From assembly GCF_037892605.1 (NCBI RefSeq), contig NZ_JBBKTU010000001.1:2976001-3040000 (forward strand): a DNA stretch of 64,000 bases. Direction: 5' to 3'. This stretch comes from Lacibacter sp. H407 (GTDB lineage: Bacteria > Bacteroidota > Bacteroidia > Chitinophagales > Chitinophagaceae). The notes beneath the pieces are model-generated. The model ran no database searches. It saw only the letters and a list, made by a program, of their open reading frames with translations, and was not told the DNA's origin. This document shows, piece by piece, positions 1 through 64,000 of the stretch. The first letter of the stretch is position 1; every line of letters begins with the position of its first letter. The position numbers and the translations under genes were made by a program.

Positions 1-533
1 CCGGCAATGAGAAAACCTGCCAATGCATGTCCTGTTACCGAAGCTGTTAACCATGTACCCTGACTCCACGTTACAGCGTTTGGAAGCACGGGTCTTGGAA
101 CCAATTGCGAAATAATTGCTCCGAACGATGGTCCGCTGAAAGCACGGATGATACCGGTTACAAAAATTACAACGTACACCAGTGAGATAATTGTTGCTTT
201 CCCAAACTGCTGTTCAAAATAGGCAGTGGAAATGAATACTAACAGTGCCACGCAAACGCCATACGATAAGACAGAGCGAATGATCATATTGCGACGATCG
301 CTTTGATCAACCACATGACCAGCATATAACGCCATTGAAACGGCAGGGATCACTTCTGCCAAACCAATCAAACCCAGCGCCAACGGATCGCCGGTAAGTT
401 CATACATCCACCAGCCAACCAGGGTGCCCATCATTCGTAAACCCATAATGAACAAAAACCTTGCAATGGCAAAGTTTCTGAATTCGGTAATACGCACAGC
501 CTGAAATGGATCGGTTGGTAATGGAGTTGTCAC
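1..533 (-). CDS. MFS transporter, partial (3' end outside window)
   Basis: Translating the minus strand from a GTG at 533 gives an open frame that runs off the left edge, so only the N-terminal 177 codons are seen. The first residues are VTTPLPTDPFQAVRITEFRN. Hydrophobic helices follow, together with the loop between helices 2 and 3 typical of the major facilitator superfamily (GHVVDQSDRRNMI, about residues 73-85). The arrangement resembles the MFS_3/EntS group of proton-coupled drug or siderophore exporters, but the substrate cannot be read from this part. The frame is closed by a TAG four codons before the GTG, and no ATG lies between, so GTG is the likely start. It is transcribed in the same direction as the kinase and folK genes to its right. 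Confidence 0.8.
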   Translation of the reverse strand, partial: MTTPLPTDPFQAVRITEFRNFAIARFLFIMGLRMMGTLVGWWMYELTGDPLALGLIGLAEVIPAVSMALYAGHVVDQSDRRNMIIRSVLSYGVCVALLVFISTAYFEQQFGKATIISLVYVVIFVTGIIRAFSGPSFGAIISQLVPRPVLPNAVTWSQGTWLTASVTGHALAGFLIA

Positions 534-581
534 AAAACAAATCTATGAACTAATCGCTCAATTTAATAAAATGCGGAACGT

Positions 582-1214
582 TCAGGGAAGTGTAATGTAA
601 TGTTGCCCTTGTTCGTATTCCTGATCCAGCGCATCAATAATTACCTGCAAATGTTTTTCATTGCTCAAAAAATCGGCATTGCTGGCATCAACGAACAGTG
701 TTTTAATATTATGCTGTTTGATGTATTGCGTATATGTTTCCTGGATACTCAGCAGGTAGTCGTCGCCGATCTGCTGTTCGTAGCTGCGGTTTCTTCGTTT
801 GATGTTCTGTTGTAAACGGTCAACGGGTGAATGGAGGTAAATAAGAATTTCCGGTTGCACCAATTGCTGATGGATGATATCAAACAAACTCTGGTACAAT
901 CGAAATTCATCGGCCGGTAAATTCACCTTTGCAAACAACAGGCATTTTGTGAATAGATAATCAGAAATCGTAATGGAGTTAAAAAGGTCTTGCGTATGCA
1001 GCAGATCTTTCAACTGTTTGTAGCGCTCAGCCATAAAAAACAATTCCAGCGGAAAGGCGAACTGCTGCGGGTTTTCGTAAAACTTGGGCAGGAATGGATT
1101 GTCTGCAAATTCTTCTAGTATCAACCGGGCATTAAAATATTTACTGAGCAAGTGTGCCAGTGTGGTTTTACCAGCGCCAATATTTCCTTCTATAGTTACA
1201 AAGTTGTACTTCAT
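582..1214 (-). CDS. deoxynucleoside kinase
   Basis: This 210-residue protein phosphorylates deoxynucleosides for nucleotide salvage in the cytoplasm. The P-loop is at residues 10-18 (GNIGAGKTT). It is followed by the EEFADNPFLPKFY segment (about 34-46), which carries the acidic residue typical of the dNK/dGK/dCK family. The arginine-rich lid (RRNRSYE) is near residue 140. The length matches bacterial dNKs of Bacteroidota. Whether the substrate is deoxyadenosine, deoxyguanosine or another cannot be told from sequence alone. It lies downstream of folK on the same strand, separated by 114 bp. Confidence 0.9.
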   Translation of the reverse strand: MKYNFVTIEGNIGAGKTTLAHLLSKYFNARLILEEFADNPFLPKFYENPQQFAFPLELFFMAERYKQLKDLLHTQDLFNSITISDYLFTKCLLFAKVNLPADEFRLYQSLFDIIHQQLVQPEILIYLHSPVDRLQQNIKRRNRSYEQQIGDDYLLSIQETYTQYIKQHNIKTLFVDASNADFLSNEKHLQVIIDALDQEYEQGQHYITLP

Positions 1215-1328
1215 CCGGGTGGCAAATTAAAGCAAGCACAGAAATCCTCACATCAATTTATACAGTTTGTGGAAAAGTATGTTTTACTTTCGGCTGCTCC
1301 GGGCTGTACGACGAAAAACATCAACTTA

Positions 1329-1814
1329 TCAATGTTTTATCACAGCCAATTGATCGGCGCATTCTTTCAGCAATGTGTTGATCGTTTTTTTGTAAACAGG
1401 ATGAATTTTTCCGGGCGACAGTTCTGCCAGCGGTATCAATACAAATTTTCGATCCTGAATAGCAGGGTGGGGTAGTGTAACAATTGCTGAATGATAAATA
1501 AGTGCGTCGTAAAATAAAATATCAAGATCAATGGTGCGTGGTCCATATTTTTCGATGCGTACACGGCCCAGGTTCAGCTCGATCTCCAACAGTTTTTTCA
1601 TGAGATCATCGGGCGGCAGTTTGGTACGGATCGAAATGACTTTGTTAAGAAAAGAAGCCTGTTTGGTATTGCCCCAGGCGGCCGTTTCGTAAATCGATGA
1701 TTCGTTTACAATGCTGCCGCAGTACAATTGTATTTGTTGCATAGCTTTTTGAAGGAACTGTTTCCGTTGGCCTTGATTACTTCCGAGTAAAATAAAAACA
1801 TGATGCAGCGGCAT
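1329..1814 (-). CDS. folK: 2-amino-4-hydroxy-6-hydroxymethyldihydropteridine pyrophosphokinase (HPPK)
   Basis: HPPK transfers pyrophosphate from ATP to 6-hydroxymethyl-dihydropterin in folate synthesis. The 161-residue protein starts with LLGSNQGQR (residues 9-17), the family N-terminal motif. It carries ETAAWGNTKQASFLN around residue 43. The signature GPRTIDLDILFYD follows near residues 92-104, with its two metal-binding aspartates, and then LPHPAIQDRKFVLIPLAEL. Length and motifs are complete. The gene is followed on the same strand by the deoxynucleoside kinase, so the two may be co-transcribed. Confidence 0.95.
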   Translation of the reverse strand: MPLHHVFILLGSNQGQRKQFLQKAMQQIQLYCGSIVNESSIYETAAWGNTKQASFLNKVISIRTKLPPDDLMKKLLEIELNLGRVRIEKYGPRTIDLDILFYDALIYHSAIVTLPHPAIQDRKFVLIPLAELSPGKIHPVYKKTINTLLKECADQLAVIKH

Positions 1815-1905
1815 GCTGTAAAAATAGGGCAGATACAGTTGCTAACCTTTTTGCAGCGTGACTACTTTTCGTTGTACGGCTTACGGTTGGCAACACTAAA
1901 ACAAA

Positions 1906-1913
1906 TAGCTTTG
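1906..1913 (+). promoter_or_regulatory. candidate -7 promoter box TAGCTTTG
   Basis: TAGCTTTG matches the Bacteroidota -7 consensus TAnnTTTG. A TTG at 1887-1889 could serve as a weak -33 element, although the 16-nt spacer is shorter than the usual 19-21. Only four bases separate the box from the ATG at 1918, so transcription would begin at or very near the start codon. Confidence 0.4.
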
Positions 1914-1917
1914 CGGC

Positions 1918-3024
1918 ATGAGTCAATCGTACAGCCAGTGGAAAGCAATGCTGGCTATTTCCAAAGCAAGTTTTCGGGCCATCTTCCGAAGTCCGTCGGC
2001 TGTTATTTTCAGTTTCGCTTTTCCGCTCATCTTTATTCTGGTATTTGGATTTATTGGCGGCGGTAGCCCAACAGTACGTGTTGGATTTACAACTTCAACC
2101 GATACTTCACTGAACAATGCCGTTTATCAACAATTGCTGAAGTACAAAACCATTCGTGTGGTGGAAAAGCCGGAAGAAGAATTGCGGAATGATTTGTCGA
2201 AAGGAAGAATCACAGCGATCCTTGATATGCAGCCCAACAGCAGCGGTTCATTTCCTTTGTATAAGATCAGTATTCAAACTTCTACCGCCAGTGTTGACCG
2301 GTTGGCAATTCTGCAATCAACCTTGAAAGATGTAATTGTAAATCTCGACCGTCGTGCTGCACCCGATGCACCAACCTATGCAACTATTGATCTGCCGCCA
2401 CCGATGCCGGGCCGTGTGTATAAAACAATCGATTTTATTTTACCGGGTCAGTTAGGTTTTTCGTTGTTGAGTGCCGGCGTGTTTGGCGTTGCATTTTTAT
2501 TTTTTAATCTGCGTCAGCAATTGGTGTTGAAACGTTTTTTTGCAACACCTATCCGCAAGGGATATATTTTATTTGGTGAAGGTATCAGCCGGGTGTTGTT
2601 TCAATTGATCACTGCTGTTGTCATTTTATTGATCGGTCGTTTTGTGTTTGGATTTACATTGGTGCACGGTGTTGTTACCTTCCTTGAAATGCTGGTATTG
2701 AGTCTGGTTGGGTTGATCGTATTTATGGGCTTTGGTTTTGTGGTGAGCGGTTTGGCGAAAAATGAAAGTACCATTCCTCCCTTTGCAAATATGTTTACAT
2801 TGCCGCAGTTTTTACTGGCAGGTACATTCTTTTCAATCGATACTTTTCCAAAGTGGTTACAGCCGATTTGCAGAGTGTTGCCATTAACACATTTGAACGA
2901 TGCTATGAGGAATGTGGCTTTTGAAGGAAGTCATTTGATCGACTGTGGCAAACAATTAGGTATTCTCGGCTTATGGGGAATCGGCATCTATGCAATCGCC
3001 ATTAAAGTGTTTAGATGGGAATGA
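1918..3024 (+). CDS. ABC-2 type transporter permease
   Basis: This 368-residue integral membrane protein has the layout of ABC-2 permeases. There is one N-terminal transmembrane segment (about residues 26-46), then a roughly 120-residue extracytoplasmic region, then five to six C-terminal helices starting near residue 178. The segment AGTFFSIDTFPKWLQPICRVLPLTHLNDAMR near residues 301-331 is the characteristic C-terminal ABC-2 motif. No ATPase gene is adjacent, so its partner must be encoded elsewhere. The substrate is unknown. Start at the ATG at 1918, just after a TAGCTTTG box. Confidence 0.85.
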   Translation: MSQSYSQWKAMLAISKASFRAIFRSPSAVIFSFAFPLIFILVFGFIGGGSPTVRVGFTTSTDTSLNNAVYQQLLKYKTIRVVEKPEEELRNDLSKGRITAILDMQPNSSGSFPLYKISIQTSTASVDRLAILQSTLKDVIVNLDRRAAPDAPTYATIDLPPPMPGRVYKTIDFILPGQLGFSLLSAGVFGVAFLFFNLRQQLVLKRFFATPIRKGYILFGEGISRVLFQLITAVVILLIGRFVFGFTLVHGVVTFLEMLVLSLVGLIVFMGFGFVVSGLAKNESTIPPFANMFTLPQFLLAGTFFSIDTFPKWLQPICRVLPLTHLNDAMRNVAFEGSHLIDCGKQLGILGLWGIGIYAIAIKVFRWE

Positions 3025-3085
3025 GAATTTGAAGTAAGAAGTATCTGTCTATGAACCATGAACTATTAATTAGTAACTTGTTCTT

Positions 3086-3661
3086 ATGCGTTTAATAAAA
3101 ATGTTTTTGTTTGTGTTGTTAGGATTGTTTGGAGTTGTAACGATCATCGGTTTATTTATTCCATCTTCTGTAAAAATTTCAAGAGGAATTATTGTAAACG
3201 CAGACAGTACAACAATGTATCGTGAATTGAGCGATGTAAAGAACTGGAATCAATGGTTGCCATGGATCACGGCTGATAGTGGTGCCATTGTGCAACTGTC
3301 AGCGGTTACCAATCAACCCGGTTCGTTTTTTCGTTGGCAGGGGGTGAAGTATAACAGTGCAGGAACCATTACGATCAAAGAGATCAATCCTGATGAAATT
3401 TTATTGTTGCACGAGTTGAAAGATATGAATGATGCAAAAGGAGGATTTCGTGTAAGAAGCACAGGTGCCAAAGGCGAAGTAACAGAAGTGCTATGGTATA
3501 TGGAATACAAACTCAGGTGGTATCCATGGGAACGCTTTTACGGTATTTTTGTGGATCATATCATTGGCCCGGCGTTCGAAAAAGGGTTGGAGCAATTAAA
3601 AAATTATGCCGAGCAGCAAGATACTGATAACACAACTGCTTTCATTACCACGGGAAACTGA
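3086..3661 (+). CDS. SRPBCC family protein with N-terminal membrane anchor
   Basis: The 191-residue protein has a hydrophobic N-terminal helix (about residues 5-26). A START/polyketide-cyclase-like fold follows: SRGIIVNADSTTMYRELSDVKNWNQWLPW is the usual first strand and helix of the SRPBCC superfamily. Such proteins bind hydrophobic ligands, but no ligand can be assigned. It follows the ABC-2 permease by 61 bp and may be co-transcribed. Its last 17 bases overlap the 3' end of the convergent anmK gene. Confidence 0.75.
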   Translation: MRLIKMFLFVLLGLFGVVTIIGLFIPSSVKISRGIIVNADSTTMYRELSDVKNWNQWLPWITADSGAIVQLSAVTNQPGSFFRWQGVKYNSAGTITIKEINPDEILLLHELKDMNDAKGGFRVRSTGAKGEVTEVLWYMEYKLRWYPWERFYGIFVDHIIGPAFEKGLEQLKNYAEQQDTDNTTAFITTGN

Positions 3662-4847
3662 TCTTGCCCATTGTTACAGAAGGAATTCCTTTCAACTCTT
3701 TACTGAATTGCATATTACCTCCTGCAATACATTCGTTGGCAAGTATTGCAAATAATACCGCTTCTTTTGCATCGGGGTTAATACCTAATTCACCGGTTAA
3801 ATGAATAGGGATGTTTGGCAACAGTTGTTTGATCTGCTCCATCAACAACGGATTGTGCATGCCGCCGCCACTTGCATATAAATGGAAATTACTGTTCGCC
3901 GGCATTGTTTTGATGATCGCTTCCGCAATTGTTTGCGCAGAAAATGCATTCAGTGTTGCTATTGTATCATACACATTCAAATCAGTTGTTCCCGATCGTT
4001 CTTTTGCAGTTTGTAAGTACTGCAGATTAAACAATTCCGGCCCGGTTGTTTTAGGAAACGATTGTTGAAAGAACGGATGATCTTTTAATGCATTTAGTAA
4101 TGATCCGTTGACCGTTCCTTTTTTTGCAACAGCTGCGTCTTCATCAAAATACTTTTCGGGAAATTGTTGCTGCATCAACGCATCCATTAATGTATTACCT
4201 GTGCCCGTATCGGTACTGAAAATTTTATCAGCATCCATTGAGCCGGGAAGAAAAGTAAAGTTTGCAATACCACCCATGTTGAGCATAATGCGGTCTTCAC
4301 CCTTCTTCGAAAAAATAAAATAATCGCCATACACAGCTAATGGTGCGCCTTCGCCACCTGCTGCAATATGTTTCTGCCGGAAATCGCTGATGGTAATAAT
4401 GCCTGTATCAACTGCCATGTGATCGCCATCACCGATCTGCAACGTAGCATTGCCAAATTTTTCCTGTTGATGCAATGCTTGTGGTGCATGATAAACGGTT
4501 TGTCCATGACTGGCGATAAGATCCACCTCTTCTTTTGCGATGTTATGCTTTTGTAAAAAGGTATTGATCATCGCAGCTTGTTGTTGCGCTACCCATGGAT
4601 TGAGCAAACAAAGTTTTTCAAAATCTACTTCTTTTTTTGAGAAAACCGATTTGATCTCCGCTTTAAAATCGGGTTGATAAGAAATGGTCTCAAATGCCAA
4701 TAACTCAATGTTAGTATTATGGCCTTCACCTGAAATGCGGCAATAAGCAATATCCAATCCATCAACAGAGGTGCCGCTCATTAAACCAATAATGTGGCGT
4801 TGTGCTTTTTGCGCAATGGCTGTGAGTTGTTGCATGTTCCGGTTCAT
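3645..4847 (-). CDS. anmK: anhydro-N-acetylmuramic acid kinase
   Basis: AnmK phosphorylates 1,6-anhydro-MurNAc released during peptidoglycan turnover, yielding MurNAc-6-phosphate for recycling. The 400-residue protein has the defining IIGLMSGTSVDGLD motif at residues 19-32. It also has SHGQTVYH (near 154), NMGGIANFTFLPG (near 193) and STDTGTGNTLMD (near 215), all features of the ASKHA-fold family. A second ATG five codons downstream is an equally possible start. The gene is divergent from the DeoR-type regulator across about 160 bp, and its 3' end overlaps the convergent SRPBCC gene by 17 bp. Confidence 0.95.
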   Translation of the reverse strand: MNRNMQQLTAIAQKAQRHIIGLMSGTSVDGLDIAYCRISGEGHNTNIELLAFETISYQPDFKAEIKSVFSKKEVDFEKLCLLNPWVAQQQAAMINTFLQKHNIAKEEVDLIASHGQTVYHAPQALHQQEKFGNATLQIGDGDHMAVDTGIITISDFRQKHIAAGGEGAPLAVYGDYFIFSKKGEDRIMLNMGGIANFTFLPGSMDADKIFSTDTGTGNTLMDALMQQQFPEKYFDEDAAVAKKGTVNGSLLNALKDHPFFQQSFPKTTGPELFNLQYLQTAKERSGTTDLNVYDTIATLNAFSAQTIAEAIIKTMPANSNFHLYASGGGMHNPLLMEQIKQLLPNIPIHLTGELGINPDAKEAVLFAILANECIAGGNMQFSKELKGIPSVTMGKISFPW

Positions 4848-5006
4848 ACTATAAAAATAACTGTTGTTAAAGCAGGCATGCTCAGTTTAGTAATTTTTGC
4901 GGTTTTTAGCAGGTCTTTGTTAAAATTAATGCATTTTTTTGCAGGTTTAATGAACTTTTGTACTTTAGGTTTGTCTATTACCAATCACTCAACCGCCAAA
5001 ACCAGC

Positions 5007-5753
5007 ATGCTTAAGCAGGAACGTCAAGCGTTTATTGTACACCAGGTAAACCTGCACAATCGTGTACTCTCATCAGATCTCAGTTCACAAATAAATGTAT
5101 CAGAAGATACGATCCGCCGGGATTTGCAGGAGCTGGCAGATAAAGGCAAGATCATTAAAGTGCATGGCGGTGCTTTATCAAAATCGTTCAGCAGTTCCAT
5201 CAATTCTTCCAATGTTTATTCCATCGATGCAAAAAAAACCATTGCACAAAAAGCCGCTTCACTTATACAGGATGGCATGTTTGTAATGAGTACCGGTGGT
5301 ACAACGATTATTGAATTGGCAAAGGCGTTGCCTGAAAATTTGCAAGCCACGTTTATTACCGGAAGTCTACCGGCTGCATTGGAATACATTCATCATCCAA
5401 AAATTGAAGTGATCTTTATTGGTGATAAACTTTCGAAAAGTTCGCAGATCACCATTGGTGCCGATGCCATTCTGAAAATAAGGCAATTTAAAGTTGATCT
5501 CTGTTTTTTGGGTATCAATGCACTTGATCTGGAACATGGTTTAACAGATAACGATTACGATGTTGTACAGGTAAAGAAAGCAATGCTGGGATCAGCATCA
5601 AAAGTAGTAGCGCTTTCTATCTCCGAAAAAATAAATACCGTACAAAATATACAGGTATGTAAAGCAAATGAGCTCGATCTGCTGATAACCGAATTAGCAC
5701 CCGATCATAAAATTTTTGACCCTTATAAAAAAGCCGGCATGGACATTCTCTAA
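5007..5753 (+). CDS. DeoR/GlpR-type transcriptional regulator
   Basis: The 248-residue protein has an N-terminal DeoR helix-turn-helix (about residues 18-45; LSSDLSSQINVSEDTIRRDL), followed by the wing motif GKIIKVHGGAL. The C-terminal DeoRC sensor domain (from about residue 75) usually binds a phosphorylated sugar. The frame is open further upstream, but the ATG at 5007 places the HTH at the usual distance from the N-terminus. It lies 36 bp upstream of the susC gene on the same strand and diverges from anmK, so control of the transporter and possibly of amino-sugar recycling is a reasonable inference. Confidence 0.9.
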   Translation: MLKQERQAFIVHQVNLHNRVLSSDLSSQINVSEDTIRRDLQELADKGKIIKVHGGALSKSFSSSINSSNVYSIDAKKTIAQKAASLIQDGMFVMSTGGTTIIELAKALPENLQATFITGSLPAALEYIHHPKIEVIFIGDKLSKSSQITIGADAILKIRQFKVDLCFLGINALDLEHGLTDNDYDVVQVKKAMLGSASKVVALSISEKINTVQNIQVCKANELDLLITELAPDHKIFDPYKKAGMDIL

Positions 5754-5789
5754 CGTTCAGAACCGATTATTCAAACTAAAAACTGCAAA

Positions 5790-8700
5790 ATGAAACGAAG
5801 CGTAAAAAAACAAACAGGCAAATGGCTGCAATTGCCTTTGCTCATGTTGATGCTGCTTTTGTCTGCGGCAACTCATGCACAGGTAACCATCTCAGGTAAA
5901 GTGACGGCTGCTGATAATTCAGCCGCACCAAATGTTTCAGTGGTAATATTGAATACCAACTTTGGAACCTCCACTGATGCAAACGGCGAATACAGCATCA
6001 GTGCCAATTTGAAGCCGGGTCGTTATACACTGGAGTTTTCCGGTGTTGGACTCAAAACAAAAACAACCGAAGTGAATGTTGCCAGCGGAACCAATACGTA
6101 CTCGGCTGATGTTGTATTAACGGACGACGTGTTAGGTTTAGATGAAGTAGTGGTAACAGGTACAAGCCAGGGAACTACCCGTCGTCAATTGGGAAGTTAT
6201 ATCAGCACCGTAAAAGCAGAACAATTAAATAAAGGCGCAACTGGAAATGTATTGGCAGCTTTACAGGGAAAAACACCCGGTGCACAGATCATTCAAAACA
6301 GTGGTGATCCCGGTGGCAGCATGAGTGTTCGTTTAAGAGGCATCAGTACAATTAACTCTTCCAGCGAACCACTTTATATTGTGGATGGTGTAATTGTAAC
6401 AAACAGTTCACGCCGTGTAACAAATACACAAAGTGCATATGACGGATTGATCTCTCCTGCGCCGAATCGCCTTGTTGATATTAATCCAAACGATATTGAA
6501 CGTGTGGAGGTGCTCAACGGTGCAGCAGCCGCAGCTATTTATGGTTCACGGGCGAATGCAGGTGTGGTGCAGATCTTTACGAAACGTGGAAGTACAGGTG
6601 CACCCGTTGTAACGTTCAGCACAACAGTAACGGTAAATCAATTACGCAAACAGGTTGGCGTCAACCAATCGCCAACAAAATTTGGCGGCCCTACTGATGG
6701 ACCCGGTGCACAAACACAGGATATTCTTACGCCTGCATTAACCAATACCACCAACGTTACTCGTTACAATTACTGGGACTATATTTTCAGAACCGGTATT
6801 GGTACCGATAACAATATTTCCGTTCGTGGCGGAAAAGACAAAACGAAATACTTTGTTTCTGCTTCTTATTTTGATAACAAAGGAATTATTAAAAACACCG
6901 ATTTTAAACGGTACAGCTTTCGAGTAAATCTTGATCAGGAATTAAATAAGTGGTTGTCGTTTTCAGCAGGTTTGAATTACATCAACAGCAATTCGAATGA
7001 AAAGCCTGATGGCAACTCGTTCTTTTCTCCCATTAACAGTGTTACCATTATTGGAAACTTCCATAATATTTTTGCAAGAGATGCCAATGGTAATTTGCAG
7101 GCAGTGGGAGAGCGGGGCCGTATCAATCCCGTAAGTATCATTGAAGATTTTGTACAAAAGCAGGAAACAAACCGGATCATATCTTCCTTCGCATTGAAGT
7201 TAAAACCGATGAAAGATCTTACGGTTGATTACACAATGGGTATCGACAATGTATCGCAGTTTGGTAATACGTATATTCCTCCTTACACCTATAATGCAAG
7301 CCCCGATTTTTGGGGTGGTGGTTTAACGCTTGATCCAACACTGAACGGTTATGCGAGTGTAGGAAATAACAAGCAGTTTTTGATCAACCATGAGGTGAAT
7401 GCAACACTGACAAAAAATATCGCCAGCGAATTGGTTTCTACAACACAGGTTGGATATTCTTTGCAGTATGAAAAAGGTGTGTTCTCCGTTTTGCAAGGTC
7501 GTGGTATGGCACCGTTTGTTCAAACAGTTACAGGTGCAAGTACGGTACTGCCGGGTATTGATCAACGAAGTGAAATTTCTATTTCCGGTGGATACCTGCA
7601 ACAGAATTTTAAATTCAAAAACAAATACTTCCTTACAGGTGCGTTACGTGTAGATGAATCTTCTGTATTTGGTGAAGACCAGCGTCGGCAGTTGTACATG
7701 AAAGTAAGTGGTAGTTATATTTTGAGCGATGAAGGTTTCTGGACAAAAGCAGGACTTGATAAATGGTGGGATTTTGTAAAGATCCGTGCAGCCTATGGTG
7801 AAAGTGGAAACTTAACAGGTATTGGAGCTTATTCACGTTTCAATGTATATAACGCATCTCCATTAGTAGGACGTACTTCGTTATTATCTCCGGGTGAGTT
7901 AGCCAATGAAAATGTGAAGCCGGAAGTACAAAAAGAAATTGAAGTTGGAACAGATATGTCGTTCTTTAAAAATCGACTGAATCTTACATTCAACTGGTAC
8001 AGCAAGCGTGTACAGGATTTGCTCATCAGCCGGTTTATTGCACCAACCAATGGTTATACAAGCTTGCTTGATAACATTGGCGAAGTAAGTAATAAAGGAA
8101 TTGAGTTAATGCTGGGTGGTACGCCAATACAAACAAAGAAATTTACCTGGGAAGCAGATGTGATCTTTAACCGGAATAAAAACCGTGTAGAGAAAATTCC
8201 GCAAGGGTTGATCCAGTATAATCTTCCTGCAGGTGCTATCTCTCTGTTGCCGGGTTATTCTGTTGGTGTATTTTATGGTTTCTTTTTTGCAACAGATGCA
8301 AATGGTAACCAGATCAAAAATACCGCAGGTATTCCTGTACAGGAACGTGGCACACAAACATCACCATCAACGTATACAACGCAACGTGATGGTAACGGAT
8401 TGCCAACCGGTACTGCATTACGCAGAGTAATCGGAGATCCCAATCCGGATTGGACAGGAACACTCATCAATACATTTACGTATCAGAAATTATCACTGCG
8501 TGTACAACTGGATGCTGTACAGGGTGTGGATGTATTCAATGCTGATTTCCGCACAAGACAAGGTGTTGGTAACGGAAATGAATTTGCTGAAAAGGAACAC
8601 AGAGGTCAATTGCCGAGAGGTTATGTAAGCAGTATTTATGCAATTGAAGAATGGCGGATCGATAATGGAAGCTTTGTAAAGCTTCGTGAAATATCATTGT

Positions 8701-8903
8701 CTTACAGCGCAGGTAAAATTTCAAATTTTGTGAGCGATCTCACCTTGCGTCTTTCCGGAAGAAATCTTATTAGCTGGGATAATTACAATGGTTTTGATCC
8801 TGAAACAAATGCAGGTGGTGGCAGTACAATTGCACGTGGTATTGATTTCGGTAACGTGCCTATTCCCCGCACATTTGCTGTTTCACTCATTGCTAAATTT
8901 TAA
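5790..8903 (+). CDS. SusC/RagA family TonB-linked outer membrane receptor
   Basis: This 1037-residue outer-membrane TonB-dependent transporter has a signal peptide at residues 1-31 (ending THAQ). A carboxypeptidase-D-like beta-sandwich (about 33-120) follows. The plug domain starts at DEVVVTGTSQGTTRRQLG and contains the SusC motif EPLYIVDGVIV, then a C-terminal beta-barrel ends in LIAKF. There is no N-terminal STN signalling domain, so it is not of the FecA/anti-sigma transducing type. With the SusD protein 23 bp downstream it should form the bedstead-like importer for a glycan or other large ligand. No glycoside hydrolase accompanies it, so the substrate is open. Confidence 0.95.
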   Translation: MKRSVKKQTGKWLQLPLLMLMLLLSAATHAQVTISGKVTAADNSAAPNVSVVILNTNFGTSTDANGEYSISANLKPGRYTLEFSGVGLKTKTTEVNVASGTNTYSADVVLTDDVLGLDEVVVTGTSQGTTRRQLGSYISTVKAEQLNKGATGNVLAALQGKTPGAQIIQNSGDPGGSMSVRLRGISTINSSSEPLYIVDGVIVTNSSRRVTNTQSAYDGLISPAPNRLVDINPNDIERVEVLNGAAAAAIYGSRANAGVVQIFTKRGSTGAPVVTFSTTVTVNQLRKQVGVNQSPTKFGGPTDGPGAQTQDILTPALTNTTNVTRYNYWDYIFRTGIGTDNNISVRGGKDKTKYFVSASYFDNKGIIKNTDFKRYSFRVNLDQELNKWLSFSAGLNYINSNSNEKPDGNSFFSPINSVTIIGNFHNIFARDANGNLQAVGERGRINPVSIIEDFVQKQETNRIISSFALKLKPMKDLTVDYTMGIDNVSQFGNTYIPPYTYNASPDFWGGGLTLDPTLNGYASVGNNKQFLINHEVNATLTKNIASELVSTTQVGYSLQYEKGVFSVLQGRGMAPFVQTVTGASTVLPGIDQRSEISISGGYLQQNFKFKNKYFLTGALRVDESSVFGEDQRRQLYMKVSGSYILSDEGFWTKAGLDKWWDFVKIRAAYGESGNLTGIGAYSRFNVYNASPLVGRTSLLSPGELANENVKPEVQKEIEVGTDMSFFKNRLNLTFNWYSKRVQDLLISRFIAPTNGYTSLLDNIGEVSNKGIELMLGGTPIQTKKFTWEADVIFNRNKNRVEKIPQGLIQYNLPAGAISLLPGYSVGVFYGFFFATDANGNQIKNTAGIPVQERGTQTSPSTYTTQRDGNGLPTGTALRRVIGDPNPDWTGTLINTFTYQKLSLRVQLDAVQGVDVFNADFRTRQGVGNGNEFAEKEHRGQLPRGYVSSIYAIEEWRIDNGSFVKLREISLSYSAGKISNFVSDLTLRLSGRNLISWDNYNGFDPETNAGGGSTIARGIDFGNVPIPRTFAVSLIAKF

Positions 8904-8926
8904 TTCAACCATTTAAAAGAAAGTAT

Positions 8927-10225
8927 ATGAAACTCTATAAATATTCATCTCTTTTACCGGTGTTGGCAGTGCTGCTGTTCTCATCGTGTAAAAAAGATTT
9001 CAGCAATCCCAACGCAACACTTGTAAAAGATGCACTGAGTAATTCTGTTGGATTAACAGGTATTTCAATTGGTGTACAAAAACAGTACAGTGTTGGTCGT
9101 CAGTCGCCACTGTATAATCTGGTTACAGCAAACGGATTTTCAACTTTTGAGCTCCGCTTGCAAAATGCAGGTAATGTAGATGAAGCAAATTTATTTACAG
9201 GTGGAACCAGTGTTGATGGAAACAACAATGTGCTGGGTAATCTGTGGGCGCAAAGTTTGAAAGTGATCTTTGATGCAAATAATGTGATCAACAATGCGCA
9301 GAATCTTGGCGATAAAAATTATGCATCCGGTTTAATTGGCCACGCAACAATATTTAAAGCAATGGCTTTAGGTAACCTGGCAATGTACTGGGAGCAGGTG
9401 CCCGATACGCTTGGCTTTAATGTAAGTTTTGTACCTAAGGCGCAAGGTTTTGCCAAGGCAATTGCAGCAATTGATAAAGCACTCGCTGCTATTGCAGCCA
9501 ATCCGATCAGTAGCCAGTTTTTGGCAAATTTGCCGGCGGGTATTGAGATACCCAATACATTACAGGCATTAAAAGCAAGGTATCTTTTATTTAGTGGAAA
9601 CTATAGCGGTGCTTTAGCTTCCGCTAACACAGTAAACCTCACTGTAAAGAGTACCATGAATTTTGATGCAGTAAGTCCGAATCCGATCTTTAATGTGGCT
9701 ACAGCAACCAACAATGTATTTCAAGTATTGGATTCAACGTTTGGATTAATTCCTGCGCTGGCACCGGATCCATCAGATAAGCGGATTGCTTTTTACATGG
9801 CCGTTAACCCAACCGTTGCACCAAGATGGCGTATCACAGGTTTTGGTACTGCATTGTCAACACCATGGCCGGTTTATCTTCCTGGTGAAATGACGTTGAT
9901 CAAAGCTGAAGCGTATGCCCGTCAATCAACCCCTGATCTGGTGAATGCGATCATTGAATTAAATAAGATCAGAACTAAAACCACTGCCGCTGATCCATTT
10001 GGAGTTGGAGCTGAGCAACCGGTTTACACTGGCCTCGTAACACAAGCCGATGTACTTACAGAAATTTATCGCCAGCGTTGTATTGAATTATACATGCATG
10101 GATTTAAAATGGAAGATATCAGACGTTTTGGTCGCCCGGCCGGAGAACGTAAGCGTAATTATTTCCCTTACCCTTTCCGTGAAAGAGATAACAATACCAA
10201 CACGCCTCCTGATCCTGCGGGTTAA
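8927..10225 (+). CDS. SusD/RagB family nutrient-binding lipoprotein
   Basis: The 432-residue lipoprotein has a signal peptide with a lipobox ending in SSC (Cys21), which anchors it at the cell surface. Helical TPR-like segments follow, including YASGLIGHATIFKAMALGNL and YLPGEMTLIKAEAYARQ. The C-terminal motif EIYRQRCIELYMHGFKMEDIRRFG is the SusD-family signature. It is shorter than classical SusD (about 550 residues). It acts as the lid of the SusC barrel encoded immediately upstream, and a strong terminator follows the stop. Confidence 0.93.
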   Translation: MKLYKYSSLLPVLAVLLFSSCKKDFSNPNATLVKDALSNSVGLTGISIGVQKQYSVGRQSPLYNLVTANGFSTFELRLQNAGNVDEANLFTGGTSVDGNNNVLGNLWAQSLKVIFDANNVINNAQNLGDKNYASGLIGHATIFKAMALGNLAMYWEQVPDTLGFNVSFVPKAQGFAKAIAAIDKALAAIAANPISSQFLANLPAGIEIPNTLQALKARYLLFSGNYSGALASANTVNLTVKSTMNFDAVSPNPIFNVATATNNVFQVLDSTFGLIPALAPDPSDKRIAFYMAVNPTVAPRWRITGFGTALSTPWPVYLPGEMTLIKAEAYARQSTPDLVNAIIELNKIRTKTTAADPFGVGAEQPVYTGLVTQADVLTEIYRQRCIELYMHGFKMEDIRRFGRPAGERKRNYFPYPFRERDNNTNTPPDPAG

Positions 10226-10257
10226 AAATTTATCAGTAGTTATGTTTTAAGTGGACG

Positions 10258-10285
10258 GCCCTGTTTTCTAACAGGGCTTTTTTTT
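10258..10285 (+). terminator. Rho-independent terminator after susD
   Basis: A perfect 8-bp stem (GCCCTGTT/AACAGGGC) with loop TTCT is followed directly by eight T residues. It closes the DeoR-susC-susD transcription unit. Confidence 0.9.
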
Positions 10286-10324
10286 ATCAAAAGAATTTTA
10301 ACAGGGGAGCAACGATTTGCGAAA

Positions 10325-10332
10325 TAGCTTTG
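10325..10332 (+). promoter_or_regulatory. candidate -7 box of the sigma-factor operon
   Basis: TAGCTTTG fits TAnnTTTG and lies 21 bp upstream of the sigma-factor ATG. No convincing -33 TTTG stands 19-21 bp before it, so this is a weak call. Confidence 0.35.
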
Positions 10333-10353
10333 TCAACCCTTTACAAAACCGGA

Positions 10354-10923
10354 ATGATCGATCAGCGGCAACTAATAAAAGACTGTTTGCGTGGAAATGC
10401 CATGGCACAAAAGCAACTCTATGATGCGTTTGCTGAATCGATGTTGGGTATCTGTTACCGCTACACCAAATCGCTGGCCGATGCAGAGGATGTATTACAG
10501 GAAGGATTTATCAAAGTGTTCCGTAACCTGCAAAATTACCGTGCAGAAGGTGAGTTGGGCGGATGGATACGTACCATCATGGTCAATACAGCGCTCAACT
10601 ATCTTAAAAAGAAAAAGGAATATCAATACGATATGTCGTTTCTCAGCGAACCCTTACATCCGGTAAGCAATGATAACCCAGAAATTCAACTACGCAGTAA
10701 GGAACTGGCCGAACTCATCCGGCAATTGCCCACCGGTTACCAAACGATTTTTAATATGCATGCAGTGGAAGGTTTTACACACGTAGAAATTGGCAAGATG
10801 CTGGGCATCAGCGAAGGTACCAGCCGCAGCCAATATATGCGTGCACGGAACTTACTCATTACATGGATTGAAAAATATAATTCCGAACCCCAAAAGCAAG
10901 TGTATGGCGGATCATCAATTTGA
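10354..10923 (+). CDS. RNA polymerase sigma-70 family (ECF-type) factor
   Basis: The 189-residue protein has sigma region 2 at about residues 20-90. This includes GICYRYTKSLADAEDVLQEGF (region 2.2) and GGWIRTIMVNTALNYLKK (2.3-2.4). Region 4 is at about 125-170 (LPTGYQTIFNMHAVEGFTHVEIGKMLGISEGTSRSQ, the DNA-binding HTH). The length is that of ECF factors without region 3. A TTG eight codons upstream is open in frame, but the ATG is the more natural start. The last 20 bp overlap the next gene, so the sigma factor and its membrane-bound partner should be translationally coupled. Confidence 0.92.
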   Translation: MIDQRQLIKDCLRGNAMAQKQLYDAFAESMLGICYRYTKSLADAEDVLQEGFIKVFRNLQNYRAEGELGGWIRTIMVNTALNYLKKKKEYQYDMSFLSEPLHPVSNDNPEIQLRSKELAELIRQLPTGYQTIFNMHAVEGFTHVEIGKMLGISEGTSRSQYMRARNLLITWIEKYNSEPQKQVYGGSSI

Positions 10924-12469
10924 AAAAAAGCTAAGCCAGCAAATGGCCGACTTCAAACTGAAGCCGTCGGCCGAAGTATGGCAACAAGTGGAGCGTCAGA
11001 TAAACGAAGACAGGAGACGAAGGAGATGGTTTTTCATATTACCCCTCGCTGCCTTGTTTCTTGGCGGTATGCTGTATGCTGTGTGGCCATCGGAATCAAC
11101 TGTGAAAAATGAATCAACAACAGTATCAGAAAATAAATCAACAAACGTATCGGAAAATAAGCCTGCAGCCGAATCAAAAAACCTTCCTGCTATAAAACCA
11201 AACACAACAACAAACACAACAACAAACACAACAACAAACACAACAACAAACACAACAACAAACACAACTGATTCTCCATTAACCATTACCAAATCGTCAA
11301 ACGAAGTACCTGAACAAAAAACAGCTTCTTTAACTACAACGCAGGCAAAAGAAGTAAAAGCATCAGAAGGCAGTGCTGATGTAAATAAAGTAAATGCAAA
11401 AACTATTTTGCAAAAGACTGCTTCCGTCGAAAAAGTTGTACAAACGAAAACAAAGCAGCAATCGGTAGAAGTTGCCCAACCAAAAATTGAAGAAAAAATT
11501 CTTACATCAACTACTATCAAAACAACTGATCAGATTTCTGTTCAATCAAAACCACCCGTTGATACAAGCAGAACAGCAGACGTAGTTACCATCAAAACTC
11601 AACCACAGGCCGATACACTTGTTGCAACAGCAACTCCGGTTATCCTTGAAAAGGATAGTACAATTGTTGCCGATGCGGTTACAAGTGTAGATTCTTCAGC
11701 TGCAACATTACCTGTACCGCAAATCAGTATTCCAAAACGAAAACTGCAGTTGGGGCTTCATGTAAATGCAGGTGTTGCTGATATCAGGGAAACTCTTTTT
11801 CCCGGCGAAATGTTGAAAGCTGAAACAGTCAGTTATTTGACAGGTGGTGCAAACATTCCACCATTCGCCAATATTTCACGTGCCATCCGCTATGAATATA
11901 CCGTGCAGCCGTCGGTGCAATTTGGAGCTGGTATTACAGTGCGTAAACCATTTAAAAAGAAGCATGCATTTGTAACCGGACTGCAATACGAGTACAGCAG
12001 TTACAAAGTTACACAGCTGCAAAAAGTAGATACGTTTGTTTACACAAGTAATTTTTTCAATACAATTTCTGCCAATGAAAAGCGTGTTGGATTTCAAATT
12101 CATGCCATAAGTGTTCCGCTTGAAGTTGAATGGCAAATGGCACGTTTCAAAAAAGGAGCATTGCTGCTCAATGCAGGCCTCTATCAATATTTTGCAATTG
12201 CATCTACCCAAACCGATACATTGTATTCGTTCCGTTATACAGCCACCAACGACCGTACTTCAGGAGGAGGGTTTGCCGTCAATGAAACAAAAGCTACTGT
12301 ATGGCAACCCATGCTTTATTTATCGCCTGCATATGAATGGAAAGCAAAAACATTCTCGTCGCAACTCGGGCTATATGTAAACTATGGCTTACGACCCGCT
12401 TACAAAGCATCGGAGAAAGATTATTGGTTGCAGGCAGGGTTACGGTACCGCATTTATTTCAATCGGTAA
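10904..12469 (+). CDS. membrane-anchored anti-sigma-like protein with outer-membrane beta-barrel-like C-terminus
   Basis: The 521-residue protein starts inside the sigma-factor gene. Residues 1-42 are a charged, probably cytoplasmic segment with the pattern FKLKPSAEVWQQVERQI seen at the start of many Bacteroidota anti-sigma-like proteins. Residues 43-61 form one transmembrane helix (WFFILPLAALFLGGMLYAVW). Residues 65 to about 275 are low-complexity Thr/Lys/Glu/Ser-rich sequence with a perfect (NTTT)n repeat. The remainder alternates polar and aromatic residues (e.g. FGAGITVRKPFKKKHAFVTG) and ends in WLQAGLRYRIYFNR, like an outer-membrane barrel. I infer that it sits in the inner membrane, crosses the periplasm and docks in the outer membrane while controlling the sigma factor. 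No known anti-sigma domain was verified. Confidence 0.7.
   Translation: MADHQFEKKLSQQMADFKLKPSAEVWQQVERQINEDRRRRRWFFILPLAALFLGGMLYAVWPSESTVKNESTTVSENKSTNVSENKPAAESKNLPAIKPNTTTNTTTNTTTNTTTNTTTNTTDSPLTITKSSNEVPEQKTASLTTTQAKEVKASEGSADVNKVNAKTILQKTASVEKVVQTKTKQQSVEVAQPKIEEKILTSTTIKTTDQISVQSKPPVDTSRTADVVTIKTQPQADTLVATATPVILEKDSTIVADAVTSVDSSAATLPVPQISIPKRKLQLGLHVNAGVADIRETLFPGEMLKAETVSYLTGGANIPPFANISRAIRYEYTVQPSVQFGAGITVRKPFKKKHAFVTGLQYEYSSYKVTQLQKVDTFVYTSNFFNTISANEKRVGFQIHAISVPLEVEWQMARFKKGALLLNAGLYQYFAIASTQTDTLYSFRYTATNDRTSGGGFAVNETKATVWQPMLYLSPAYEWKAKTFSSQLGLYVNYGLRPAYKASEKDYWLQAGLRYRIYFNR
11201..11268 (+). repeat. 12-bp in-frame tandem repeat encoding (NTTT)n
   Basis: Five perfect copies of a 12-bp unit, AACACAACAACA, and an 8-bp partial copy lie inside the 10904-12469 gene. 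Each unit encodes four residues (Asn-Thr-Thr-Thr register), so gain or loss of units would change linker length without shifting the frame. Confidence 0.95.
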
Positions 12470-12624
12470 ATTAATAGATCAACGCAACGGTTTGGAGTTG
12501 TGCCTTGTCAACTTTCTGAACAAACTGCAACGAACCGGAACAAAGGGCGCTTGCGCAAAATTATTGTGCAATGATTTGGATGTTCAGTTCTACGTAGTAA
12601 CCGTAAAATCAAAACTAACAACAC

Positions 12625-13875
12625 ATGAGACGCTTTCAAACCTTTGCGTTACTGCTTGTAACTGTATCTTTTTTATCAGGCTGCCTGAAAGACAAATGCA
12701 CACAAACCTATACCTTGCTTCGACCTGTGTACAAAACAAAGCAGGAAGTGTGGAGCGATATCAAAAGCAAGTCTGCAAAGCCCATCGTCAATCCCGGAAA
12801 AATTACGTTATTCGGAACAACGATCTTTCTCAACGAAATTGATAAAGGCATTCATGTAATTGATAACAGCGATCCATCAAAACCTAAGAATATCAGCTTT
12901 ATTGATATGCCGGGTAATGTTGATCTGGCTGTAAAGGGAAACAGATTGTATGCTGATCTGTTCAACGATCTCGTTACACTCGACATCAGTAATCCGCAAA
13001 GCATACAGGTTGTGAATATTAAAGAAAGGGTTTTTCCGCACAGGGCATTTTCAAATGGCTTTTCTGCTGATACCAATCTTGTGATCGTTGATTGGTTACA
13101 AAAAGATACAACCGTAACCGTTAGTTGCGGCAACAATCAATCGACTGTTTTTTTCGACAGAGGGTTTCTTGCATTTGCAAGTTCGAGCTTTTCTTCAAAC
13201 ACACGTTCCATTGCAACCATGGGTACAAATGGTTCTATGTCGAGATTCGCATTGCGAAATGATCATCTCTATACCGTTTCTCACAGTGATCTCAAAGTCT
13301 TTGGGTTGCAGAATCCTGATCAGCCACAGCAACTAAATACCGTACAAATTGGTTGGGGAATCGAAACCATTTATCCGTTCAAGGATCAGCTTTTCATCGG
13401 CTCAAATACAGGGATGTTCATCTTTAATGTAAGCAATCCTGCAGCACCTCAAAAAACAGGCAGCTTCTCACATGTATTTGCCTGCGATCCGGTAATAGCA
13501 GATGATACACATGCATATGTAACTTTGCGCAGTGGTACCAACTGCCGTGCATCCATTAATCAATTGGATGTGTTGGATATTACAAACCTGCAGGCACCTT
13601 CCTTATTGAAAACATATCCACTTACAAATCCGCATGGTTTGTCGAAAGATGGTAATCTCTTATTTGTCTGCGATGGAAAAGATGGGTTGCGTGTGTACAA
13701 TGCTGCGAATCCATCAAATTTGACCTTAGTAAAACATTTCAAAGGATTTGATGCCTATGATGTAATTGCCTGGAATAACAATGCGTTGGTTGTTACCAAA
13801 ACAGCATTGCTGCAATTTGATTACTCGAATCAGAATAACATTAGTCAACGAAGCAGCATTGCTATTCAAAAATGA
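12625..13875 (+). CDS. LVIVD-repeat beta-propeller lipoprotein
   Basis: The 416-residue protein has a lipoprotein signal peptide (FLSGC, Cys20). Repeats follow of the kind GIHVIDNSDPSKPKNISFI, DLVTLDISNPQSIQVVNI, GMFIFNVSNPAAPQKTGSF, NQLDVLDITNLQAPSLLKTY and GLRVYNAANPSNLTLVKHF. These are LVIVD repeats, which form a beta-propeller on exported proteins of unknown binding role. It lies 155 bp after the barrel protein and 9 bp before the next small secreted gene, so it is probably part of the same sigma-factor-led locus. Confidence 0.88.
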   Translation: MRRFQTFALLLVTVSFLSGCLKDKCTQTYTLLRPVYKTKQEVWSDIKSKSAKPIVNPGKITLFGTTIFLNEIDKGIHVIDNSDPSKPKNISFIDMPGNVDLAVKGNRLYADLFNDLVTLDISNPQSIQVVNIKERVFPHRAFSNGFSADTNLVIVDWLQKDTTVTVSCGNNQSTVFFDRGFLAFASSSFSSNTRSIATMGTNGSMSRFALRNDHLYTVSHSDLKVFGLQNPDQPQQLNTVQIGWGIETIYPFKDQLFIGSNTGMFIFNVSNPAAPQKTGSFSHVFACDPVIADDTHAYVTLRSGTNCRASINQLDVLDITNLQAPSLLKTYPLTNPHGLSKDGNLLFVCDGKDGLRVYNAANPSNLTLVKHFKGFDAYDVIAWNNNALVVTKTALLQFDYSNQNNISQRSSIAIQK

Positions 13876-13884
13876 TCGCATAAC

Positions 13885-14490
13885 ATGAGCCATAAAATTC
13901 CGCAAAAAATGAAACACATGAAAAACACTCTTTTTTTACTTTTTACTTTTCTTGCCGTAACTGTTGTTGCACAGGAAAAACAAGTATCAACAATTGCAAA
14001 GCCCGTTCAATTTAAAACAATTGTGCAAGGCGGTTTGCTGGCAGGCAGTTCAGGAGAAGCTGCCGCAGTGCAGGCTATCAATGGTTTTTCGTTTGGTAAT
14101 TGGTATGCAGGTATTGGTGCGGGGCTTGATTTTTACATGCAGCGTGGAGTTCCATTGTTTGCAGATGTTCGGTACAAGTTCTCAAAGCAACGAAAATCTT
14201 TTTTTATTTATACGGATGCCGGTGTGCATGTGCCGTGGACCAAAAATAAAGAACAGCGGAATATTATTTCGCAAAGTGCGGGACTTTACACCGATGCCGG
14301 TGTTGGATTTCAATTGGCAACTAAGAAAGGTGATGCCTTTTTATTCAGTGCAGGTTATACGTACAAACATGTTGCTGAAAAGCAGGAGGGATTTAGTTGG
14401 GGGCCATGGCCACAACCAGGCGGACAAACAGTTTTGAATTATAACTATCATTACAACCGCATTGCTATAAAATTTGGATTGATGTTTTGA
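13885..14490 (+). CDS. small outer-membrane beta-barrel-like protein
   Basis: This is a protein of up to 201 residues. The start is ambiguous: ATGs at 13885, 13909 and 13918 are all in frame, and the last two place the hydrophobic signal peptide (MKNTLFLLFTFLAVTVVAQ) at the very N-terminus. After cleavage the sequence is rich in Gly/aromatic alternation (FGNWYAGIGAGLDFYMQRGVPLFADVRY, GVGFQLATKKGDAFLFSAGYTYK) and ends with RIAIKFGLMF. This is typical of an 8-strand outer-membrane barrel. It follows the LVIVD lipoprotein by 9 bp. Function unknown; it may be a target or partner of the sigma-factor system upstream. Confidence 0.75.
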   Translation: MSHKIPQKMKHMKNTLFLLFTFLAVTVVAQEKQVSTIAKPVQFKTIVQGGLLAGSSGEAAAVQAINGFSFGNWYAGIGAGLDFYMQRGVPLFADVRYKFSKQRKSFFIYTDAGVHVPWTKNKEQRNIISQSAGLYTDAGVGFQLATKKGDAFLFSAGYTYKHVAEKQEGFSWGPWPQPGGQTVLNYNYHYNRIAIKFGLMF

Positions 14491-14525
14491 TGTGCGCAAG
14501 TCAAGTCGCTCTGTGCGGCCAGGTT

Positions 14526-15455
14526 TTACTGCTGAATAAATTTCAAATTTCGTTGGATACCTGCAAATTTTGTTCGTTTAAGCGGAGAGTGTTTGAACAC
14601 TTGTTTAAATGTTTCTTCGCTCATTTCTTCCCACTCTTTGCTGCTCAGGTTTAAAATTTCAGGGATAGGAGTAAAGCTCTGCTCGTTAGTTGGTTTGCTG
14701 AAACGATTCCAGGGACAAACATCCTGACAAACATCGCAACCAAACATCCAGTTGTTGAATTTACCTTTCATACTTTCATCGATCAAAGCATCTTTTAATT
14801 CAATGGTGAAGTATGAGATGCATTTACTGCCATCAACAACTTTATCGGGAAGTATTGCATCGGTGGGGCAGTGGTCAATACATTTGGTGCAGCTTCCACA
14901 ATAATCTTTTGCAAAAGGAGAATCGTAGTCCAGTTGAAGATCGCAGATCAATGTGGCCAAAAAAAAGAAAGAGCCACTTTGTTTGCTGATGAGATTTCCA
15001 TTTTTTCCGATCCAGCCCAAACCGCTTCGCTGTGCCCAGCTTCGTTCTAACACCGGCGCACTGTCAACAAAGCCGCGGCCGTTTACTTCTCCAATCGTTG
15101 TATTGATGTGTACTAGTAACTCTTTCAATTTGGCACGAATCACTTCATGATAATCTTTGCCAAATGCGTACTTTGAAATATTGGGGGTATTTTCGTTTTG
15201 CTCAACCGATGGAAAATAATTCATCATTAACGTAATCACACTTTTTGCGCCAGGTACAAGTAGCGTTGGATCAACCCGCATGTCAAAATGATTTTCCATG
15301 TACTGCATATCAGCATGCATGCCTTTGCTTAGCCATGTTTCTAATCTGCGTGCATCTTCATCAAGTCGTTGGGCTTTTGCAATACCACAATAACTGAACC
15401 CCAACGTTGCGGCGGTTTGTTTAATGAATGAAGTATAAGAGAATGTGTTTAGCAA
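14526..15455 (-). CDS. queG: epoxyqueuosine reductase
   Basis: QueG reduces epoxyqueuosine to queuosine in tRNA, using a cobalamin cofactor and two [4Fe-4S] clusters. The 309-residue protein carries [17 protein letters not shown] (about residues 189-205). It also has [13 protein letters not shown], the second cluster motif with the family's CPWN ending. Earlier it contains [16 protein letters not shown], typical of the DUF1730 region. No ATG precedes the conserved N-terminal part within the open frame, and a TTG at 15455 is the best start. The gene stands alone, convergent with the barrel gene at 14490. Confidence 0.95.
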
Positions 15456-15495
15456 AATGAGATAACGGATGTTTTACGAACCATAAAGATTACTG

Positions 15496-15837
15496 TCATT
15501 TGTCTTCAACATGCAACCTGTGCATAATACGATGCATGGCCGGTGCCAGTATCAGACCGATATTGGTAATAAAAACAATACCGCTGAAAAGTGCATAAAA
15601 TGAAGCAAACCATTTGCCCGACGTTGTTGCAATTGTATCAACAGGTCCCATTCCGCTTAAGATCATCGATGCATTCAACAAAGCATCCAGCCATTCCATT
15701 CCGGTTGTGCTGTGGTAACCGATCACTCCAATTGCAAGGCTTACAAGTAACGTGACGATGGAAAACAGAAGATTTCTGCCAATACGTTGATAGAATATTT
15801 TCGTTGAAACAAGCGGCTGTGTTTTATGTTCGTACAT
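15496..15837 (-). CDS. two-helix ion-channel-like membrane protein
   Basis: The 113-residue protein has two transmembrane helices (about residues 20-42 and 78-100). Between them is a re-entrant-like segment (MEWLDALLNASMILSGMGPVDTI), the layout of an Ion_trans_2 potassium-channel pore module. The expected selectivity filter (TxGYG) is not present; SGMGP stands at its place. There is no regulatory domain. It may be a minimal channel or a small membrane protein that only shares the topology. It is preceded on the same strand by the serine-hydrolase homologue 39 bp away. Confidence 0.55.
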   Translation of the reverse strand: MYEHKTQPLVSTKIFYQRIGRNLLFSIVTLLVSLAIGVIGYHSTTGMEWLDALLNASMILSGMGPVDTIATTSGKWFASFYALFSGIVFITNIGLILAPAMHRIMHRLHVEDK

Positions 15838-15876
15838 AGTGAGAATTTCGTTTGCTCAAAGTAGAAAGATGCCGGC

Positions 15877-16890
15877 TTATTTGCAACTGCTTTTTAGTTG
15901 TGCATCTACCGCCGTTTTCAATTGATCATACAAATCCCGTTTCAACAAACTGCGTTCTTTTTTTGTGAGCAGAATGCAGGCATAGCCACGACAGTAATCG
16001 ATCCATACAAACGGGCTGTTTTGTGATACACAGTTTATGACAGTTCCATCTTTTGTTTCGAGCCATGTACCAAGTCCGTAGCTGAAACCATTCATAAATG
16101 CCGGCGTGGATTTATTCAATGCTTCACCGGTTTGAATTTTCATTAACTCGGCAACCGAAGCTTCTGTTAAGATCTGTTTTCCATTAAACAAGCCTTTGTT
16201 CAATAACATGCTTAAAAAATTCGTGTACTCAAGAGCGGATGATTTTGCACCATCGAACGGACTGATCGCTGAGGTATAATTGCTGAAACTTGTAACACGC
16301 ATGTTCAGTGGACGGAATAGTTTTTCCTGCGCAAGCCTGTCAAATTTTTTCTTGGTAATTACTTCCAGCACTCGTCCGGCAATAGAAGGTCCTATCTGAT
16401 CGTACTGGAACCAAACACCGGGATTATTGGCAATGGCTCTTTTCTCCGCATAATAATTCACTTCTTCTTCTAGTGTTGTAAAACTTTTTTTCTGAAATAA
16501 TTTTCCCGCACCTTGTTTCTCGGCTTCAATACCAGTTGTGTGGCTCAGACAATGACGAATGGTGATATAGCCTTTCATCCACTTGGGAAAAATCGGCAGG
16601 TATTTACCAACATTATCATCCAACGACAGTTTGCCTTCCTGCACCATGATCATCACCAAGGCAGCTGTAAGCCATTGACTGCTTTCTCCAATGGGTGCCT
16701 GTATATTGGCTCGAAAATCGCCCAGCATTTTTTGATGCAGGATCTTTCCATCCTTATAAATCACAAGTGCCTGGTCATCGCCTAACGATTTTTGGTTGTT
16801 GAGCATTACCTGTTCTGCATCCGCAAAATTTTGTGCCTGTGTTGTCGCAATTGTAGCTGATGCAAAAAGAAAAAGCAGCATTGATTTCAT
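15877..16890 (-). CDS. serine hydrolase (beta-lactamase class C fold) homologue lacking catalytic residues
   Basis: The 337-residue exported protein (signal peptide to AQ20) has the overall layout of class-C beta-lactamase-like hydrolases. It is clearly related to the gene at 38115-39260, sharing VIYKDGKILHQ, QWLTAALVM, IRHCLSHTTGIE and the ALEYTNFLSMLLNKGLFNGKQIL region. At the catalytic SxxK site, where the relative reads SSSK, this one reads ESSQ (residues 69-72), so both serine and lysine are replaced. The YxN motif is YDQ at 163-165. I infer a non-catalytic binding protein unless other residues substitute. There are no frameshifts or stops, so it appears maintained. Confidence 0.8.
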   Translation of the reverse strand: MKSMLLFLFASATIATTQAQNFADAEQVMLNNQKSLGDDQALVIYKDGKILHQKMLGDFRANIQAPIGESSQWLTAALVMIMVQEGKLSLDDNVGKYLPIFPKWMKGYITIRHCLSHTTGIEAEKQGAGKLFQKKSFTTLEEEVNYYAEKRAIANNPGVWFQYDQIGPSIAGRVLEVITKKKFDRLAQEKLFRPLNMRVTSFSNYTSAISPFDGAKSSALEYTNFLSMLLNKGLFNGKQILTEASVAELMKIQTGEALNKSTPAFMNGFSYGLGTWLETKDGTVINCVSQNSPFVWIDYCRGYACILLTKKERSLLKRDLYDQLKTAVDAQLKSSCK

Positions 16891-16966
16891 AGAAGAAATT
16901 TTATGCTGCTAAGATATTTGAAAACAGCATGCGGTTGCCTGTCTGTTTCAAGATTAACAAACGCTG

Positions 16967-17383
16967 TTACGGCTTTGCTTCCTCATAGTTGAACGACCAG
17001 TATTTGCCATATTGATCGATCAGTGAACCATAATATCCTCCCCAGAACATTTTGGCTAACGGCTCAGTAATGGTGCCACCTTCTTTCAACTTATTAAAAA
17101 AGCGGTTGATTTCAACTTCGCTGCTGCAAACAACACATAGCTGCGTGCCGTTGCCGTCATTGAGTTTTTCCCGGTTCATATCAGATGCCATCATTACAAT
17201 GGCGCCACTTGTAAGTTGCGAATGCATGATCGAATTCTGCAGATTGGCGGGCATTTGAGCCGCAATGGGTGCTTCGGAAACTGTTTGCAAGTAAAGATCG
17301 CCACCAAAACAATCTTTGTAAAAATTCATTGCTTCACGGCAATTACCGTTGAAGATGAGATAAGGGTTTAGTGTACTTGGCAT
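16967..17383 (-). CDS. VOC family protein, PhnB-like
   Basis: This 138-residue protein of the vicinal-oxygen-chelate superfamily starts STLNPYLIFNGNCREAMNFYKDCFGGDL. That is the PhnB/3-demethylubiquinone-methyltransferase-like subgroup, with FNKLKEGGTITEPLAKMFWGGYYGSLIDQYGKYWSFN at the C-terminus. The enzyme activity of this subgroup is mostly undetermined. An upstream extension is open, but the ATG at 17383 fits family alignments. It ends a minus-strand cluster of small VOC, SRPBCC, DUF1801 and DinB proteins. Confidence 0.88.
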   Translation of the reverse strand: MPSTLNPYLIFNGNCREAMNFYKDCFGGDLYLQTVSEAPIAAQMPANLQNSIMHSQLTSGAIVMMASDMNREKLNDGNGTQLCVVCSSEVEINRFFNKLKEGGTITEPLAKMFWGGYYGSLIDQYGKYWSFNYEEAKP

Positions 17384-17411
17384 TTGATTGTAATTAAAAG
17401 TTGAAAAATGA

Positions 17412-17822
17412 TCAGGAAGGGATTTTTGTAGCATCGGTGTACATTACTTCCCATTGATGTCCGTCAATATCTGCAAAGGAATCGTAGTACATCCATCCAT
17501 GATCGGCCGACTCACGGTAACGGCTACCGCCATTTGCCAGTGCACTTTGTACTATTTCATCTACTTTTTCCCTGCTCTCAACTTCAATCGCTATTAATAC
17601 CTGCGTAGAACTTGCATCAGCGATCGAACGGTTGGTGAACGTAGAAAAGAATTCATGCGTAATGAGCATCGAATAGATCAGCCCATCGTTCATGATCAGG
17701 CACAGTGCTTTATCATCACTGAATTGATCGTTAAAGCTGAAGCCAAGTTTTGTCCAGAACGCTTTTGTTAGTGTAAGGTCTTTTACCGGAAGGTTTACGT
17801 AAATTGATTTTACTGTTGCCAT
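17412..17822 (-). CDS. VOC family (glyoxalase-like) protein
   Basis: The 136-residue protein starts KSIYVNLPVKDLTLTKAFWTKLGFSFNDQFSDDKALCLIM, the first betaalphabetabetabeta module of glyoxalase/bleomycin-resistance proteins. It ends with SFADIDGHQWEVMYTD, containing the usual metal-site GHxWE motif. It is probably a metal-dependent lyase, isomerase or binding protein of unknown substrate. It is 9 bp downstream of the SRPBCC gene (17832-18275) and likely co-transcribed. Confidence 0.88.
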   Translation of the reverse strand: MATVKSIYVNLPVKDLTLTKAFWTKLGFSFNDQFSDDKALCLIMNDGLIYSMLITHEFFSTFTNRSIADASSTQVLIAIEVESREKVDEIVQSALANGGSRYRESADHGWMYYDSFADIDGHQWEVMYTDATKIPS

Positions 17823-17831
17823 GATGATTTA

Positions 17832-18275
17832 TTAATTGGATGATTCTGCGAGTTGTTTAATGGCTTCCATTGCTTTGGGCCATGTTTTGAGAAAGTAATC
17901 TTTGAAGTCGGGTGTAATATCCATTTCAACATCGAGTGTTGTTTGCTCTCCGTTCGCTGTGAGCCGGTAATTTTCCTGAGAGCCTTGCCATACTTTTACT
18001 TTTTCACTGGTAGTGTCTTCCACTCCGTTCATAATTTCACCAAGATGCTGAAACGACATATACTCGTTTAGTTTTTTTACAGCGATCTTGCTCACCATAC
18101 CGTCACCTTTACCATCAACGAATAGTATTTTACTCCCTTCGTTCCAATCAGTAACAGCGGTTGATCCTTGGCTGAAAACAGAGGTCCAGCTTTCATAGTT
18201 TCCTTTTGACCAGAGGATATTCCATACTTTTTCTTTAGGGGCATTGATGTTTGCCGAAAAATGAAGTCGTTCCAT
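17832..18275 (-). CDS. SRPBCC (START/AHSA1-like) domain protein
   Basis: The 147-residue single-domain protein has the classic START N-terminus (LHFSANINAPKEKVWNILWSKGNYESWTSVF) and a C-terminal helix preceded by DVEMDITPDFKDYFLKTWPKAMEAIKQLAE. AHSA1-like SRPBCC proteins of this length are cytoplasmic and bind small hydrophobic ligands; the ligand is unknown. It sits between DUF1801 and VOC genes with gaps under 20 bp, indicating one operon. Confidence 0.85.
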   Translation of the reverse strand: MERLHFSANINAPKEKVWNILWSKGNYESWTSVFSQGSTAVTDWNEGSKILFVDGKGDGMVSKIAVKKLNEYMSFQHLGEIMNGVEDTTSEKVKVWQGSQENYRLTANGEQTTLDVEMDITPDFKDYFLKTWPKAMEAIKQLAESSN

Positions 18276-18292
18276 AAAAATTGTTTTAAAGG

Positions 18293-18667
18293 TTATCCAA
18301 TCAACTGCACCTGTTCATTAATGATTCGTTGCAGTTCTTTTTTATTCGCAGTTACTTCTTTCATTGTTCTGAAGTAAACCATGCGTCGGTCTTTGTAATC
18401 GCCTTCCAATAAGGTGGATTTGATTTTTACAATTGTAGGATGATGGAAGATGAGATGTACATATTCGGGCGAACGATGATTGAACGTAACCATATCAGCC
18501 GATGTATAATAACTGGGTGCATTCCATTTGATGCGTTCGTGAATAGACTTGTCGCAGTCTTTAATGATCTTTCGAACAGCTTCCATCTCTGCTTTCAACG
18601 GATGTTCCAATTGGTCCATATACGCAGCAACAAGTTCTGCATCGGTGGGCTTTGCTTTCTTCGTCAT
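18293..18667 (-). CDS. DUF1801 domain protein
   Basis: The 124-residue protein matches the DUF1801/YdhG-type fold: LEHPLKAEMEAVRKIIKDCDKSIHERIKWNAPSYY is the family helix and the WxxPSY core. These proteins are often named iron-chaperone-like, but their biochemical role is not firmly known. It is part of the minus-strand cluster, with 5 bp to the SRPBCC gene upstream and 17 bp to the SRPBCC gene downstream. A second DUF1801 protein lies at 26181-26552. Confidence 0.85.
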   Translation of the reverse strand: MTKKAKPTDAELVAAYMDQLEHPLKAEMEAVRKIIKDCDKSIHERIKWNAPSYYTSADMVTFNHRSPEYVHLIFHHPTIVKIKSTLLEGDYKDRRMVYFRTMKEVTANKKELQRIINEQVQLIG

Positions 18668-18672
18668 GCAGG

Positions 18673-19206
18673 TTATTTTTCCAGATTTCGTTTCATGTTG
18701 TCGAGATTCGTTTGCATATCTTTTCCCACAAAACTGTTCATGAACAGGTTCATAATATTCATCGGGTAAGAAGATTTGCCGCTGAACTCGGTTGTAACTT
18801 TTGTTTGATTATCACCAACTGCTGTAAAAGTAGTAATAGCATAATTCGTGCCTTCAAATGGTTTTTTGAAACGAATTTCTACTTTCATACGTTCTGCTTC
18901 CTGTAACTCAATGATTTCCTGTTCACCTACACCTACATTTTTATCTTCACTTTCCCATGCTGACGTAAAACCTACTGTGCCATCGGTACCTGTGTAAACG
19001 ATGTTGATATTCGGATCAGCCATTACCCAAACACTGTATTGTTCCTGATTACGGATGAGCTTTGTATAGCCAAATACCTGTTGTTTTGGTTTGTTGATCG
19101 TCACTTCTTTTGTAAGGCTGAATTCTTTATCGATAAAGAGTGCTAATAGCAGCACTACTGCAATGATGCCAAGTATTGCCAGCGCTATTTTTTTTAGAAT
19201 TTTCAT
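18673..19206 (-). CDS. membrane-anchored SRPBCC family protein
   Basis: The 177-residue protein begins with a membrane helix (about residues 7-26; IALAILGIIAVVLLLALFID). A START-like domain follows, with the opening KEVTINKPKQQVFGYTKLIRNQEQYSVWV and a terminal helix NSFVGKDMQTNLDNMKRNLEK. It resembles the anchored SRPBCC protein at 3086-3661 in architecture. No ligand can be assigned. It is upstream of DUF1801 by only 5 bp and probably in the same transcript. Confidence 0.82.
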   Translation of the reverse strand: MKILKKIALAILGIIAVVLLLALFIDKEFSLTKEVTINKPKQQVFGYTKLIRNQEQYSVWVMADPNINIVYTGTDGTVGFTSAWESEDKNVGVGEQEIIELQEAERMKVEIRFKKPFEGTNYAITTFTAVGDNQTKVTTEFSGKSSYPMNIMNLFMNSFVGKDMQTNLDNMKRNLEK

Positions 19207-19251
19207 GTGTGATTGGTTTAAGGTTAATGATTGTTTAAGTTATAATATATT

Positions 19252-19467
19252 TCATTCAAGTTCGCTGCAGGTAAATCCATTTTGTTGCACAAGTTTTTTC
19301 ACAACATCTGTTCTGATCAATGCACCTTCCAGCCGCAGCACTTTATCACAGTCATGCAGATCGATCGTGATCCGGCAGCCGGGAAATGTTTGCTGCAGCA
19401 ACCGGATGATGCAGTCTGCTGCATCTCGCTTATCTACATTTGTTTTAAACAGTTCAATCGGATTCAT
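19252..19467 (-). CDS. small conserved-type protein, function unknown
   Basis: The 71-residue protein reads like a small alpha/beta domain, with a helix (KRDAADCIIRLLQQTFP), two strands (CRITIDLHDCDKVLRLEG) and a second helix (DVVKKLVQQNGF). A betaalphabeta ferredoxin-like fold without a CxxC metal site is possible, by inference. It lies 9 bp after the DinB gene and 45 bp before the SRPBCC gene, so tight spacing supports it as a real gene. I do not recognise a named family. Confidence 0.6.
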   Translation of the reverse strand: MNPIELFKTNVDKRDAADCIIRLLQQTFPGCRITIDLHDCDKVLRLEGALIRTDVVKKLVQQNGFTCSELE

Positions 19468-19476
19468 TACGTTGCA

Positions 19477-20001
19477 TCAACTTTTTTCAATGATCAGTTC
19501 TTCATGGATCAGTTTTATCTGTCGCAAATGACGTTGTGTATGAAACAAAACAAAATGCAGTATCTCTAATTTGCTGATATCGCCAAAGGCAGGATGATTG
19601 ATGACTACATTCAATTCTGTGTTGTACATCAACCGGTGGATTTGCTGCAGCGAACGCAAGAGCTCATTCATAAGCTCCTGTCTGTTGTATGCCTCTTTTT
19701 TTGGAACAATAAACGAGGGCGACTCATAGGTTTTTGTAAAGTCGAGAAATACATCTTTCAATTCCTCGATGCGTTCTGCCGGGTCACGATCAACTTCCAT
19801 TCCATGCAACGCCAATGCCTTACTGATCGATTGATTCGAAAGACAGATATGATCAGCCACTTGCGCAATGCTCCATTTTTTGGCAGAGGGTTTGCGATTG
19901 AAATGGCTGTCGCTTACGTGTTGTAAAGTTTCGATCAATCCGCTTGCGGTTTGTTCCATTTGGTTGATCAATGTTGCTGTTTGTATGGTGCTTGTAATCA
20001 T
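19477..20001 (-). CDS. DinB family protein
   Basis: The 174-residue protein has the DinB/YfiT four-helix-bundle pattern. This includes SAKKWSIAQVADHICLSNQSISK near residues 39-61, with the first metal-ligand histidine, and FVLFHTQRHLRQIKLI near the C-terminus with the remaining histidines. DinB-like proteins bind divalent metal and often act as thiol-dependent transferases; a precise reaction cannot be given. It is the first gene of the minus-strand cluster and is divergent from the DJ-1/AraC regulator at 20150. Confidence 0.9.
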   Translation of the reverse strand: MITSTIQTATLINQMEQTASGLIETLQHVSDSHFNRKPSAKKWSIAQVADHICLSNQSISKALALHGMEVDRDPAERIEELKDVFLDFTKTYESPSFIVPKKEAYNRQELMNELLRSLQQIHRLMYNTELNVVINHPAFGDISKLEILHFVLFHTQRHLRQIKLIHEELIIEKS

Positions 20002-20073
20002 GCGATGGATTCTGATACAAACCTACTCCGCAACCGGCAAAGCAAAAGGGTGTGTTTGCGGCATTCTTTGGGG

Positions 20074-20104
20074 TTGATTCCGACAAATGCTTTTCATACA
20101 TTTG
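20074..20104 (+). promoter_or_regulatory. Bacteroidota-type promoter (TTG-N20-TACATTTG)
   Basis: TTG at 20074-20076 and TACATTTG at 20097-20104 are separated by 20 bp, matching the -33/-7 arrangement of Bacteroidota sigma-A promoters. It precedes the DJ-1/AraC gene by 45 bp. Confidence 0.6.
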
Positions 20105-20149
20105 ACAACTCTTAACCAGGCGATTTGCTATATTAAAACAATCAGTTCA

Positions 20150-21136
20150 ATGAAACACATTTCAATTCTTGTTCCAAACGGACATACCAGCTTGCCAAAT
20201 ATTGATGGTACACACCAGATACTTTCAGAGGTTAATAATATCCGCAAAGCAATGGATATGGAACCGTTGTTTAAAATACAATTGGTAGGATTGTCGAATA
20301 CTATTCCGCAACGGAATGGTTTGTACACCATACAACCTGATGTATTGATCACGGATGTGCAGAAGACTGATATTATTATCATTCCGGCAATGCACGGCGA
20401 TCTGCCGCAAGCTATGCAGGCAAATGCAGCGTTTATTCCATGGATCGTAGAGCAATACAATAAAGGAGCAGAAGTAGCCAGTTTATGCATTGCTGCATTT
20501 TTATTAGCAGCTACAGGTTTGATGAATGGTCGTAAATGTGCAACACATTGGATTGCTGCCAACGATTTCCGTAAAATGTTTCCGGATGTGGAATTGGTAG
20601 ACGATCGTATTATGACGGAAGAAGATGGTTTGTACAGCAGCGGGGGAGCGTATTCGTTTTTAAACCTGCTTGCATATTTAATTGAGAAACATGCAGGCCG
20701 TGAAATTGCAGTGCGTATTGCCAAAACATTTATGATCGATATCGATCGGGAAAGTCAATCGCCTTTCATCATCTTCAATGGGCAAAAGGGACATGAAGAT
20801 GAATCCATTAAAAAAGCACAGGAATATATTGAACGGAATTACCAGGATAAAATAACAGTCGATCAACTAGCAGGTATGTTGGCGCTTGGCCGTCGTAACC
20901 TGGAGCGTCGATTCAAGAAAGCAACGGCCAATACCGTGGTGGAATATATCCAACGGGTAAAAATTGAAGCAGCAAAGAAGCAACTGGAGAGTGGCCGGAA
21001 AAATGTAAACGAAGTAATGTACGATACGGGTTACTCCGATGAGAAAGCGTTTCGAACCGTGTTCCGGAAAATCACCGGTTTGTCGCCGTTAGCGTATAAG
21101 AATAAATATCATCGGGAAGCAGCGGTGGCAGTGTAA
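20150..21136 (+). CDS. GlxA-family transcriptional regulator (DJ-1/PfpI domain + AraC HTH)
   Basis: The 328-residue regulator combines an N-terminal DJ-1/PfpI-like domain with a C-terminal AraC-type domain. The first spans about residues 1-190, with the elbow EVASLCIAAFLLAATGLMNGRKCATHW carrying its cysteine. The second has two HTHs, DKITVDQLAGMLALGRRNLERRFKKAT and NVNEVMYDTGYSDEKAFRTVFRKITGLSPLAYK. This is the GlxA/FtrA architecture. The ATG at 20150 gives the usual MKHISILVPNG start. It is divergent from the DinB-led cluster, which makes that cluster a candidate target. Confidence 0.92.
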   Translation: MKHISILVPNGHTSLPNIDGTHQILSEVNNIRKAMDMEPLFKIQLVGLSNTIPQRNGLYTIQPDVLITDVQKTDIIIIPAMHGDLPQAMQANAAFIPWIVEQYNKGAEVASLCIAAFLLAATGLMNGRKCATHWIAANDFRKMFPDVELVDDRIMTEEDGLYSSGGAYSFLNLLAYLIEKHAGREIAVRIAKTFMIDIDRESQSPFIIFNGQKGHEDESIKKAQEYIERNYQDKITVDQLAGMLALGRRNLERRFKKATANTVVEYIQRVKIEAAKKQLESGRKNVNEVMYDTGYSDEKAFRTVFRKITGLSPLAYKNKYHREAAVAV

Positions 21137-21253
21137 CCTTTCTCATCTATGCTTCCGGTTCGGGCATCTTTATAAAATCTTTATACCGAACCTTCTTGAT
21201 TTTATAGCATATTGATAACCGGCGGAGTACCTTTGTTTTTCAATCAGTAACAA

Positions 21254-22381
21254 ATGTTCCGCCGCTTATCAACCATCAAACAATTTCTGATCAGCACAGG
21301 TCTTGTGCTGCTGTTGGCCACAGCTTGTTATGCATTTTCAGATTATCTCGGTTACAGGGTTGTAGCGTTTATCTTATTGCTTACGGTTTCGCTGGTAGCC
21401 ATTGTGTTCGACATTATGCCTGTGCTGCTGGCAGCACTACTCAGTGCGTTGGTGTGGAATTTCTTTTTTATTCCTCCCAAGTTTACATTTCATATTGGCG
21501 ATGCAGAAGATGTGTTGCTATTCTTCATGTATTTTGTAATAGCGTTGATAAATGCTGTACTTACCAATCGAATCCGAAAAATCGAAAAGCAGGTACAGGA
21601 AAAAGAAGAGAAAGCGAAAACAGTAAAACTGTACAATACATTACTCAATTCGTTGTCGCATGAATTAAAGACACCTGTTGCTGCAATTGTTGGTGCAAGT
21701 GATAATTTACTGGAAGAACCTTCACGACTTACAGCAGAAAACCGGAAAGAGTTAGTGAGTGGAATTTCAGTTGCAGCGTTAAGGTTGAATCAGCAGGTAG
21801 AAAATCTATTGAGTATGTCCCGATTGGAATCGGGATTTATTCAACCCAAAAAGGACTGGTGTGATGTGAACGAACTTATTTATGATGTGATCAACAGATT
21901 GGATCAGCAATTGAAAAACCACCAAACCATTGTTATCATTGAAGAGGGTCTGCCGCTTTATAAACTGGATTATGTATTGATGGAACAGGTGTTGTATAAT
22001 TTGCTGTACAATGCTGCTGTATACACTCCGGCCTATGGCGATATATTTATCAACGTGTCCAATCTTACCGACCGTATTTATCAATTGGATACAGCATCAA
22101 CTGAGCACAGTCCATTAAAAAAGGAAACAAATTGCCTTTCAATCACCATTGAAGACAGAGGACCCGGTTTTCCTCCCGAAGAAATAGAAAAAGTATTTGA
22201 TAAATTCTACAGGTTAAGTAACACAAGAACGGGAGGTACAGGTCTCGGTCTTTCCATTGTAAAAGGTTTTGTAGAAGCACATAATGGAACAGTTGTATTG
22301 GAGAATGTTCCGCATGGTGCCAGGTTTACGATGTTGATCCCTGCAGAAACTTCATTCATTAATAATCTGAAAAATGAATAA
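21254..22381 (+). CDS. KdpD-like sensor histidine kinase without the N-terminal KdpD/Usp region
   Basis: The 375-residue protein begins directly with the four-helix DUF4118 membrane region of KdpD (about residues 12-104; DYLGYRVVAFILLLTVSLVAI, ALVWNFFFIPPKFTFHIGDAEDVLLFF). A HisKA domain with His136 (NSLSHELKTPVAAIVGA) and a HATPase domain (DRGPGFPPEEIEKVFDKFYR, GTGLGLSIVKGF) follow. Canonical KdpD is about 900 residues with a cytoplasmic KdpD and Usp domain; both are absent. It overlaps the response regulator by 8 bp and should respond to potassium or turgor through the membrane region alone. Confidence 0.92.
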   Translation: MFRRLSTIKQFLISTGLVLLLATACYAFSDYLGYRVVAFILLLTVSLVAIVFDIMPVLLAALLSALVWNFFFIPPKFTFHIGDAEDVLLFFMYFVIALINAVLTNRIRKIEKQVQEKEEKAKTVKLYNTLLNSLSHELKTPVAAIVGASDNLLEEPSRLTAENRKELVSGISVAALRLNQQVENLLSMSRLESGFIQPKKDWCDVNELIYDVINRLDQQLKNHQTIVIIEEGLPLYKLDYVLMEQVLYNLLYNAAVYTPAYGDIFINVSNLTDRIYQLDTASTEHSPLKKETNCLSITIEDRGPGFPPEEIEKVFDKFYRLSNTRTGGTGLGLSIVKGFVEAHNGTVVLENVPHGARFTMLIPAETSFINNLKNE

Positions 22382-23060
22382 CGCAGCAATACTTGTAATC
22401 GATGATGAAGTGCAGATACGCAGGCTGCTGGAAATTACATTAGAGAGTAACAGCTTTAATGTAGAATCTGCTGCAGATGCGAAAGAAGGATTGCGGATTG
22501 CAGCAAGTCATCCGCCCGACCTTATTATACTCGACTTAGGATTGCCTGATGAGAATGGACATAGTGTATTGAAGAAGTTAAGAGAATGGTACACCAAGCC
22601 CGTGCTCATTCTTTCTGCACAAAGTGGAGAGGAAGATATTGTAACAGCTCTTGACAATGGCGCAAATGATTATCTGGTAAAGCCATTTCGTACTGGTGAA
22701 TTGCTGGCCCGCATCCGTTCTGCATTGCGTAGTTCAGCTACTGAAGAAAGCAATCCATTGATCGATTGCGGTGCATTGCAAATTGATTTGGCAGCAAGAA
22801 CAGTAAAGAAAGAGAATGAATTAATAAAACTTACTGCAACAGAATATAAACTACTCCGCCTTTTTGCACAACAGGAAGGTAAAGTATTAACGCATCAATA
22901 CCTCTTACGTGAAGTATGGGGGCCGGGTTATATTAATCAATCCCAATACCTGCGTGTATTCATTGCACAACTCAGAAAAAAAATTGAAACCGATCCAAAC
23001 CGTCCTGCTCATATCATTACCGAATCGGGAGTGGGCTACAGGTTTATTGCAAAGGAATAA
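22374..23060 (+). CDS. KdpE-like OmpR-family response regulator
   Basis: The 228-residue protein has a receiver domain (acidic pocket DD at 10-11, phospho-acceptor Asp54 in IILDLGLPDENG, Lys in DYLVKPF). The winged-helix DNA-binding domain has LTATEYKLLRLFAQQEGKVLTHQYLLREVWGPGY and the KdpE-like ending RPAHIITESGVGYRFIAKE. It is translationally coupled to the kinase upstream (8-bp overlap) and lies 26 bp before kup, so control of potassium uptake genes is strongly suggested. Confidence 0.93.
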   Translation: MNNAAILVIDDEVQIRRLLEITLESNSFNVESAADAKEGLRIAASHPPDLIILDLGLPDENGHSVLKKLREWYTKPVLILSAQSGEEDIVTALDNGANDYLVKPFRTGELLARIRSALRSSATEESNPLIDCGALQIDLAARTVKKENELIKLTATEYKLLRLFAQQEGKVLTHQYLLREVWGPGYINQSQYLRVFIAQLRKKIETDPNRPAHIITESGVGYRFIAKE

Positions 23061-23086
23061 TCACTGAAACATAAAATTTTTGACAG

Positions 23087-25030
23087 ATGAAATCGAATAA
23101 CATTCATTCGAAGAGGATAACTATTGCCTCATTGTTGGTAGCGTTGGGAATTATTTATGGCGATATTGGCACAAGCCCGTTGTATGTATTAAAAGCCATT
23201 ATTGGCACCAAGGAAATTGATGAAGTGTTGGTGCTGGGAGGCGTGTCCTGTATTTTCTGGACGTTGGTATTACAAACAAGTATTAAATATATCTGGCTTA
23301 CACTAAAAGCAGATAATGATGGCGAAGGAGGAATTTTTTCGTTGTATGCGTTGGTTCGACGCTATGGAAAAAAATTAGTGATACCGGCTATACTTGGAGC
23401 AACAACATTATTGGCCGATGGGATTATCACGCCACCTATTTCAGTTGCATCGGCTGTTGAAGGATTAGAAGCAGTGATACCTAATCTTCCTACCGTTCCC
23501 ATTGTAATTGTTATTCTTTCATTGTTGTTTTTCTTTCAGCGCTTTGGCACACACAAAGTGGGTGTCATTTTTGGCCCTGCAATGGTGATCTGGTTTACGA
23601 TGTTGTTTGTATTGGGCTTTCGTCAAATATTACACTATCCGGAAATATTAAAATCATTGAATCCTGTGTATGCCTATGAATTACTTGCACGCTATCCGGG
23701 AGGTTTTTGGTTGCTGGGTGCTGTGTTTCTTTGTACAACAGGTGCTGAGGCTTTGTACTCCGATCTGGGACATTGCGGACGTAAAAATATCCGTGCGTCA
23801 TGGGCTGTTGTAAAAATATGTTTGTTGGTAAACTATCTCGGTCAGGCAGCCTGGCTTATGCATCAGGGCGATCCATTGTTGCAAGGACGAAATCCATTTT
23901 TTGAGATCATGCCGCATTGGTTTTTAATTGCCGGCATCATCATCGCTACATCAGCAACCATTATTGCATCGCAGGCGCTCATCAGCGGTTCGTACACACT
24001 CATCAGTGAAGCAATGAATCTGAATTTCTGGCCACGTGTAAAAGTGCGTCAGCCATCCGATATGAAAGGGCAGATCTACATCCCGAGTGTGAATGTGATT
24101 TTGTGGGTGGGCTGTGTAATGATGATCCTGTACTTCCGGAATTCAACGCATATGGAAGCTGCGTATGGTTTTTCCATTACCATTACCATGATGATGACCA
24201 CTATACTGTTGAGTTATTATCTCGTTTATAAACTGAAATGGAATAAATGGATGGTTGCTGTTATTGTAATTGTATTTGCAACTGTTGAAACATCATTCTT
24301 TATTGCAAACGTAGCCAAGATCAAAGAGCGCTGGATGTTTCTGTTTTTTGAGCTCTTTATTTTTATGGTGATGTATGTATGGTACAATGCACGTAAGATC
24401 AACAACCGCTTTACAAAGTTTGTGGATCTGGGAAAATTTGCGTCAACCATTAAAGAGTTAAGTGAAGATGATCTGATTCCGAAATTCTCAACACATCTCA
24501 TTTATCTTACCAAGGCCAATAACCGCCATCAGGTTGAAGAAAAAATTATCAACTCCATTTTTTCAAAGAAACCCAAACGGGCCGATGTGTATTGGTTTGT
24601 ACACATCAATCGTACAGAGCATCCTTATACCTTATCGTATGATGTGTCGGAGTTGCTTGATGACAAGGTGATCAAGGTAACCATCAATGCCGGTTTCCGT
24701 ATTCAACCGAGAACAGAGTTGTACTTTAAGAAGATCGTACAGGACCTGGTGGCTAAAAAGGAGTTGAATCTGCATATACGTCCAGACGGTTCTACCAAAT
24801 ACAATGCTCAGCCGGATTTTAAATTTATAGTGATCGAAAAATTTCTGTCGGTAGAAAATGAATTTACATTGAAAGGCGGGTTGCTGCTGAATTCCTATTT
24901 CTTTCTGAAAGGATTGGGACAACGAGATGAAAAAGCATTCGGGCTTGATAAAAGCGATGTAGTGGTGGAAGATATTCCGTTACTCTACCAGCCAATGCAA
25001 CAGATCGAGTTGACACGTGTAGCAAATTAA
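23087..25030 (+). CDS. kup: KUP-type potassium uptake transporter
   Basis: The 647-residue inner-membrane K+ symporter starts with the family signature ALGIIYGDIGTSPLYVLKAI at residues 19-38. It continues with NDGEGGIFSLYALVRR and LLADGIITPPISVASAVEGLE, and has about 12 membrane helices up to residue 445. A cytoplasmic C-terminal domain follows, of the length seen in Kup. It lies between the KdpD/KdpE-like genes and an outer-membrane porin (13 bp downstream), so all four appear to form one operon for potassium acquisition. Confidence 0.95.
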   Translation: MKSNNIHSKRITIASLLVALGIIYGDIGTSPLYVLKAIIGTKEIDEVLVLGGVSCIFWTLVLQTSIKYIWLTLKADNDGEGGIFSLYALVRRYGKKLVIPAILGATTLLADGIITPPISVASAVEGLEAVIPNLPTVPIVIVILSLLFFFQRFGTHKVGVIFGPAMVIWFTMLFVLGFRQILHYPEILKSLNPVYAYELLARYPGGFWLLGAVFLCTTGAEALYSDLGHCGRKNIRASWAVVKICLLVNYLGQAAWLMHQGDPLLQGRNPFFEIMPHWFLIAGIIIATSATIIASQALISGSYTLISEAMNLNFWPRVKVRQPSDMKGQIYIPSVNVILWVGCVMMILYFRNSTHMEAAYGFSITITMMMTTILLSYYLVYKLKWNKWMVAVIVIVFATVETSFFIANVAKIKERWMFLFFELFIFMVMYVWYNARKINNRFTKFVDLGKFASTIKELSEDDLIPKFSTHLIYLTKANNRHQVEEKIINSIFSKKPKRADVYWFVHINRTEHPYTLSYDVSELLDDKVIKVTINAGFRIQPRTELYFKKIVQDLVAKKELNLHIRPDGSTKYNAQPDFKFIVIEKFLSVENEFTLKGGLLLNSYFFLKGLGQRDEKAFGLDKSDVVVEDIPLLYQPMQQIELTRVAN

Positions 25031-25043
25031 TTTATTTTAGCGT

Positions 25044-26090
25044 ATGAAACGATTGCTCTGTGTTCAAGTATTCGTGATTCTTTTTCTCTTTGCAAGATCG
25101 CAGGATAGTACATACGAAAAGAAGCTGAAGCTGAGCGTCTTCGTGGACTTGTATTATCAATATGATTTTGATAAGCCGCAATTGAACGAACGACCATCAT
25201 TCATTTATAATCATAAGCGGAACAATAAAGTTGCAGTTAACCTTGCACTCTTGCAGCTTGCTTATAAAAACAAGAAGATAAAAGCCAATCTCGGTTTGAT
25301 GGCCGGCGATTATTCAACTTATAATTTAGCAGCAGAGCCCGGTTTGTTGAAACATATTTATGAGGCGAGTGCTGGTTATCAGTTTACTGAAAAGCTAAGT
25401 GTGGACGCAGGTATTTTCCCTTCGCATATTGGAAGTGAAACAGCCATTAGTAAAGATTGCTGGAACCTGAGCAGAAGTTTGATAGCTGAAAATTCACCCT
25501 ATTATGAAATGGGGGTAAAGCTTAATTATACACTCAATGAGAAATGGACAACTTCTCTATTGCTGTTGAATGGTTGGCAGAATATAAAAGAAACCAATTC
25601 CGGGAAATCGATCGGTACACAGGTACAGTTTAAACCCAATGCGAAATGGTTATTTAATTCTTCCGGCTTTATGGGTAATGAACAGCCAGATTCTATTGCT
25701 AAGTCAATCCGGTTGTTTCATAATTTTTTTGTTACGCATTCACTTTCTCCGAAACTAAGTACTACGTTTCTGTTTGATATTGGAACAGAACAGAAGAATG
25801 TTTGGTGGGGAACAGCCATGATGGTTCAATATATGATTCATGAAAAGTTCAAAACTGCTTTTCGGGTAGAATATTATAAAGACAGGCAGGCTGTTATTGT
25901 GAAAGGGTACGAGCCGGTGGGCTTTGAGTCAGCCGGCCTATCCTGCAATATAGATTTTATTCCCGCAAAATTTATCCGATTCCGAACAGAGGCAAAATAT
26001 CTGCATGCAGCGGATGCTATTTTTATAAGAGATGGTGTAACCAAACGGAATAATTTTTCCTGGTTGTTGTCTGCTGCACTGTCGTTCTGA
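25044..26090 (+). CDS. outer-membrane beta-barrel porin-like protein
   Basis: The 348-residue protein has a signal peptide (to about residue 19, ending RSQ). The sequence after it alternates polar and hydrophobic or aromatic residues: KLKLSVFVDLYYQYDF, KVAVNLALLQLAYKNKKIKANLGLMAGDYSTY, LSVDAGIFPSHIGSE. It resembles the putative porin-2 (BBP2/OmpL-like) family. Its position 13 bp after kup suggests it lets potassium cross the outer membrane; this role is inferred from context. Confidence 0.82.
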   Translation: MKRLLCVQVFVILFLFARSQDSTYEKKLKLSVFVDLYYQYDFDKPQLNERPSFIYNHKRNNKVAVNLALLQLAYKNKKIKANLGLMAGDYSTYNLAAEPGLLKHIYEASAGYQFTEKLSVDAGIFPSHIGSETAISKDCWNLSRSLIAENSPYYEMGVKLNYTLNEKWTTSLLLLNGWQNIKETNSGKSIGTQVQFKPNAKWLFNSSGFMGNEQPDSIAKSIRLFHNFFVTHSLSPKLSTTFLFDIGTEQKNVWWGTAMMVQYMIHEKFKTAFRVEYYKDRQAVIVKGYEPVGFESAGLSCNIDFIPAKFIRFRTEAKYLHAADAIFIRDGVTKRNNFSWLLSAALSF

Positions 26091-26180
26091 TGATGGCGTA
26101 CAGAAATAATAAAATGAGAAAGAAAAATTTTATCTTGTTGGAAGTATACCGGGTTTCGAAACTGATAAAAAGAACCAGTC

Positions 26181-26552
26181 ATGCTTAACGCATCAGCAAC
26201 CAATATAGACGAGTATATTGCCGGCTTTCCCGCAGCTACTCAAAAACTGCTGGAACAAATTCGTGCCGCCATTAAAAAAGCAGCACCCTCTGCCGAAGAA
26301 GCTATGAAGTATGGCATTCCCACATTTGTACTGAATGGAAATCTTGTGCATTTTGCAGGTTATAAAGCACATATTGGATTCTATCCTGCACCGGATGGTA
26401 TCAAAGCATTCGAAAAAGAATTGTCAGTTTATAAAAGCTCCAAAGGTGCGGTGCAATTTCCACTAGATAAGCCCATGCCGGTTGCACTCATTACAAAAAT
26501 TGTAAAATTCAGAGTAAAACAGAATCTGAATAAGCCGGTTAAGAAAAAATAA
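26181..26552 (+). CDS. DUF1801 domain protein (YdhG-like)
   Basis: The 123-residue protein has the DUF1801 core: ATQKLLEQIRAAIKKAAPSAEEAMKYGIPTFVLNGNLVHFAGYKAHIGFYP. An Arg/Lys-rich tail follows. It fits the so-called iron-chaperone group (YdhG/frataxin-like) more closely than the paralogue at 18293-18667, which is a more distant relative. It is convergent with the OmpA-family gene, with only 14 bp between the stops. Confidence 0.88.
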   Translation: MLNASATNIDEYIAGFPAATQKLLEQIRAAIKKAAPSAEEAMKYGIPTFVLNGNLVHFAGYKAHIGFYPAPDGIKAFEKELSVYKSSKGAVQFPLDKPMPVALITKIVKFRVKQNLNKPVKKK

Positions 26553-26566
26553 TCTTTATATGTTTT

Positions 26567-28177
26567 TTAGTTCGTCAATATTTTAAACTCCACCCGTCGG
26601 TTTAATTGTCGGCCTTCATCTGTATCGTTTGTAGCAACCGGAACAGTTTCTCCATAGCCTTTAAAGCTAACACGCTCTGGTGGAATGCCTTTTGATAAAA
26701 TATACTGCATCACCGATTGTGCTCTGTTATGACTGAGTTTGATATTGTATTCATCAGAACCTTTAGCATCAGTATGCGCTCCTAATTCAATACTGATGGC
26801 AGGATTATCATTTAACATTTTCACCACACGATTTAACTCAATGAACGAAACAGGCCGAAGATCCCATTTGTCAAAATCGAAGAATACGTTGTTGAGACGA
26901 ACGATCTGTCCTACTTCAATCGGCACCAGATATAAGTCTTTGTGAATTTCTTTATAACCTGCACGGATCAGCGAATCAAGATTCAGATTTTCAGATTGAG
27001 CAAAGAAATGATCAGCCGTTGCACGGATCAGATAATTTTTATCATACGGCAATACGATCTGGAATACACCATCACCCGGACTTGATAAACCATTGCCCGC
27101 AATAACACCGTCGGGTAGTGTTTCGTAAATTAAACTTGCACTCAATGGTTGTTTTGTTTTTGCATTGTATACATTGCCACTCACCAATACAACAGGATCA
27201 GGTTTTTCGATCTCTAATAATTTTACACGCACAATATCACTTTTGCCTAACGATTGAAAACTGCTGGTGAGGTAGGCGTATTCACCACCGGCATCTAATG
27301 TAAAAAAAGCATCAAAGTCTGTGGTATTGATCGGCTCACCAAGATTTACGGGTTCACTCCATTTCAGCCAACTGCTATCAAGGCGTTTTGTTTTCCAGAT
27401 ATCCTGATCGCCCAAACCACCGGGCCTGTCGCTGCTGAAATAAAGAGTAACAGCATCTGAAGCAAGGTAAGGGGTCATTTGATTATAGCCGGGCAGATTA
27501 ATTTTTTTACCGACACTCTTGGGTTCACTCCAGGTGCCATCTGTTTGCAGGAAGCATACATAAATTTTATTGATGCGGCTTTTCAATTCTTCACTCATGT
27601 ATAAGAGTAAAACACGTCCATCACTCGACATTGATGCGCCAGATTGAAATCCACGATCGTACTTATGATAGTTTTTGATCTTGAGCATTTGTGGTTTACT
27701 CCAGCGCCCATCTTTTTGCACAACACTCATACTTACTCCATTGCCGTAATAGTCGCCATCAACAAAAGCGTTGCGTAATAACATTCTGTTTTTATCAGGC
27801 GATATCCAATAAACTGCATTGTAATGTGCTGTGTTGAATGGATACCCTAAATGCACTGCATCACTCCATTTTCCTGTAGCAGTATCTCTTAGTGAATACC
27901 AAATGTCTTGTGAGTTACGCACTTCATGTGCATGTTTATTTTGTGGATGACTTTCACAGATGAAGAATAATAAGTTACCATCAGCAGAAATAGTGGGCCG
28001 CAATTCAGGCAGTTCAGAATTAATACGAAAGCCAAGATTTTCTATTTTAACGATGGTGTTTTCGGTGATGATGTTTTCTTTTTGCTCCACCATTTTACCA
28101 GCAGTATCAACCAACGGCTGTGCAACAGCAACAGATGCAACAATGCAACAAAGAAGAGTGGATATAGATCGTTTCAC
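26567..28177 (-). CDS. OmpA family protein with PD40 repeats
   Basis: The 536-residue envelope protein has a signal peptide to AQ20 and starts with GTG at 28177. Several PD40/WD40-like propeller repeats follow (PTISADGNLLFFICE, YLASDAVTLYFSSDRPGGLGDQDIWKTKR, FFTLDAGGEYAYLTSS), then a carboxypeptidase-like beta-sandwich (VSGNVYNAKTKQPLSASLIYE). The C-terminal OmpA domain has FDFDKWDLRPVSFIELNRVV and NRAQSVMQYILSKGI, and binds peptidoglycan. This domain order is widespread in Bacteroidota, often near gliding or type IX genes, but none of those is next to it here. Confidence 0.92.
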   Translation of the reverse strand: MKRSISTLLCCIVASVAVAQPLVDTAGKMVEQKENIITENTIVKIENLGFRINSELPELRPTISADGNLLFFICESHPQNKHAHEVRNSQDIWYSLRDTATGKWSDAVHLGYPFNTAHYNAVYWISPDKNRMLLRNAFVDGDYYGNGVSMSVVQKDGRWSKPQMLKIKNYHKYDRGFQSGASMSSDGRVLLLYMSEELKSRINKIYVCFLQTDGTWSEPKSVGKKINLPGYNQMTPYLASDAVTLYFSSDRPGGLGDQDIWKTKRLDSSWLKWSEPVNLGEPINTTDFDAFFTLDAGGEYAYLTSSFQSLGKSDIVRVKLLEIEKPDPVVLVSGNVYNAKTKQPLSASLIYETLPDGVIAGNGLSSPGDGVFQIVLPYDKNYLIRATADHFFAQSENLNLDSLIRAGYKEIHKDLYLVPIEVGQIVRLNNVFFDFDKWDLRPVSFIELNRVVKMLNDNPAISIELGAHTDAKGSDEYNIKLSHNRAQSVMQYILSKGIPPERVSFKGYGETVPVATNDTDEGRQLNRRVEFKILTN

Positions 28178-28269
28178 GGGAAGGGATTTGCTGCTAAGCT
28201 ACAGCAAATCAAAGAGCTTAAAAATAGTAGAATAACGAATACAGGGAGCGTAGTTTTCGATAGAAATCA

Positions 28270-28302
28270 ATCGTAACACTGCATAAAATGAAGTGTTACG
28301 AT
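28270..28302. repeat. perfect 11-bp inverted repeat downstream of the cyclase gene
   Basis: ATCGTAACACT and its exact reverse complement AGTGTTACGAT are separated by 11 bp. It could be a terminator for the minus-strand cyclase gene, although no clear T-run follows, or a protein-binding palindrome. Confidence 0.5.
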
Positions 28303-28317
28303 CGCTGAATCAGAAAT

Positions 28318-29124
28318 CTATTTTTTCACCCATGCAATCATCCGTAATGGGCCGCCACTACCACCTTTTATTTTCATTGGCAATGCAATTACATATGTAC
28401 CGGTGGCAGGTAATGAGCTCAGGTTTGTCAGGTTTTCGAAACCCACGATATTTTTTTCGTAAAACAATTGATGTGTTTTAAAATCTTTTGATTGACCGTA
28501 ATCGATACTTGCTGCATCAATACCAACTGCTTTAATGGTTCTGTTTTGAATGAGCCACGTCGCTGCATCCGGATGAATACCCGGGAAATGCAGATTAGCT
28601 GTTGCTGCTTCTCCTTTTGCAGCAGTGCCCAAATAATTTGCGGCATCGGGATAAAATGCAGCCCAACCTGTAAGGAATAATACAATAGCATTGGTTGGTA
28701 TGTTACCATTTGTTTTTTCCCATGCAGCGATATCAGCTACTGTTATTTGATAATCGGAATTGTTTTTTGTGTTGGCACTTACATCGATCACTACTGCATC
28801 ACCTGTTAAATTTTCTAATGGAATTTCATCAGCACTCCATTTTCCTTTTGCAAAATGTACCGGCGCATCTAAATGTGTGCCGCCATGCTCTGGCGAAAAG
28901 AATGCATTTGAAGAATAATAAAATCCACCTGCAGTAATGCCGTTAAACTGTGTGTCCAGTTTAAATCCGGTCGGGTTGTTGGGCCAATAAATTGTTTCGG
29001 ATGAAAAATCATGACTAAGGTCGATCCATGCACCGTTCGATAATACCTGTGACAGACTTTCTTTTTTTGCAGGTTTGCCGCAACTAATACCGCTAATGAT
29101 AAATAGAAGAATGATGTATTTCAT
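28318..29124 (-). CDS. cyclase family lipoprotein (kynurenine formamidase-like fold)
   Basis: The 268-residue protein has a lipobox (SGISC, Cys15) and a cyclase/Kfa domain. The metal-binding signature HGGTHLDAPVHFAKGKW is near residues 80-96, preceded by WIDLSHDFSSETIYWPN. Near the C-terminus, VGIDAASIDYGQSKDFKTHQLFYEKN and FENLTNLSSLPATGTYVIALPMKIKGGSGGPLRMIAWV are characteristic. The family hydrolyses amides such as N-formylkynurenine or lactones; the substrate here is unknown. The lipid anchor places it outside the cytoplasm, which is unusual for a kynurenine-pathway enzyme. Confidence 0.9.
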   Translation of the reverse strand: MKYIILLFIISGISCGKPAKKESLSQVLSNGAWIDLSHDFSSETIYWPNNPTGFKLDTQFNGITAGGFYYSSNAFFSPEHGGTHLDAPVHFAKGKWSADEIPLENLTGDAVVIDVSANTKNNSDYQITVADIAAWEKTNGNIPTNAIVLFLTGWAAFYPDAANYLGTAAKGEAATANLHFPGIHPDAATWLIQNRTIKAVGIDAASIDYGQSKDFKTHQLFYEKNIVGFENLTNLSSLPATGTYVIALPMKIKGGSGGPLRMIAWVKK

Positions 29125-29207
29125 TGTTGGGATAAAAATGAAAGATGAAGTAAGAAAGTTACATCATTTTTATTATTTGCAGGGAGTCCCGAATTGAATG
29201 AAAGTTT

Positions 29208-31538
29208 TTAGTTAGGAATAAATACTTCCAATGTACAGCCTTTGCCCGGCGCTGAAATGATCTTCATGTCGCCGGCGTAATAGCCAACACGGCTGTTGAT
29301 ATTTTTCAATCCAATTCCATTACTGGCTGTTTGTTCGGCATCAAAACCTACACCATTATCAGATACTGATAAGTAAAGTGATTCCGTTTCCTGTTTTAAT
29401 GAAATATTTACATCACTTGCTTTCGCATATTTGATGATATTGCTGAGTTGTTCCTGTACAATACGATAGATCATCAGTTCTTTACTTTTCTCTACCTGCA
29501 GTGAATCATATTTTTCATCAACTGAAAGATCAATACGGATATTGTTTGCCTGCGGAACACTGTCAACAAGATCTTGCAATGCATCCTTCAACCCATCTTC
29601 ACCAAGAGTAGGCGTTACCAACGAGTGCGATAAATTCCGTATTTCCGTCATCGCTTCTTCTAAATGGTGGTAACTTTTTTCAATGATCTCCAGGTTATAG
29701 GTTTCTTCTTTTTTGGCAATGCCGAGATAAAGTTTTACCACACTCAATAGCTGATTGATATTATCATGCAACTCAAGCCCCAGTTCATTCCGTTCCTTTT
29801 CCTGTGCCAGAATGGTTATTTCTGTAGTTAGTTTTTGTTGCGATAACATTTTCTGCGCCAGCTCGGCTTCCATTTTTTTGGTATCAGTAATGTCAACCAT
29901 GATGCCGCTTAAACGTACCGGCCGCCCATTCTCCATAATCACGGCAACAATATCTTTTAACCAAACAATTCGGCCATCTGCTGCAATCATCCGATATTCA
30001 AATTGATGCGATTTTCCGTCACGTGTACATTGGGCACAATAGTTCACCGCCCATGTGCGGTCATCTTCATAAATATGCTCCGCCCAAAAAGATGGTTCGT
30101 TGATCCAGCGCTCAATCGGATAACCCAGTAAACGTTCTGCTTTTTCGCTCACAAAGCTAAACGCAAAAGTTTCTGTATCGGCTTCCCATACAATACCATC
30201 TACACTATTCATCAGTGTATGATAACGCTCCTGCGATTGCCTGATTTCCTGTTCTGCTTTCTTCTGCGTTGTAATATCTTTTGACAAAATAAATAATCCC
30301 TCAGGCACTGGTTGTATGCTTAGCTGAAACCATTCCTTTGTGCCATCTGGGAATTCGTACTCGTTTTCTAATTGCTCTGCCACACGTTCGTTCATGCATT
30401 TTTGAAATGTAGCATACAAAGCCGTTTGTTCAATACCGGGAAACTTATCTGTAAATTTTTGTCTAAGAAATTCTTCATCATGTTCAAGTTTGCTTTGCCT
30501 GATAAATGAATTGTTGACAAACAGATAACGCCAATCGAACCCGATCAGTTGAGCACCTTCCTGCATATTCTCCAACAGAAAGCGGTATTGTTGTTCCTGA
30601 TCAATGATTTGTCTGGTTTGTTCATGCACCTGTTTTTTCAGTTCCTGGTTAAACTGTTTCAGTTTTTCTTCTGCAACCAGTTTTTCATTTTGTCGCTCCG
30701 TTTCAAATTTGTTGATGATCCATGCCGTAACCCAAACAAGAAAGCCGAAAATTAAAATGATTGCTGTTACAAACAGCGACATCCACACTGCGACTGAAAA
30801 GCGTTCGTGCAGTACACCATTTAAAACGAAATAGCCCAACACTGAGGGTACCAAAATAGCAGCAGGTAATAATAAACGGGCAGCTTGCCCACCTGCGTGC
30901 AAATGAGTAACCTCTGCCATAAAACCTTCTCTGCTGTTTGCAAAAAGTAATGCAATGGAAAAAATGAAAAAACAAACACCACTATGCAGCGACATTGGTG
31001 TAAACGAAGTAGCGTTGTAGAACGAACTGATATGATAGCTGTAACCAATTACTGAAAGCAAACCGATAGCGGCAACTGGTAAGCTAAGCCATTGTGCCAG
31101 TTTGATTCGTTGAAAAGCCATGCATAACAATGCACATCCAGACAATACAAAGGCAACTGCTGTATTAATTGTAATATTACTTGGAGTGTTGTTATAAACG
31201 GTTGTGATTAATTTGTTAGGATATAAAAACCGGTCAACACCAGCATCAAACCAATAAAAAATGGCAACAACCCGTAATACCGCTATAAGTATAACAACAA
31301 GCGATAATAAAATTGCGACGCGGCGTTGATTAGTTGTTGCAGGATGTTGAAGCAATTGCAAAAATGCAAATCCGGAGAATAAAAATGCAACCGCTGCCAT
31401 CGGATTCATGGCAACTGTTACCGGCAATACTTGTTTCAAGATAACTGAATCTGTTTGCCAGCCTAATAAAACAAGCAGACCCACTGCGATCACAAAAATC
31501 GCAGATGCTTTTATTGTATAATTGGTTTTGCTATTCAA
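29208..31538 (-). CDS. membrane-bound PAS-domain sensor histidine kinase
   Basis: The 776-residue kinase has about eight N-terminal transmembrane helices (residues 10-275) and a coiled linker. At least two PAS domains follow, the first around 310-420 and the second around 430-555 with LLGYPIERWINEPSFWAEHI. The NarL-type HisKA_3 box is EKERNELGLELHDNINQLLSVVKLYLGI, and the HATPase domain ends with VSDNGVGFD and GIGLKNINSRVGYYAG. No regulator gene is adjacent, so it is an orphan. The only available start is a TTG at 31538, since an in-frame TAG lies just upstream. Confidence 0.9.
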   Translation of the reverse strand: MNSKTNYTIKASAIFVIAVGLLVLLGWQTDSVILKQVLPVTVAMNPMAAVAFLFSGFAFLQLLQHPATTNQRRVAILLSLVVILIAVLRVVAIFYWFDAGVDRFLYPNKLITTVYNNTPSNITINTAVAFVLSGCALLCMAFQRIKLAQWLSLPVAAIGLLSVIGYSYHISSFYNATSFTPMSLHSGVCFFIFSIALLFANSREGFMAEVTHLHAGGQAARLLLPAAILVPSVLGYFVLNGVLHERFSVAVWMSLFVTAIILIFGFLVWVTAWIINKFETERQNEKLVAEEKLKQFNQELKKQVHEQTRQIIDQEQQYRFLLENMQEGAQLIGFDWRYLFVNNSFIRQSKLEHDEEFLRQKFTDKFPGIEQTALYATFQKCMNERVAEQLENEYEFPDGTKEWFQLSIQPVPEGLFILSKDITTQKKAEQEIRQSQERYHTLMNSVDGIVWEADTETFAFSFVSEKAERLLGYPIERWINEPSFWAEHIYEDDRTWAVNYCAQCTRDGKSHQFEYRMIAADGRIVWLKDIVAVIMENGRPVRLSGIMVDITDTKKMEAELAQKMLSQQKLTTEITILAQEKERNELGLELHDNINQLLSVVKLYLGIAKKEETYNLEIIEKSYHHLEEAMTEIRNLSHSLVTPTLGEDGLKDALQDLVDSVPQANNIRIDLSVDEKYDSLQVEKSKELMIYRIVQEQLSNIIKYAKASDVNISLKQETESLYLSVSDNGVGFDAEQTASNGIGLKNINSRVGYYAGDMKIISAPGKGCTLEVFIPN

Positions 31539-31839
31539 TTGCTATCGCTAAGGTTTACGCATTGTAATAAAAAAGAATACGCAGCTGCGATAATAGAGAC
31601 GGATTGTTGATAAGAAATTTTAATTTGATTCGTTGCATAGAATAAATGAACCATAATGACCTGTTGGATAAATGGGTGTAAAGACTTCGACAATATTAAA
31701 GAGAATTAAACAAAAAACAAGAAGCCCCTTCACTTACGTATTTTTACTAAGTGGAAACATGTAATCTTGAAAGTAGATATCCGGTGCAAAAGCACGAATC
31801 AGTTTCGAATGATCATTCAACAAAAGGGAAAATATTCTT
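31539..31839. other. intergenic region without a recognisable gene
   Basis: No open frame of gene quality was found. It is AT-rich. A short inverted repeat (CACTTA/TAAGTG, 31731-31753) is the only structure seen, with no T-run. Confidence 0.5.
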
Positions 31840-32649
31840 TTATTTTACAACAAATGTTTCCCATCCGTCATAGTCACCATTCAGTTGACGGGCTTTTTTT
31901 CGAAGTTCGATGGTAATGCTTGAAATTGAATCCGGATCCACCCGGTCTTCTCTTGAAATATGCAGTTGATATTGTAAGGAGGCGTCTTTTATGATCTGTT
32001 TGTTCTCGATTTTGAATTTTTCCTTTGTTGCAAATACAACGAACTGTTCCCGTCCCAATTCGGTTTTAAAGTAAAGCCAATGATCTACCTGCCTCGGCTT
32101 TTGCAAATTATCACCGGCCTGTTGCAAACCAAGGATCACTTTTTCGTTCTGCATGTATTCAAATATCACTTCGTTGGGGTATAGAAAATTGAAATAGGCC
32201 TGCCAATCCGCATCCGTTTTCAGTTTGATAGTGAAGCTGTATTGTGGATAGTGTTTTTTAAATGCTTCTTGCAGCAACCCACGAATGATCGTTGTATCTG
32301 AAATATAATAGTAATCGGTTCGCTCACATTGATAGGAAAAAGTACCGGCTGCTTTATTAACTGTTGCAGCATCAGTAACAGCTTTCATTGTATCCGACAA
32401 ATTATAAAGCACTTCAAATTCATGTTCGTCCGGTAAGCCATCCTTGCTGCATTTGATCGGCCTTACACTTACTTGCAACAAGAAAGGCAGGTTGGTGAAA
32501 GGTGCTTTTTCTTTCAACGACATGTTGATGATTGTTGAACCGGCACCTTTTTCATATTGTGCCATATACACATCCCAGTTATCTTCCTGTGCAAATGATA
32601 AGGTTGTGCAGGCAATAAATGCCCATAACAACAATTGCTGTTTTCTCAT
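31840..32649 (-). CDS. exported DUF695 + RraB-like fusion protein
   Basis: The 269-residue protein has a signal peptide to AQ21. A DUF695-like domain (about residues 22-175) begins NWDVYMAQYEKGAGSTIINMSLKEKAPFTNLPFLLQVSV. The C-terminal region resembles RraB (DHWLYFKTELGREQFVVFATKEKFKI and the final YDGWETFVVK, compared with YDGWGTY of E. coli RraB). DUF695-RraB fusions are known in bacteria. RraB inhibits RNase E in the cytoplasm, which does not fit an exported protein, so the domain probably serves another role here. It is followed on the same strand by nothing close. Confidence 0.72.
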   Translation of the reverse strand: MRKQQLLLWAFIACTTLSFAQEDNWDVYMAQYEKGAGSTIINMSLKEKAPFTNLPFLLQVSVRPIKCSKDGLPDEHEFEVLYNLSDTMKAVTDAATVNKAAGTFSYQCERTDYYYISDTTIIRGLLQEAFKKHYPQYSFTIKLKTDADWQAYFNFLYPNEVIFEYMQNEKVILGLQQAGDNLQKPRQVDHWLYFKTELGREQFVVFATKEKFKIENKQIIKDASLQYQLHISREDRVDPDSISSITIELRKKARQLNGDYDGWETFVVK

Positions 32650-32732
32650 GCTGATTTTTTGTGACGATAAATATAAAAAATAGTACTGTTATCAGGAAAA
32701 GGAAACCGATATGTTGCGAAGCCGCAGATATC

Positions 32733-33248
32733 TTATTTATCGGCTTTGTATAGCTTTTTCAGATCTGCTACCAGCTTCAGCAGTTTGGTTTGAACTGCGT
32801 ATCCGTGGTCACCATCGCCTACCGGGGCAATATGCATTAAATGCATGGTGCCGATGTTCATAAATCTAAGGTCTGGGCTGTCGCTTTTTTCTTCTTTTAC
32901 AGATTGATTATTGATGCCAACAAACCCGATATAATAATCAAAGAACACATCTTCAATTTCTGTTATGCTAATGGAGGTTTTTACAAAAAATATAGCTGTC
33001 TGGTCATTTTCGTTTGCATGTTTTCGTACAACTGAAAGAGTGCCATTATTGATCGTATATAGCTGCTGAATGGTTCCGAGCTCTATACCCATTTCATTTG
33101 TTAGGTACTCTTTGCAGAGCGTATTCAAATAGTTTACAAGCGCCTTTTCAGCTTTTTGTGTTTTGCTGCTGGATTGTGCGTTTGCCGATAACTGAAAAAG
33201 GAGAGTACTAACAATGATCATACACACAGATCGAAGAATAAGCTTCAT
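32733..33248 (-). CDS. secreted protein of unknown function
   Basis: The 171-residue protein has a clear signal peptide (IIVSTLLFQLSANAQ, cleavage near residue 25). The mature part contains LVNYLNTLCKEYLTNEMGIELGTIQQLYTI and a C-terminal helix VQTKLLKLVADLKKLYKADK. Three cysteines are present, without a motif I recognise. It is 83 bp upstream of the DUF695-RraB gene on the same strand and may be co-transcribed. Function unknown. Confidence 0.65.
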   Translation of the reverse strand: MKLILRSVCMIIVSTLLFQLSANAQSSSKTQKAEKALVNYLNTLCKEYLTNEMGIELGTIQQLYTINNGTLSVVRKHANENDQTAIFFVKTSISITEIEDVFFDYYIGFVGINNQSVKEEKSDSPDLRFMNIGTMHLMHIAPVGDGDHGYAVQTKLLKLVADLKKLYKADK

Positions 33249-33585
33249 CGGGATTTTTTTCTAATATACAGGTTTTATTTAGTTCACACAGATGGCAGAG
33301 GGATTTACAAGTAAAACTTGCTGTTTGCTGTGAGGTCAATAATTGTGGAAAAAATGTTTTATCGCTTATTGGTCTTTTATGCACGTCTGTTTCTATAATT
33401 ACCCGTTCATGCCGCTTATGTTTATTTTGGAGTTTAATCATTATAAGTGCGAACCAGTAATGGATTGATACGCTGAAAAAAAATATACATTTGAATAAAA
33501 TAAAACTACCTCTTGTTTAGAGCCTTTTCAATGAAATGAAAACGGTCTGGATAATAGCCATCAAAGCAATATTAATTTTCAGGAA
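33249..33585. other. intergenic region with a promoter facing right
   Basis: No convincing gene. A 77-codon minus-strand frame here overlaps the secreted-protein gene start and is not supported. Near its right end a TTG-N18-TACATTTG promoter-like pair (33465-33493) faces the 33586 gene. Confidence 0.5.
33465..33493 (+). promoter_or_regulatory. Bacteroidota-type promoter candidate (TTG-N18-TACATTTG)
   Basis: TTG at 33465-33467 and TACATTTG at 33486-33493, spacer 18 bp, one short of the usual 19-21. It precedes the lipoprotein-sorting-like gene by 92 bp. Confidence 0.45.
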
Positions 33586-34305
33586 ATGATTATCACAAAA
33601 CGTATCGCCCTGGTTTTTCTTAACTTGATTATCACAGCTAATCTATTTTCGCAAACCGGTTCTGCAGACCTAAGTGCAGAAAAAATTATTGAGCAATCAA
33701 TTACTGCAATGGGTGGTCGGGAATATTTGGCCAGTATTAAAACGCTTTATTCAGAGATCAGTACAGAAATGCAGGGCCGGAAAGTGGTGTGGGTAACCAA
33801 AGAAATGCTGCCCAATAAAGGAGCTTTCCAGATCGTATATGAAACGGGAGTTGTGTTTGAAAACTGGTATGATGGAACAACGGGTTATGAAATGGTGAAT
33901 GGTAAAAAGCAATTGGCTGATCCTGCAGAATTTAAAGATAAAATTTATCGGAAAAATATTTTTAATGAATTAGATTTTTTAGATAAAAGTCTTTACACCT
34001 TAGAATTGTTAGGAGAGGAGAAGGTGAATAAAGAGTCTTGTTATAAGATCAAAGCCAGCCTTAAAAATGGAGCAGTGAAGTTGCTCTATTTCAGCAAAAA
34101 AACATTCCTTTTGATGCGTGAAGACAAAAGTGACAATCCGGAGAAAGACGCTTTTACATCCGCTTATTTTCTGAAATATAAAAAGTACGGGCAGTTACTT
34201 TTTTACAGTGAGTTGAAATTCGGGGACAATAACCAGTTTCAAACAGGTAAGGTCACCACTTTACTCGTTAACGAGGGTATAACAGAAGCAGATTTTACAA
34301 AGTAG
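33586..34305 (+). CDS. exported LolA/lipoprotein-sorting-like protein
   Basis: The 239-residue protein has a signal peptide (to about residue 23) and then AEKIIEQSITAMGGREYLASIKTLYSE. This is the opening typical of Bacteroidota outer-membrane lipoprotein-sorting-like proteins (a half-barrel fold like LolA/LppX). WVTKEMLPNKGAFQIVYETG and VTTLLVNEGITEADFTK continue that pattern. Such proteins bind lipid or lipid-modified protein; a precise role is unknown. The next gene is less than 50 bp downstream. Confidence 0.7.
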   Translation: MIITKRIALVFLNLIITANLFSQTGSADLSAEKIIEQSITAMGGREYLASIKTLYSEISTEMQGRKVVWVTKEMLPNKGAFQIVYETGVVFENWYDGTTGYEMVNGKKQLADPAEFKDKIYRKNIFNELDFLDKSLYTLELLGEEKVNKESCYKIKASLKNGAVKLLYFSKKTFLLMREDKSDNPEKDAFTSAYFLKYKKYGQLLFYSELKFGDNNQFQTGKVTTLLVNEGITEADFTK

Positions 34306-34352
34306 TAAGTCAAATGAACCAAAGTAGCAGTAGACTTTTAAAAACGATCAAC

Positions 34353-34871
34353 ATGAACCTATTCCGTCTTTTCGTTACCGGTAGTTTACTATTGTTGAGT
34401 GTGCAGGGATTTACTCAATCATTTAATGTACCTGCCAACTACGAATTAAAACAACCGTCTGATTTTGTAAAATATGAAAAGGATATTATCGAAGCGTCAG
34501 TATGGCTTAGAGAAACAGCTTTCGATGAACAAAAAGCAAAACGTAAAGAAGTATCTGCTTTTATATTTTCATGGATCAGCGGAAGCCCTTCAGTGAATGT
34601 AGAGCTCAACGAAGTGATATTGGATTTTGATAAAAAGAATAGCGGGATGATGCTGTTGTTTATGGCGGGTTGTGCCCGGTATGTGTTGGAGAATAATTAT
34701 TCAAAAGATATTCGTGCAAAACAAAGGGCTGGACTCAGGGATATGGTGCATGTTTACAAAGCAGGAAAAGGGATCAAAAAAGATAAGAAGATGGATAAGC
34801 TTGTTAAGAGCGATGAAGAAGGCACGTTGGATGCCTGGCTCGACGAGAATTTGAAAATTAATCCACGATAA
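34353..34871 (+). CDS. secreted protein of unknown function
   Basis: The 172-residue protein has a signal peptide (MNLFRLFVTGSLLLLSVQGFTQ). The mature part contains SDFVKYEKDIIEASVWLRETAFDEQKAKRKEVSAFIFSWISGSP and a Lys-rich C-terminal half (KAGKGIKKDKKMDKLVKSDEEG). The frame opens 13 codons earlier, but the ATG at 34353 puts the signal peptide at the N-terminus. It follows the lipoprotein-sorting-like gene and is probably in its transcript. No family recognised. Confidence 0.65.
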   Translation: MNLFRLFVTGSLLLLSVQGFTQSFNVPANYELKQPSDFVKYEKDIIEASVWLRETAFDEQKAKRKEVSAFIFSWISGSPSVNVELNEVILDFDKKNSGMMLLFMAGCARYVLENNYSKDIRAKQRAGLRDMVHVYKAGKGIKKDKKMDKLVKSDEEGTLDAWLDENLKINPR

Positions 34872-34925
34872 TTCTGTAGGCTTAAACGTAGTCTTGCTTA
34901 CAAACATAACAGAAACCCAAGCAAA

Positions 34926-35651
34926 ATGGAAACAGTAAAACCCAATGAACAACGTGCAAAAAATGCGATCATTTTAATATGGATCATGTTGTCCCTGGAA
35001 GTGATCTCATTAATTTCCGGCTATTTCCAATATGAATTATTGCAAACTGCTGCCGATGGTGGTGAAATAACAACTGAAGCTGCAAATGCTAACGATCTGC
35101 GTGAGCAGGTGATCGGAATTGTTTATCTGATTGCTACAATTATTTCTGCCATTATGTTTATACGATGGTTCCGTCGTGCTTATTTTAATCTTCATCAATT
35201 GGTGCATGGGCTGCGTTTTACAGAAGGGTGGGCGGCAGGTAGTTGGTTTGTGCCCATTATCAGTTTGTTCAGACCTTTTCAGATCATGAAAGAGCTTTAT
35301 CAGGAAACAAGGGAACTGCTTGTGCTCCGGGAAACGACTATTTATGAGAAATTTTCAACTGCTGCTCTTGCTGTTTGGTGGACCTTGTGGGTAGTTAATA
35401 ATTTAGTGGGCCAGTTTGTATTCCGTTATTCCATGAGTGCAGAAACAATTGACGAATTAACTACAGTTACAATTGCAAACATGATCGGAAATTTAATAGG
35501 TATTCCACTTGCTCTTATTACAGTAAAAGTTATTAAAGATTATGCTGTGGTTGAACCATTACTGGCGCATGTAAATGATGAAGCAGAGGAAGTTGGACCA
35601 GGCGGTGATTACCTGAGTGCATGGCCAGCAGCTATCGAAAGGGAAAGTTAG
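34926..35651 (+). CDS. DUF4328 multi-pass membrane protein
   Basis: The 241-residue protein has about five membrane helices. The DUF4328 core is FIRWFRRAYFNLHQLVHGLRFTEGWAAGSWFVPIISLFRPFQIMKELYQ, whose WF and RP(F/Y) residues are diagnostic. Cytoplasmic tails are polar. The biochemical role of DUF4328 is unknown. A good terminator follows 22 bp after the stop. Confidence 0.88.
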   Translation: METVKPNEQRAKNAIILIWIMLSLEVISLISGYFQYELLQTAADGGEITTEAANANDLREQVIGIVYLIATIISAIMFIRWFRRAYFNLHQLVHGLRFTEGWAAGSWFVPIISLFRPFQIMKELYQETRELLVLRETTIYEKFSTAALAVWWTLWVVNNLVGQFVFRYSMSAETIDELTTVTIANMIGNLIGIPLALITVKVIKDYAVVEPLLAHVNDEAEEVGPGGDYLSAWPAAIERES

Positions 35652-35673
35652 ATCTGCACTAAACTGCAATTGT

Positions 35674-35713
35674 AATGTGAATGCTGCATAAAAGACGCAT
35701 TCACATTTTTTTT
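35674..35713 (+). terminator. Rho-independent terminator after the DUF4328 gene
   Basis: An 11-bp stem (AATGTGAATGC/GCATTCACATT) with a 12-nt loop is followed by six T residues. Because the convergent gene ends at 35721, it may work in both directions. Confidence 0.82.
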
Positions 35714-35720
35714 GCTGCTG

Positions 35721-36002
35721 CTATTTCACAAACAGCTGATCGATCATTTCACCCAGATCACTTACACCCAACGTAAACCAGAAAATAGCTAAGGCTAAAA
35801 CAATTTTCACAACCAATGGAATGCGGAAGCCGAACTTATGAATCAGAAATTCATTCACAGGCGGGAAAAAGATAACCGAAAGAAGAAGGCCAATAACTCC
35901 GGGTACCGGATGTACCAAGATCAAATTAAATACGCCAATTGTAAAAACTAAGATGCCGGCTATCCAGCTAAACATGTAATCTGCAGTAATTTTTTGTTGC
36001 AT
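35721..36002 (-). CDS. small membrane protein, tandem paralogue A
   Basis: The 93-residue protein is nearly all membrane-embedded with three predicted helices. It is clearly related to its neighbour at 36088-36381: both share GxxxxxIGxxN, a central FxPVN(E/D) motif (FFPPVNEF here, YFLPVNDL there) and an ending of the form FWFTLGVSDLGEMID / FIIWASVGVGELFDK. Function unknown. The two likely arose by tandem duplication. Confidence 0.72.
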   Translation of the reverse strand: MQQKITADYMFSWIAGILVFTIGVFNLILVHPVPGVIGLLLSVIFFPPVNEFLIHKFGFRIPLVVKIVLALAIFWFTLGVSDLGEMIDQLFVK

Positions 36003-36087
36003 GTGTTTGTTATTTTGAAATGTGTTGGTTAACCGGCAAACAATGGTCGGTCTATCTGTTTGAAGTTGACAAAAAAATCGTATCAGT

Positions 36088-36381
36088 TTACAGAGATTGC
36101 ATCATCAGTTCGATCTTATCAAATAATTCACCTACACCTACCGAAGCCCAGATAATAAAAAGGCCTAGTCCGGCTTTGATCCATCCAAATGCGGGGATCG
36201 TGTAACCTGTAATTTTTTTCAGCAAGTCATTTACCGGCAGAAAATAGACCAATGATAAAAGCATTATAAAAATTCCAAAGCCCGGGTCGTCTCCCCAAAA
36301 GGTATTTGCGAAGCCAATTGCCAAGGTAAGTACGCCAAACAGCGAGCTGATAATGGAAGCAACATTTAGTTTGTAAGTCAT
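36088..36381 (-). CDS. small membrane protein, tandem paralogue B
   Basis: The 97-residue protein has the same three-helix layout and the conserved central PVND and C-terminal VGVGELFDKIE segment as the gene at 35721-36002. It lies 85 bp upstream on the same strand. No family name recognised. The duplicate pair is divergent from the DoxX gene at 36492, across a 110-bp region holding a TATATTTG box (36428-36435). Confidence 0.72.
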   Translation of the reverse strand: MTYKLNVASIISSLFGVLTLAIGFANTFWGDDPGFGIFIMLLSLVYFLPVNDLLKKITGYTIPAFGWIKAGLGLFIIWASVGVGELFDKIELMMQSL

Positions 36382-36491
36382 GTTTAATTATTTTGTTTTA
36401 AAAGTACTTTGAAATACAAAGTAAATGTATATTTGCGAACCGGACAAATGATTTTACTAAAATATTTTCTGTCCGTAGAAACGGAAAACGA

Positions 36492-36986
36492 ATGAGTATA
36501 TCTTCTGTATTAAACATTCTTCATGATCGGGTAAAGCAAAATCGGGAACTTCGCCACTTTGCTGTTTTTAATCGTATTGCATTGGCCGCAGGCTTTTTAC
36601 CTGCCGGTTGGGTAAAAATCATAGATGAGCGTTTCGCCAGCGGTTTGTCAGTAAAACATCCAATGGGGCGGTATTTGGAGGCCTTACATCACACGGGTTA
36701 TTATTACACCTTTATTGGTGTGTTACAAATACTCGCTGCAATTCTGTTGTTGATTCCACGTACAGCCTTGCTGGGTGCTCTGATCTATTTTCCTATCATT
36801 CTCAACATTTGTATTCTCTCGTTTGCAGTTCGGTTTGAAGGTTCCTGGGTTTCTTCGCCTTTGATGCTGTTGGCTAATTTGTACCTGCTTTGTTGGGATT
36901 ACGATAAGCTGAAGTTCATTTTTCCATGGGAAATGCAGAAAGCGAAAAGCACGGAATGTGTTGTATCAGAAAACAGATCATTCTAA
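36492..36986 (+). CDS. DoxX-like membrane protein
   Basis: The 164-residue protein has four predicted helices. The N-terminal segment FNRIALAAGFLPAGWVKIIDERFASGL is similar to DoxX family members that contain RIxLGxxFxxxGxxK. YYYTFIGVLQILAAILLLIPRTALLGALIYFPIILNI matches the DoxX helices 2-3. DoxX proteins are membrane components with unclear redox roles. It is followed 18 bp later by the Cys-rich lipoprotein gene. Confidence 0.78.
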   Translation: MSISSVLNILHDRVKQNRELRHFAVFNRIALAAGFLPAGWVKIIDERFASGLSVKHPMGRYLEALHHTGYYYTFIGVLQILAAILLLIPRTALLGALIYFPIILNICILSFAVRFEGSWVSSPLMLLANLYLLCWDYDKLKFIFPWEMQKAKSTECVVSENRSF

Positions 36987-37004
36987 ATCAGTGTAAAAAA
37001 ATGT

Positions 37005-37229
37005 ATGAAACGAATTGTGATCATTTGTTGTTCGATGTTTGTTCTTGCCGGCGCATGTGAAATAATGCCTCGTAATTCGCTAAGGGATTGCCGTGAACAA
37101 TGTAAAGACAATAAGAAATCAAAAGCTTGTTTTGAATTCTGTGATTGTATTCATAACGCAGGGCAGCCACTTGATTCCTGTCTCGACAAATATGAAAAAG
37201 CATCTGTTGATACGAGTTTGGCGAAATAG
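37005..37229 (+). CDS. small cysteine-rich lipoprotein with paired Cx3C motifs
   Basis: The 74-residue protein has a lipobox (LAGAC, Cys18). The mature part of about 57 residues contains Cys29-x3-Cys33, eight residues, then Cys42-x3-Cys46 (DCREQC and ACFEFC), further cysteines at 48 and 58, and helical sequence around them. Paired Cx3C motifs separated by a short linker are the pattern of an alpha-hairpinin-like disulfide fold. No family recognised. It lies 18 bp after the DoxX gene, so likely the same transcript. Confidence 0.7.
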   Translation: MKRIVIICCSMFVLAGACEIMPRNSLRDCREQCKDNKKSKACFEFCDCIHNAGQPLDSCLDKYEKASVDTSLAK

Positions 37230-37329
37230 GAAATTTATTTGACTGTTGAAATATATTTTTTTAAAAAAAAGAACGATTTATTCAAACGAATGATTTGATG
37301 ATTGATAACCTGAAAAACAAAATGAGTAT

Positions 37330-38094
37330 ATGCAATTATTTGTAGAAGAAAAATCGGTTGTGCGGAAGATCTGGGGCAAGAGCGATACCGTGCTGTTTAT
37401 TTTTGCGGGCGCATCTGCAGAATTTGCTCTTAATAAAGCTGTTGACTGGTTATACTTTACCGGAAAGTTGCCATCTGATCCGTTGGGTCGGTTGTTTTCA
37501 ACAGTTGCTTATGCAAAAAAGATTGTGTTCTCTTCAATGGACGATGCCAATAAGGCCATTGATACCTTACAGAAAATACACGGTGCTGTAGAACAAAACC
37601 GGGGCACAACAATTCCAGATTGGGCTTACCGTGATGTGTTGTTTATGCTTATTCATTATTCGATTGCAGCATACGAGCTGTTGGAAGAGAAATTAAGCGA
37701 TGAAGAAAAAGAAGAAGTATACAATGTTTTTTATCGTGTAGGTATTCGAATGGGATTGAAGGAATTACCAACGAACTACCTGACATGGCTTCCCGTACGT
37801 GAGGCACATTTACAAGCCGATCTTCGTAAAAGTAATTACACGGCGGATTTGTTTCAACAGTATAAAAAAAATATCGGCATCATGCGTTTCAAGGTGTTGA
37901 TCGAAGCGCAAAAATTGGTAGTGCCGCAACGGGTAAAAGAGTTATTACACTTTAGCGATTTCTCCTTTCTTACACCAATGGTACCAATGTATAAGATCAG
38001 CCGGTTGATGAAGATGGATTGGATGTTGAAGAATATGTTGTTGCCTGTAAATTACAAAGATCAGATCAGGGAGCTGGATGTGCAACCAAGATGA
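37330..38094 (+). CDS. MpaB/DUF2236-family oxygenase-like protein
   Basis: The 254-residue protein has the DUF2236 opening SVVRKIWGKSDTVLFIFAGASAEFALNKAVDWLYFTGKLPSDPLGRLFSTVAYAKKIVF. It also has the conserved KIHGAVEQNRGTTIPDWAYRDVLFMLIHYSI segment, in which the histidines and the YRD are the usual heme-region residues. Relatives include latex-clearing and tropolone-side oxygenases (MpaB). The substrate is unknown. A downstream partner is not evident; the next gene is convergent. Confidence 0.85.
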   Translation: MQLFVEEKSVVRKIWGKSDTVLFIFAGASAEFALNKAVDWLYFTGKLPSDPLGRLFSTVAYAKKIVFSSMDDANKAIDTLQKIHGAVEQNRGTTIPDWAYRDVLFMLIHYSIAAYELLEEKLSDEEKEEVYNVFYRVGIRMGLKELPTNYLTWLPVREAHLQADLRKSNYTADLFQQYKKNIGIMRFKVLIEAQKLVVPQRVKELLHFSDFSFLTPMVPMYKISRLMKMDWMLKNMLLPVNYKDQIRELDVQPR

Positions 38095-38114
38095 TTTGTA
38101 AAAATCAAATTAGA

Positions 38115-39260
38115 TCAACGCAACGCTCCATCAACAATCTCTTTCAACTCAGTGTATCTTGTATGCCGTCCTTTGTTCTTTAAATTATGTACAAACAAAA
38201 ACGCACAATATTTTTTGTCGTTATCGATCCATGGAAAACTGCCAAACAACCCCGGGCTTGTAACGGCAACTCCACGTTTTGATACAGGCATGGCATCTTT
38301 TTTTTCACTGATGGCCAAAGGTGCATCCATGATCCATGCGCCAAAACCATAACCCCAGTTACCGGCTTCTTCGGGTGCATAAGCACGTTCTACATCACGG
38401 GCCATTCGGTTTTTCATCATTTCATTCACCAGTGCTTTGCTGATGATGCGCTTGCCATTGAACTCACCTTCGTTTAAAAGCATCACCAAAAAATTCATAT
38501 AATCTTCCGGTGTACTGTATGCGCCACCTGCTGCCAATGGAACGCCGCTTTTTCCAAAATCGGTTTTCTTCATTTCCAGCGGATCGGCAATGCGTTCTTT
38601 AAATGCCGTTTCAAAATCTTTCTCACTTACTTTTTCAACAATGCCGGCAACAATCTGCAAGCCGGTATTACTGTAATGAAAATATTTTCCTGGTGTTCCT
38701 TCCATTGGCAGCATTGCAATTTGTTCAATTGATTCAAACATCGTTTTCGTATTTTTCATGCCAACGATCATATCACGAAGTCCGCCGCTTTTTATTCCGG
38801 TTGTATGGTTCAGGCATTGCCAAACTTTAATACCGCCTTTTCCATATTTCGTCATCACAGGCAAGAACTTTCCAACGGAGTCGGTTAACCGCACTTTGTT
38901 CTCATCAACATAGGTCATCAGTAATGCAGCTGTCAGCCATTTGCTGCTGCTGGCAATCCGTTCACGGGTGGTGGTAGTATAATCCTGCAATACATCCTCC
39001 ACATCTTTTCCCTGCACTTTCGCTTTGATCTTCCCTCTTGTTTCCTGTTGCTTGCTGAGGTTGTTGATCGTTTCGCTGTACACGATCTTTCCATCTTTAT
39101 AGATCATCAGCACAGCACGTCCGCCAAGATCGGGCACATTCTTGATAAGCCAATCATTCACCTTGCTGAAATTCTGTTGGGCAAAGCACACCTGAAATAA
39201 TAACAGGAAACTTAGTGTGGCACTGACTTTGGGGCGGATATTCAATGATTTAAGTGACAT
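38115..39260 (-). CDS. serine hydrolase, beta-lactamase class C family
   Basis: The 381-residue exported enzyme has its signal peptide ending CFAQ, counted from the ATG at 39260. Two earlier in-frame ATGs would place an extra 10-16 residues in front. It keeps the catalytic SxxK (Ser104-Ser-Ser-Lys107 in IASSSKWLTAALL) and the YxN motif (Tyr196-Ser-Asn198 in YFHYSNTGLQ). It should be an active peptidase, esterase or beta-lactamase-like hydrolase. It is a paralogue of the inactive-looking protein at 15877-16890, and it is convergent with the MpaB gene. Confidence 0.92.
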   Translation of the reverse strand: MSLKSLNIRPKVSATLSFLLLFQVCFAQQNFSKVNDWLIKNVPDLGGRAVLMIYKDGKIVYSETINNLSKQQETRGKIKAKVQGKDVEDVLQDYTTTTRERIASSSKWLTAALLMTYVDENKVRLTDSVGKFLPVMTKYGKGGIKVWQCLNHTTGIKSGGLRDMIVGMKNTKTMFESIEQIAMLPMEGTPGKYFHYSNTGLQIVAGIVEKVSEKDFETAFKERIADPLEMKKTDFGKSGVPLAAGGAYSTPEDYMNFLVMLLNEGEFNGKRIISKALVNEMMKNRMARDVERAYAPEEAGNWGYGFGAWIMDAPLAISEKKDAMPVSKRGVAVTSPGLFGSFPWIDNDKKYCAFLFVHNLKNKGRHTRYTELKEIVDGALR

Positions 39261-39479
39261 TCTTTCTGAATTTTTGAATTGGATACTCATTTGCGAACAT
39301 AGATTCATGGTTCATCGATCATTGTTCATGTTCGGGAACCAAACAAATTTACTTGAAACGATGGAAGGAAGATGAGCTTTTGTAAGTTGAATGAAGGTTT
39401 AACAAAGATGAAAGAGTTACACATCTGCAATCGCCAACCTGAAATGGATAATTGAACATTCAAAACACTAAAAATTTAT

Positions 39480-42122
39480 ATGAACCTCGGAAATTTTACC
39501 ATTAAAGCCGCAGAAGCAGTGCAACAGGCACAGCAGTTGGCGTTTAATGCACAGAACACAAATATTGAAACAGAGCACCTGCTCAAAGCATTGCTCGATC
39601 AGCAGGATAGTCCTGTGGAATATCTGCTGAAAAAAAATAACGTAACGCTGAATTTGGTGGAAACAAAGTTGGCGGAAGCCATGAATAAACTTCCCAAAAC
39701 AAGTGGTGAGCCGGCACAATCAATTGGTCGTGAAGCAAACAATGTTGTGCTGCGTGCGGGTGCCTCATTGAAAAGTTTTGGCGATGAGTTTGTAACACCG
39801 GAACATTTGTTATTAGCAATTGTGCAGGGAAACGATTCCACTGCAAAAATTTTGAAAGATGCAGGCTTAACCGAAAAAGGATTGCTTACAGCTATTAAAG
39901 ATCTGCGTAAAGGTGATACAGTAAAAAGCCAAACGCAGGAAACACAGTTCAATGCATTAAACAAGTATGCAAAGAATTTAATTGAAATGGCAAGGCAGGG
40001 AAAGCTTGATCCGGTAATTGGTCGTGATGAAGAGATACGCAGAACACTGCACATCTTAACACGTCGTAGTAAAAACAATCCGATCCTTGTAGGTGAACCA
40101 GGTGTTGGTAAAACTGCTATTGCAGAAGGGTTAGCCATGCGTATTGTAAACGGTGATGTGCCGGAGAATTTAAAGTCAAAAATTATCTATGCATTAGATA
40201 TGGGGCAACTCATTGCCGGTGCAAAGTATAAAGGTGAATTTGAAGAGCGTTTGAAAAGTGTAGTAAAAGAAGTAACCGGTAGTGATGGTGAAATTATTTT
40301 GTTCATTGATGAAATTCATACGCTTGTTGGTGCAGGCGGAGGTGATGGCGCAATGGATGCGGCCAATATTTTAAAGCCTGCACTGGCAAGAGGTGAACTC
40401 CGTGCAATCGGTGCCACCACGTTAAATGAGTATCAGAAATTTTTTGAAAAAGATAAAGCACTCGAACGTCGTTTCCAGCGTGTGATGATCGATGAACCAA
40501 GTGTGGAAGATGCGATCTCTATTTTACGTGGATTAAAAGATCGTTATGAAACGCATCATCATGTACGTATCAAAGACGAAGCAATTATTGCAGCGGTTGA
40601 ATTGAGCACACGTTATATCACCGATCGTTTCTTGCCCGATAAAGCCATTGACCTGATTGATGAAAGCGCAGCCAAACTTCGGTTGGAAATGAACAGCATG
40701 CCCGAAGAGCTGGATAAACTGGAACGCCAGATCCGTCAATTGGAAATTGAACGGGAAGCAATTAAACGGGAGAAAGATGAATCAACATTAAAAGAACTGA
40801 ATACAGAGATCGCTAATCTTTCTGTTGAACGTGATACGCTCAAAGCAAAATGGAAAGCTGAAAAGGAACTCGTAGAAAAAGTACAGAACGGGAAAGCAGA
40901 AATTGAAAATCTGAAAATACAAGCCGACCGTGCCGAACGTGAAGGCAATTACGGGTTGGTAGCTGAGATCCGTTATGGAAAAATCAAGGAGCAAGAGGCA
41001 CAGATCGCTGCTCTAACACAGATGATTGAATCAAGCGGCGAAAAGCGTTTGCTGAAAGAAGAGGTAGATGCAGAAGATATTGCTGCTAACATTGCGAAGA
41101 TGACGGGTATCCCTGTTTCAAAAATGCTGCAAAGCGAACGGGAAAAATTATTGCATCTGGAAGATGAATTGCACAACCGTGTGGTTGGACAGGAAGAAGC
41201 TATTACCGCTGTTGCCGATGCGATTCGGAGAAGCAGGGCAGGGTTGAGCGATCCAAAGAAACCGATCGGCTCCTTTATTTTTCTTGGCACAACCGGTGTT
41301 GGTAAAACCGAATTGGCGAAAGCATTGGCTGAGTATTTATTTGACGATGAGAGTATGATGACGAGGATCGACATGAGCGAGTACCAAGAAAAACATACGG
41401 TTTCTCGTTTGGTTGGTGCGCCTCCGGGCTATGTGGGTTATGATGAGGGTGGCCAGCTGTCTGAAGCCGTTCGCCGCAAACCGTACAGCGTGGTGTTGCT
41501 CGATGAAATTGAGAAAGCCCATCCGGATGTATGGAACGTGTTGCTGCAGGTACTCGATGATGGCCGGTTGACCGATAACAAGGGCCGGGTGGTGAACTTT
41601 AAGAATACGATCATCATTATGACCAGCAATATTGGCAGCCACCTCATTAGTGAGGCATTTGAAGGCGTAAGTACTGATAATGAAATAGATACGGCAACTG
41701 ATCGGGCCAAACTCGAGGTTATGACATTGTTACGACAAACTATTCGTCCCGAATTCTTGAATCGTGTGGATGAAATCATTATGTTTGCGCCATTACTTCG
41801 AAAGGAAATCAAATCAATTATTCGTATTCAACTGAACAACCTCCGTAAACTGGTTGCAGAAAATGGGATTCAGCTTGAATTTTCTGACTACGCCCTTGAA
41901 TTCCTGGCTGAACACGGCTTCGATCCGCAATTTGGCGCCCGTCCGTTAAAACGACTGATTCAAAAAGAGATCGTGAACGCTTTAAGCCGCAAAATCCTTG
42001 CTGCTGAGATTGACAAAAGCATACCCGTGCTGGTGGATGTATTTGACGGCACAGTTGTATTCCGCAACGAAAAGAACGGAAACAACATACCTAAAAGCAA
42101 AACGCAACCGATGGCAAGCTGA
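39480..42122 (+). CDS. clpB: ATP-dependent chaperone ClpB
   Basis: The 880-residue AAA+ disaggregase works with DnaK to recover aggregated proteins. It has the N-domain repeats (residues 1-145) and NBD1 with Walker A GEPGVGKT at 205-212 and [12 protein letters not shown]. The coiled-coil M-domain (about 405-530; [26 protein letters not shown]) is followed by NBD2 with Walker A GTTGVGKT near 603-610 and the ending [23 protein letters not shown]. The length is slightly above the usual 857-870. The intact M-domain separates it from ClpA/ClpC. Confidence 0.97.
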
Positions 42123-42159
42123 ACGTTTGAAAAACCGAACAGGACATAACAATATAAAA

Positions 42160-42165
42160 AAGGAG
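42160..42165 (+). promoter_or_regulatory. strong ribosome-binding site AAGGAG
   Basis: A perfect Shine-Dalgarno core lies 8 bp before the ATG of the DsbA-like gene. Most starts in this window lack such a site, as is common in Bacteroidota. Confidence 0.6.
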
Positions 42166-42173
42166 CACATATT

Positions 42174-42752
42174 ATGGCACACAGTAAAGCAGTAGAAATA
42201 GAAATTATACCAACTAAAGATATTTGGGTAGGCAATCGTGAAGCACCGGTGAAATTAGTGATGTATGGTGATTACGAAAGCGAAGCTTGTGCAAAAGCAA
42301 ATGATGTAGTGAACCAGTTGATGGAGAAGTATGAAGATAAATTGCAATTCAACTATCGTCATTTCCCACTCACCCGTATTCACCAGCGTGCACAAAAAGC
42401 AGCAGAAGCTTCCATTGGTGCAGCGCAGGAAGGGAAGTTTTGGGATATGCACAATACCTTGTTTGCTCACCGTCGTCAGTTAGGTACCATCAGCCTGAAA
42501 GGCTATGCAAAAGAAGTTGGTGTAACCGATAAAAACTTTTTAACCAAATTGGTTGATTCAGTTTATGGCTGGAGCGTACGTGCTGATCTGTTAGAAGGTG
42601 CAGATAAGGGGATCAGAGATGTACCTTTCTTCTACATCAATGGTGAAGTGTACAAAGGCCCGGTAAATGTAAATGCGTTTAGTAAAGTAATTGACCTGCT
42701 TGCAAAAACAAAGAAAGCACCTACAAAAGCAGCAGCTAAGAAAAGAGCATAA
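42174..42752 (+). CDS. DsbA-family thioredoxin-fold protein with SxxC instead of CxxC
   Basis: The 192-residue protein has no signal peptide and follows the DsbA/Thioredoxin_4 pattern. APVKLVMYGDYESEACAKAND (about residues 24-44) aligns with the usual DYxCPxC active site, but position 36 is Ser and only Cys39 remains. The helical insertion (RIHQRAQKAAEASIGAAQEGKFWDMHNTLF) and the cis-proline segment RDVPFFYINGEVYKGP are kept, and the C-terminus is Lys-rich. Without the nucleophilic cysteine, ordinary disulfide exchange is unlikely; a binding or glutathione-type role is possible. It follows clpB by 51 bp and has a strong terminator after it. Confidence 0.85.
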   Translation: MAHSKAVEIEIIPTKDIWVGNREAPVKLVMYGDYESEACAKANDVVNQLMEKYEDKLQFNYRHFPLTRIHQRAQKAAEASIGAAQEGKFWDMHNTLFAHRRQLGTISLKGYAKEVGVTDKNFLTKLVDSVYGWSVRADLLEGADKGIRDVPFFYINGEVYKGPVNVNAFSKVIDLLAKTKKAPTKAAAKKRA

Positions 42753-42774
42753 ACTAAAAGACAGCGATAGAATG

Positions 42775-42811
42775 AACAGGCAACGGTTACAACCGTTGCC
42801 TGTTTTGTTTT
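42775..42811 (+). terminator. Rho-independent terminator after the DsbA-like gene
   Basis: A perfect 13-bp stem (AACAGGCAACGGT/ACCGTTGCCTGTT) with loop TACA is followed by a T-rich tract. It ends the clpB/DsbA-like region. Confidence 0.92.
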
Positions 42812-42890
42812 GTAACAGGTTGCGATGTGAAAAAAAGGGTGATCCGGCTTTGAGAAAAACGAGCATCTTTGCGCCTTAATAAAAAACACT

Positions 42891-44114
42891 ATGGCCGGAA
42901 ACCGGAACGCTGCAATTGGTTTCATCTTTATCACCTTGCTCATTGATGTAATTGGTTTCGGAATTATTATTCCGGTGATGCCTGCATTGATCGAAGAACT
43001 CGCTGATGTGAATGTGAGTGAAGCATCAAAGATTGGCGGATGGTTATTGTTTGCATTTGCCATCACACAGTTTATGTTCTCACCACTCATGGGAAATCTG
43101 AGTGATAAGTATGGTCGTCGACCGGTTATTCTGGCCTCACTATTTGGTTTTGCGGTTGATTATTTGTTCCTGGCATTTGCGCCATCGATCGCATGGTTAT
43201 TTGTGGGACGGATTGTTGCGGGCATTACCGGTGCCAGTTTTACTGCAGCGTCAGCCTACATTGCAGATATCAGTTTGCCTGAAGAACGGGCCAAGAATTT
43301 TGGAATGATCGGCGCTGCCTTCGGGTTGGGTTTTGTAATTGGTCCGGCCATTGGTGGATTGTTGGGAAGTTTTGGCCCCAGAGTTCCGTTTATGGTAGCA
43401 GCAGGTTTATGTTTGCTCAACTTTTTATATGGCCTGTTCATTTTACCTGAATCATTAAAACAAGAGAACAGAAGAAATCTCGATTGGATACGGGTGATTC
43501 CCGGAGTGAGCTTGTATAAACTAAAAAAGTATCCTGCGCTCGGAGGATTGATCCTCTCATTAGTACTTGTTTACATTGGCGGACATGCCGTGCAAAGCAA
43601 CTGGAGTTTTTTTACGATTGAGCGTTTTAAATGGTCGCCGGGTATGATCGGTATTTCATTGGCGGTGGTAGGTTTGTTGGTTGGTGCCGTACAAGGCGGT
43701 TTAACCAGAGTGATCAACCCACGAATCGGCAACGAAAAAAGTATTTACACAGGCCTTGCATTGTATGCATTGGGCATGTTGTTGTTTTCATTTGCTTCCC
43801 AAAGCTGGATGATGTTTGCCTTTCTCGTTCCGTATTGTTTGGGCGGAATTTGCGGCCCTGCTTTACAATCCATCATGGTGGGCTACGTGCCGGCCAACGA
43901 ACAGGGAGAGTTACAGGGTTCGTTAGCTGCATTAATGAGTGCAACCACAATTATTGGTCCGCCATTGATGACGAATACCTTTGCTTTCTTCACCGGTAAA
44001 TCAGCGCCATTTTATTTTCCGGGTTCGGCTTTTTTACTGGGCGCCATTTTTATGATCGCCAGTGCAGTGGTTGCTTATTATGTACTGCATATCAAGCCGA
44101 TCAGGTCAAAATGA
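42891..44114 (+). CDS. MFS transporter of the TetA (TCR/Tet) type
   Basis: The 407-residue protein has 12 membrane helices. The TetA-like opening is FIFITLLIDVIGFGIIIPVMPALIEEL, the loop motif is GNLSDKYGRRPVIL, and GRIVAGITGASFTAASAYIADIS covers helices 4-5. Members are proton antiporters for tetracycline or other small molecules. Resistance cannot be inferred from sequence, and many members are general exporters. The stop abuts the stop of the convergent DoxX gene without a gap. Confidence 0.88.
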   Translation: MAGNRNAAIGFIFITLLIDVIGFGIIIPVMPALIEELADVNVSEASKIGGWLLFAFAITQFMFSPLMGNLSDKYGRRPVILASLFGFAVDYLFLAFAPSIAWLFVGRIVAGITGASFTAASAYIADISLPEERAKNFGMIGAAFGLGFVIGPAIGGLLGSFGPRVPFMVAAGLCLLNFLYGLFILPESLKQENRRNLDWIRVIPGVSLYKLKKYPALGGLILSLVLVYIGGHAVQSNWSFFTIERFKWSPGMIGISLAVVGLLVGAVQGGLTRVINPRIGNEKSIYTGLALYALGMLLFSFASQSWMMFAFLVPYCLGGICGPALQSIMVGYVPANEQGELQGSLAALMSATTIIGPPLMTNTFAFFTGKSAPFYFPGSAFLLGAIFMIASAVVAYYVLHIKPIRSK

Positions 44115-44549
44115 TCATCTTCGGTTTCTTCTGAAATAATGATCATCCAATGAAAGTGGTCCGCCACCTTCCAGCAAAAAGAAAAGAAGCAGCGCCAGTA
44201 TTACCAGCGAAAGGCCTAATTCTGACTGGCCGGTAAATACACCTTGTTTCGCATTCACAAAAATCACCGCTCCTAAAAGAATCGGAATTTGCAGTAACAC
44301 GGCCCAACGTGTAAACAAGCCGATAACGATGAGAAACCCACCCAGTAAATGCAGCCACGCAATACCACTGCTTAACCAAGTGGTTGATGGGAGGTTGCTT
44401 TGCTGAAGAATGAGTTGAAGGTTGACAGAATTACTGATGAATGAAATGCCTTTCAACATCAGGCTAACGCCGAGAGCCACCCGTAACAACACCAGCCATT
44501 TAGGATGGTGCGTGGCACTCCATTGATCCAATTGATGTAACAAGCCCAT
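44115..44549 (-). CDS. DoxX family membrane protein
   Basis: The 144-residue protein has four membrane helices. LVLLRVALGVSLMLKGISFISNSVNLQ and WLHLLGGFLIVIGLFTRWAVLLQIPILLGAVIFVN are the DoxX helices. The frame is open to 44684, but the ATG at 44549 gives the usual family N-terminus (GLLHQLDQWSATHHPKWLVLLRV). The role is unknown, possibly in thiol or oxidative-stress complexes. It converges with the MFS gene at a shared boundary and is divergent from pdhA. Confidence 0.88.
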   Translation of the reverse strand: MGLLHQLDQWSATHHPKWLVLLRVALGVSLMLKGISFISNSVNLQLILQQSNLPSTTWLSSGIAWLHLLGGFLIVIGLFTRWAVLLQIPILLGAVIFVNAKQGVFTGQSELGLSLVILALLLFFLLEGGGPLSLDDHYFRRNRR

Positions 44550-44722
44550 AACAAAAAGTTTGATGAGCAATGTAAAAGTCCACCTACAAAGTTTACTGAA
44601 TTTTGAGGAGGATGCCAAATGAAAATGAGGGATGTAACAAGCCCTCTCCAACCGGTCGTTAGCGACTGATTTCCAAAAATCCACAATCTAAAATCGCCCA
44701 TCTGAAATTAACCCCGTCCCCT

Positions 44723-44730
44723 TATCTTTG
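44723..44730 (+). promoter_or_regulatory. candidate -7 box of pdhA
   Basis: TATCTTTG fits TAnnTTTG and lies 21 bp before the GTG start of pdhA. The -33 element is not clear, so support is partial. Confidence 0.4.
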
Positions 44731-44751
44731 CCACTCTAAAAAAATTACGAC

Positions 44752-45744
44752 GTGGCCACTAAATTCACAAAAGAAACATACTTATACTGGTACGAGTTGA
44801 TGCTTTTACTCCGTCGTTTCGAGGAAAAAACAGGTCAGCTCTACGGTATGCAGAAAATCAGAGGGTTTTGTCATCTTTATATCGGCCAGGAAGCAATTGC
44901 TGCCGGATGTATGACGGCCACTAAAGGAGAAGATAAAATGATCACTGCATATCGTGATCATGGATTAGCCATTGCAAAAGGCGTTAGTGCAAAAAGCTGT
45001 ATGGCTGAGTTGTATGGTAAAGCAACCGGTTGTTCAAAAGGCAAGGGTGGAAGTATGCACTTCTTCGGTGTGGATGTTGGTTTTTTTGGCGGCCATGGTA
45101 TTGTGGGTGCACAAATTGGAACCGGTGCAGGGTTGGCATTTGCTGATAAATACAAAGGCAACGATAATGTAACACTTTCGTTTTTTGGTGATGGTGCTGC
45201 ACGTCAGGGTATGTTGCATGAAACATTTAACCTGGCGATGTTGTGGAAACTGCCGGTGGTGTTTATTTGTGAGAACAATAATTATGCGATGGGTACTTCC
45301 GTTGGACGTACCAGTAACGTGATCGATATTTATAAACTGGCGGATGCATATGATATGCCGGCCGATATGGTGGATGGTATGGATCCGGAAGCAGTACATG
45401 AAGCTGTTTTTCGTGCTGTTGAACGTGGCCGTAAAGGTGAAGGACCAACATTGTTAGAAATAAAAACCTATCGCTACAAAGGTCACTCTATGAGTGATCC
45501 GCAGAAGTACCGCTCCAAGGATGAAGTGGAAGAATACAAGCAACGTGATCCAATCGAAACATCAAAGAAGAAGCTACTGGAAGTGTTTGGTGTAACAGAA
45601 GCAGAAATAGAAGTGATCAATGAGCGTGTACGTGTAGAAGTGGAAGAGAGTGTGAAGTTTGCAGAAGAAAGTCCATATCCTGAAGCGGACGAACTGTTGA
45701 AAGATGTATATGTAGATCAGAATTACCCATTCATAGTTGACTAA
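44752..45744 (+). CDS. pdhA: pyruvate dehydrogenase E1 component, alpha subunit
   Basis: The 330-residue thiamine-diphosphate enzyme subunit uses a GTG start (MATKFTKETYLYWYELMLLLRRFEEKTGQLYG). The TPP-binding GDGAARQGMLHETFNLA...CENNNYAMGTS region and the RYKGHSMSDPQKYRSKDEV phosphorylation-loop segment are complete. It decarboxylates pyruvate within the PDH complex. The beta subunit is not adjacent, which is common in Bacteroidota. It is followed by a TPR protein and ribH, with gaps of 45 and 26 bp. Confidence 0.95.
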   Translation: MATKFTKETYLYWYELMLLLRRFEEKTGQLYGMQKIRGFCHLYIGQEAIAAGCMTATKGEDKMITAYRDHGLAIAKGVSAKSCMAELYGKATGCSKGKGGSMHFFGVDVGFFGGHGIVGAQIGTGAGLAFADKYKGNDNVTLSFFGDGAARQGMLHETFNLAMLWKLPVVFICENNNYAMGTSVGRTSNVIDIYKLADAYDMPADMVDGMDPEAVHEAVFRAVERGRKGEGPTLLEIKTYRYKGHSMSDPQKYRSKDEVEEYKQRDPIETSKKKLLEVFGVTEAEIEVINERVRVEVEESVKFAEESPYPEADELLKDVYVDQNYPFIVD

Positions 45745-45789
45745 TTCAAAAAGTAAAACAATCAGTATTTAACAAGAATCATTTTCAAA

Positions 45790-46479
45790 ATGTCTGAAAT
45801 TAAAAAAACAACAGCGGAAGAACTGAACGATGTGCAAGCCATAAAACAGGCAAAAGATTTCTGGGGCCGTTTTTCAAAGCCTATTACGTATATCGGTGGA
45901 TTGGTGATCTTGCTGGCTGGAGGTTATCTCGTTTATAAGAATTTTATTGTTGGTCCAAAAGAAACCAAAGGCACCGAAGCGATGAGCCGTGCGCAGGCTT
46001 ATTTTGCACAAGACTCTCTTGACCTTGCGTTGAATGGTGATGGTTCTGCTGCTGGATTCTTAAAGGTGATCAAAACATACAGCGGTACAAATGCAGCGAA
46101 TCTTGCACATTATTATGCAGGTGCAATTTATCTCCGCAAAGAAGATTATAACAACGCTATCAAGCATCTGGAAGATTTTTCTACTGATGCCACACAAATT
46201 CAAAGTGCAGCATGGCGTATGTTGGGCGATGCTTATATGAGTACCGACAAAAAAGAAAAAGGTGCCGGCATGTACGAAAAAGCAGGCAAGCTCAATGAAA
46301 AAGATGAATACACTTCTTCTGAAAATTTATTCCGTGCAGCCATGGCGTATGAAGTGATCGGGAAAAAAGAGAAGGCAACCGAGTTATTAAAAACACTCAA
46401 AGAAAAATATCCAAAAACATCAAGTGGTGGACAGGCAGAAAAGTATCTTGCCCGCCTTGGTGTGGTGAATATCGATTAA
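45790..46479 (+). CDS. membrane-anchored tetratricopeptide repeat protein
   Basis: The 229-residue protein has a single transmembrane helix (about residues 35-52; PITYIGGLVILLAGGYLVYK) and an exported or periplasmic helical domain. TPR-like repeats include ANLAHYYAGAIYLRKEDYNNAIKHLEDF and ENLFRAAMAYEVIGKKEKATELLKTL. It resembles YfgM-type proteins that associate with secretion or chaperone machinery. It lies between pdhA and ribH; a functional link is not evident. Confidence 0.8.
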   Translation: MSEIKKTTAEELNDVQAIKQAKDFWGRFSKPITYIGGLVILLAGGYLVYKNFIVGPKETKGTEAMSRAQAYFAQDSLDLALNGDGSAAGFLKVIKTYSGTNAANLAHYYAGAIYLRKEDYNNAIKHLEDFSTDATQIQSAAWRMLGDAYMSTDKKEKGAGMYEKAGKLNEKDEYTSSENLFRAAMAYEVIGKKEKATELLKTLKEKYPKTSSGGQAEKYLARLGVVNID

Positions 46480-46505
46480 TTCAACATCGCTCAACCAATT
46501 GTAGT

Positions 46506-47012
46506 ATGGCAGAGGTTAGCAATAGTAACTTATATCAATTGAATGCAGGCACTCACGATTTTTCGGGTGCCTGTGTTGTGTTAGTACGCACCGAGTGGAA
46601 TGCAGCCATTGTGGATGAACTCGAAAAAGGTTGCCGGAAAACATTGGAGGCATTTGCCGTTAAAGAAATCATTACCATTACTGTTCCCGGTGCCGTTGAA
46701 ATTCCATTTGCTGTAAAACGTTTTTGGGAAAACAAATCACGCCACATCACAACAAGGCCGCATGCGTTTATTACGCTGGGTTGCGTAGTGCGTGGTGATA
46801 CACCTCATTTTGATTATGTGTGCAAAGCAGTTACCGATGGTGTAATGCAGTTAAATCTGTCGATGGATGTGCCAACCATTTTTGGAGTGCTTACTGTAGA
46901 AAATCAGCAACAGGCTGAAGATCGTATTGGTGGCAGTCATGGTCATAAAGGTGAAGAAAGTGCTATCACTGCACTTAAGATGATCCTGTTGAATGAATCA
47001 TTAAAGAAATAA
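46506..47012 (+). CDS. ribH: 6,7-dimethyl-8-ribityllumazine synthase
   Basis: RibH condenses 5-amino-6-ribitylaminouracil with a four-carbon phosphate in riboflavin synthesis. The 168-residue protein has VRTEWNAAIVDELEKGC, ITVPGAVEIPFAVKRF and TLGCVVRGDTPHFDYVCKAV, the last with the catalytic His. PTIFGVLTVENQQQAEDRI and HKGEESAITALKM follow. The length is standard for an icosahedral enzyme subunit. Riboflavin is a cofactor precursor, and this gene sits alone rather than in a rib operon. Confidence 0.97.
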   Translation: MAEVSNSNLYQLNAGTHDFSGACVVLVRTEWNAAIVDELEKGCRKTLEAFAVKEIITITVPGAVEIPFAVKRFWENKSRHITTRPHAFITLGCVVRGDTPHFDYVCKAVTDGVMQLNLSMDVPTIFGVLTVENQQQAEDRIGGSHGHKGEESAITALKMILLNESLKK

Positions 47013-47040
47013 AGACGCTGTGCATACAGCGAGTTGCAGC

Positions 47041-47760
47041 ATGAAGGTTCAATTATTTATTCCCTGCTTTGTAGATCAGTTATATCCCGCCACCGCATTC
47101 AATATGGTGAAGGTGCTGGAAAAGCTTGGCTGCACCGTTACATACAACAGCAATCAAACCTGTTGCGGACAACCGGCTTTCAATGCAGGTTTCCAGGATG
47201 AATGCAAAGATGTGGCAACAAAATTCCTCAACGATTTTTCAGGTAGCGAATACATTGTATCGCCTAGTGCTTCTTGCGCAGGTTTTGTGCGGAATTATTA
47301 CGGGAAGATATTTGATAACTCATCGGTTCATAACGATGTGAAAGGGATCAATAAACGCTTGTATGAGTTTAGTGAGTTCTTAACGGATGTATTGAAAGTT
47401 GAAAATGTTGGTGCAAAGCTGGAAGGCAAAGCAACCTATCATGATAGTTGTGCAGCGTTACGTGAATGCAAGATCAAAGAAGGTCCACGTAAGTTGTTGC
47501 AGCATGTAGAAGGATTGGAGTTGGTTGAAATGAATGATGTAGAAACCTGTTGTGGTTTTGGCGGCACATTCGCTGTAAAATTTGAACCTATCTCCATTGC
47601 CATGGCCGATCAGAAAGTAAACAATGCATTGGCTACCGGTGCTCAGTACATGATCTCCACCGACCTGAGTTGTTTGATGCATTTGGATGGTTACATCAAA
47701 CAGAAAGGACACAATCTGCGAACATTACACATTGCTGATGTGTTAGCGAATGGATGGTGA
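47041..47760 (+). CDS. LutA-like (CCG-domain) oxidoreductase subunit
   Basis: The 239-residue protein has two CCG (cysteine-rich) domains. The first carries TCCGQPAFNAGF (about 39-50) with a preceding FVDQLYPATAFNMVKVLEKLGC. The second carries ETCCGFGGTFAVK (about 168-180). This is the LutA/YkgE group of lactate-utilisation subunits; LutB and LutC are not nearby. An upstream GTG at 47020 would add seven residues, but the ATG at 47041 is preferred because MKVQLFIPCFVDQL is the family start. Confidence 0.9.
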   Translation: MKVQLFIPCFVDQLYPATAFNMVKVLEKLGCTVTYNSNQTCCGQPAFNAGFQDECKDVATKFLNDFSGSEYIVSPSASCAGFVRNYYGKIFDNSSVHNDVKGINKRLYEFSEFLTDVLKVENVGAKLEGKATYHDSCAALRECKIKEGPRKLLQHVEGLELVEMNDVETCCGFGGTFAVKFEPISIAMADQKVNNALATGAQYMISTDLSCLMHLDGYIKQKGHNLRTLHIADVLANGW

Positions 47761-47865
47761 GAATACAATTTGAAAAGTTGAAGATGGGTTAATTTGAAAA
47801 TTGAATTATCTTCAAATTTGTATTTTCATTTTCAAATCTTCAAATTCATAAATTTTCAAATTAAC
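47761..47865. repeat. AT-rich intergenic with repeated TTTGAAAA/TTTTCAAA motifs
   Basis: The 105-bp gap before the EVE gene holds several copies of TTTGAAAA-type words in both orientations (e.g. AATTTGAAAATTGAATT and TTTTCAAATCTTCAAATT), giving an imperfect inverted repeat. Its meaning is unknown. Confidence 0.5.
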
Positions 47866-48273
47866 ATGGCTCATTGGTTAATCAAATCAGAACCTTTTAA
47901 ATACAGTTGGGATCAGTTTGTAAAAGACAAGCAAACGTTTTGGGATGGTGTACGCAACTATGCGGCACGTAACAATCTCCGTGATATGAAAAAAGGCGAT
48001 GAAGTGTTTTTCTATCATAGCAACGAAGGATTGGAAATTGTAGGAATTGCAAAAGTGGTAAAGGAAGCATACCAAGACCCAACAACGGAAGAAGATGCAT
48101 GGGTAGTAGTTGATTTTAAACCTGTACGTAAACTCAAAAAGCCGGTTACACTTGTACAGATGAAAGCCGATCAGCGATTGGCCAATATGGATCTCTTACG
48201 TTTAGGACGTTTGAGTGTAGGGAAAGTAACAGATGCAGAATGGGATATTGTATTGGAATTGGCGGGAGAGTGA
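47866..48273 (+). CDS. EVE domain protein
   Basis: The 135-residue protein of the EVE/PUA-like fold starts MAHWLIKSEPFKYSWDQF and contains FWDGVRNYAARNNLRDMKKGDEVFFYHSN. These are typical EVE motifs, where the aromatic cage reads modified bases in RNA or DNA. EVE proteins are also found fused to restriction-type nucleases, but this copy stands alone. The ATG at 47866 was chosen because it starts directly with the domain. Confidence 0.93.
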   Translation: MAHWLIKSEPFKYSWDQFVKDKQTFWDGVRNYAARNNLRDMKKGDEVFFYHSNEGLEIVGIAKVVKEAYQDPTTEEDAWVVVDFKPVRKLKKPVTLVQMKADQRLANMDLLRLGRLSVGKVTDAEWDIVLELAGE

Positions 48274-48298
48274 GCCAAGAATTAAGAAGTAAAATGAG

Positions 48299-48718
48299 AT
48301 GCGAAGCAAAATCTTCAATACTGCCAAAATTTTACCCTTACTTTTTTGTGTTTATCTAAATCTTAGTTCGTGGTTTCAGCTAAGAAGTATGGGACCTGAA
48401 TATAGTTTAGCGAATATTCACTACATCAGTCTTGTCTTTTTATATGTATCTGTTGTCTTGTTTTTTATCAAACGAAAGATATTTTTGGTTGTAAGTATTA
48501 TAACAATTGCTTTTTTGTTATTTGATGTATTGTCTATTATGCCAATTCAATATGCAACCCGGACTGAATTTACCTTAAACTCCTGGTCGATAGAAATTAG
48601 ATATGTTCAGCCGTATTTTTGGGTTCTTGCTTTTCATGTTGGTTTAAATTTCAAAGACTATCGGTCCATGTTTGTTGATTTGAAAAGAATCAATAAATCA
48701 AAGGATACTCTCTCTTAA
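48299..48718 (+). CDS. small multi-pass membrane protein, unknown
   Basis: The 139-residue protein has four predicted helices (about residues 10-24, 41-58, 63-82 and 104-122). No motif was recognised. It lies 25 bp after the EVE gene and shares its strand. Its base composition is more AT-rich than the flanking genes. Function unknown. Confidence 0.6.
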   Translation: MRSKIFNTAKILPLLFCVYLNLSSWFQLRSMGPEYSLANIHYISLVFLYVSVVLFFIKRKIFLVVSIITIAFLLFDVLSIMPIQYATRTEFTLNSWSIEIRYVQPYFWVLAFHVGLNFKDYRSMFVDLKRINKSKDTLS

Positions 48719-48887
48719 TTTTCTTTAACAAATTTTGAAGGTTACATTTTACAGTTAGTGGTATCAATCCTTACTATGAACGATACATTAGCAGTTGAAT
48801 GATTTGCTAGCCGGCAAATGAATTCAGCAAGTATTTCGCTGCTCCTGCATCTCGCTTCTCATTTAAAAACAATCAAAAAATTTCAAA

Positions 48888-49322
48888 ATGAAAAAAATCA
48901 TTTTGGCTGTCATTGTTTTGGCAGCCGCAGGCGGAGCTTTGTACTATTATTATCAAACAAAGAAGCCAGCAGTACAAACAACTACTTCGTATCAACAAAA
49001 CATCATTGGCGAATGGATGATCGACTCTGTTGCAGCAGGCGACTCAGGCAGCATTGGTTTATTAATGCTTTCACTCGATACAAATTTCACCAGGTATCGG
49101 TTTCAATTTAAAGAAGATGGAAGTATTACACAGTTATTGAACGATACCGTTCTTCCGTTGAAACGAACCTATGAATGGAAAGACAGCGTTCATCTAGCTA
49201 TTAATGAAGGCGATTCACTCACCGATCAACAGTCCGTTCAGGTATTAGCATTGACAACTGATGCATTTACAATCATGCATAAAGACAGTTCCGTATTCTA
49301 TTTTAAGAAGCAGCGCCGTTAA
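48888..49322 (+). CDS. membrane-anchored or exported small protein, lipocalin-like
   Basis: The 144-residue protein has an N-terminal hydrophobic helix (KKIILAVIVLAAAGGALYYYY) that is an anchor or uncleaved signal. A predicted beta-rich domain follows: IIGEWMIDSV, FQFKEDGSITQLLNDTVLPLKRTYEW and FTIMHKDSSVFYFKKQ. The pattern GEWxID...F.EDGS..... resembles small Bacteroidota lipocalin-like proteins. A terminator lies just after the stop. Exact function unknown. Confidence 0.65.
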   Translation: MKKIILAVIVLAAAGGALYYYYQTKKPAVQTTTSYQQNIIGEWMIDSVAAGDSGSIGLLMLSLDTNFTRYRFQFKEDGSITQLLNDTVLPLKRTYEWKDSVHLAINEGDSLTDQQSVQVLALTTDAFTIMHKDSSVFYFKKQRR

Positions 49323-49328
49323 CGATGC

Positions 49329-49363
49329 AAGCCGGTTGATGTTTCTATCAACCGGCTTCTTTT
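49329..49363 (+). terminator. Rho-independent terminator after 49322
   Basis: A 12-bp perfect stem (AAGCCGGTTGAT/ATCAACCGGCTT) with loop GTTTCT is followed by a short T-tract (CTTTT). Confidence 0.85.
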
Positions 49364-49404
49364 ATGCAAATCCAATTTTTCTGCATCTGATTAAAAATTA
49401 GTTT

Positions 49405-50316
49405 ATGAAATACATACATTTCATTCTGCTTCTGTTTGTGTTTGCGGCTTGCAATCATTCTGAATCAGCAAAGAGTAAATCGACTGATGTTCTGCTCCAT
49501 TCACCGAATTTGAAAATGGAGGAGTCAGCAATGGAAACAGCAGTTACCGATTCGGCGGCAGCATTTACACCACCGCAATCTGGTGATCAACAACAGGCAA
49601 AGCAACCAGTAAAGCCATCACAGGTCCCAGCCAGTAAACCCGACTGGAATAAGAAGATCATTAAAACAGGTTCACTCAACGTTGAAGTAAAAGAGTATGC
49701 AAAGTTTAATCAACTTGTGCATACTGCAGCCAATAAGTTTGGCGGTTATATTGCTGATGAGCAACAAACAGAAACGGACTATAAAATTGAAAATACAATT
49801 ACCATCAAAGTGCCCGTTGATCAGTTCCAATCTGCTGTTGATTATCTCACAAACGGTGATAGAAAAATGAATGAGAAGAAGATCAGTTCTGAAGATGTAA
49901 CAACACAATATGTGGATACAAAATCAAGACTGGAAGCAAAGAAGCAGGTTCGTCTCCGTTATCTTGATTTGTTGAAGCAGGCAAAAAATATGGAGGAGAT
50001 CTTACAGGTGCAAAACGAGATCAACGAAATACAGGAAGAAATTGAAAGTGCTGCCGGTCGTATTAACTATCTGTCGAATGCATCAGCTATGAGTACCATT
50101 CATCTTACGTTTTATCAGGTGCTCAACGCAACTGCTGCCGATCCGGACAATCGTGGTTTGTGGGAGAAAGTAAAAACCGCTTTTTTAACCGGATGGAATG
50201 GAGTAGGAGACGTACTGATCGGGTTGGTTTATATTTGGCCATTGCTGATAATAGCTGCTGTGATCGTATGGTGGTTGAAACGATTCTCATTCAGGCCCCG
50301 AAAAATTGTTCAGTAA
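49405..50316 (+). CDS. DUF4349 lipoprotein
   Basis: The 303-residue lipoprotein has a lipobox (FAAC, Cys16) and then a low-complexity Gln/Ala/Pro-rich linker (about 30-85). The DUF4349 domain contains IIKTGSLNVEVKEYAKF, GGYIADEQQTETDYKIENTITIKVPVDQFQSAVDYL and SSEDVTTQYVDTKSRLEAKK. A coiled-coil helix and a C-terminal transmembrane helix (about 268-288) follow. DUF4349 proteins are common surface or envelope lipoproteins of unknown function. It converges with aat across a 12-bp palindrome. Confidence 0.88.
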   Translation: MKYIHFILLLFVFAACNHSESAKSKSTDVLLHSPNLKMEESAMETAVTDSAAAFTPPQSGDQQQAKQPVKPSQVPASKPDWNKKIIKTGSLNVEVKEYAKFNQLVHTAANKFGGYIADEQQTETDYKIENTITIKVPVDQFQSAVDYLTNGDRKMNEKKISSEDVTTQYVDTKSRLEAKKQVRLRYLDLLKQAKNMEEILQVQNEINEIQEEIESAAGRINYLSNASAMSTIHLTFYQVLNATAADPDNRGLWEKVKTAFLTGWNGVGDVLIGLVYIWPLLIIAAVIVWWLKRFSFRPRKIVQ

Positions 50317-50327
50317 TAAATATTGCT

Positions 50328-50368
50328 ACAGAACATATGGATCGGCATCGGCTCATATGTTCTGTTTT
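50328..50368. terminator. bidirectional hairpin between the DUF4349 and aat genes
   Basis: A perfect 12-bp stem (ACAGAACATATG/CATATGTTCTGT) with a 14-nt loop is followed by TTTT on the plus strand. The aat stop codon (50353-50355) lies at its edge. It probably terminates the DUF4349 transcript and could act from the other side as well. Confidence 0.6.
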
Positions 50369-50997
50369 ACAATTTTCAAAAACTCTTCTCTCGGGATCAT
50401 CCTTGCACCCAGGCTCTCTAAATGTGCTGTATGGATCTGGCAATCGATCAACACAATACCTTCTTTTTTTAGTTGTTGAACATAAGTGATGAATGCGTAT
50501 TTGCTGGCGTTACTCACTTTGCTGAACATACTTTCACCAAAAAAAATATTCCCAATGCGGATGCCATATAATCCGCCCACCAGTTCATCGTGTTGCCATG
50601 CTTCAATACTAACGGCGTAGCCTAATCGATGTAGCTCTGTATAGGCTTCTTCGATGTCGGTTGTGATCCATGTGCCTTCCTGTTCTTCACGTGTTGCGGC
50701 GCATTGCTGAATAACGGCTGCGAAATTTCTGTTGATAGTTACGCTGTATGCTTTTCGTTTCAACAGTTGCTGCATGCTTTTACTGATGTACAATTCATCG
50801 GGAAAAATAACACAACGTGGATCAGGACACCACCAGAGCGGAGGCTCATCCTGGTTAAACCAAGGAAAGATGCCGCTCCGATAGGCCAACAACAGACGTT
50901 CGGTACGCAAATCGCCACCATAAGCAAGCAACCCATCCTCCGCTGCTTTTTCAACAGGCGGAAACCAGAGCGCATCAGATAAAAAAGGAAGGGGCAT
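50353..50997 (-). CDS. aat: leucyl/phenylalanyl-tRNA-protein transferase
   Basis: The 214-residue Aat adds Leu or Phe from charged tRNA to proteins with N-terminal Lys or Arg, creating N-degrons. LLAYRSGIFPWFNQDEPPLWWCPDPRCVIFPDELYISKSM (about residues 32-72) is the family N-terminal signature. YTELHRLGYAVSIEAWQHDELVGGLYGIRIGNIFFGESMFSKVSNASKYA is the core GNAT-like part. The gene lies 35 bp downstream of clpS on the same strand, so tagging enzyme and degron reader are encoded together. Confidence 0.96.
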   Translation of the reverse strand: MPLPFLSDALWFPPVEKAAEDGLLAYGGDLRTERLLLAYRSGIFPWFNQDEPPLWWCPDPRCVIFPDELYISKSMQQLLKRKAYSVTINRNFAAVIQQCAATREEQEGTWITTDIEEAYTELHRLGYAVSIEAWQHDELVGGLYGIRIGNIFFGESMFSKVSNASKYAFITYVQQLKKEGIVLIDCQIHTAHLESLGARMIPREEFLKIVKQNI

Positions 50998-51032
50998 GTG
51001 TAAAGTAACAGGATAGGGCCGGAAACAACAAA

Positions 51033-51326
51033 TCAGACAACCACTTCAACAGTTGCACCAATACCCCGCTCAGTAATTGTATCGCATAAAGGTTTCAGAT
51101 CATCATACGCACCGTTTTTTACGGCGTATTTTCCCTTGGTGTGAATAAGCCAGGCACATTGTTCGGCCTGTTCCGGAGCGTGACCGCAAATATCAACAAG
51201 GGTTTCGATGACCCATTCAAATGTATTCACTTCATCATTCCACATGATCAGGCGACAGGGTTCTTCCACATCTGTAAGAACGTCGGTTTCAATTAACTCT
51301 TTGGTATATGTAGAATGATCGGCCAT
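51033..51326 (-). CDS. clpS: ATP-dependent Clp protease adaptor ClpS
   Basis: The 97-residue ClpS hands N-degron substrates to the ClpA/ClpC-ClpP protease. The core LIMWNDEVNTFEWVIETLVDICGHAPEQAEQCAWLIHTKGKYAVKNG carries the substrate-pocket WNDEVNT motif (N-degron loop) and the family ending GIGATVEV. The ATG at 51326 is preferred over an upstream TTG. It is the upstream gene of the aat pair. Confidence 0.95.
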   Translation of the reverse strand: MADHSTYTKELIETDVLTDVEEPCRLIMWNDEVNTFEWVIETLVDICGHAPEQAEQCAWLIHTKGKYAVKNGAYDDLKPLCDTITERGIGATVEVVV

Positions 51327-51436
51327 AAAACACAAATTTATAAAAAGAAGGGCTAAAAAAATAATTACTTGATATTATTCAGGCAACTAACAAGGCACAA
51401 TACTTGTCATATATTCGTTCTCAGCTACTCAATTAT

Positions 51437-53437
51437 ATGAAATTCAAACTACTGCCTAAAAAGAAAGTGCCGGAAGAGCAAGGCAAAGCAATTGTGCTTT
51501 CCATCAATTCTACTAACAGAGGGTTGGATTTCCTGGTTGAATTATTCAGAAAAATTCGACCGGCAGATGTTACAAACACCGAAGATATAGAGCTGAAATT
51601 CAAAGCCTTTTTATTTCAATTACACGAAGACCGGTCATTATTGTTTTCACTTCGCCGTGCATTGTTATCACAGTTCACCGGCAGCGACCTTACTACTGCA
51701 TTGACCGAAAGCGGGTTGTTAAGTTCAAGAGGATTTATCCAGGAACTTGGTTTGAAAGTGAAACATAAAATTATTCCTGCCTTATTAAAGCCCACTGATT
51801 TTCTCTTTGTAATTGAACGTATTTTTTATAAACGGAACGATTATGTCTGGATCGAAAAAATTGATCCGGAATTGTGGAAATCGTTTTTTGAACGGATCGG
51901 TATAGAAGTGAATTTATCGGAACCCGCACTTACATCACAACTAATTCATTCAATGCAGGTATTGTCGTACCGCTTGACCATGATGGGGTTGGAAAAAGAA
52001 GTTACCCGGCAATATAGCGAAGTAAATGATGCGGTATTTCCTTTTATGGAACAAAACAGGTTAGTGAATCTGTTCATCGAGCGAAAACAAAAAGCACATC
52101 CGATCAGTGATGAGAAAATGATAGCTGCCGGAATTTCGGAAGCATTACACAACTGCTTACAAAGCATTCAATGGATCAAAGAACAACGTAGGGAATCAGG
52201 TACAAGCCTGGCTGAAACATTTTTGCTTACACGCATGGAACAACATGTAGAACGGATGTTCATGTTGCTCGATGCGATTGATAACGATAACCGGTTTGAT
52301 GTTGATCGGTTTATTACGTATTTCATCACAGTTGTTCGAAATCAAAACAGGAAGAACAGTGTAAAAGAATTTCTGTCGCAGAATATGGGATTGTTGGCTT
52401 ACCAAATATCCGAACATGGAGGCCGGAGAGGAGAAACCTTTATTACCAAAACAAGAAAAGAATTCAATGCACTTTTTTTAAGTGCAATGGGCGGAGGTCT
52501 GATCATTTCCTTTATTGCGGTATTCAAAAATCTGCTGATGAAAGTAACGCTGGCTCCTTTTTGGCAAGCCGTTGCTTACAGTACAAATTACAGTTTTGGT
52601 TTCTTGCTGATCCAGTCAACCGGCTCTACACTTGCAACCAAACAACCAGCCTTCACGGCTTCGGCTGTTGCCAGTTCGCTTGATAGCAGCAAACTCAAGG
52701 GACGTCCTGATCTTGATAACCTCGCTGTTACCATTGCACAGGTGTCAAGGAGTCAGTTGGCTTCATTTGCTGGAAATCTATTAGTTGTTTTTCCGCTAAC
52801 TTATTTGCTGGCGATGTTGTTTTTTGAAGTAACCGGAAACAGGGTTGCAACCGGAGCTGCTGCATTGCAGTTATTACAGAGTCAACATCCCTTTCAAAGT
52901 CTTGCATTGTTGTATGCATGCTTTACCGGTTTCTTTTTATTTCTAAGCGGATTGATTGCAGGTTGGGTGGAGAATTATGTTGTGTATGCACAATTGCCGC
53001 AACGCATTCAACTGCATCCAACACTTCGTCATTATTTAGGTGAGCGACAACTACGCTGGTTGGTAAGCACAGTTGAAAAGAAATTAGGTTCCATAGCCGG
53101 TAGTGTATCGTTGGGTTTTTTCCTCGGGATGGCTGCATTTATTGGTAAAACCTTTGGCGTGCCATTTGACATTCGCCACATTACGATCTCTGCAGGTAAT
53201 ACCGCTATTGGTTATTATGGATTAGAGGAGGCTATTAGTTACCGCTATCTCGCCACTGTACTGCTGGGTGTTGGGTTGATCGGCTTTCTCAACTTCTTTG
53301 TGAGTTTTGGATTTGCTTTTTACGTGGCAGTAAAATCGAGAGGCATTAAATTGAAAGATTATCCGGAATTCCTGGGTATTCTCTGGCGCTACATCCGCAA
53401 ACGACCAATGGATTTCATTATTCCGACGAAAAAATAA
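51437..53437 (+). CDS. Gcr/SpecificRecomb family multi-pass membrane protein
   Basis: The 666-residue protein belongs to the family annotated 'site-specific recombinase' (PF10136, Gcr). Residues 1-335 are soluble helical sequence. Residues 340-640 hold about six to seven transmembrane helices (e.g. FNALFLSAMGGGLIISFIAVFKN, GNLLVVFPLTYLLAMLFF, LALLYACFTGFFLFLSGLIAGWVENYVV). No tyrosine- or serine-recombinase catalytic signature is visible, so the name is doubtful and a membrane function is more plausible. A TTG 11 codons upstream is open; the ATG at 51437 was chosen. Confidence 0.8.
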   Translation: MKFKLLPKKKVPEEQGKAIVLSINSTNRGLDFLVELFRKIRPADVTNTEDIELKFKAFLFQLHEDRSLLFSLRRALLSQFTGSDLTTALTESGLLSSRGFIQELGLKVKHKIIPALLKPTDFLFVIERIFYKRNDYVWIEKIDPELWKSFFERIGIEVNLSEPALTSQLIHSMQVLSYRLTMMGLEKEVTRQYSEVNDAVFPFMEQNRLVNLFIERKQKAHPISDEKMIAAGISEALHNCLQSIQWIKEQRRESGTSLAETFLLTRMEQHVERMFMLLDAIDNDNRFDVDRFITYFITVVRNQNRKNSVKEFLSQNMGLLAYQISEHGGRRGETFITKTRKEFNALFLSAMGGGLIISFIAVFKNLLMKVTLAPFWQAVAYSTNYSFGFLLIQSTGSTLATKQPAFTASAVASSLDSSKLKGRPDLDNLAVTIAQVSRSQLASFAGNLLVVFPLTYLLAMLFFEVTGNRVATGAAALQLLQSQHPFQSLALLYACFTGFFLFLSGLIAGWVENYVVYAQLPQRIQLHPTLRHYLGERQLRWLVSTVEKKLGSIAGSVSLGFFLGMAAFIGKTFGVPFDIRHITISAGNTAIGYYGLEEAISYRYLATVLLGVGLIGFLNFFVSFGFAFYVAVKSRGIKLKDYPEFLGILWRYIRKRPMDFIIPTKK

Positions 53438-53461
53438 ACTTGAAAGATTTTTTTAGATTTT

Positions 53462-53492
53462 TTTGTCTGAATAACTCATCCCCTTATCTTTG
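53462..53492 (+). promoter_or_regulatory. canonical Bacteroidota promoter of tRNA-Val (TTTG-N19-TATCTTTG)
   Basis: TTTG at 53462-53465 and TATCTTTG at 53485-53492 are separated by exactly 19 bp. The tRNA begins 12 bp downstream. Confidence 0.85.
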
Positions 53493-53504
53493 CACTCCCC
53501 AAAC

Positions 53505-53579
53505 GGGAGCATAGCTCAGTTGGTTCAGAGCATCTGCCTTACAAGCAGAGGGTCCGCGGTTCGAGCCCGTGTGCTCCCA
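53505..53579 (+). tRNA. tRNA-Val (anticodon UAC)
   Basis: A complete cloverleaf is visible. The acceptor stem is GGGAGCA/TGCTCCC, the D-arm GCTC/GAGC, and the anticodon stem TCTGC/GCAGA with loop CTTACAA, so the anticodon is TAC. The T-arm is CGCGG/CCGTG with loop TTCGAGC, and the discriminator is A. CCA is not encoded. It has its own promoter and terminator. Confidence 0.97.
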
Positions 53580-53581
53580 CA
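53551..53581 (+). repeat. 31-nt direct repeat, copy 1 (tRNA-Val 3' end)
   Basis: The last part of the tRNA (T-arm and 3' acceptor strand plus CA) is identical to 53903-53933, 352 bp away, on the other side of the GIY-YIG gene. Confidence 0.95.
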
Positions 53582-53584
53582 AAG

Positions 53585-53617
53585 AAACCTCCGATTTATC
53601 GGAGGTTTCTTTATTTT
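53585..53617 (+). terminator. terminator of tRNA-Val
   Basis: A 10-bp perfect stem (AAACCTCCGA/TCGGAGGTTT) with loop TTTA is followed by a T-rich run. The same stem sequence appears after the second tRNA copy at 53935-53965. Confidence 0.9.
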
Positions 53618-53622
53618 ACGGC

Positions 53623-53877
53623 ATGACTTACACCGTCTACATTTTATATTCCATTTCGTTTGATAAATATTATGTTGGTTACACTGGCGATATAATTGCA
53701 GAAAGACTACGCCGCCACAATTCGAATCACAATGGATTCACCGGAGGTTCAGGTGATTGGATAGTAAAGTATACAGAGTGTTTTAATAATAAGCAGGATG
53801 CTATTCAAAGAGAAAAAGAGATCAAGTCTAAGAAGTCGAGAAAATACATTGAAGCATTAATAGCTCTTTCGGTTTAG
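53623..53877 (+). CDS. GIY-YIG nuclease family protein inserted at tRNA-Val
   Basis: The 84-residue protein is a minimal GIY-YIG domain. VYILYS (5-10) and YYVGYTGD (16-23) form the two short strands, RLRRH (28-32) contains the catalytic arginine position, and the glutamate-bearing helix QDAIQREKEIKSKKSRKYIEALIA follows. It is of the UvrC-N-terminal/YhbQ-like size, but in context it lies between two tRNA-Val copies. Its last codons (ALIALSV and stop) overlap the D-arm of the second copy. The ATG at 53623 is used because the longer open frame enters the intact tRNA. It probably nicks DNA and may belong to a tiny mobile element. Confidence 0.88.
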   Translation: MTYTVYILYSISFDKYYVGYTGDIIAERLRRHNSNHNGFTGGSGDWIVKYTECFNNKQDAIQREKEIKSKKSRKYIEALIALSV

Positions 53878-53931
53878 AGCATCCCGATTTACAATCGGGA
53901 GTGGTCCGCGGTTCGAGCCCGTGTGCTCCCA
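53861..53931 (+). pseudogene. degenerate tRNA-Val-like copy (5' acceptor strand missing)
   Basis: The copy keeps a D-arm (GCTC/GAGC), an anticodon arm with TAC in a TTTACAA loop, and a T-arm and 3' acceptor strand identical to the intact gene. The 5' acceptor strand that should pair with TGCTCCC is replaced by nuclease coding sequence (GCATTAA). The anticodon stem is 6 bp (TCCCGA/TCGGGA) rather than 5. It therefore cannot form a normal tRNA. It is followed by its own terminator. Confidence 0.85.
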
Positions 53932-53933
53932 CA
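53903..53933 (+). repeat. 31-nt direct repeat, copy 2
   Basis: Identical to 53551-53581. Together with the related terminator stems it bounds a 352-bp unit that contains the GIY-YIG gene. Confidence 0.95.
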
Positions 53934-53934
53934 G

Positions 53935-53965
53935 AAAAACCTCCGAAATTTCGGAGGTTTTTTTT
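53935..53965 (+). terminator. terminator after the second tRNA-like copy
   Basis: AAAAACCTCCGA/TCGGAGGTTTTT around an AATT centre, with a T-run. It shares the stem core with the terminator at 53585-53617 and may also stop the convergent DUF2911 gene. Confidence 0.9.
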
Positions 53966-53994
53966 ATCTGTTTACTTATCGATACAAATTCTCT

Positions 53995-55104
53995 TCAATT
54001 CACATCTTTTCCTTCTTTCAACTTAGAGATCATCGTCTGCACATTATTTTTATTGGGTTGATCAGGTGCTAACGGTAGTGCAAGGTTGGCATACTTTAAT
54101 GCATTCTTGTAATCTGCAGTAGCAGAATAGCCTCTCACCAAACCCATCAACGTTGTAAACTGGTTCGGATTTTTTGCATGGTTTTGTTTGAAAACTTCCA
54201 GCGCTTCTTTTGCTTTTTTCAGTTGTAATAATTGGCGGCCGTATTGATGCAGGTCCTGCATGTTACCAAACGTCATGGCCTGTTTCATTACATTGCTTGC
54301 TTCATCTGCACGACCAAGTTTTTCCAGCAATTGTGCCTTTACAGCCCATGCACCAAACACACGATCACCACCAAAGCCTGTACTTGTAGCAGAATCGGCC
54401 CACAGCAGTGCTTCGTTCAAATTTGTATTACGTTGCAAACACCAGCTTGCTGCCTGGTTCCAGCTTTGCCAGATGAATCCTTTTTCTGTTCGTAATTCTT
54501 TTCTGAAAGAAGCGATCTGTTCTTTCACATAATCAGTTTCAATACGAAAAGGAAACATGAGTTTCTCCCATTGCAATACAACCGTAGCGCCTGCTTCACT
54601 TTCATTCATGAATTCGTACTTCAACCATTCAATTGATTTATCAAGTGCCACTGCTTTTACAGGTACACGCAAGGCATCTTCTTTTGCATCGTAATAATAA
54701 TGACCCCATGAAGTGGAGTTGTTTGATAAGATCAAGGTTGAACCATTTGGATCATACGCCAGAAACAAACCATACTTGCCGGCTTTCAATGGTTTCCCCT
54801 CCACTGTAACATCGGTACTGAATTCAATGGTTGTGTTTTCATTGGCACCTGCACGCCAGGGAGCAGATTTGCTGCTGCCAAAACCAGGATCGGTAAAACC
54901 AACAGGCACCAGCTCACCCCATACTTTTCCTTCACGGCCTTTCACGGCCGGACGATCATAATGAATCGTTACATCTGTTAAACCGATCCGTTCACTCACC
55001 GATGCTTTTTTATTGCCACCACTTGGAGCAACAGTTAATGGAATTTGTGCGAAAGTTGAAAGGCAGAGGAAACTACCAAGCAGCAGTAAACAGAATTGTT
55101 TCAT
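53995..55104 (-). CDS. DUF2911 domain protein
   Basis: The 369-residue exported protein (signal peptide to AQ20) contains the DUF2911 domain. VSERIGLTDVTIHYDRPAVKGREGKVWGELVPVGFTDPGFGSSKSAPWRAGANENTTIEFSTDVTVEGKPLKAGKYGLFLAYD is near residues 35-115. A second half has TPR-like helices (KALDKSIEWLKY, AWAVKAQLLEKLGRADEASNVMKQAM, KALEVFKQNHAKNPNQFTTLMGLVRGY). Secreted DUF2911 proteins are frequent in Bacteroidota; their substrate is not established. Confidence 0.9.
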   Translation of the reverse strand: MKQFCLLLLGSFLCLSTFAQIPLTVAPSGGNKKASVSERIGLTDVTIHYDRPAVKGREGKVWGELVPVGFTDPGFGSSKSAPWRAGANENTTIEFSTDVTVEGKPLKAGKYGLFLAYDPNGSTLILSNNSTSWGHYYYDAKEDALRVPVKAVALDKSIEWLKYEFMNESEAGATVVLQWEKLMFPFRIETDYVKEQIASFRKELRTEKGFIWQSWNQAASWCLQRNTNLNEALLWADSATSTGFGGDRVFGAWAVKAQLLEKLGRADEASNVMKQAMTFGNMQDLHQYGRQLLQLKKAKEALEVFKQNHAKNPNQFTTLMGLVRGYSATADYKNALKYANLALPLAPDQPNKNNVQTMISKLKEGKDVN

Positions 55105-55234
55105 GTATGAAAAATTTTAGTTGGTGCAAATTAATTATTTACAAAACGATGCAGCAGCAGAATATGATTAAATCATACAGTAGCTGACAAACGGAGTGCA
55201 AGTAAGATCTGCAGTGAAATGCGACGTCGGTTAT

Positions 55235-55462
55235 TTACTTCGGTTGACGATCCTGGTAACCCCAGTGTTCGTCGTCTTTTAATTCGGGGCTATCATACGT
55301 TCCATGGCAGAGAATACTGTACACAAGTGTTATGATCAGAAAAGGCGAAAGGAAAAACATGATCATGGTTACATCCGGCAAAATGTTCAGATGCAGCAAT
55401 ACAACATATGCCAGTAAATAGCAAGTAAGAAGAATAGCAAGTATGTAAGGCTGTTTCAACAT
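55235..55462 (-). CDS. small two-helix membrane protein
   Basis: The 75-residue protein has two membrane helices (about 7-24 and 30-50) and a polar C-terminal tail with TYDSPELKDDEHWGYQDR. It stands alone, 130 bp upstream of the DUF2911 gene on the same strand. No family recognised; function unknown. Confidence 0.6.
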   Translation of the reverse strand: MLKQPYILAILLTCYLLAYVVLLHLNILPDVTMIMFFLSPFLIITLVYSILCHGTYDSPELKDDEHWGYQDRQPK

Positions 55463-55778
55463 ATCTATTCATTTCAAGTAAAACAATTACGATACAGATA
55501 TTGTTGTTAATACTTTTAATCGCATCAAGAATTGTTCCAGTTGGCCGGTAGTGGATGGCGCAGGTGAATGAAAACGTTGAGTAATTTCATGCCGTTCTAT
55601 ATTTCAAAAGTGAAATGATATCAAGTAAATAAATGGCATATATACAGAATTGTAAAACAGCCTGATTTGGTATTCCTGATTTTTTAATATTTCAAGCAAC
55701 GTGTTTTCAAATTATACTTATCACAAAAAATAGATTGTACTACATTTCATATTTGCAGATTTCTGTATTTTCATCGGG
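55463..55778. other. intergenic region without a recognisable gene
   Basis: AT-rich sequence with no gene-quality frame. No hairpin or canonical promoter pair was found. It must hold the divergent start signals of the small membrane gene and the histidine kinase. Confidence 0.5.
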
Positions 55779-56807
55779 ATGATGTCCCAAAGTTCCGCTG
55801 AATTTGAACTCTTGCCTTTTTTTGAACTTACTCCCGATCTTGTTTGTATCGCAGGAAAGGATGGCTATTTCCGCAGGATCAATCAATCTGTTAGTAAAAA
55901 ACTTGGGTATACCAATGAGGAATTGTTTGCAAGGCCAATCAGTAGTTTTGTGCACCCCGACGACAGAGAGCTTACACAGCTTACACGTGTAAAGATGATC
56001 GAAGGGCAACCGCTTGTTAATTTTCAGAACCGATATCTTCATAAAAACGGAAGCATCGTTTGGCTTGAATGGACCTCCATTTATTTTGCTGAACGGGAAG
56101 TGGTGTTTGCGATTGCAAAAGATGTAACACGACGCAAAGAAACAGAACTGCAAATTGAAGAAAAATACAATCGCTTTAAAGGATTAGCGAATCATTTCAA
56201 AGGCAATATTGAGCGTGACAGAAAATATCTTTCCGTTGAGCTGCACGAAGAGCTTGCACAACTGCTCGCCGTTTTGAAAATCGATATTGACTGGATCAAA
56301 ACAAAAGAAGCAGAGTTACCCGATGAAATTTCAACACGGCTGGAACATGCAGGTGTTATTGCCGAACTGTTGATCAAAACCATTCAACGTATTTCGTTTA
56401 CTATCAGCCCGGGTATGTTAACAGATCTTGGATTGGTTGAAACTTTGCAATGGCATTGCAATGAATTCAGTCTGATCAGCTCTGTCGACTGTAAGCTGAA
56501 GGGAAGTTGTGATGATGAATTATTGAGCAAGGAACTGCAGCTCGACATTTTTCGGATTTGCCAGGAAGCATTGCATAATGTATTGTATCATTCAGACGCA
56601 ACTATTGCATCCATCACAATCAAAGAAACAACAACTGAATTGTCGTTTGCTGTTGTTGATAACGGGAAAGGATTTGATGTTACTCAAATTGAAAAAAGCA
56701 ACGGCCTCACTGTCATGAAAGAACGAGCCGCCTCCATCAATGCGGCACTAGCTGTATCCAGTAAACCCGGCAGCGGAACAGAAGTGATTCTTACGCTGAA
56801 AAAATAA
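55779..56807 (+). CDS. cytoplasmic PAS-domain sensor histidine kinase
   Basis: The 342-residue soluble kinase has one PAS domain (about 8-125; LVCIAGKDGYFRRINQSVSKKLGYTNEELFARPISSFVHPDDRELT). A NarL-type HisKA_3 box follows (RDRKYLSVELHEELAQLLAVLKIDIDWIK) with its phospho-acceptor histidine. The HATPase domain has FAVVDNGKGFDVTQIEKSNGLTVMKERAA. There is no transmembrane segment and no neighbouring regulator, so it is an orphan that should sense an internal cue. Its stop lies 5 bp from the stop of the convergent DUF1080 gene. Confidence 0.92.
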   Translation: MMSQSSAEFELLPFFELTPDLVCIAGKDGYFRRINQSVSKKLGYTNEELFARPISSFVHPDDRELTQLTRVKMIEGQPLVNFQNRYLHKNGSIVWLEWTSIYFAEREVVFAIAKDVTRRKETELQIEEKYNRFKGLANHFKGNIERDRKYLSVELHEELAQLLAVLKIDIDWIKTKEAELPDEISTRLEHAGVIAELLIKTIQRISFTISPGMLTDLGLVETLQWHCNEFSLISSVDCKLKGSCDDELLSKELQLDIFRICQEALHNVLYHSDATIASITIKETTTELSFAVVDNGKGFDVTQIEKSNGLTVMKERAASINAALAVSSKPGSGTEVILTLKK

Positions 56808-56812
56808 CCATT

Positions 56813-57625
56813 CTATTTTTGTTTGTACTGCTGCGATAAATCCCTGATGCGGATATTCCGGAAATCAATCGGCTGGCCTTCGCTTTGCAATGCAATAAAA
56901 CCACTGCTCAATAATTTCCCATCTTGTTTTATGTTGGGATCGTAACGGGCCACTACGCCGCCACCAATTTGTGGTTTAGAATATTGCAATACCGTATCGC
57001 CATTAATGATATGCGTGATCAACGAATCGCCCAACACAATTAATTCTGCACTCACCCATTGTTCGCCATCATATGTTTTGGATGTGGAGTTGAGGCAATG
57101 CCCCGGATACATGGTTCCCTTGTACACGATTTCTGTTCCCGGCGAACACATGTTACCGGTGGGTCGTGGTTTGCCATCACTGAGTCCGCCGAGGAATTGC
57201 ATTTCAACCGAGATGGGCCAATCCTGTTCTTTCGGCATACTGCGTGGGTCTTGCGAATGAAACATCACACCGCTGTTTCGCAATGTATACGAAGGTGCTG
57301 TTTTAAACCACTCGCCTACAAAACGATATTCCATTTTGAGATGATAGTAGGAGTAAGGTGTTTTATAATACAAATGACCAAACTGTTCATTGAATTTATC
57401 ATACTGATCATAACGTACTTTGATCATATCCTCTTCCACACGAAAGGTGTTGCCAAAGTTGACACCTGTTTCATGATGCTGAATTTTTACGATCCAGTCG
57501 TTGATGTCTTTGCCGTTGAAGAGCGGTTTCCATTCATCGGCTGCTTTCGTTGTAGTACGGCTGCTGCAACTGTTGAGTATGAATGATGCAAGACTGATGA
57601 GAAGAATTGAAAAGAAATGACGCAT
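56813..57625 (-). CDS. DUF1080 (3-keto-disaccharide hydrolase) family lipoprotein
   Basis: The 270-residue lipoprotein (SCSSR lipobox, from the ATG at 57625) has a concanavalin-like fold of the DUF1080 family. EWKPLFNGKDINDWIVKI is the usual opening. DMIKVRYDQYDKFNEQFGHLYYKTPYSYYHLKMEYRFVGEW and RNSGVMFHSQDPRSMPKEQDWPISVEMQFLGG follow. The family includes 3-keto-glucoside/disaccharide hydrolases. It may be a glycan-processing enzyme, but no carbohydrate cluster accompanies it. The frame is open upstream, yet the later ATG gives the lipoprotein signal. Confidence 0.92.
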   Translation of the reverse strand: MRHFFSILLISLASFILNSCSSRTTTKAADEWKPLFNGKDINDWIVKIQHHETGVNFGNTFRVEEDMIKVRYDQYDKFNEQFGHLYYKTPYSYYHLKMEYRFVGEWFKTAPSYTLRNSGVMFHSQDPRSMPKEQDWPISVEMQFLGGLSDGKPRPTGNMCSPGTEIVYKGTMYPGHCLNSTSKTYDGEQWVSAELIVLGDSLITHIINGDTVLQYSKPQIGGGVVARYDPNIKQDGKLLSSGFIALQSEGQPIDFRNIRIRDLSQQYKQK

Positions 57626-57735
57626 GTTGTTGAAATATGGATTCCGAAGATACTTGAAACAAAGGAAATGAAGTTGAGGGAACGGTTGCGCAATGATCCT
57701 TATTCCTGATGTCGAGATATATCGCACTATTTTTT

Positions 57736-57810
57736 AGCGCAAGCGCCTCGCTTGTGCGATTTACCGAAATCATATGTTCATTGGAAAGGCACAAGTGAGA
57801 CGCTTACGCC
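57736..57810. repeat. REP-like pair of inverted palindromes
   Basis: The arm at 57736-57757 (GCGCAAGCG-CCT-CGCTTGTGC) can itself fold as a hairpin. It is repeated in inverted orientation, with a few mismatches, at 57789-57810 (GCACAAGTG-AGA-CGCTTACGC), 31 bp away. Paired palindromes of this size resemble REP/BIME elements. No transposase gene lies next to it. Confidence 0.65.
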
Positions 57811-57820
57811 AACTGGGGAT

Positions 57821-58288
57821 TTATAGTCTTTTAACCATTTTAAGCTGAATCAATAAATTGTACGAACCGATTAAAAAACTATACATAAATATTACTAGAA
57901 GAATAATAGTATAGCTCGTAATTGCATTGAATAGTAGCCCTGCTAGCCACGCAGCAATTCCAACTGCAATGAGAAGGATGTTTATTTTTTTATTTTTCCC
58001 AAACTTAGAACTCTGATGCTCTTTTGAATTCGGAATAAATATAAGTGGGAAGAGAAACAAAACAATGTAAATCATCAATAATCCAGTAAAACACCATACC
58101 CTCAAATAGTTGTCCTCAATTTTTAAGATCTTTTGAGAGGCAAAAATGGAAGAAGTCAAAGCTGCGAAATAGATAGTTAAACTAAAAAATTTCTTTTGGC
58201 GGAGGAGAAACAAAATTCCTTTCAGATAATAAAACAACATTACTAGTCCTAAGATAAAACCCGATATATAGTAAAATGAATAACGCAT
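57821..58288 (-). CDS. multi-pass membrane protein of unknown function
   Basis: The 155-residue protein has five predicted helices (about 8-26, 37-52, 67-90, 104-125 and 130-150). No catalytic motif and no family were recognised. It is more AT-rich than the flanking core genes. It lies in a patch of isolated hypothetical genes bordered by the REP-like pair. Its genomic setting suggests accessory DNA. Confidence 0.6.
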   Translation of the reverse strand: MRYSFYYISGFILGLVMLFYYLKGILFLLRQKKFFSLTIYFAALTSSIFASQKILKIEDNYLRVWCFTGLLMIYIVLFLFPLIFIPNSKEHQSSKFGKNKKINILLIAVGIAAWLAGLLFNAITSYTIILLVIFMYSFLIGSYNLLIQLKMVKRL

Positions 58289-58493
58289 TTGAAGAATGTT
58301 AAGTGACGCAAAACGGCAGGGCTTACTGCTGTGCTGGAATTTATAATGTCCAGCCCGGAACCGCAGCCCATCTAAAAATATGATGTTGAATTTAATAATT
58401 AAAAGCCAAATAGCATTCCGTCCGCTGTAACTAAAGCTGATAGCGAATAAAAAGATGATATTTTATTCGTCCGCTAGTATAGCAGCAAGCCCC

Positions 58494-59173
58494 AATGTTA
58501 TAGTTATACCAAACGAATTTTGGATGTCACGAAATAATAAAAAGTCTAAGGTGTCTTTGTTTTATGAATGGGTTGGTGAGTTAGTGTGTCACCTGTTATG
58601 GGGGTCACTAGTTGCTTACCTAACGTATCGGTTGGTGGTGTCGTAATATTTGGTTTGTCCGAACCTTTTGTATTGTCGCAAGGTTTGATAAGAATAAGTG
58701 TCCCAATGATACCAATAGCCAAACTAATAAAACTTGTCGCAACGTATTTATAAATGTGTGTTTTGAAGTCTTGTGTCTGCCAGAAGAATTTTTTGAGACT
58801 GTAAGAGAGTGTCAGCTTTTGAGCAAATGAAGGCTTTGTAAAAAACTTTGTGTTGTCAAAATATTTTTTTAAGTCGTTTGATATAAGTTCGTGTGTCAAA
58901 CTTGAATTTCGGTATGCAAAGTCAGCTCTTGAAATTTTTTTAATTGCAAAAGAAAACTGTGTGTCCTGTTTAAGTTCAAGAGTTGTTTGAGGTTGTTCCT
59001 TTCCTTGCATTACGTATAAAGCAAACCTTTCTGCGTGACCCATAGGAGTGGGAAACGAAAATGAAATGTCAACATTGGTTATGCGGTCTGAGGTAATTGT
59101 CACATAACCAACTTGGCGAAATTTGTCATAACCTATGTAAACGGGAAGTTGCATATTAGTTGCCTATAACATT
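58494..59173. repeat. 10-bp perfect inverted repeat framing the 58546-59154 gene
   Basis: AATGTTATAG at 58494-58503 and CTATAACATT at 59164-59173 are exact inverted copies, 52 bp beyond the gene's stop and 10 bp beyond its start. Such a frame could mark a mobile cassette; by chance alone it is possible but not very likely. Confidence 0.4.
58546..59154 (-). CDS. single-pass membrane protein of unknown function
   Basis: The 202-residue protein has a polar N-terminal region of about 130 residues with VYIGYDKFRQVGYVTITSDRITNVDISFSFPTPMGHAERFALYV. One transmembrane helix (about 137-157; KYVATSFISLAIGIIGTLILI) and a Thr/Pro-rich tail follow. No family recognised. Codon choice and AT content differ by eye from neighbours, and 10-bp inverted repeats frame it, so horizontal acquisition is suspected. 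Confidence 0.6.
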   Translation of the reverse strand: MQLPVYIGYDKFRQVGYVTITSDRITNVDISFSFPTPMGHAERFALYVMQGKEQPQTTLELKQDTQFSFAIKKISRADFAYRNSSLTHELISNDLKKYFDNTKFFTKPSFAQKLTLSYSLKKFFWQTQDFKTHIYKYVATSFISLAIGIIGTLILIKPCDNTKGSDKPNITTPPTDTLGKQLVTPITGDTLTHQPIHKTKTP

Positions 59174-59250
59174 CCAATTTATGATATAATATGATACTAC
59201 ACAAAAAAGAGAGCATCTGAAAATCAATATTATAGTGTTATACTTTTTGT

Positions 59251-59272
59251 ACCTGCCTATCGGCAGACAGGT
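59251..59272. repeat. short imperfect palindrome ACCTG...CAGGT
   Basis: ACCTGCCTATCGGCAGACAGGT is symmetric at its ends with a mismatch-rich centre. It resembles small dispersed intergenic palindromes of Bacteroidota. No other copy was seen in this window. Confidence 0.4.
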
Positions 59273-59333
59273 CGTAGTTAGTACCATACAATCTTTGGAG
59301 AAGCAATCAACTTTATACCTTACACAAGGCACC

Positions 59334-59924
59334 TCACTTCCCAAACGTCGATTTCTTCCACGCACTCATCATGCGTATTCCTTTCTCTTCATCTACATAC
59401 ATGATGTTAACAGTAAATTCTTTGTCGCCAAATGGACGACTAAACATAAACAGCCGGATAACGATATTATTGGGCATGCTGATGCTGATCCGGAATTTCT
59501 GAAACAACAAACCTGCGATCAATTCTTCTGATGAAGCAGTGTCAATTGTTCCGTTTGGAATTTGTTCTTTGAAGGTTTCGTAAAGAACTTCGTTTACAGT
59601 TCGAAAATAAGCGGGGTAATCAGGGTCGGTAATTGAATCGTAAGGCTGCTGATTCGCTTCAAAATAATTTAAGTCGTCGTACTTTACTACAAAAAGGGTA
59701 GTGGCGTTGCTTTCAACTTTCTCGCCATATGTTTTCTCGATCGCTTCGGCACCTTTTTGTTCCAATCGTTGCCACTCCTGTTGTGAAACTACAGTAGTGC
59801 CCTGCGGAATAATGATCTTCCAGTTAATTGGTTTGTAAACAAATTCTTTGCCTGCTTCAATTTGTGCTGTAGCAGTGAGTGTAACAATAAAAAGTAAAAG
59901 CGAAAAAACGGTTTGCTTGATCAT
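59334..59924 (-). CDS. secreted protein of unknown function
   Basis: The 196-residue protein has a clear signal peptide (MIKQTVFSLLLFIVTLTATAQ). The mature part begins EAGKEFVYKPINWKIIIPQGTTVVSQQEW. It contains IVIRLFMFSRPFGDKEFTVNIMYVDEEKGIRMMSAWKKSTFGK, the usual C-terminal pattern of small exported lipid- or stress-response-type proteins in this phylum. No named family recognised. It lies 61 bp upstream-side of the dehydrogenase gene's stop and on the same strand. Confidence 0.7.
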   Translation of the reverse strand: MIKQTVFSLLLFIVTLTATAQIEAGKEFVYKPINWKIIIPQGTTVVSQQEWQRLEQKGAEAIEKTYGEKVESNATTLFVVKYDDLNYFEANQQPYDSITDPDYPAYFRTVNEVLYETFKEQIPNGTIDTASSEELIAGLLFQKFRISISMPNNIVIRLFMFSRPFGDKEFTVNIMYVDEEKGIRMMSAWKKSTFGK

Positions 59925-59985
59925 AGATGCTTTATGCCTTATTGGTCGAATGCCCTTGTTGGTCGCCTGACCAACACCGGATTTA

Positions 59986-60876
59986 TTATTTTTTAAAATT
60001 CTTACTCACTACTAATTCCTTGCTACCTGCAGTATATGTATAAAATCCTTCGCCGCTCTTTACGCCTAACTTACCTGCAGTCACCATATTCACCAGCAGC
60101 GGACAAGGTGCATATTTTGGATTACCAAAACCATCGTTCAACACACGCAATATAGCAAGACAAACATCCAGCCCGATAAAATCAGCTAATTGCAACGGTC
60201 CCATCGGGTGAGCCATTCCCAATTTCATTACGGTATCAATTTCTTCCACACCGGCAACACCTTCGTACAAACTGCAAATCGCTTCATTGATCATCGGCAT
60301 TAAAATGCGGTTGGCTATAAATCCGGGATAATCATTTACCACGCAGGGTACTTTGCCAAGCTGCTTGCTTAACTCCACAATTTGATCGGTCACTTCTTTT
60401 TTTGTTGCATATCCGTTAATGATCTCTACCAGTTTCATTACCGGTACAGGATTCATAAAATGCATGCCAATTACCATACCGGGTCGTTTGGTTACTGATG
60501 CAATTTTTGTAATGGAAATAGATGAAGTATTGCTGGCTAAGATGCAACCGGCCGGAGCTGCTTTATCGATCTCTTCAAAAATGTCGAGCTTCAGTTCAAT
60601 ATTTTCAGTAGCAGCTTCCACAATCAATTCAGCTGTACTTACACCTTTCAACAAATCGTGTGTTGTAGTAATATTTTTTAATGTGCTTTGTTTTTGTTCT
60701 TCGGTTAAAGTGCCTTTGGCAACCTGCCGGTCGAGATTTTTACTGATGCTTTCCATCGCTTTTGTTAACTGACCTGGATTTACATCAATAAGTGTTACGT
60801 TAAATCCATACTGGGCAAATACATGTGCAATTCCATTTCCCATGGTTCCTGCACCGACAACTGCAATCTGTTTCAT
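59986..60876 (-). CDS. 3-hydroxybutyryl-CoA (3-hydroxyacyl-CoA) dehydrogenase
   Basis: The 296-residue NAD-dependent enzyme oxidises 3-hydroxyacyl-CoA. The Rossmann motif GAGTMGNGIAHVFAQYGFNVTLIDVN (about 8-33) and NTSSISITKIASVTKRPGMVIGMHFMNPVPVMKLVEII carry the catalytic His and Asn of the family. Later, ANRILMPMINEAICSLYEGVAGVEEIDTVMKLGMAHPMGPLQLADFIGLDVC is conserved. An ATG eight codons upstream is open; the ATG at 60876 starts MKQIAVVGAG. It may serve butyrate, fatty-acid or phenylacetate routes; no partner genes are adjacent. Confidence 0.95.
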   Translation of the reverse strand: MKQIAVVGAGTMGNGIAHVFAQYGFNVTLIDVNPGQLTKAMESISKNLDRQVAKGTLTEEQKQSTLKNITTTHDLLKGVSTAELIVEAATENIELKLDIFEEIDKAAPAGCILASNTSSISITKIASVTKRPGMVIGMHFMNPVPVMKLVEIINGYATKKEVTDQIVELSKQLGKVPCVVNDYPGFIANRILMPMINEAICSLYEGVAGVEEIDTVMKLGMAHPMGPLQLADFIGLDVCLAILRVLNDGFGNPKYAPCPLLVNMVTAGKLGVKSGEGFYTYTAGSKELVVSKNFKK

Positions 60877-61188
60877 TTCTATGCTTTTTATTGGTTGCAA
60901 GATAAGGAAAGACCAGTGTTGATTGTATGACGGGAATTAGAATGCGTGATGATAAAGACTTGCCACAAAGACTCAAAGTCGCAAAGAATCACGAAGAAGG
61001 GTTGCCTACCTTCCAAAGGTTGGCAACCCTGAAAAGTTCAGCAAAGAAAAAAAAGTACAAGTGTGCGACGCAACAAAAGTTGAGGAAATGACAATAGCCC
61101 GGACACAAAATGATTTTGATATCCGGAAAATGTTTGAAAATTAATTCTTATTTGTGCGGCTTTGTGTCTTCGTGCCTTGGTGGCAAGT
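60877..61188. other. intergenic region with a long hairpin
   Basis: No gene-quality frame. At 60998-61030 an AGGGTTGCC...GGCAACCCT hairpin (15-bp arms with one mismatch) is present. It is not followed by a T-run, so it is probably a dispersed intergenic repeat rather than a terminator. Confidence 0.55.
60998..61030. repeat. 33-bp hairpin repeat AGGGTTGCC...GGCAACCCT
   Basis: The arms AGGGTTGCCTACCTT and AAGGTTGGCAACCCT pair with one mismatch around CCA. Its sequence type recurs in intergenic DNA of many Bacteroidota as far as I recall; only one copy is in this window. Confidence 0.6.
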
Positions 61189-61830
61189 TTAATTTTTCTT
61201 CTTAAAATCTCCCCGTTTCCACGCCTGTATAAATTCATTCCAGGCAACCGGGTTAAAGATATTCTGCGGACGGAACTGCCCGTTGTAGTATTGCGACTGT
61301 GCATATTGACGTTGCACATTCCGTGAGTTTTCACCACCATCACGTGGGAGCGATTGTTGTAAAATTCTTGATTGAGCCGTTCTGGTATTTTGTCGTGCAA
61401 TTTCAATTTTATCGGCGGGCACATCGGCCGTTACAAACTCCCGTTCAAACTGTTCCCGTCGTGGCCTTGCTTTAATGATGGTGGCAGGTAAATAAACCGT
61501 ATCAACCACCATGAGTTGTATTACGCTGAAGGAATTGCCTTCAATATTAACGGGGATGACCACTTCTTTTGCTTTGAACCCCACATAGGTAAAATCGATA
61601 ATATCGCCTTTCAACACCACAATACTGAACACACCTTGTTCATTGGTAAACGTTCCCCGGTTTTGATTGCGGAGTTTCACCGTAACACCGGGCAGTCCAC
61701 GAAGGCTGTCGGCGGTCATTACCACACCATATAATTGTACCACGGAATCTTTGAACGATTCAAACTGAGCTTTAACGGCAAAAGGTGCAAGCAATACAAA
61801 CAGGAGTCCAAGGAGTAGAAATTTCTTCAT
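61189..61830 (-). CDS. carboxypeptidase-regulatory-like domain protein
   Basis: The 213-residue secreted protein (signal peptide to AQ, start ATG at 61830 rather than the upstream TTG) has a CarboxypepD_reg-like beta-sandwich. VVQLYGVVMTADSLRGLPGVTVKLRNQNRGTFTNEQGVFSIVVLKGDIIDFTYVGFKAKEVVIPV covers about residues 28-93. A C-terminal part is rich in Arg/Gln (RRQFEREFVTADVPADKIEIARQN and PVAWNEFIQAWKRGDFKKK). It is probably a cell-surface or outer-membrane associated protein. Function unknown. Confidence 0.82.
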   Translation of the reverse strand: MKKFLLLGLLFVLLAPFAVKAQFESFKDSVVQLYGVVMTADSLRGLPGVTVKLRNQNRGTFTNEQGVFSIVVLKGDIIDFTYVGFKAKEVVIPVNIEGNSFSVIQLMVVDTVYLPATIIKARPRREQFEREFVTADVPADKIEIARQNTRTAQSRILQQSLPRDGGENSRNVQRQYAQSQYYNGQFRPQNIFNPVAWNEFIQAWKRGDFKKKN

Positions 61831-61933
61831 CTGCTTCAAAAATAAGCCAAAACATGATTTGCCTCATTATTTGAAAGCGATCAATGGCTAAATTTGCGTT
61901 TCTATTCACTTTTTTAACAAATAATAATACGAT

Positions 61934-63028
61934 ATGACAAAGGAACAAGTGCTGCAGGCGTTGAGTAATGTGCAGGAGCCCGATCTTGGTAAAGACCTTG
62001 TTACGCTAAATATGATCAAGGATATAGTGATCGATGGAAATAAAGTTTCCTTCACCATTGTATTAACAACGCCTGCTTGTCCCATGAAGGATATGATGGG
62101 ACGTGCAGCAACCAATGCCATTGAATTGCTGGTAAATAAAGATGCGGTTGTGATCGTGAACTTTACATCGAATACAACGAGCAACCGGAAAGATGCAAGA
62201 TCGGTATTGCCGAATGTGAAAAATATTATTGCCGTAGTAAGTGGTAAAGGTGGCGTAGGGAAGAGTACTGTTAGTGCAAATCTTGCGATTGCATTGGCAC
62301 AAGGTGGTGCAAAAGTTGGTTTGATGGATGCAGATATTTACGGACCAAGTGTACCTATTATGTTTGGTGTAAGGGGCGAACGTCCGAAGATGACGGAGGT
62401 AAATGGTAAAGCCATGATCGTGCCCATGGAAAAATATGGCATCAAATTCATGAGCATTGGTTTGTTGGTAAATGAAAAAGATGCCATTGTGTGGCGTGGA
62501 CCAATGGCCAGCAGTGCAATCCGTCAATTTGTAACGGATGTAATGTGGGAAGAATTGGATTATTTAGTGATCGATATGCCACCGGGTACAGGTGATATTC
62601 ATTTAACATTGGTACAAACTGTTCCCGTAACAGGTGCTATTGTTGTAACCACTCCACAGGATATTGCATTGGCTGATGCAAAGAAAGCCGTAGCAATGTT
62701 TGGACAGGCGCAAATTAAAGTGCCCATTATTGGTTTGGTAGAGAACATGGCGTATTTCACTCCTGCTGAATTGCCGAATAACAAATATTATATTTTCGGA
62801 AAAGATGGTGGCAAACGTTTGGCTGATGAATTTGAAATGAATTTTCTCGGGCAGATACCATTGGTGCAAAGCATTCGTGAAGGTGGTGATTACGGAATGC
62901 CGATCATGGCAAGTGACGATAGCGTTACCAAAAAAGCATTTCAAGATTTTACAGCCGCTGCTGTACGAAGCATTGCGATGCGGAATGCCGAGATGCCTGC
63001 AACTGAATTACTTACAACTGTGGTATAG
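61934..63028 (+). CDS. Mrp/NBP35-family iron-sulfur cluster carrier ATPase
   Basis: The 364-residue protein has an N-terminal MIP18/DUF59 domain (about 1-85; VLQALSNVQEPDLGKDLVTLNMIKDI and TTPACPMKDMM). The Mrp-type P-loop GTPase-like domain has GKGGVGKST at 104-112, DADIYGPSVPIMFG, DMPPGTGDIHLTL and ENMAYFTPAELPNNKYYIFGKDGGKRLA. The family assembles or carries Fe-S clusters. A TAAATTTG box (61889-61896) precedes it by 37 bp. It is divergent from the CarboxypepD_reg gene. Confidence 0.95.
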   Translation: MTKEQVLQALSNVQEPDLGKDLVTLNMIKDIVIDGNKVSFTIVLTTPACPMKDMMGRAATNAIELLVNKDAVVIVNFTSNTTSNRKDARSVLPNVKNIIAVVSGKGGVGKSTVSANLAIALAQGGAKVGLMDADIYGPSVPIMFGVRGERPKMTEVNGKAMIVPMEKYGIKFMSIGLLVNEKDAIVWRGPMASSAIRQFVTDVMWEELDYLVIDMPPGTGDIHLTLVQTVPVTGAIVVTTPQDIALADAKKAVAMFGQAQIKVPIIGLVENMAYFTPAELPNNKYYIFGKDGGKRLADEFEMNFLGQIPLVQSIREGGDYGMPIMASDDSVTKKAFQDFTAAAVRSIAMRNAEMPATELLTTVV

Positions 63029-63146
63029 TTTATGATTAGGGAGTAATTGAACTTGATGCAAAACATTGTTGCATCATAAAAGAAGTTACCTGTTGTGCAT
63101 TACAATGTGTAGCTTCCACTTTATTACTCACTAAAAAAAACGAATC

Positions 63147-63395
63147 ATGGAACTGATCGCAACACTCTTGATTGGCGCACTGGCCGGATGGCTGGGAGCA
63201 TTTATCTTTAAAGGAGGCGGACTTGGATTGCTTGGTAACATTGTAGTTGGTATCCTTGGAAGTTTTGTGGGATACTGGTTGCTTGGCAAACTGGGTATTA
63301 GTTTTGGAACAGGATTGGTGGGTGCAATTTTAACTGGTGCTTTAGGTGCTATTGTTATTCTCGCCATTATCAATCTGTTGTTCAATCGAAGATGA
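63147..63395 (+). CDS. GlsB/YeaQ/YmgE-type small membrane stress protein
   Basis: The 82-residue protein is nearly all transmembrane helix with a glycine-rich pattern (LIGALAGWLGAFIFKGGGLGLLGNIVVGILGSFVGYWLLGKLGI). This is the 'transglycosylase-associated' GlsB/YeaQ family, linked to envelope stress. The length is standard. A strong terminator follows 20 bp after the stop. Confidence 0.88.
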   Translation: MELIATLLIGALAGWLGAFIFKGGGLGLLGNIVVGILGSFVGYWLLGKLGISFGTGLVGAILTGALGAIVILAIINLLFNRR

Positions 63396-63414
63396 AAATG
63401 AAATTGTGATAAGG

Positions 63415-63447
63415 AACGGCGGGCTTTTAGCCCGCCGTTATTTTTTT
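63415..63447 (+). terminator. Rho-independent terminator after the GlsB/YeaQ gene
   Basis: An 11-bp perfect stem (AACGGCGGGCT/AGCCCGCCGTT) with a TTT loop is followed by A and seven T residues. Confidence 0.95.
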
Positions 63448-63460
63448 GTAGATGCTTTGC

Positions 63461-63468
63461 TAACTTTG
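63461..63468 (+). promoter_or_regulatory. candidate -7 box TAACTTTG
   Basis: TAACTTTG fits TAnnTTTG and stands four bases before the ATG at 63473. If used, the transcript would be leaderless or nearly so. No -33 element at 19-21 bp was found; the upstream DNA is the terminator. Confidence 0.35.
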
Positions 63469-63472
63469 GTTT

Positions 63473-64000
63473 ATGTATAACCTTACTCATTTCAAAGAAC
63501 CTGATCAATCGGTTGTGACTGATTTTATGAAACAGCATCCGTTTGCAATGTTGATCGGTAATGCAGATGGACGTTCAGTGGCAACACAAATTCCCTTGTT
63601 ATTTGAAGAGCGTAATGGAAAGATGATCTTGCTGGGTCATATGATGAAAAAACAGGATCATCAACTGGCGTTTGAAAAAAATCCCGAAGTGTTGGTCGTG
63701 TTTACTGGTCCGCATACGTACGTGAGCGCTACCTGGTATGAAGATCCGCATCAGGCGAGTACCTGGAATTATGTTAGTGTGCATGCAAGAGGAAGCATTT
63801 CATTTCTGGATGAACAGGGGTTGAAAGAGGCATTGCAAAAATTAAGTTCTCATTACGAACAGCATGATCCACATGCAACAACAGTGTTCAATAATTTATC
63901 GCATGAATACACAAGTCCCCTGCTGAAAGCCATCGTTGCATTTGAAATTGAAGTAAACTCAGTGGAGCATGTGTTTAAGCTTAGCCAGAACCGGGATGAA
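63473..64000 (+). CDS. PaiB-like FMN-binding protein, partial (3' end outside window)
   Basis: The first 176 codons are seen; the frame runs off the right end. It opens MYNLTHFKEPDQSVVTDFMKQHPFAMLIG and contains LLGHMMKKQDHQLAFEKNPEVLVVFTGPHTYVSATWYEDP and STWNYVSVHARGSISFLDEQGLKEAL. These are characteristic of the PaiB/FMN-binding negative transcriptional regulator family (flavin-reductase-like split-barrel). PaiB of Bacillus represses protease and sporulation genes; the role here is unknown. Confidence 0.92.
   Translation, partial: MYNLTHFKEPDQSVVTDFMKQHPFAMLIGNADGRSVATQIPLLFEERNGKMILLGHMMKKQDHQLAFEKNPEVLVVFTGPHTYVSATWYEDPHQASTWNYVSVHARGSISFLDEQGLKEALQKLSSHYEQHDPHATTVFNNLSHEYTSPLLKAIVAFEIEVNSVEHVFKLSQNRDE

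Follow-up and report, generated by a model that had tools for sequence, protein, structure and literature searches.

Within a 64,000-nucleotide stretch of DNA from Lacibacter sp. H407, analysed here in full and called the window, we found a tRNA-Val(UAC) gene that probably houses a minimal mobile element, one whose only protein is a GIY-YIG nuclease and which, in a homing-like manner, restores the tRNA gene in which it lives. Judged by sequence comparison, the insert is shown to split the tRNA gene and to bring a replacement part with it, usually the 3' part plus a terminator and, in a mirror form, the 5' part, so that an intact tRNA remains. The first-pass annotation of this DNA had already proposed that a very small element entered the tRNA gene. 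This stands in so far as a nuclease, a tRNA 3' part and a terminator are inserted, an intact tRNA lies upstream, and a relative has the empty site, but the annotation overlooked the hairpin in the second tRNA copy, the recurrence of the unit, its arrays, its mirror form and its ORF-less copies.

Layout of the tRNA-Val locus

The features of the locus are listed in Table 1. A direct repeat (53551-53612 / 53903-53964; 62 nt, 90% identity, spacing 352) spans the 3' part of each tRNA-Val copy and the terminator behind it; its first 31 nt are identical and end at the tRNA 3' end, and the two terminators have a common stem core. The GIY-YIG ORF (start ATG 53623, stop TAG 53875-53877) is the only ORF of at least 60 aa in the 352-bp unit, and PF01541 is the only Pfam match. 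The second tRNA-Val-like copy retains D-arm sequence from about tRNA position 7. It scores 26.9 bits with the Rfam tRNA model, under the gathering score of 29, and was not called when ARAGORN was run on the window. The following parts named by the first-pass annotation were recovered: the intact tRNA-Val(UAC) followed by a terminator, the 84-residue GIY-YIG gene, its stop codon inside the D-arm of the second copy, the identical 31-nt tRNA 3' end 352 bp away, and a second terminator with the same stem core.

Table 1. Features of the tRNA-Val locus in the window
Feature	Position	Strand	Evidence
Intact tRNA-Val(UAC)	53505..53580	+	ARAGORN; Rfam 69.5 bits
Terminator-like hairpin of the insert	53581..53612	+	inverted repeat; missing at empty site L007
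GIY-YIG nuclease gene, 84 aa	53623..53877	+	PF01541 E 1.2e-12; ATG directly past terminator
Left homology, tRNA-Val D-arm sequence overlapping ORF end	53860..53881	+	alignment; profile over 112 loci
Perfect hairpin TCCCGATTTACAATCGGGA replacing anticodon arm	53882..53900	+	alignment; 112-locus stem consensus; flank-defined test
tRNA-Val 3' part (T arm, 3' acceptor strand)	53903..53933	+	direct repeat; 31 nt identical to intact tRNA
Native tRNA terminator	53935..53964	+	aligns with empty-site relative L007

Occupied and empty sites within the genus

The gene upstream of the tRNA encodes a protein that we used as query for the orthologous locus; 11 of 14 genomes of the genus yielded one, and a tRNA-Val was found at nine of these. 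G011, a member of the same genus with 82% protein identity, has an empty site, that is, a tRNA-Val and then a single terminator; in the window the distance from tRNA to terminator is greater by about 350 bp. The upstream tRNA-Val of the window is identical to that of this empty relative. Since the lone terminator of G011 aligns with the downstream terminator of the window (L007 alignment), the upstream one belongs to the insert. Because the terminator that follows the intact tRNA-Val(UAC) is unlike that of the empty-site relative, we infer that this terminator and the 3' part of the intact tRNA were supplied by the element, and that the 3' part of the second copy is the native one.

A second case lies in the same genome, which has five GIY-YIG matches. 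At L002, a GIY-YIG gene directly follows tRNA-Asp and precedes a second, incomplete tRNA-Asp copy, in which TCCCCACAATGCTGTGGGGA replaces the anticodon arm on its 3' side. The tRNA-Asp stands beside the same gene in 12 of 14 genus genomes, one of which (L207) lies at a contig end with its downstream side out of view. Occupancy is thus patchy: the nuclease is present at the Val site in 1 of 11 fetched loci (the window's own) and at the Asp site in 1 of 14, and among the 25 loci scanned (11 Val and 14 Asp) tagged copies at the tRNA occur only in the two filled ones. One further weak tagged-copy match, at L209, is to tRNA-Ser and lies away from tRNA-Asp. As in homing elements, occupied and empty alleles therefore exist at the same site. 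The comparison takes one genome per species, so fresh insertions between strains are not visible in it. The first-pass annotation had suggested looking for relatives with and without the 352-bp unit and for other tRNA genes joined to a GIY-YIG gene and a tRNA remnant; G011 supplies the former, and L002 and the widespread loci described below the latter. It had also named two observations that would speak against it, a nuclease in all relatives at a conserved non-tRNA position and a degenerate tRNA copy at empty loci, and neither was seen, as the nuclease is not in all relatives and the tRNA of empty loci has no tagged copy.

A different arrangement was observed at L008 (G003:C1:1875515-1880533), from another same-genus relative, where no tRNA-Val was called at the orthologous locus and a reversed tRNA-Val 3' part lies beside a 406-aa ORF that, by eye, reads like an integrase.

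The nuclease and its family

The window protein belongs to the GIY-YIG superfamily and is UPF0213-like, as indicated by a PF01541 match above the cut-off, a structure match to UPF0213, and the residues Y6, Y17, G19, R28, H32 and E64, which are invariant in a 20-row alignment of GIY-YIG proteins and which we take to be catalytic. Its nearest solved relatives are UPF0213 (1zg2, E 6.7e-17) and SLX1 (E 9.4e-9), with the entries 1zg2, 1ywl and 7cq2. Both are of the same sequence family as the element protein; the UPF0213 structure entries are called hypothetical, whereas SLX1 is a cellular structure-specific nuclease. The tRNA-linked proteins found here are single-domain proteins of 79-100 aa encoded on bacterial chromosomes. 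The pN/pS of their genes is 0.21 for 47 adjacent array pairs and 0.20 for 42 between-locus pairs, and some copies contain stops. Searches of plasmids, phages and viral contigs, the last of these searches being made with one short peptide pattern, turned up nothing closely related to the protein and thus point to no vehicle.

The window protein, used as query at E 1e-3, gave matches in 60 of 98 family genomes. From the matches listed we took 69 loci (30 first loci and 40 stretches added by rank, minus one without a detected ORF; some matches near contig starts and the weak tail were left out). Among these, an intact same-strand tRNA lies at most 100 nt upstream at 48 of 69 and within -600..+500 at 61 of 69; a tagged tRNA copy is present at 48 of 69, and neither at 4 of 69. 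A profile of 20 proteins (E 1e-6) matched in 193 of 296 sampled phylum genomes, with up to 18 matches per genome; its seeds were tRNA-linked loci, a choice absent from the window-protein search. A scan of named species genomes confirmed 244 loci, and the titles of the best 80 of these 244, which were kept, are mostly Bacteroidota, with a few MAGs titled Ignavibacteria, Melioribacteraceae, Marinimicrobia/Neomarinimicrobiota and Calditrichaceae. The combined set of 237 loci comprises 69 from the window-protein search, 78 from the species scan, 83 from the phylum profile and seven others (L002 and six found via the hairpin pattern). In the stretch examined, 198 of the 237 have an intact tRNA within -600..+500, 171 a tagged copy, 144 both and 12 neither; the 66 without a tagged copy are so under the criterion used, by which 0 of 60 shuffled stretches were positive. 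The tRNA types at these loci include Ala, Met, Asp, Val, Arg, Asn, Lys, Ser, Leu, Pro, Phe, Glu, Gly, Cys and Ile.

The choice of tRNA follows the protein. On a FastTree tree of 190 proteins, which is built from 85 columns and has many weak forks, 48 changes suffice for tRNA type; shuffles need 124.7, and none of 200 came as low. For the tagged arm, the number of changes is the least possible both within Ala (3 for 4 states, two of which are single loci) and within Asp (2 for 3 states). At the level of sequence, the protein clade is thus shown to predict which tRNA, and which of its arms, carries the tag.

A sister GIY-YIG family (L294-L305) served as contrast, with a tRNA at 0 of 12 loci; its left and right flanks have common 13-mers at 9 of 12. 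Its member in the window's genome (L001/L294, G000:C1:4423382-4423693), the third small GIY-YIG gene there, has no tRNA and sits between two inverted pairs of GTCATYCCGANNNANGAGGRATCT, a palindromic repeat that is dispersed and, with up to one mismatch, occurs at 19 sites in the genome (backward control, 0). This family is perhaps a REP-like GIY-YIG system.

The hairpin tag

In the second tRNA copy, one arm is swapped for a conserved perfect hairpin (TCC[C/G][G/C]...), flanked by about 10-15 nt of tRNA on the left and by the tRNA 3' part on the right. Among 112 clean tagged loci, picked for perfect hairpins and matching flanks (8 nt left, 14 nt right), the stem T-C-C-[C/G]-[G/C] starts with T in 92 and has C at position three, C/G at position four and C/G at position five in 111 each; the stem is 5-8 bp long in 108 and the loop 3-4 nt in 100. 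When segments were defined by the tRNA flanks alone, 74 of 123 showed end-to-end pairing over 5 bp, against a maximum of 6 in 200 shuffles (mean 1.47) and 21 of 123 for the native segments, and several of the non-pairing segments hold the same hairpin with a shifted junction. On this test, ordinary pseudogene decay was rejected as the origin of the hairpin.

Leftwards from the hairpin, identity to the tRNA falls from 90% at -9 through 61% at -12 and 40% at -18 to about 22-32% at -23 and further out; rightwards it extends to the tRNA end and, at a lower level, into the terminator. In this profile, the locus selection favours the 8 left and 14 right positions nearest the hairpin. Lineages differ in the position of the tag, which lies in the anticodon arm in Val, Ala, Arg and Lys, in the anticodon loop or its 3' side in Ala, Met and Asp, in the T arm in Asp, Asn, Ser and Ala, and in the D arm in Pro, Phe and one Ala.

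Two further observations concern individual copies. The tagged tRNA-Ala copies of L138, L139, L145, L148, L178 and L181 have, in addition to the hairpin in the anticodon arm or loop, another one at positions 57/63 in the T loop. ARAGORN calls the tagged copies at L034, L157 and L285 as tRNA genes, e.g. 'tRNA-Stop(tta)', so such elements may yield false tRNA annotations.

Mirror forms and ORF-less copies

In the mirror order, a tRNA 5' part is followed by the hairpin, about 10 nt of tRNA, the nuclease gene and the intact tRNA. This form was found at L040, L041, L046, L063, L276 and L278, and with other hairpin sequences at L055 and L114. Of 237 loci, 32 have tagged copies, often in tandem, on the upstream side of the intact tRNA and no full nuclease match before it; L036, for example, has three ORF-less tagged units of 87 bp in tandem. 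Some of these copies may be decayed larger units, as at L018, where a partial nuclease match remains. When one tagged form was searched as a pattern in 296 genomes, 15 of them gave a total of 23 sites (backward control, 0). The fetched stretch contains no nuclease at 8 of these sites, three of which are near contig ends. All 15 genomes also carry the nuclease, compared with a base rate of 193 of 296. The spacers between ORF-less tagged copies (L026, L036, L172, upstream) contain GTTCTTT, which we take to resemble the boxA antitermination motif.

Alternative explanations

A resident GIY-YIG nuclease might break its own tRNA gene, with the partial copies arising as by-products of tandem duplication and nothing moving between genomes. 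We regard such purely segmental amplification as unlikely, although tandem arrays are frequent: 51 of 237 loci have at least two nuclease matches (counting only those longer than 200 nt gives 47), often in tandem and with periods of about 315-395 bp, and the two terminators of the window have the same stem core. A phage nuclease, SegB, amplifies tRNA genes in this way (PMC13096335). Yet the extra tRNA copies are broken, so tRNA dosage is not raised, and hairpins in different tRNA types and arms have similar stems, which in most cases are not those of the native arm. Amplification in place also fits poorly with the patchy occupancy beside a conserved neighbouring gene and with upstream and downstream terminator stems that differ at other loci, e.g. 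L002.

A role at the RNA level is quite improbable in our estimate. Tagged copies would then be transcribed as decoys or regulators, directed against tRNA-cutting enzymes or controlling the nuclease mRNA, and would have a host or anti-defence function rather than being part of a mobile element. Their location in the leader or 3' region of the tRNA unit would suit this, as would the anticodon triplet that is still inside the hairpin in 18 of 54 anticodon-arm cases, but most aligned copies lack the 5' acceptor strand, and the hairpin replaces D or T arms as well.

It is scarcely credible that the insert is what an ordinary tyrosine-recombinase integrative element left behind in the tRNA 3' end, as a remnant or an attachment-site footprint, since, although the insert is flanked by a direct repeat of the tRNA 3' end as in integrase islands, which do use the same tRNA genes (integrase family matches beside truncated tRNAs, 8 loci), its sole ORF of at least 60 aa encodes the GIY-YIG protein and not a tyrosine recombinase, and nuclease, hairpin and intact tRNA recur jointly at 144 of 237 loci; for the family this reading was already unlikely because a 300-400 bp unit recurs without a recombinase.

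Integrase islands do account for another feature. Truncated tRNA pieces that lie upstream of some nuclease genes and start at or near the 5' edge of the anticodon loop were considered as the left end or cut site of the element, and this was rejected, since a phage-integrase-type ORF adjoins the piece at 8 of 10 loci (L160, L149, L163, L166, L171, L123, L022 and L246), which explains the pieces by islands in the same tRNA. PF00589 was matched in seven; the cut-off ORF of L163 gave matches to the arm-binding and SAM-like domains alone. L045 and L255 have no integrase-type ORF in the stretch examined.

Proposed mechanism and relation to known systems

For the mobile element that we favour, the following scheme may be proposed. 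The nuclease would recognise roughly 20-25 bp around the tagged arm and would cut the tRNA gene or the tagged copy. Repair via the tRNA sequences at both element ends could then copy the element into empty tRNA genes and expand it into arrays; being so conserved, tRNA genes would provide homology arms that are portable. The cis-acting site would be the hairpin together with its short tRNA flanks, and the retention of these flanks in both orientations suggests that they are part of a bound site. Because the nearest solved relatives include the structure-specific nuclease SLX1, it is plausible that a hairpin or cruciform is recognised. Tagged copies that lack an ORF would be satellites, mobilised in trans. 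For the window, the stem core common to both terminators points to a close relative, or the locus itself, as the donor.

Known elements invite comparison. In REP/RAYT and IS200/IS605 systems, a small HUH/Y1 transposase acts with a short hairpin that defines the mobile unit, and ORF-less copies occur. A small nuclease, a short hairpin and ORF-less copies are present here too, the cis role of the hairpin being a candidate one; unlike in those systems, only PF01541 and no HUH/Y1 transposase was matched, and the targets are rebuilt tRNA genes. Fungal mitochondrial homing genes bring a replacement 3' end of the gene they invade, so that the insert likewise carries the missing end of its host gene, but they enter protein genes in mitochondria and are not known to have a hairpin-tagged copy. 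By analogy, the present element would work most like a homing element, in which an insertion disrupts its own target site. If the tRNA gene is the target, this is not so here, as an intact tRNA is present at 198 of 237 loci, and because it retains the presumed target sequence the insert would not protect itself as a classical homing element does. Hence we do not file the element as a homing element (no site disruption, if the tRNA gene is the target), a REP/IS200 system (no such transposase) or an integrative element (no recombinase).

The nearest known system is SegB of phages T4/T6, a free-standing GIY-YIG homing endonuclease located beside tRNA genes of many isotypes (PMC13096335). SegB cleaves tRNA-containing DNA and causes the tRNA and the nuclease to be amplified in tandem by recombination, which is ascribed to short sequences common to the tRNA 5' region and the nuclease gene 3' end (PMC13096335). 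It thus resembles the present element in adjoining tRNA genes and in its tandem amplification, and offers an experimental precedent for nuclease-dependent arrays; it differs in residing in phage genomes, and the passages of its report considered here describe no hairpin-tagged copy, rebuilt tRNA or ORF-less copy (PMC13096335). Our literature search, which covered largely open-licence papers (subscription papers were mostly outside its scope), gave no report of tRNA-linked GIY-YIG elements in bacterial chromosomes. A widespread family of tRNA-inserting nuclease mini-elements has apparently gone undescribed.

Implications

More tentatively, UPF0213-type GIY-YIG nucleases of Bacteroidota and relatives could power a new class of mobile DNA marked by hairpin tags, which would be to GIY-YIG enzymes what REP/RAYT and IS200/IS605 are to theirs. 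One branch would split, rebuild and tag tRNA genes, with ORF-less satellites moved in trans, and the sister branch (L001) would drive REP-like dispersed palindromes outside tRNA genes.

If the reading of a tRNA-resident mobile element is true, tRNA genes throughout the phylum would host one of the smallest protein-coding mobile elements, which would have found a new way into an essential gene without harm. Many of the small GIY-YIG genes in these genomes would thereby find an explanation, as would some false tRNA calls. Furthermore, the nucleases of the elements would be compact enzymes whose basis of specificity is directly testable, because the preference for tRNA and arm tracks the protein clade.
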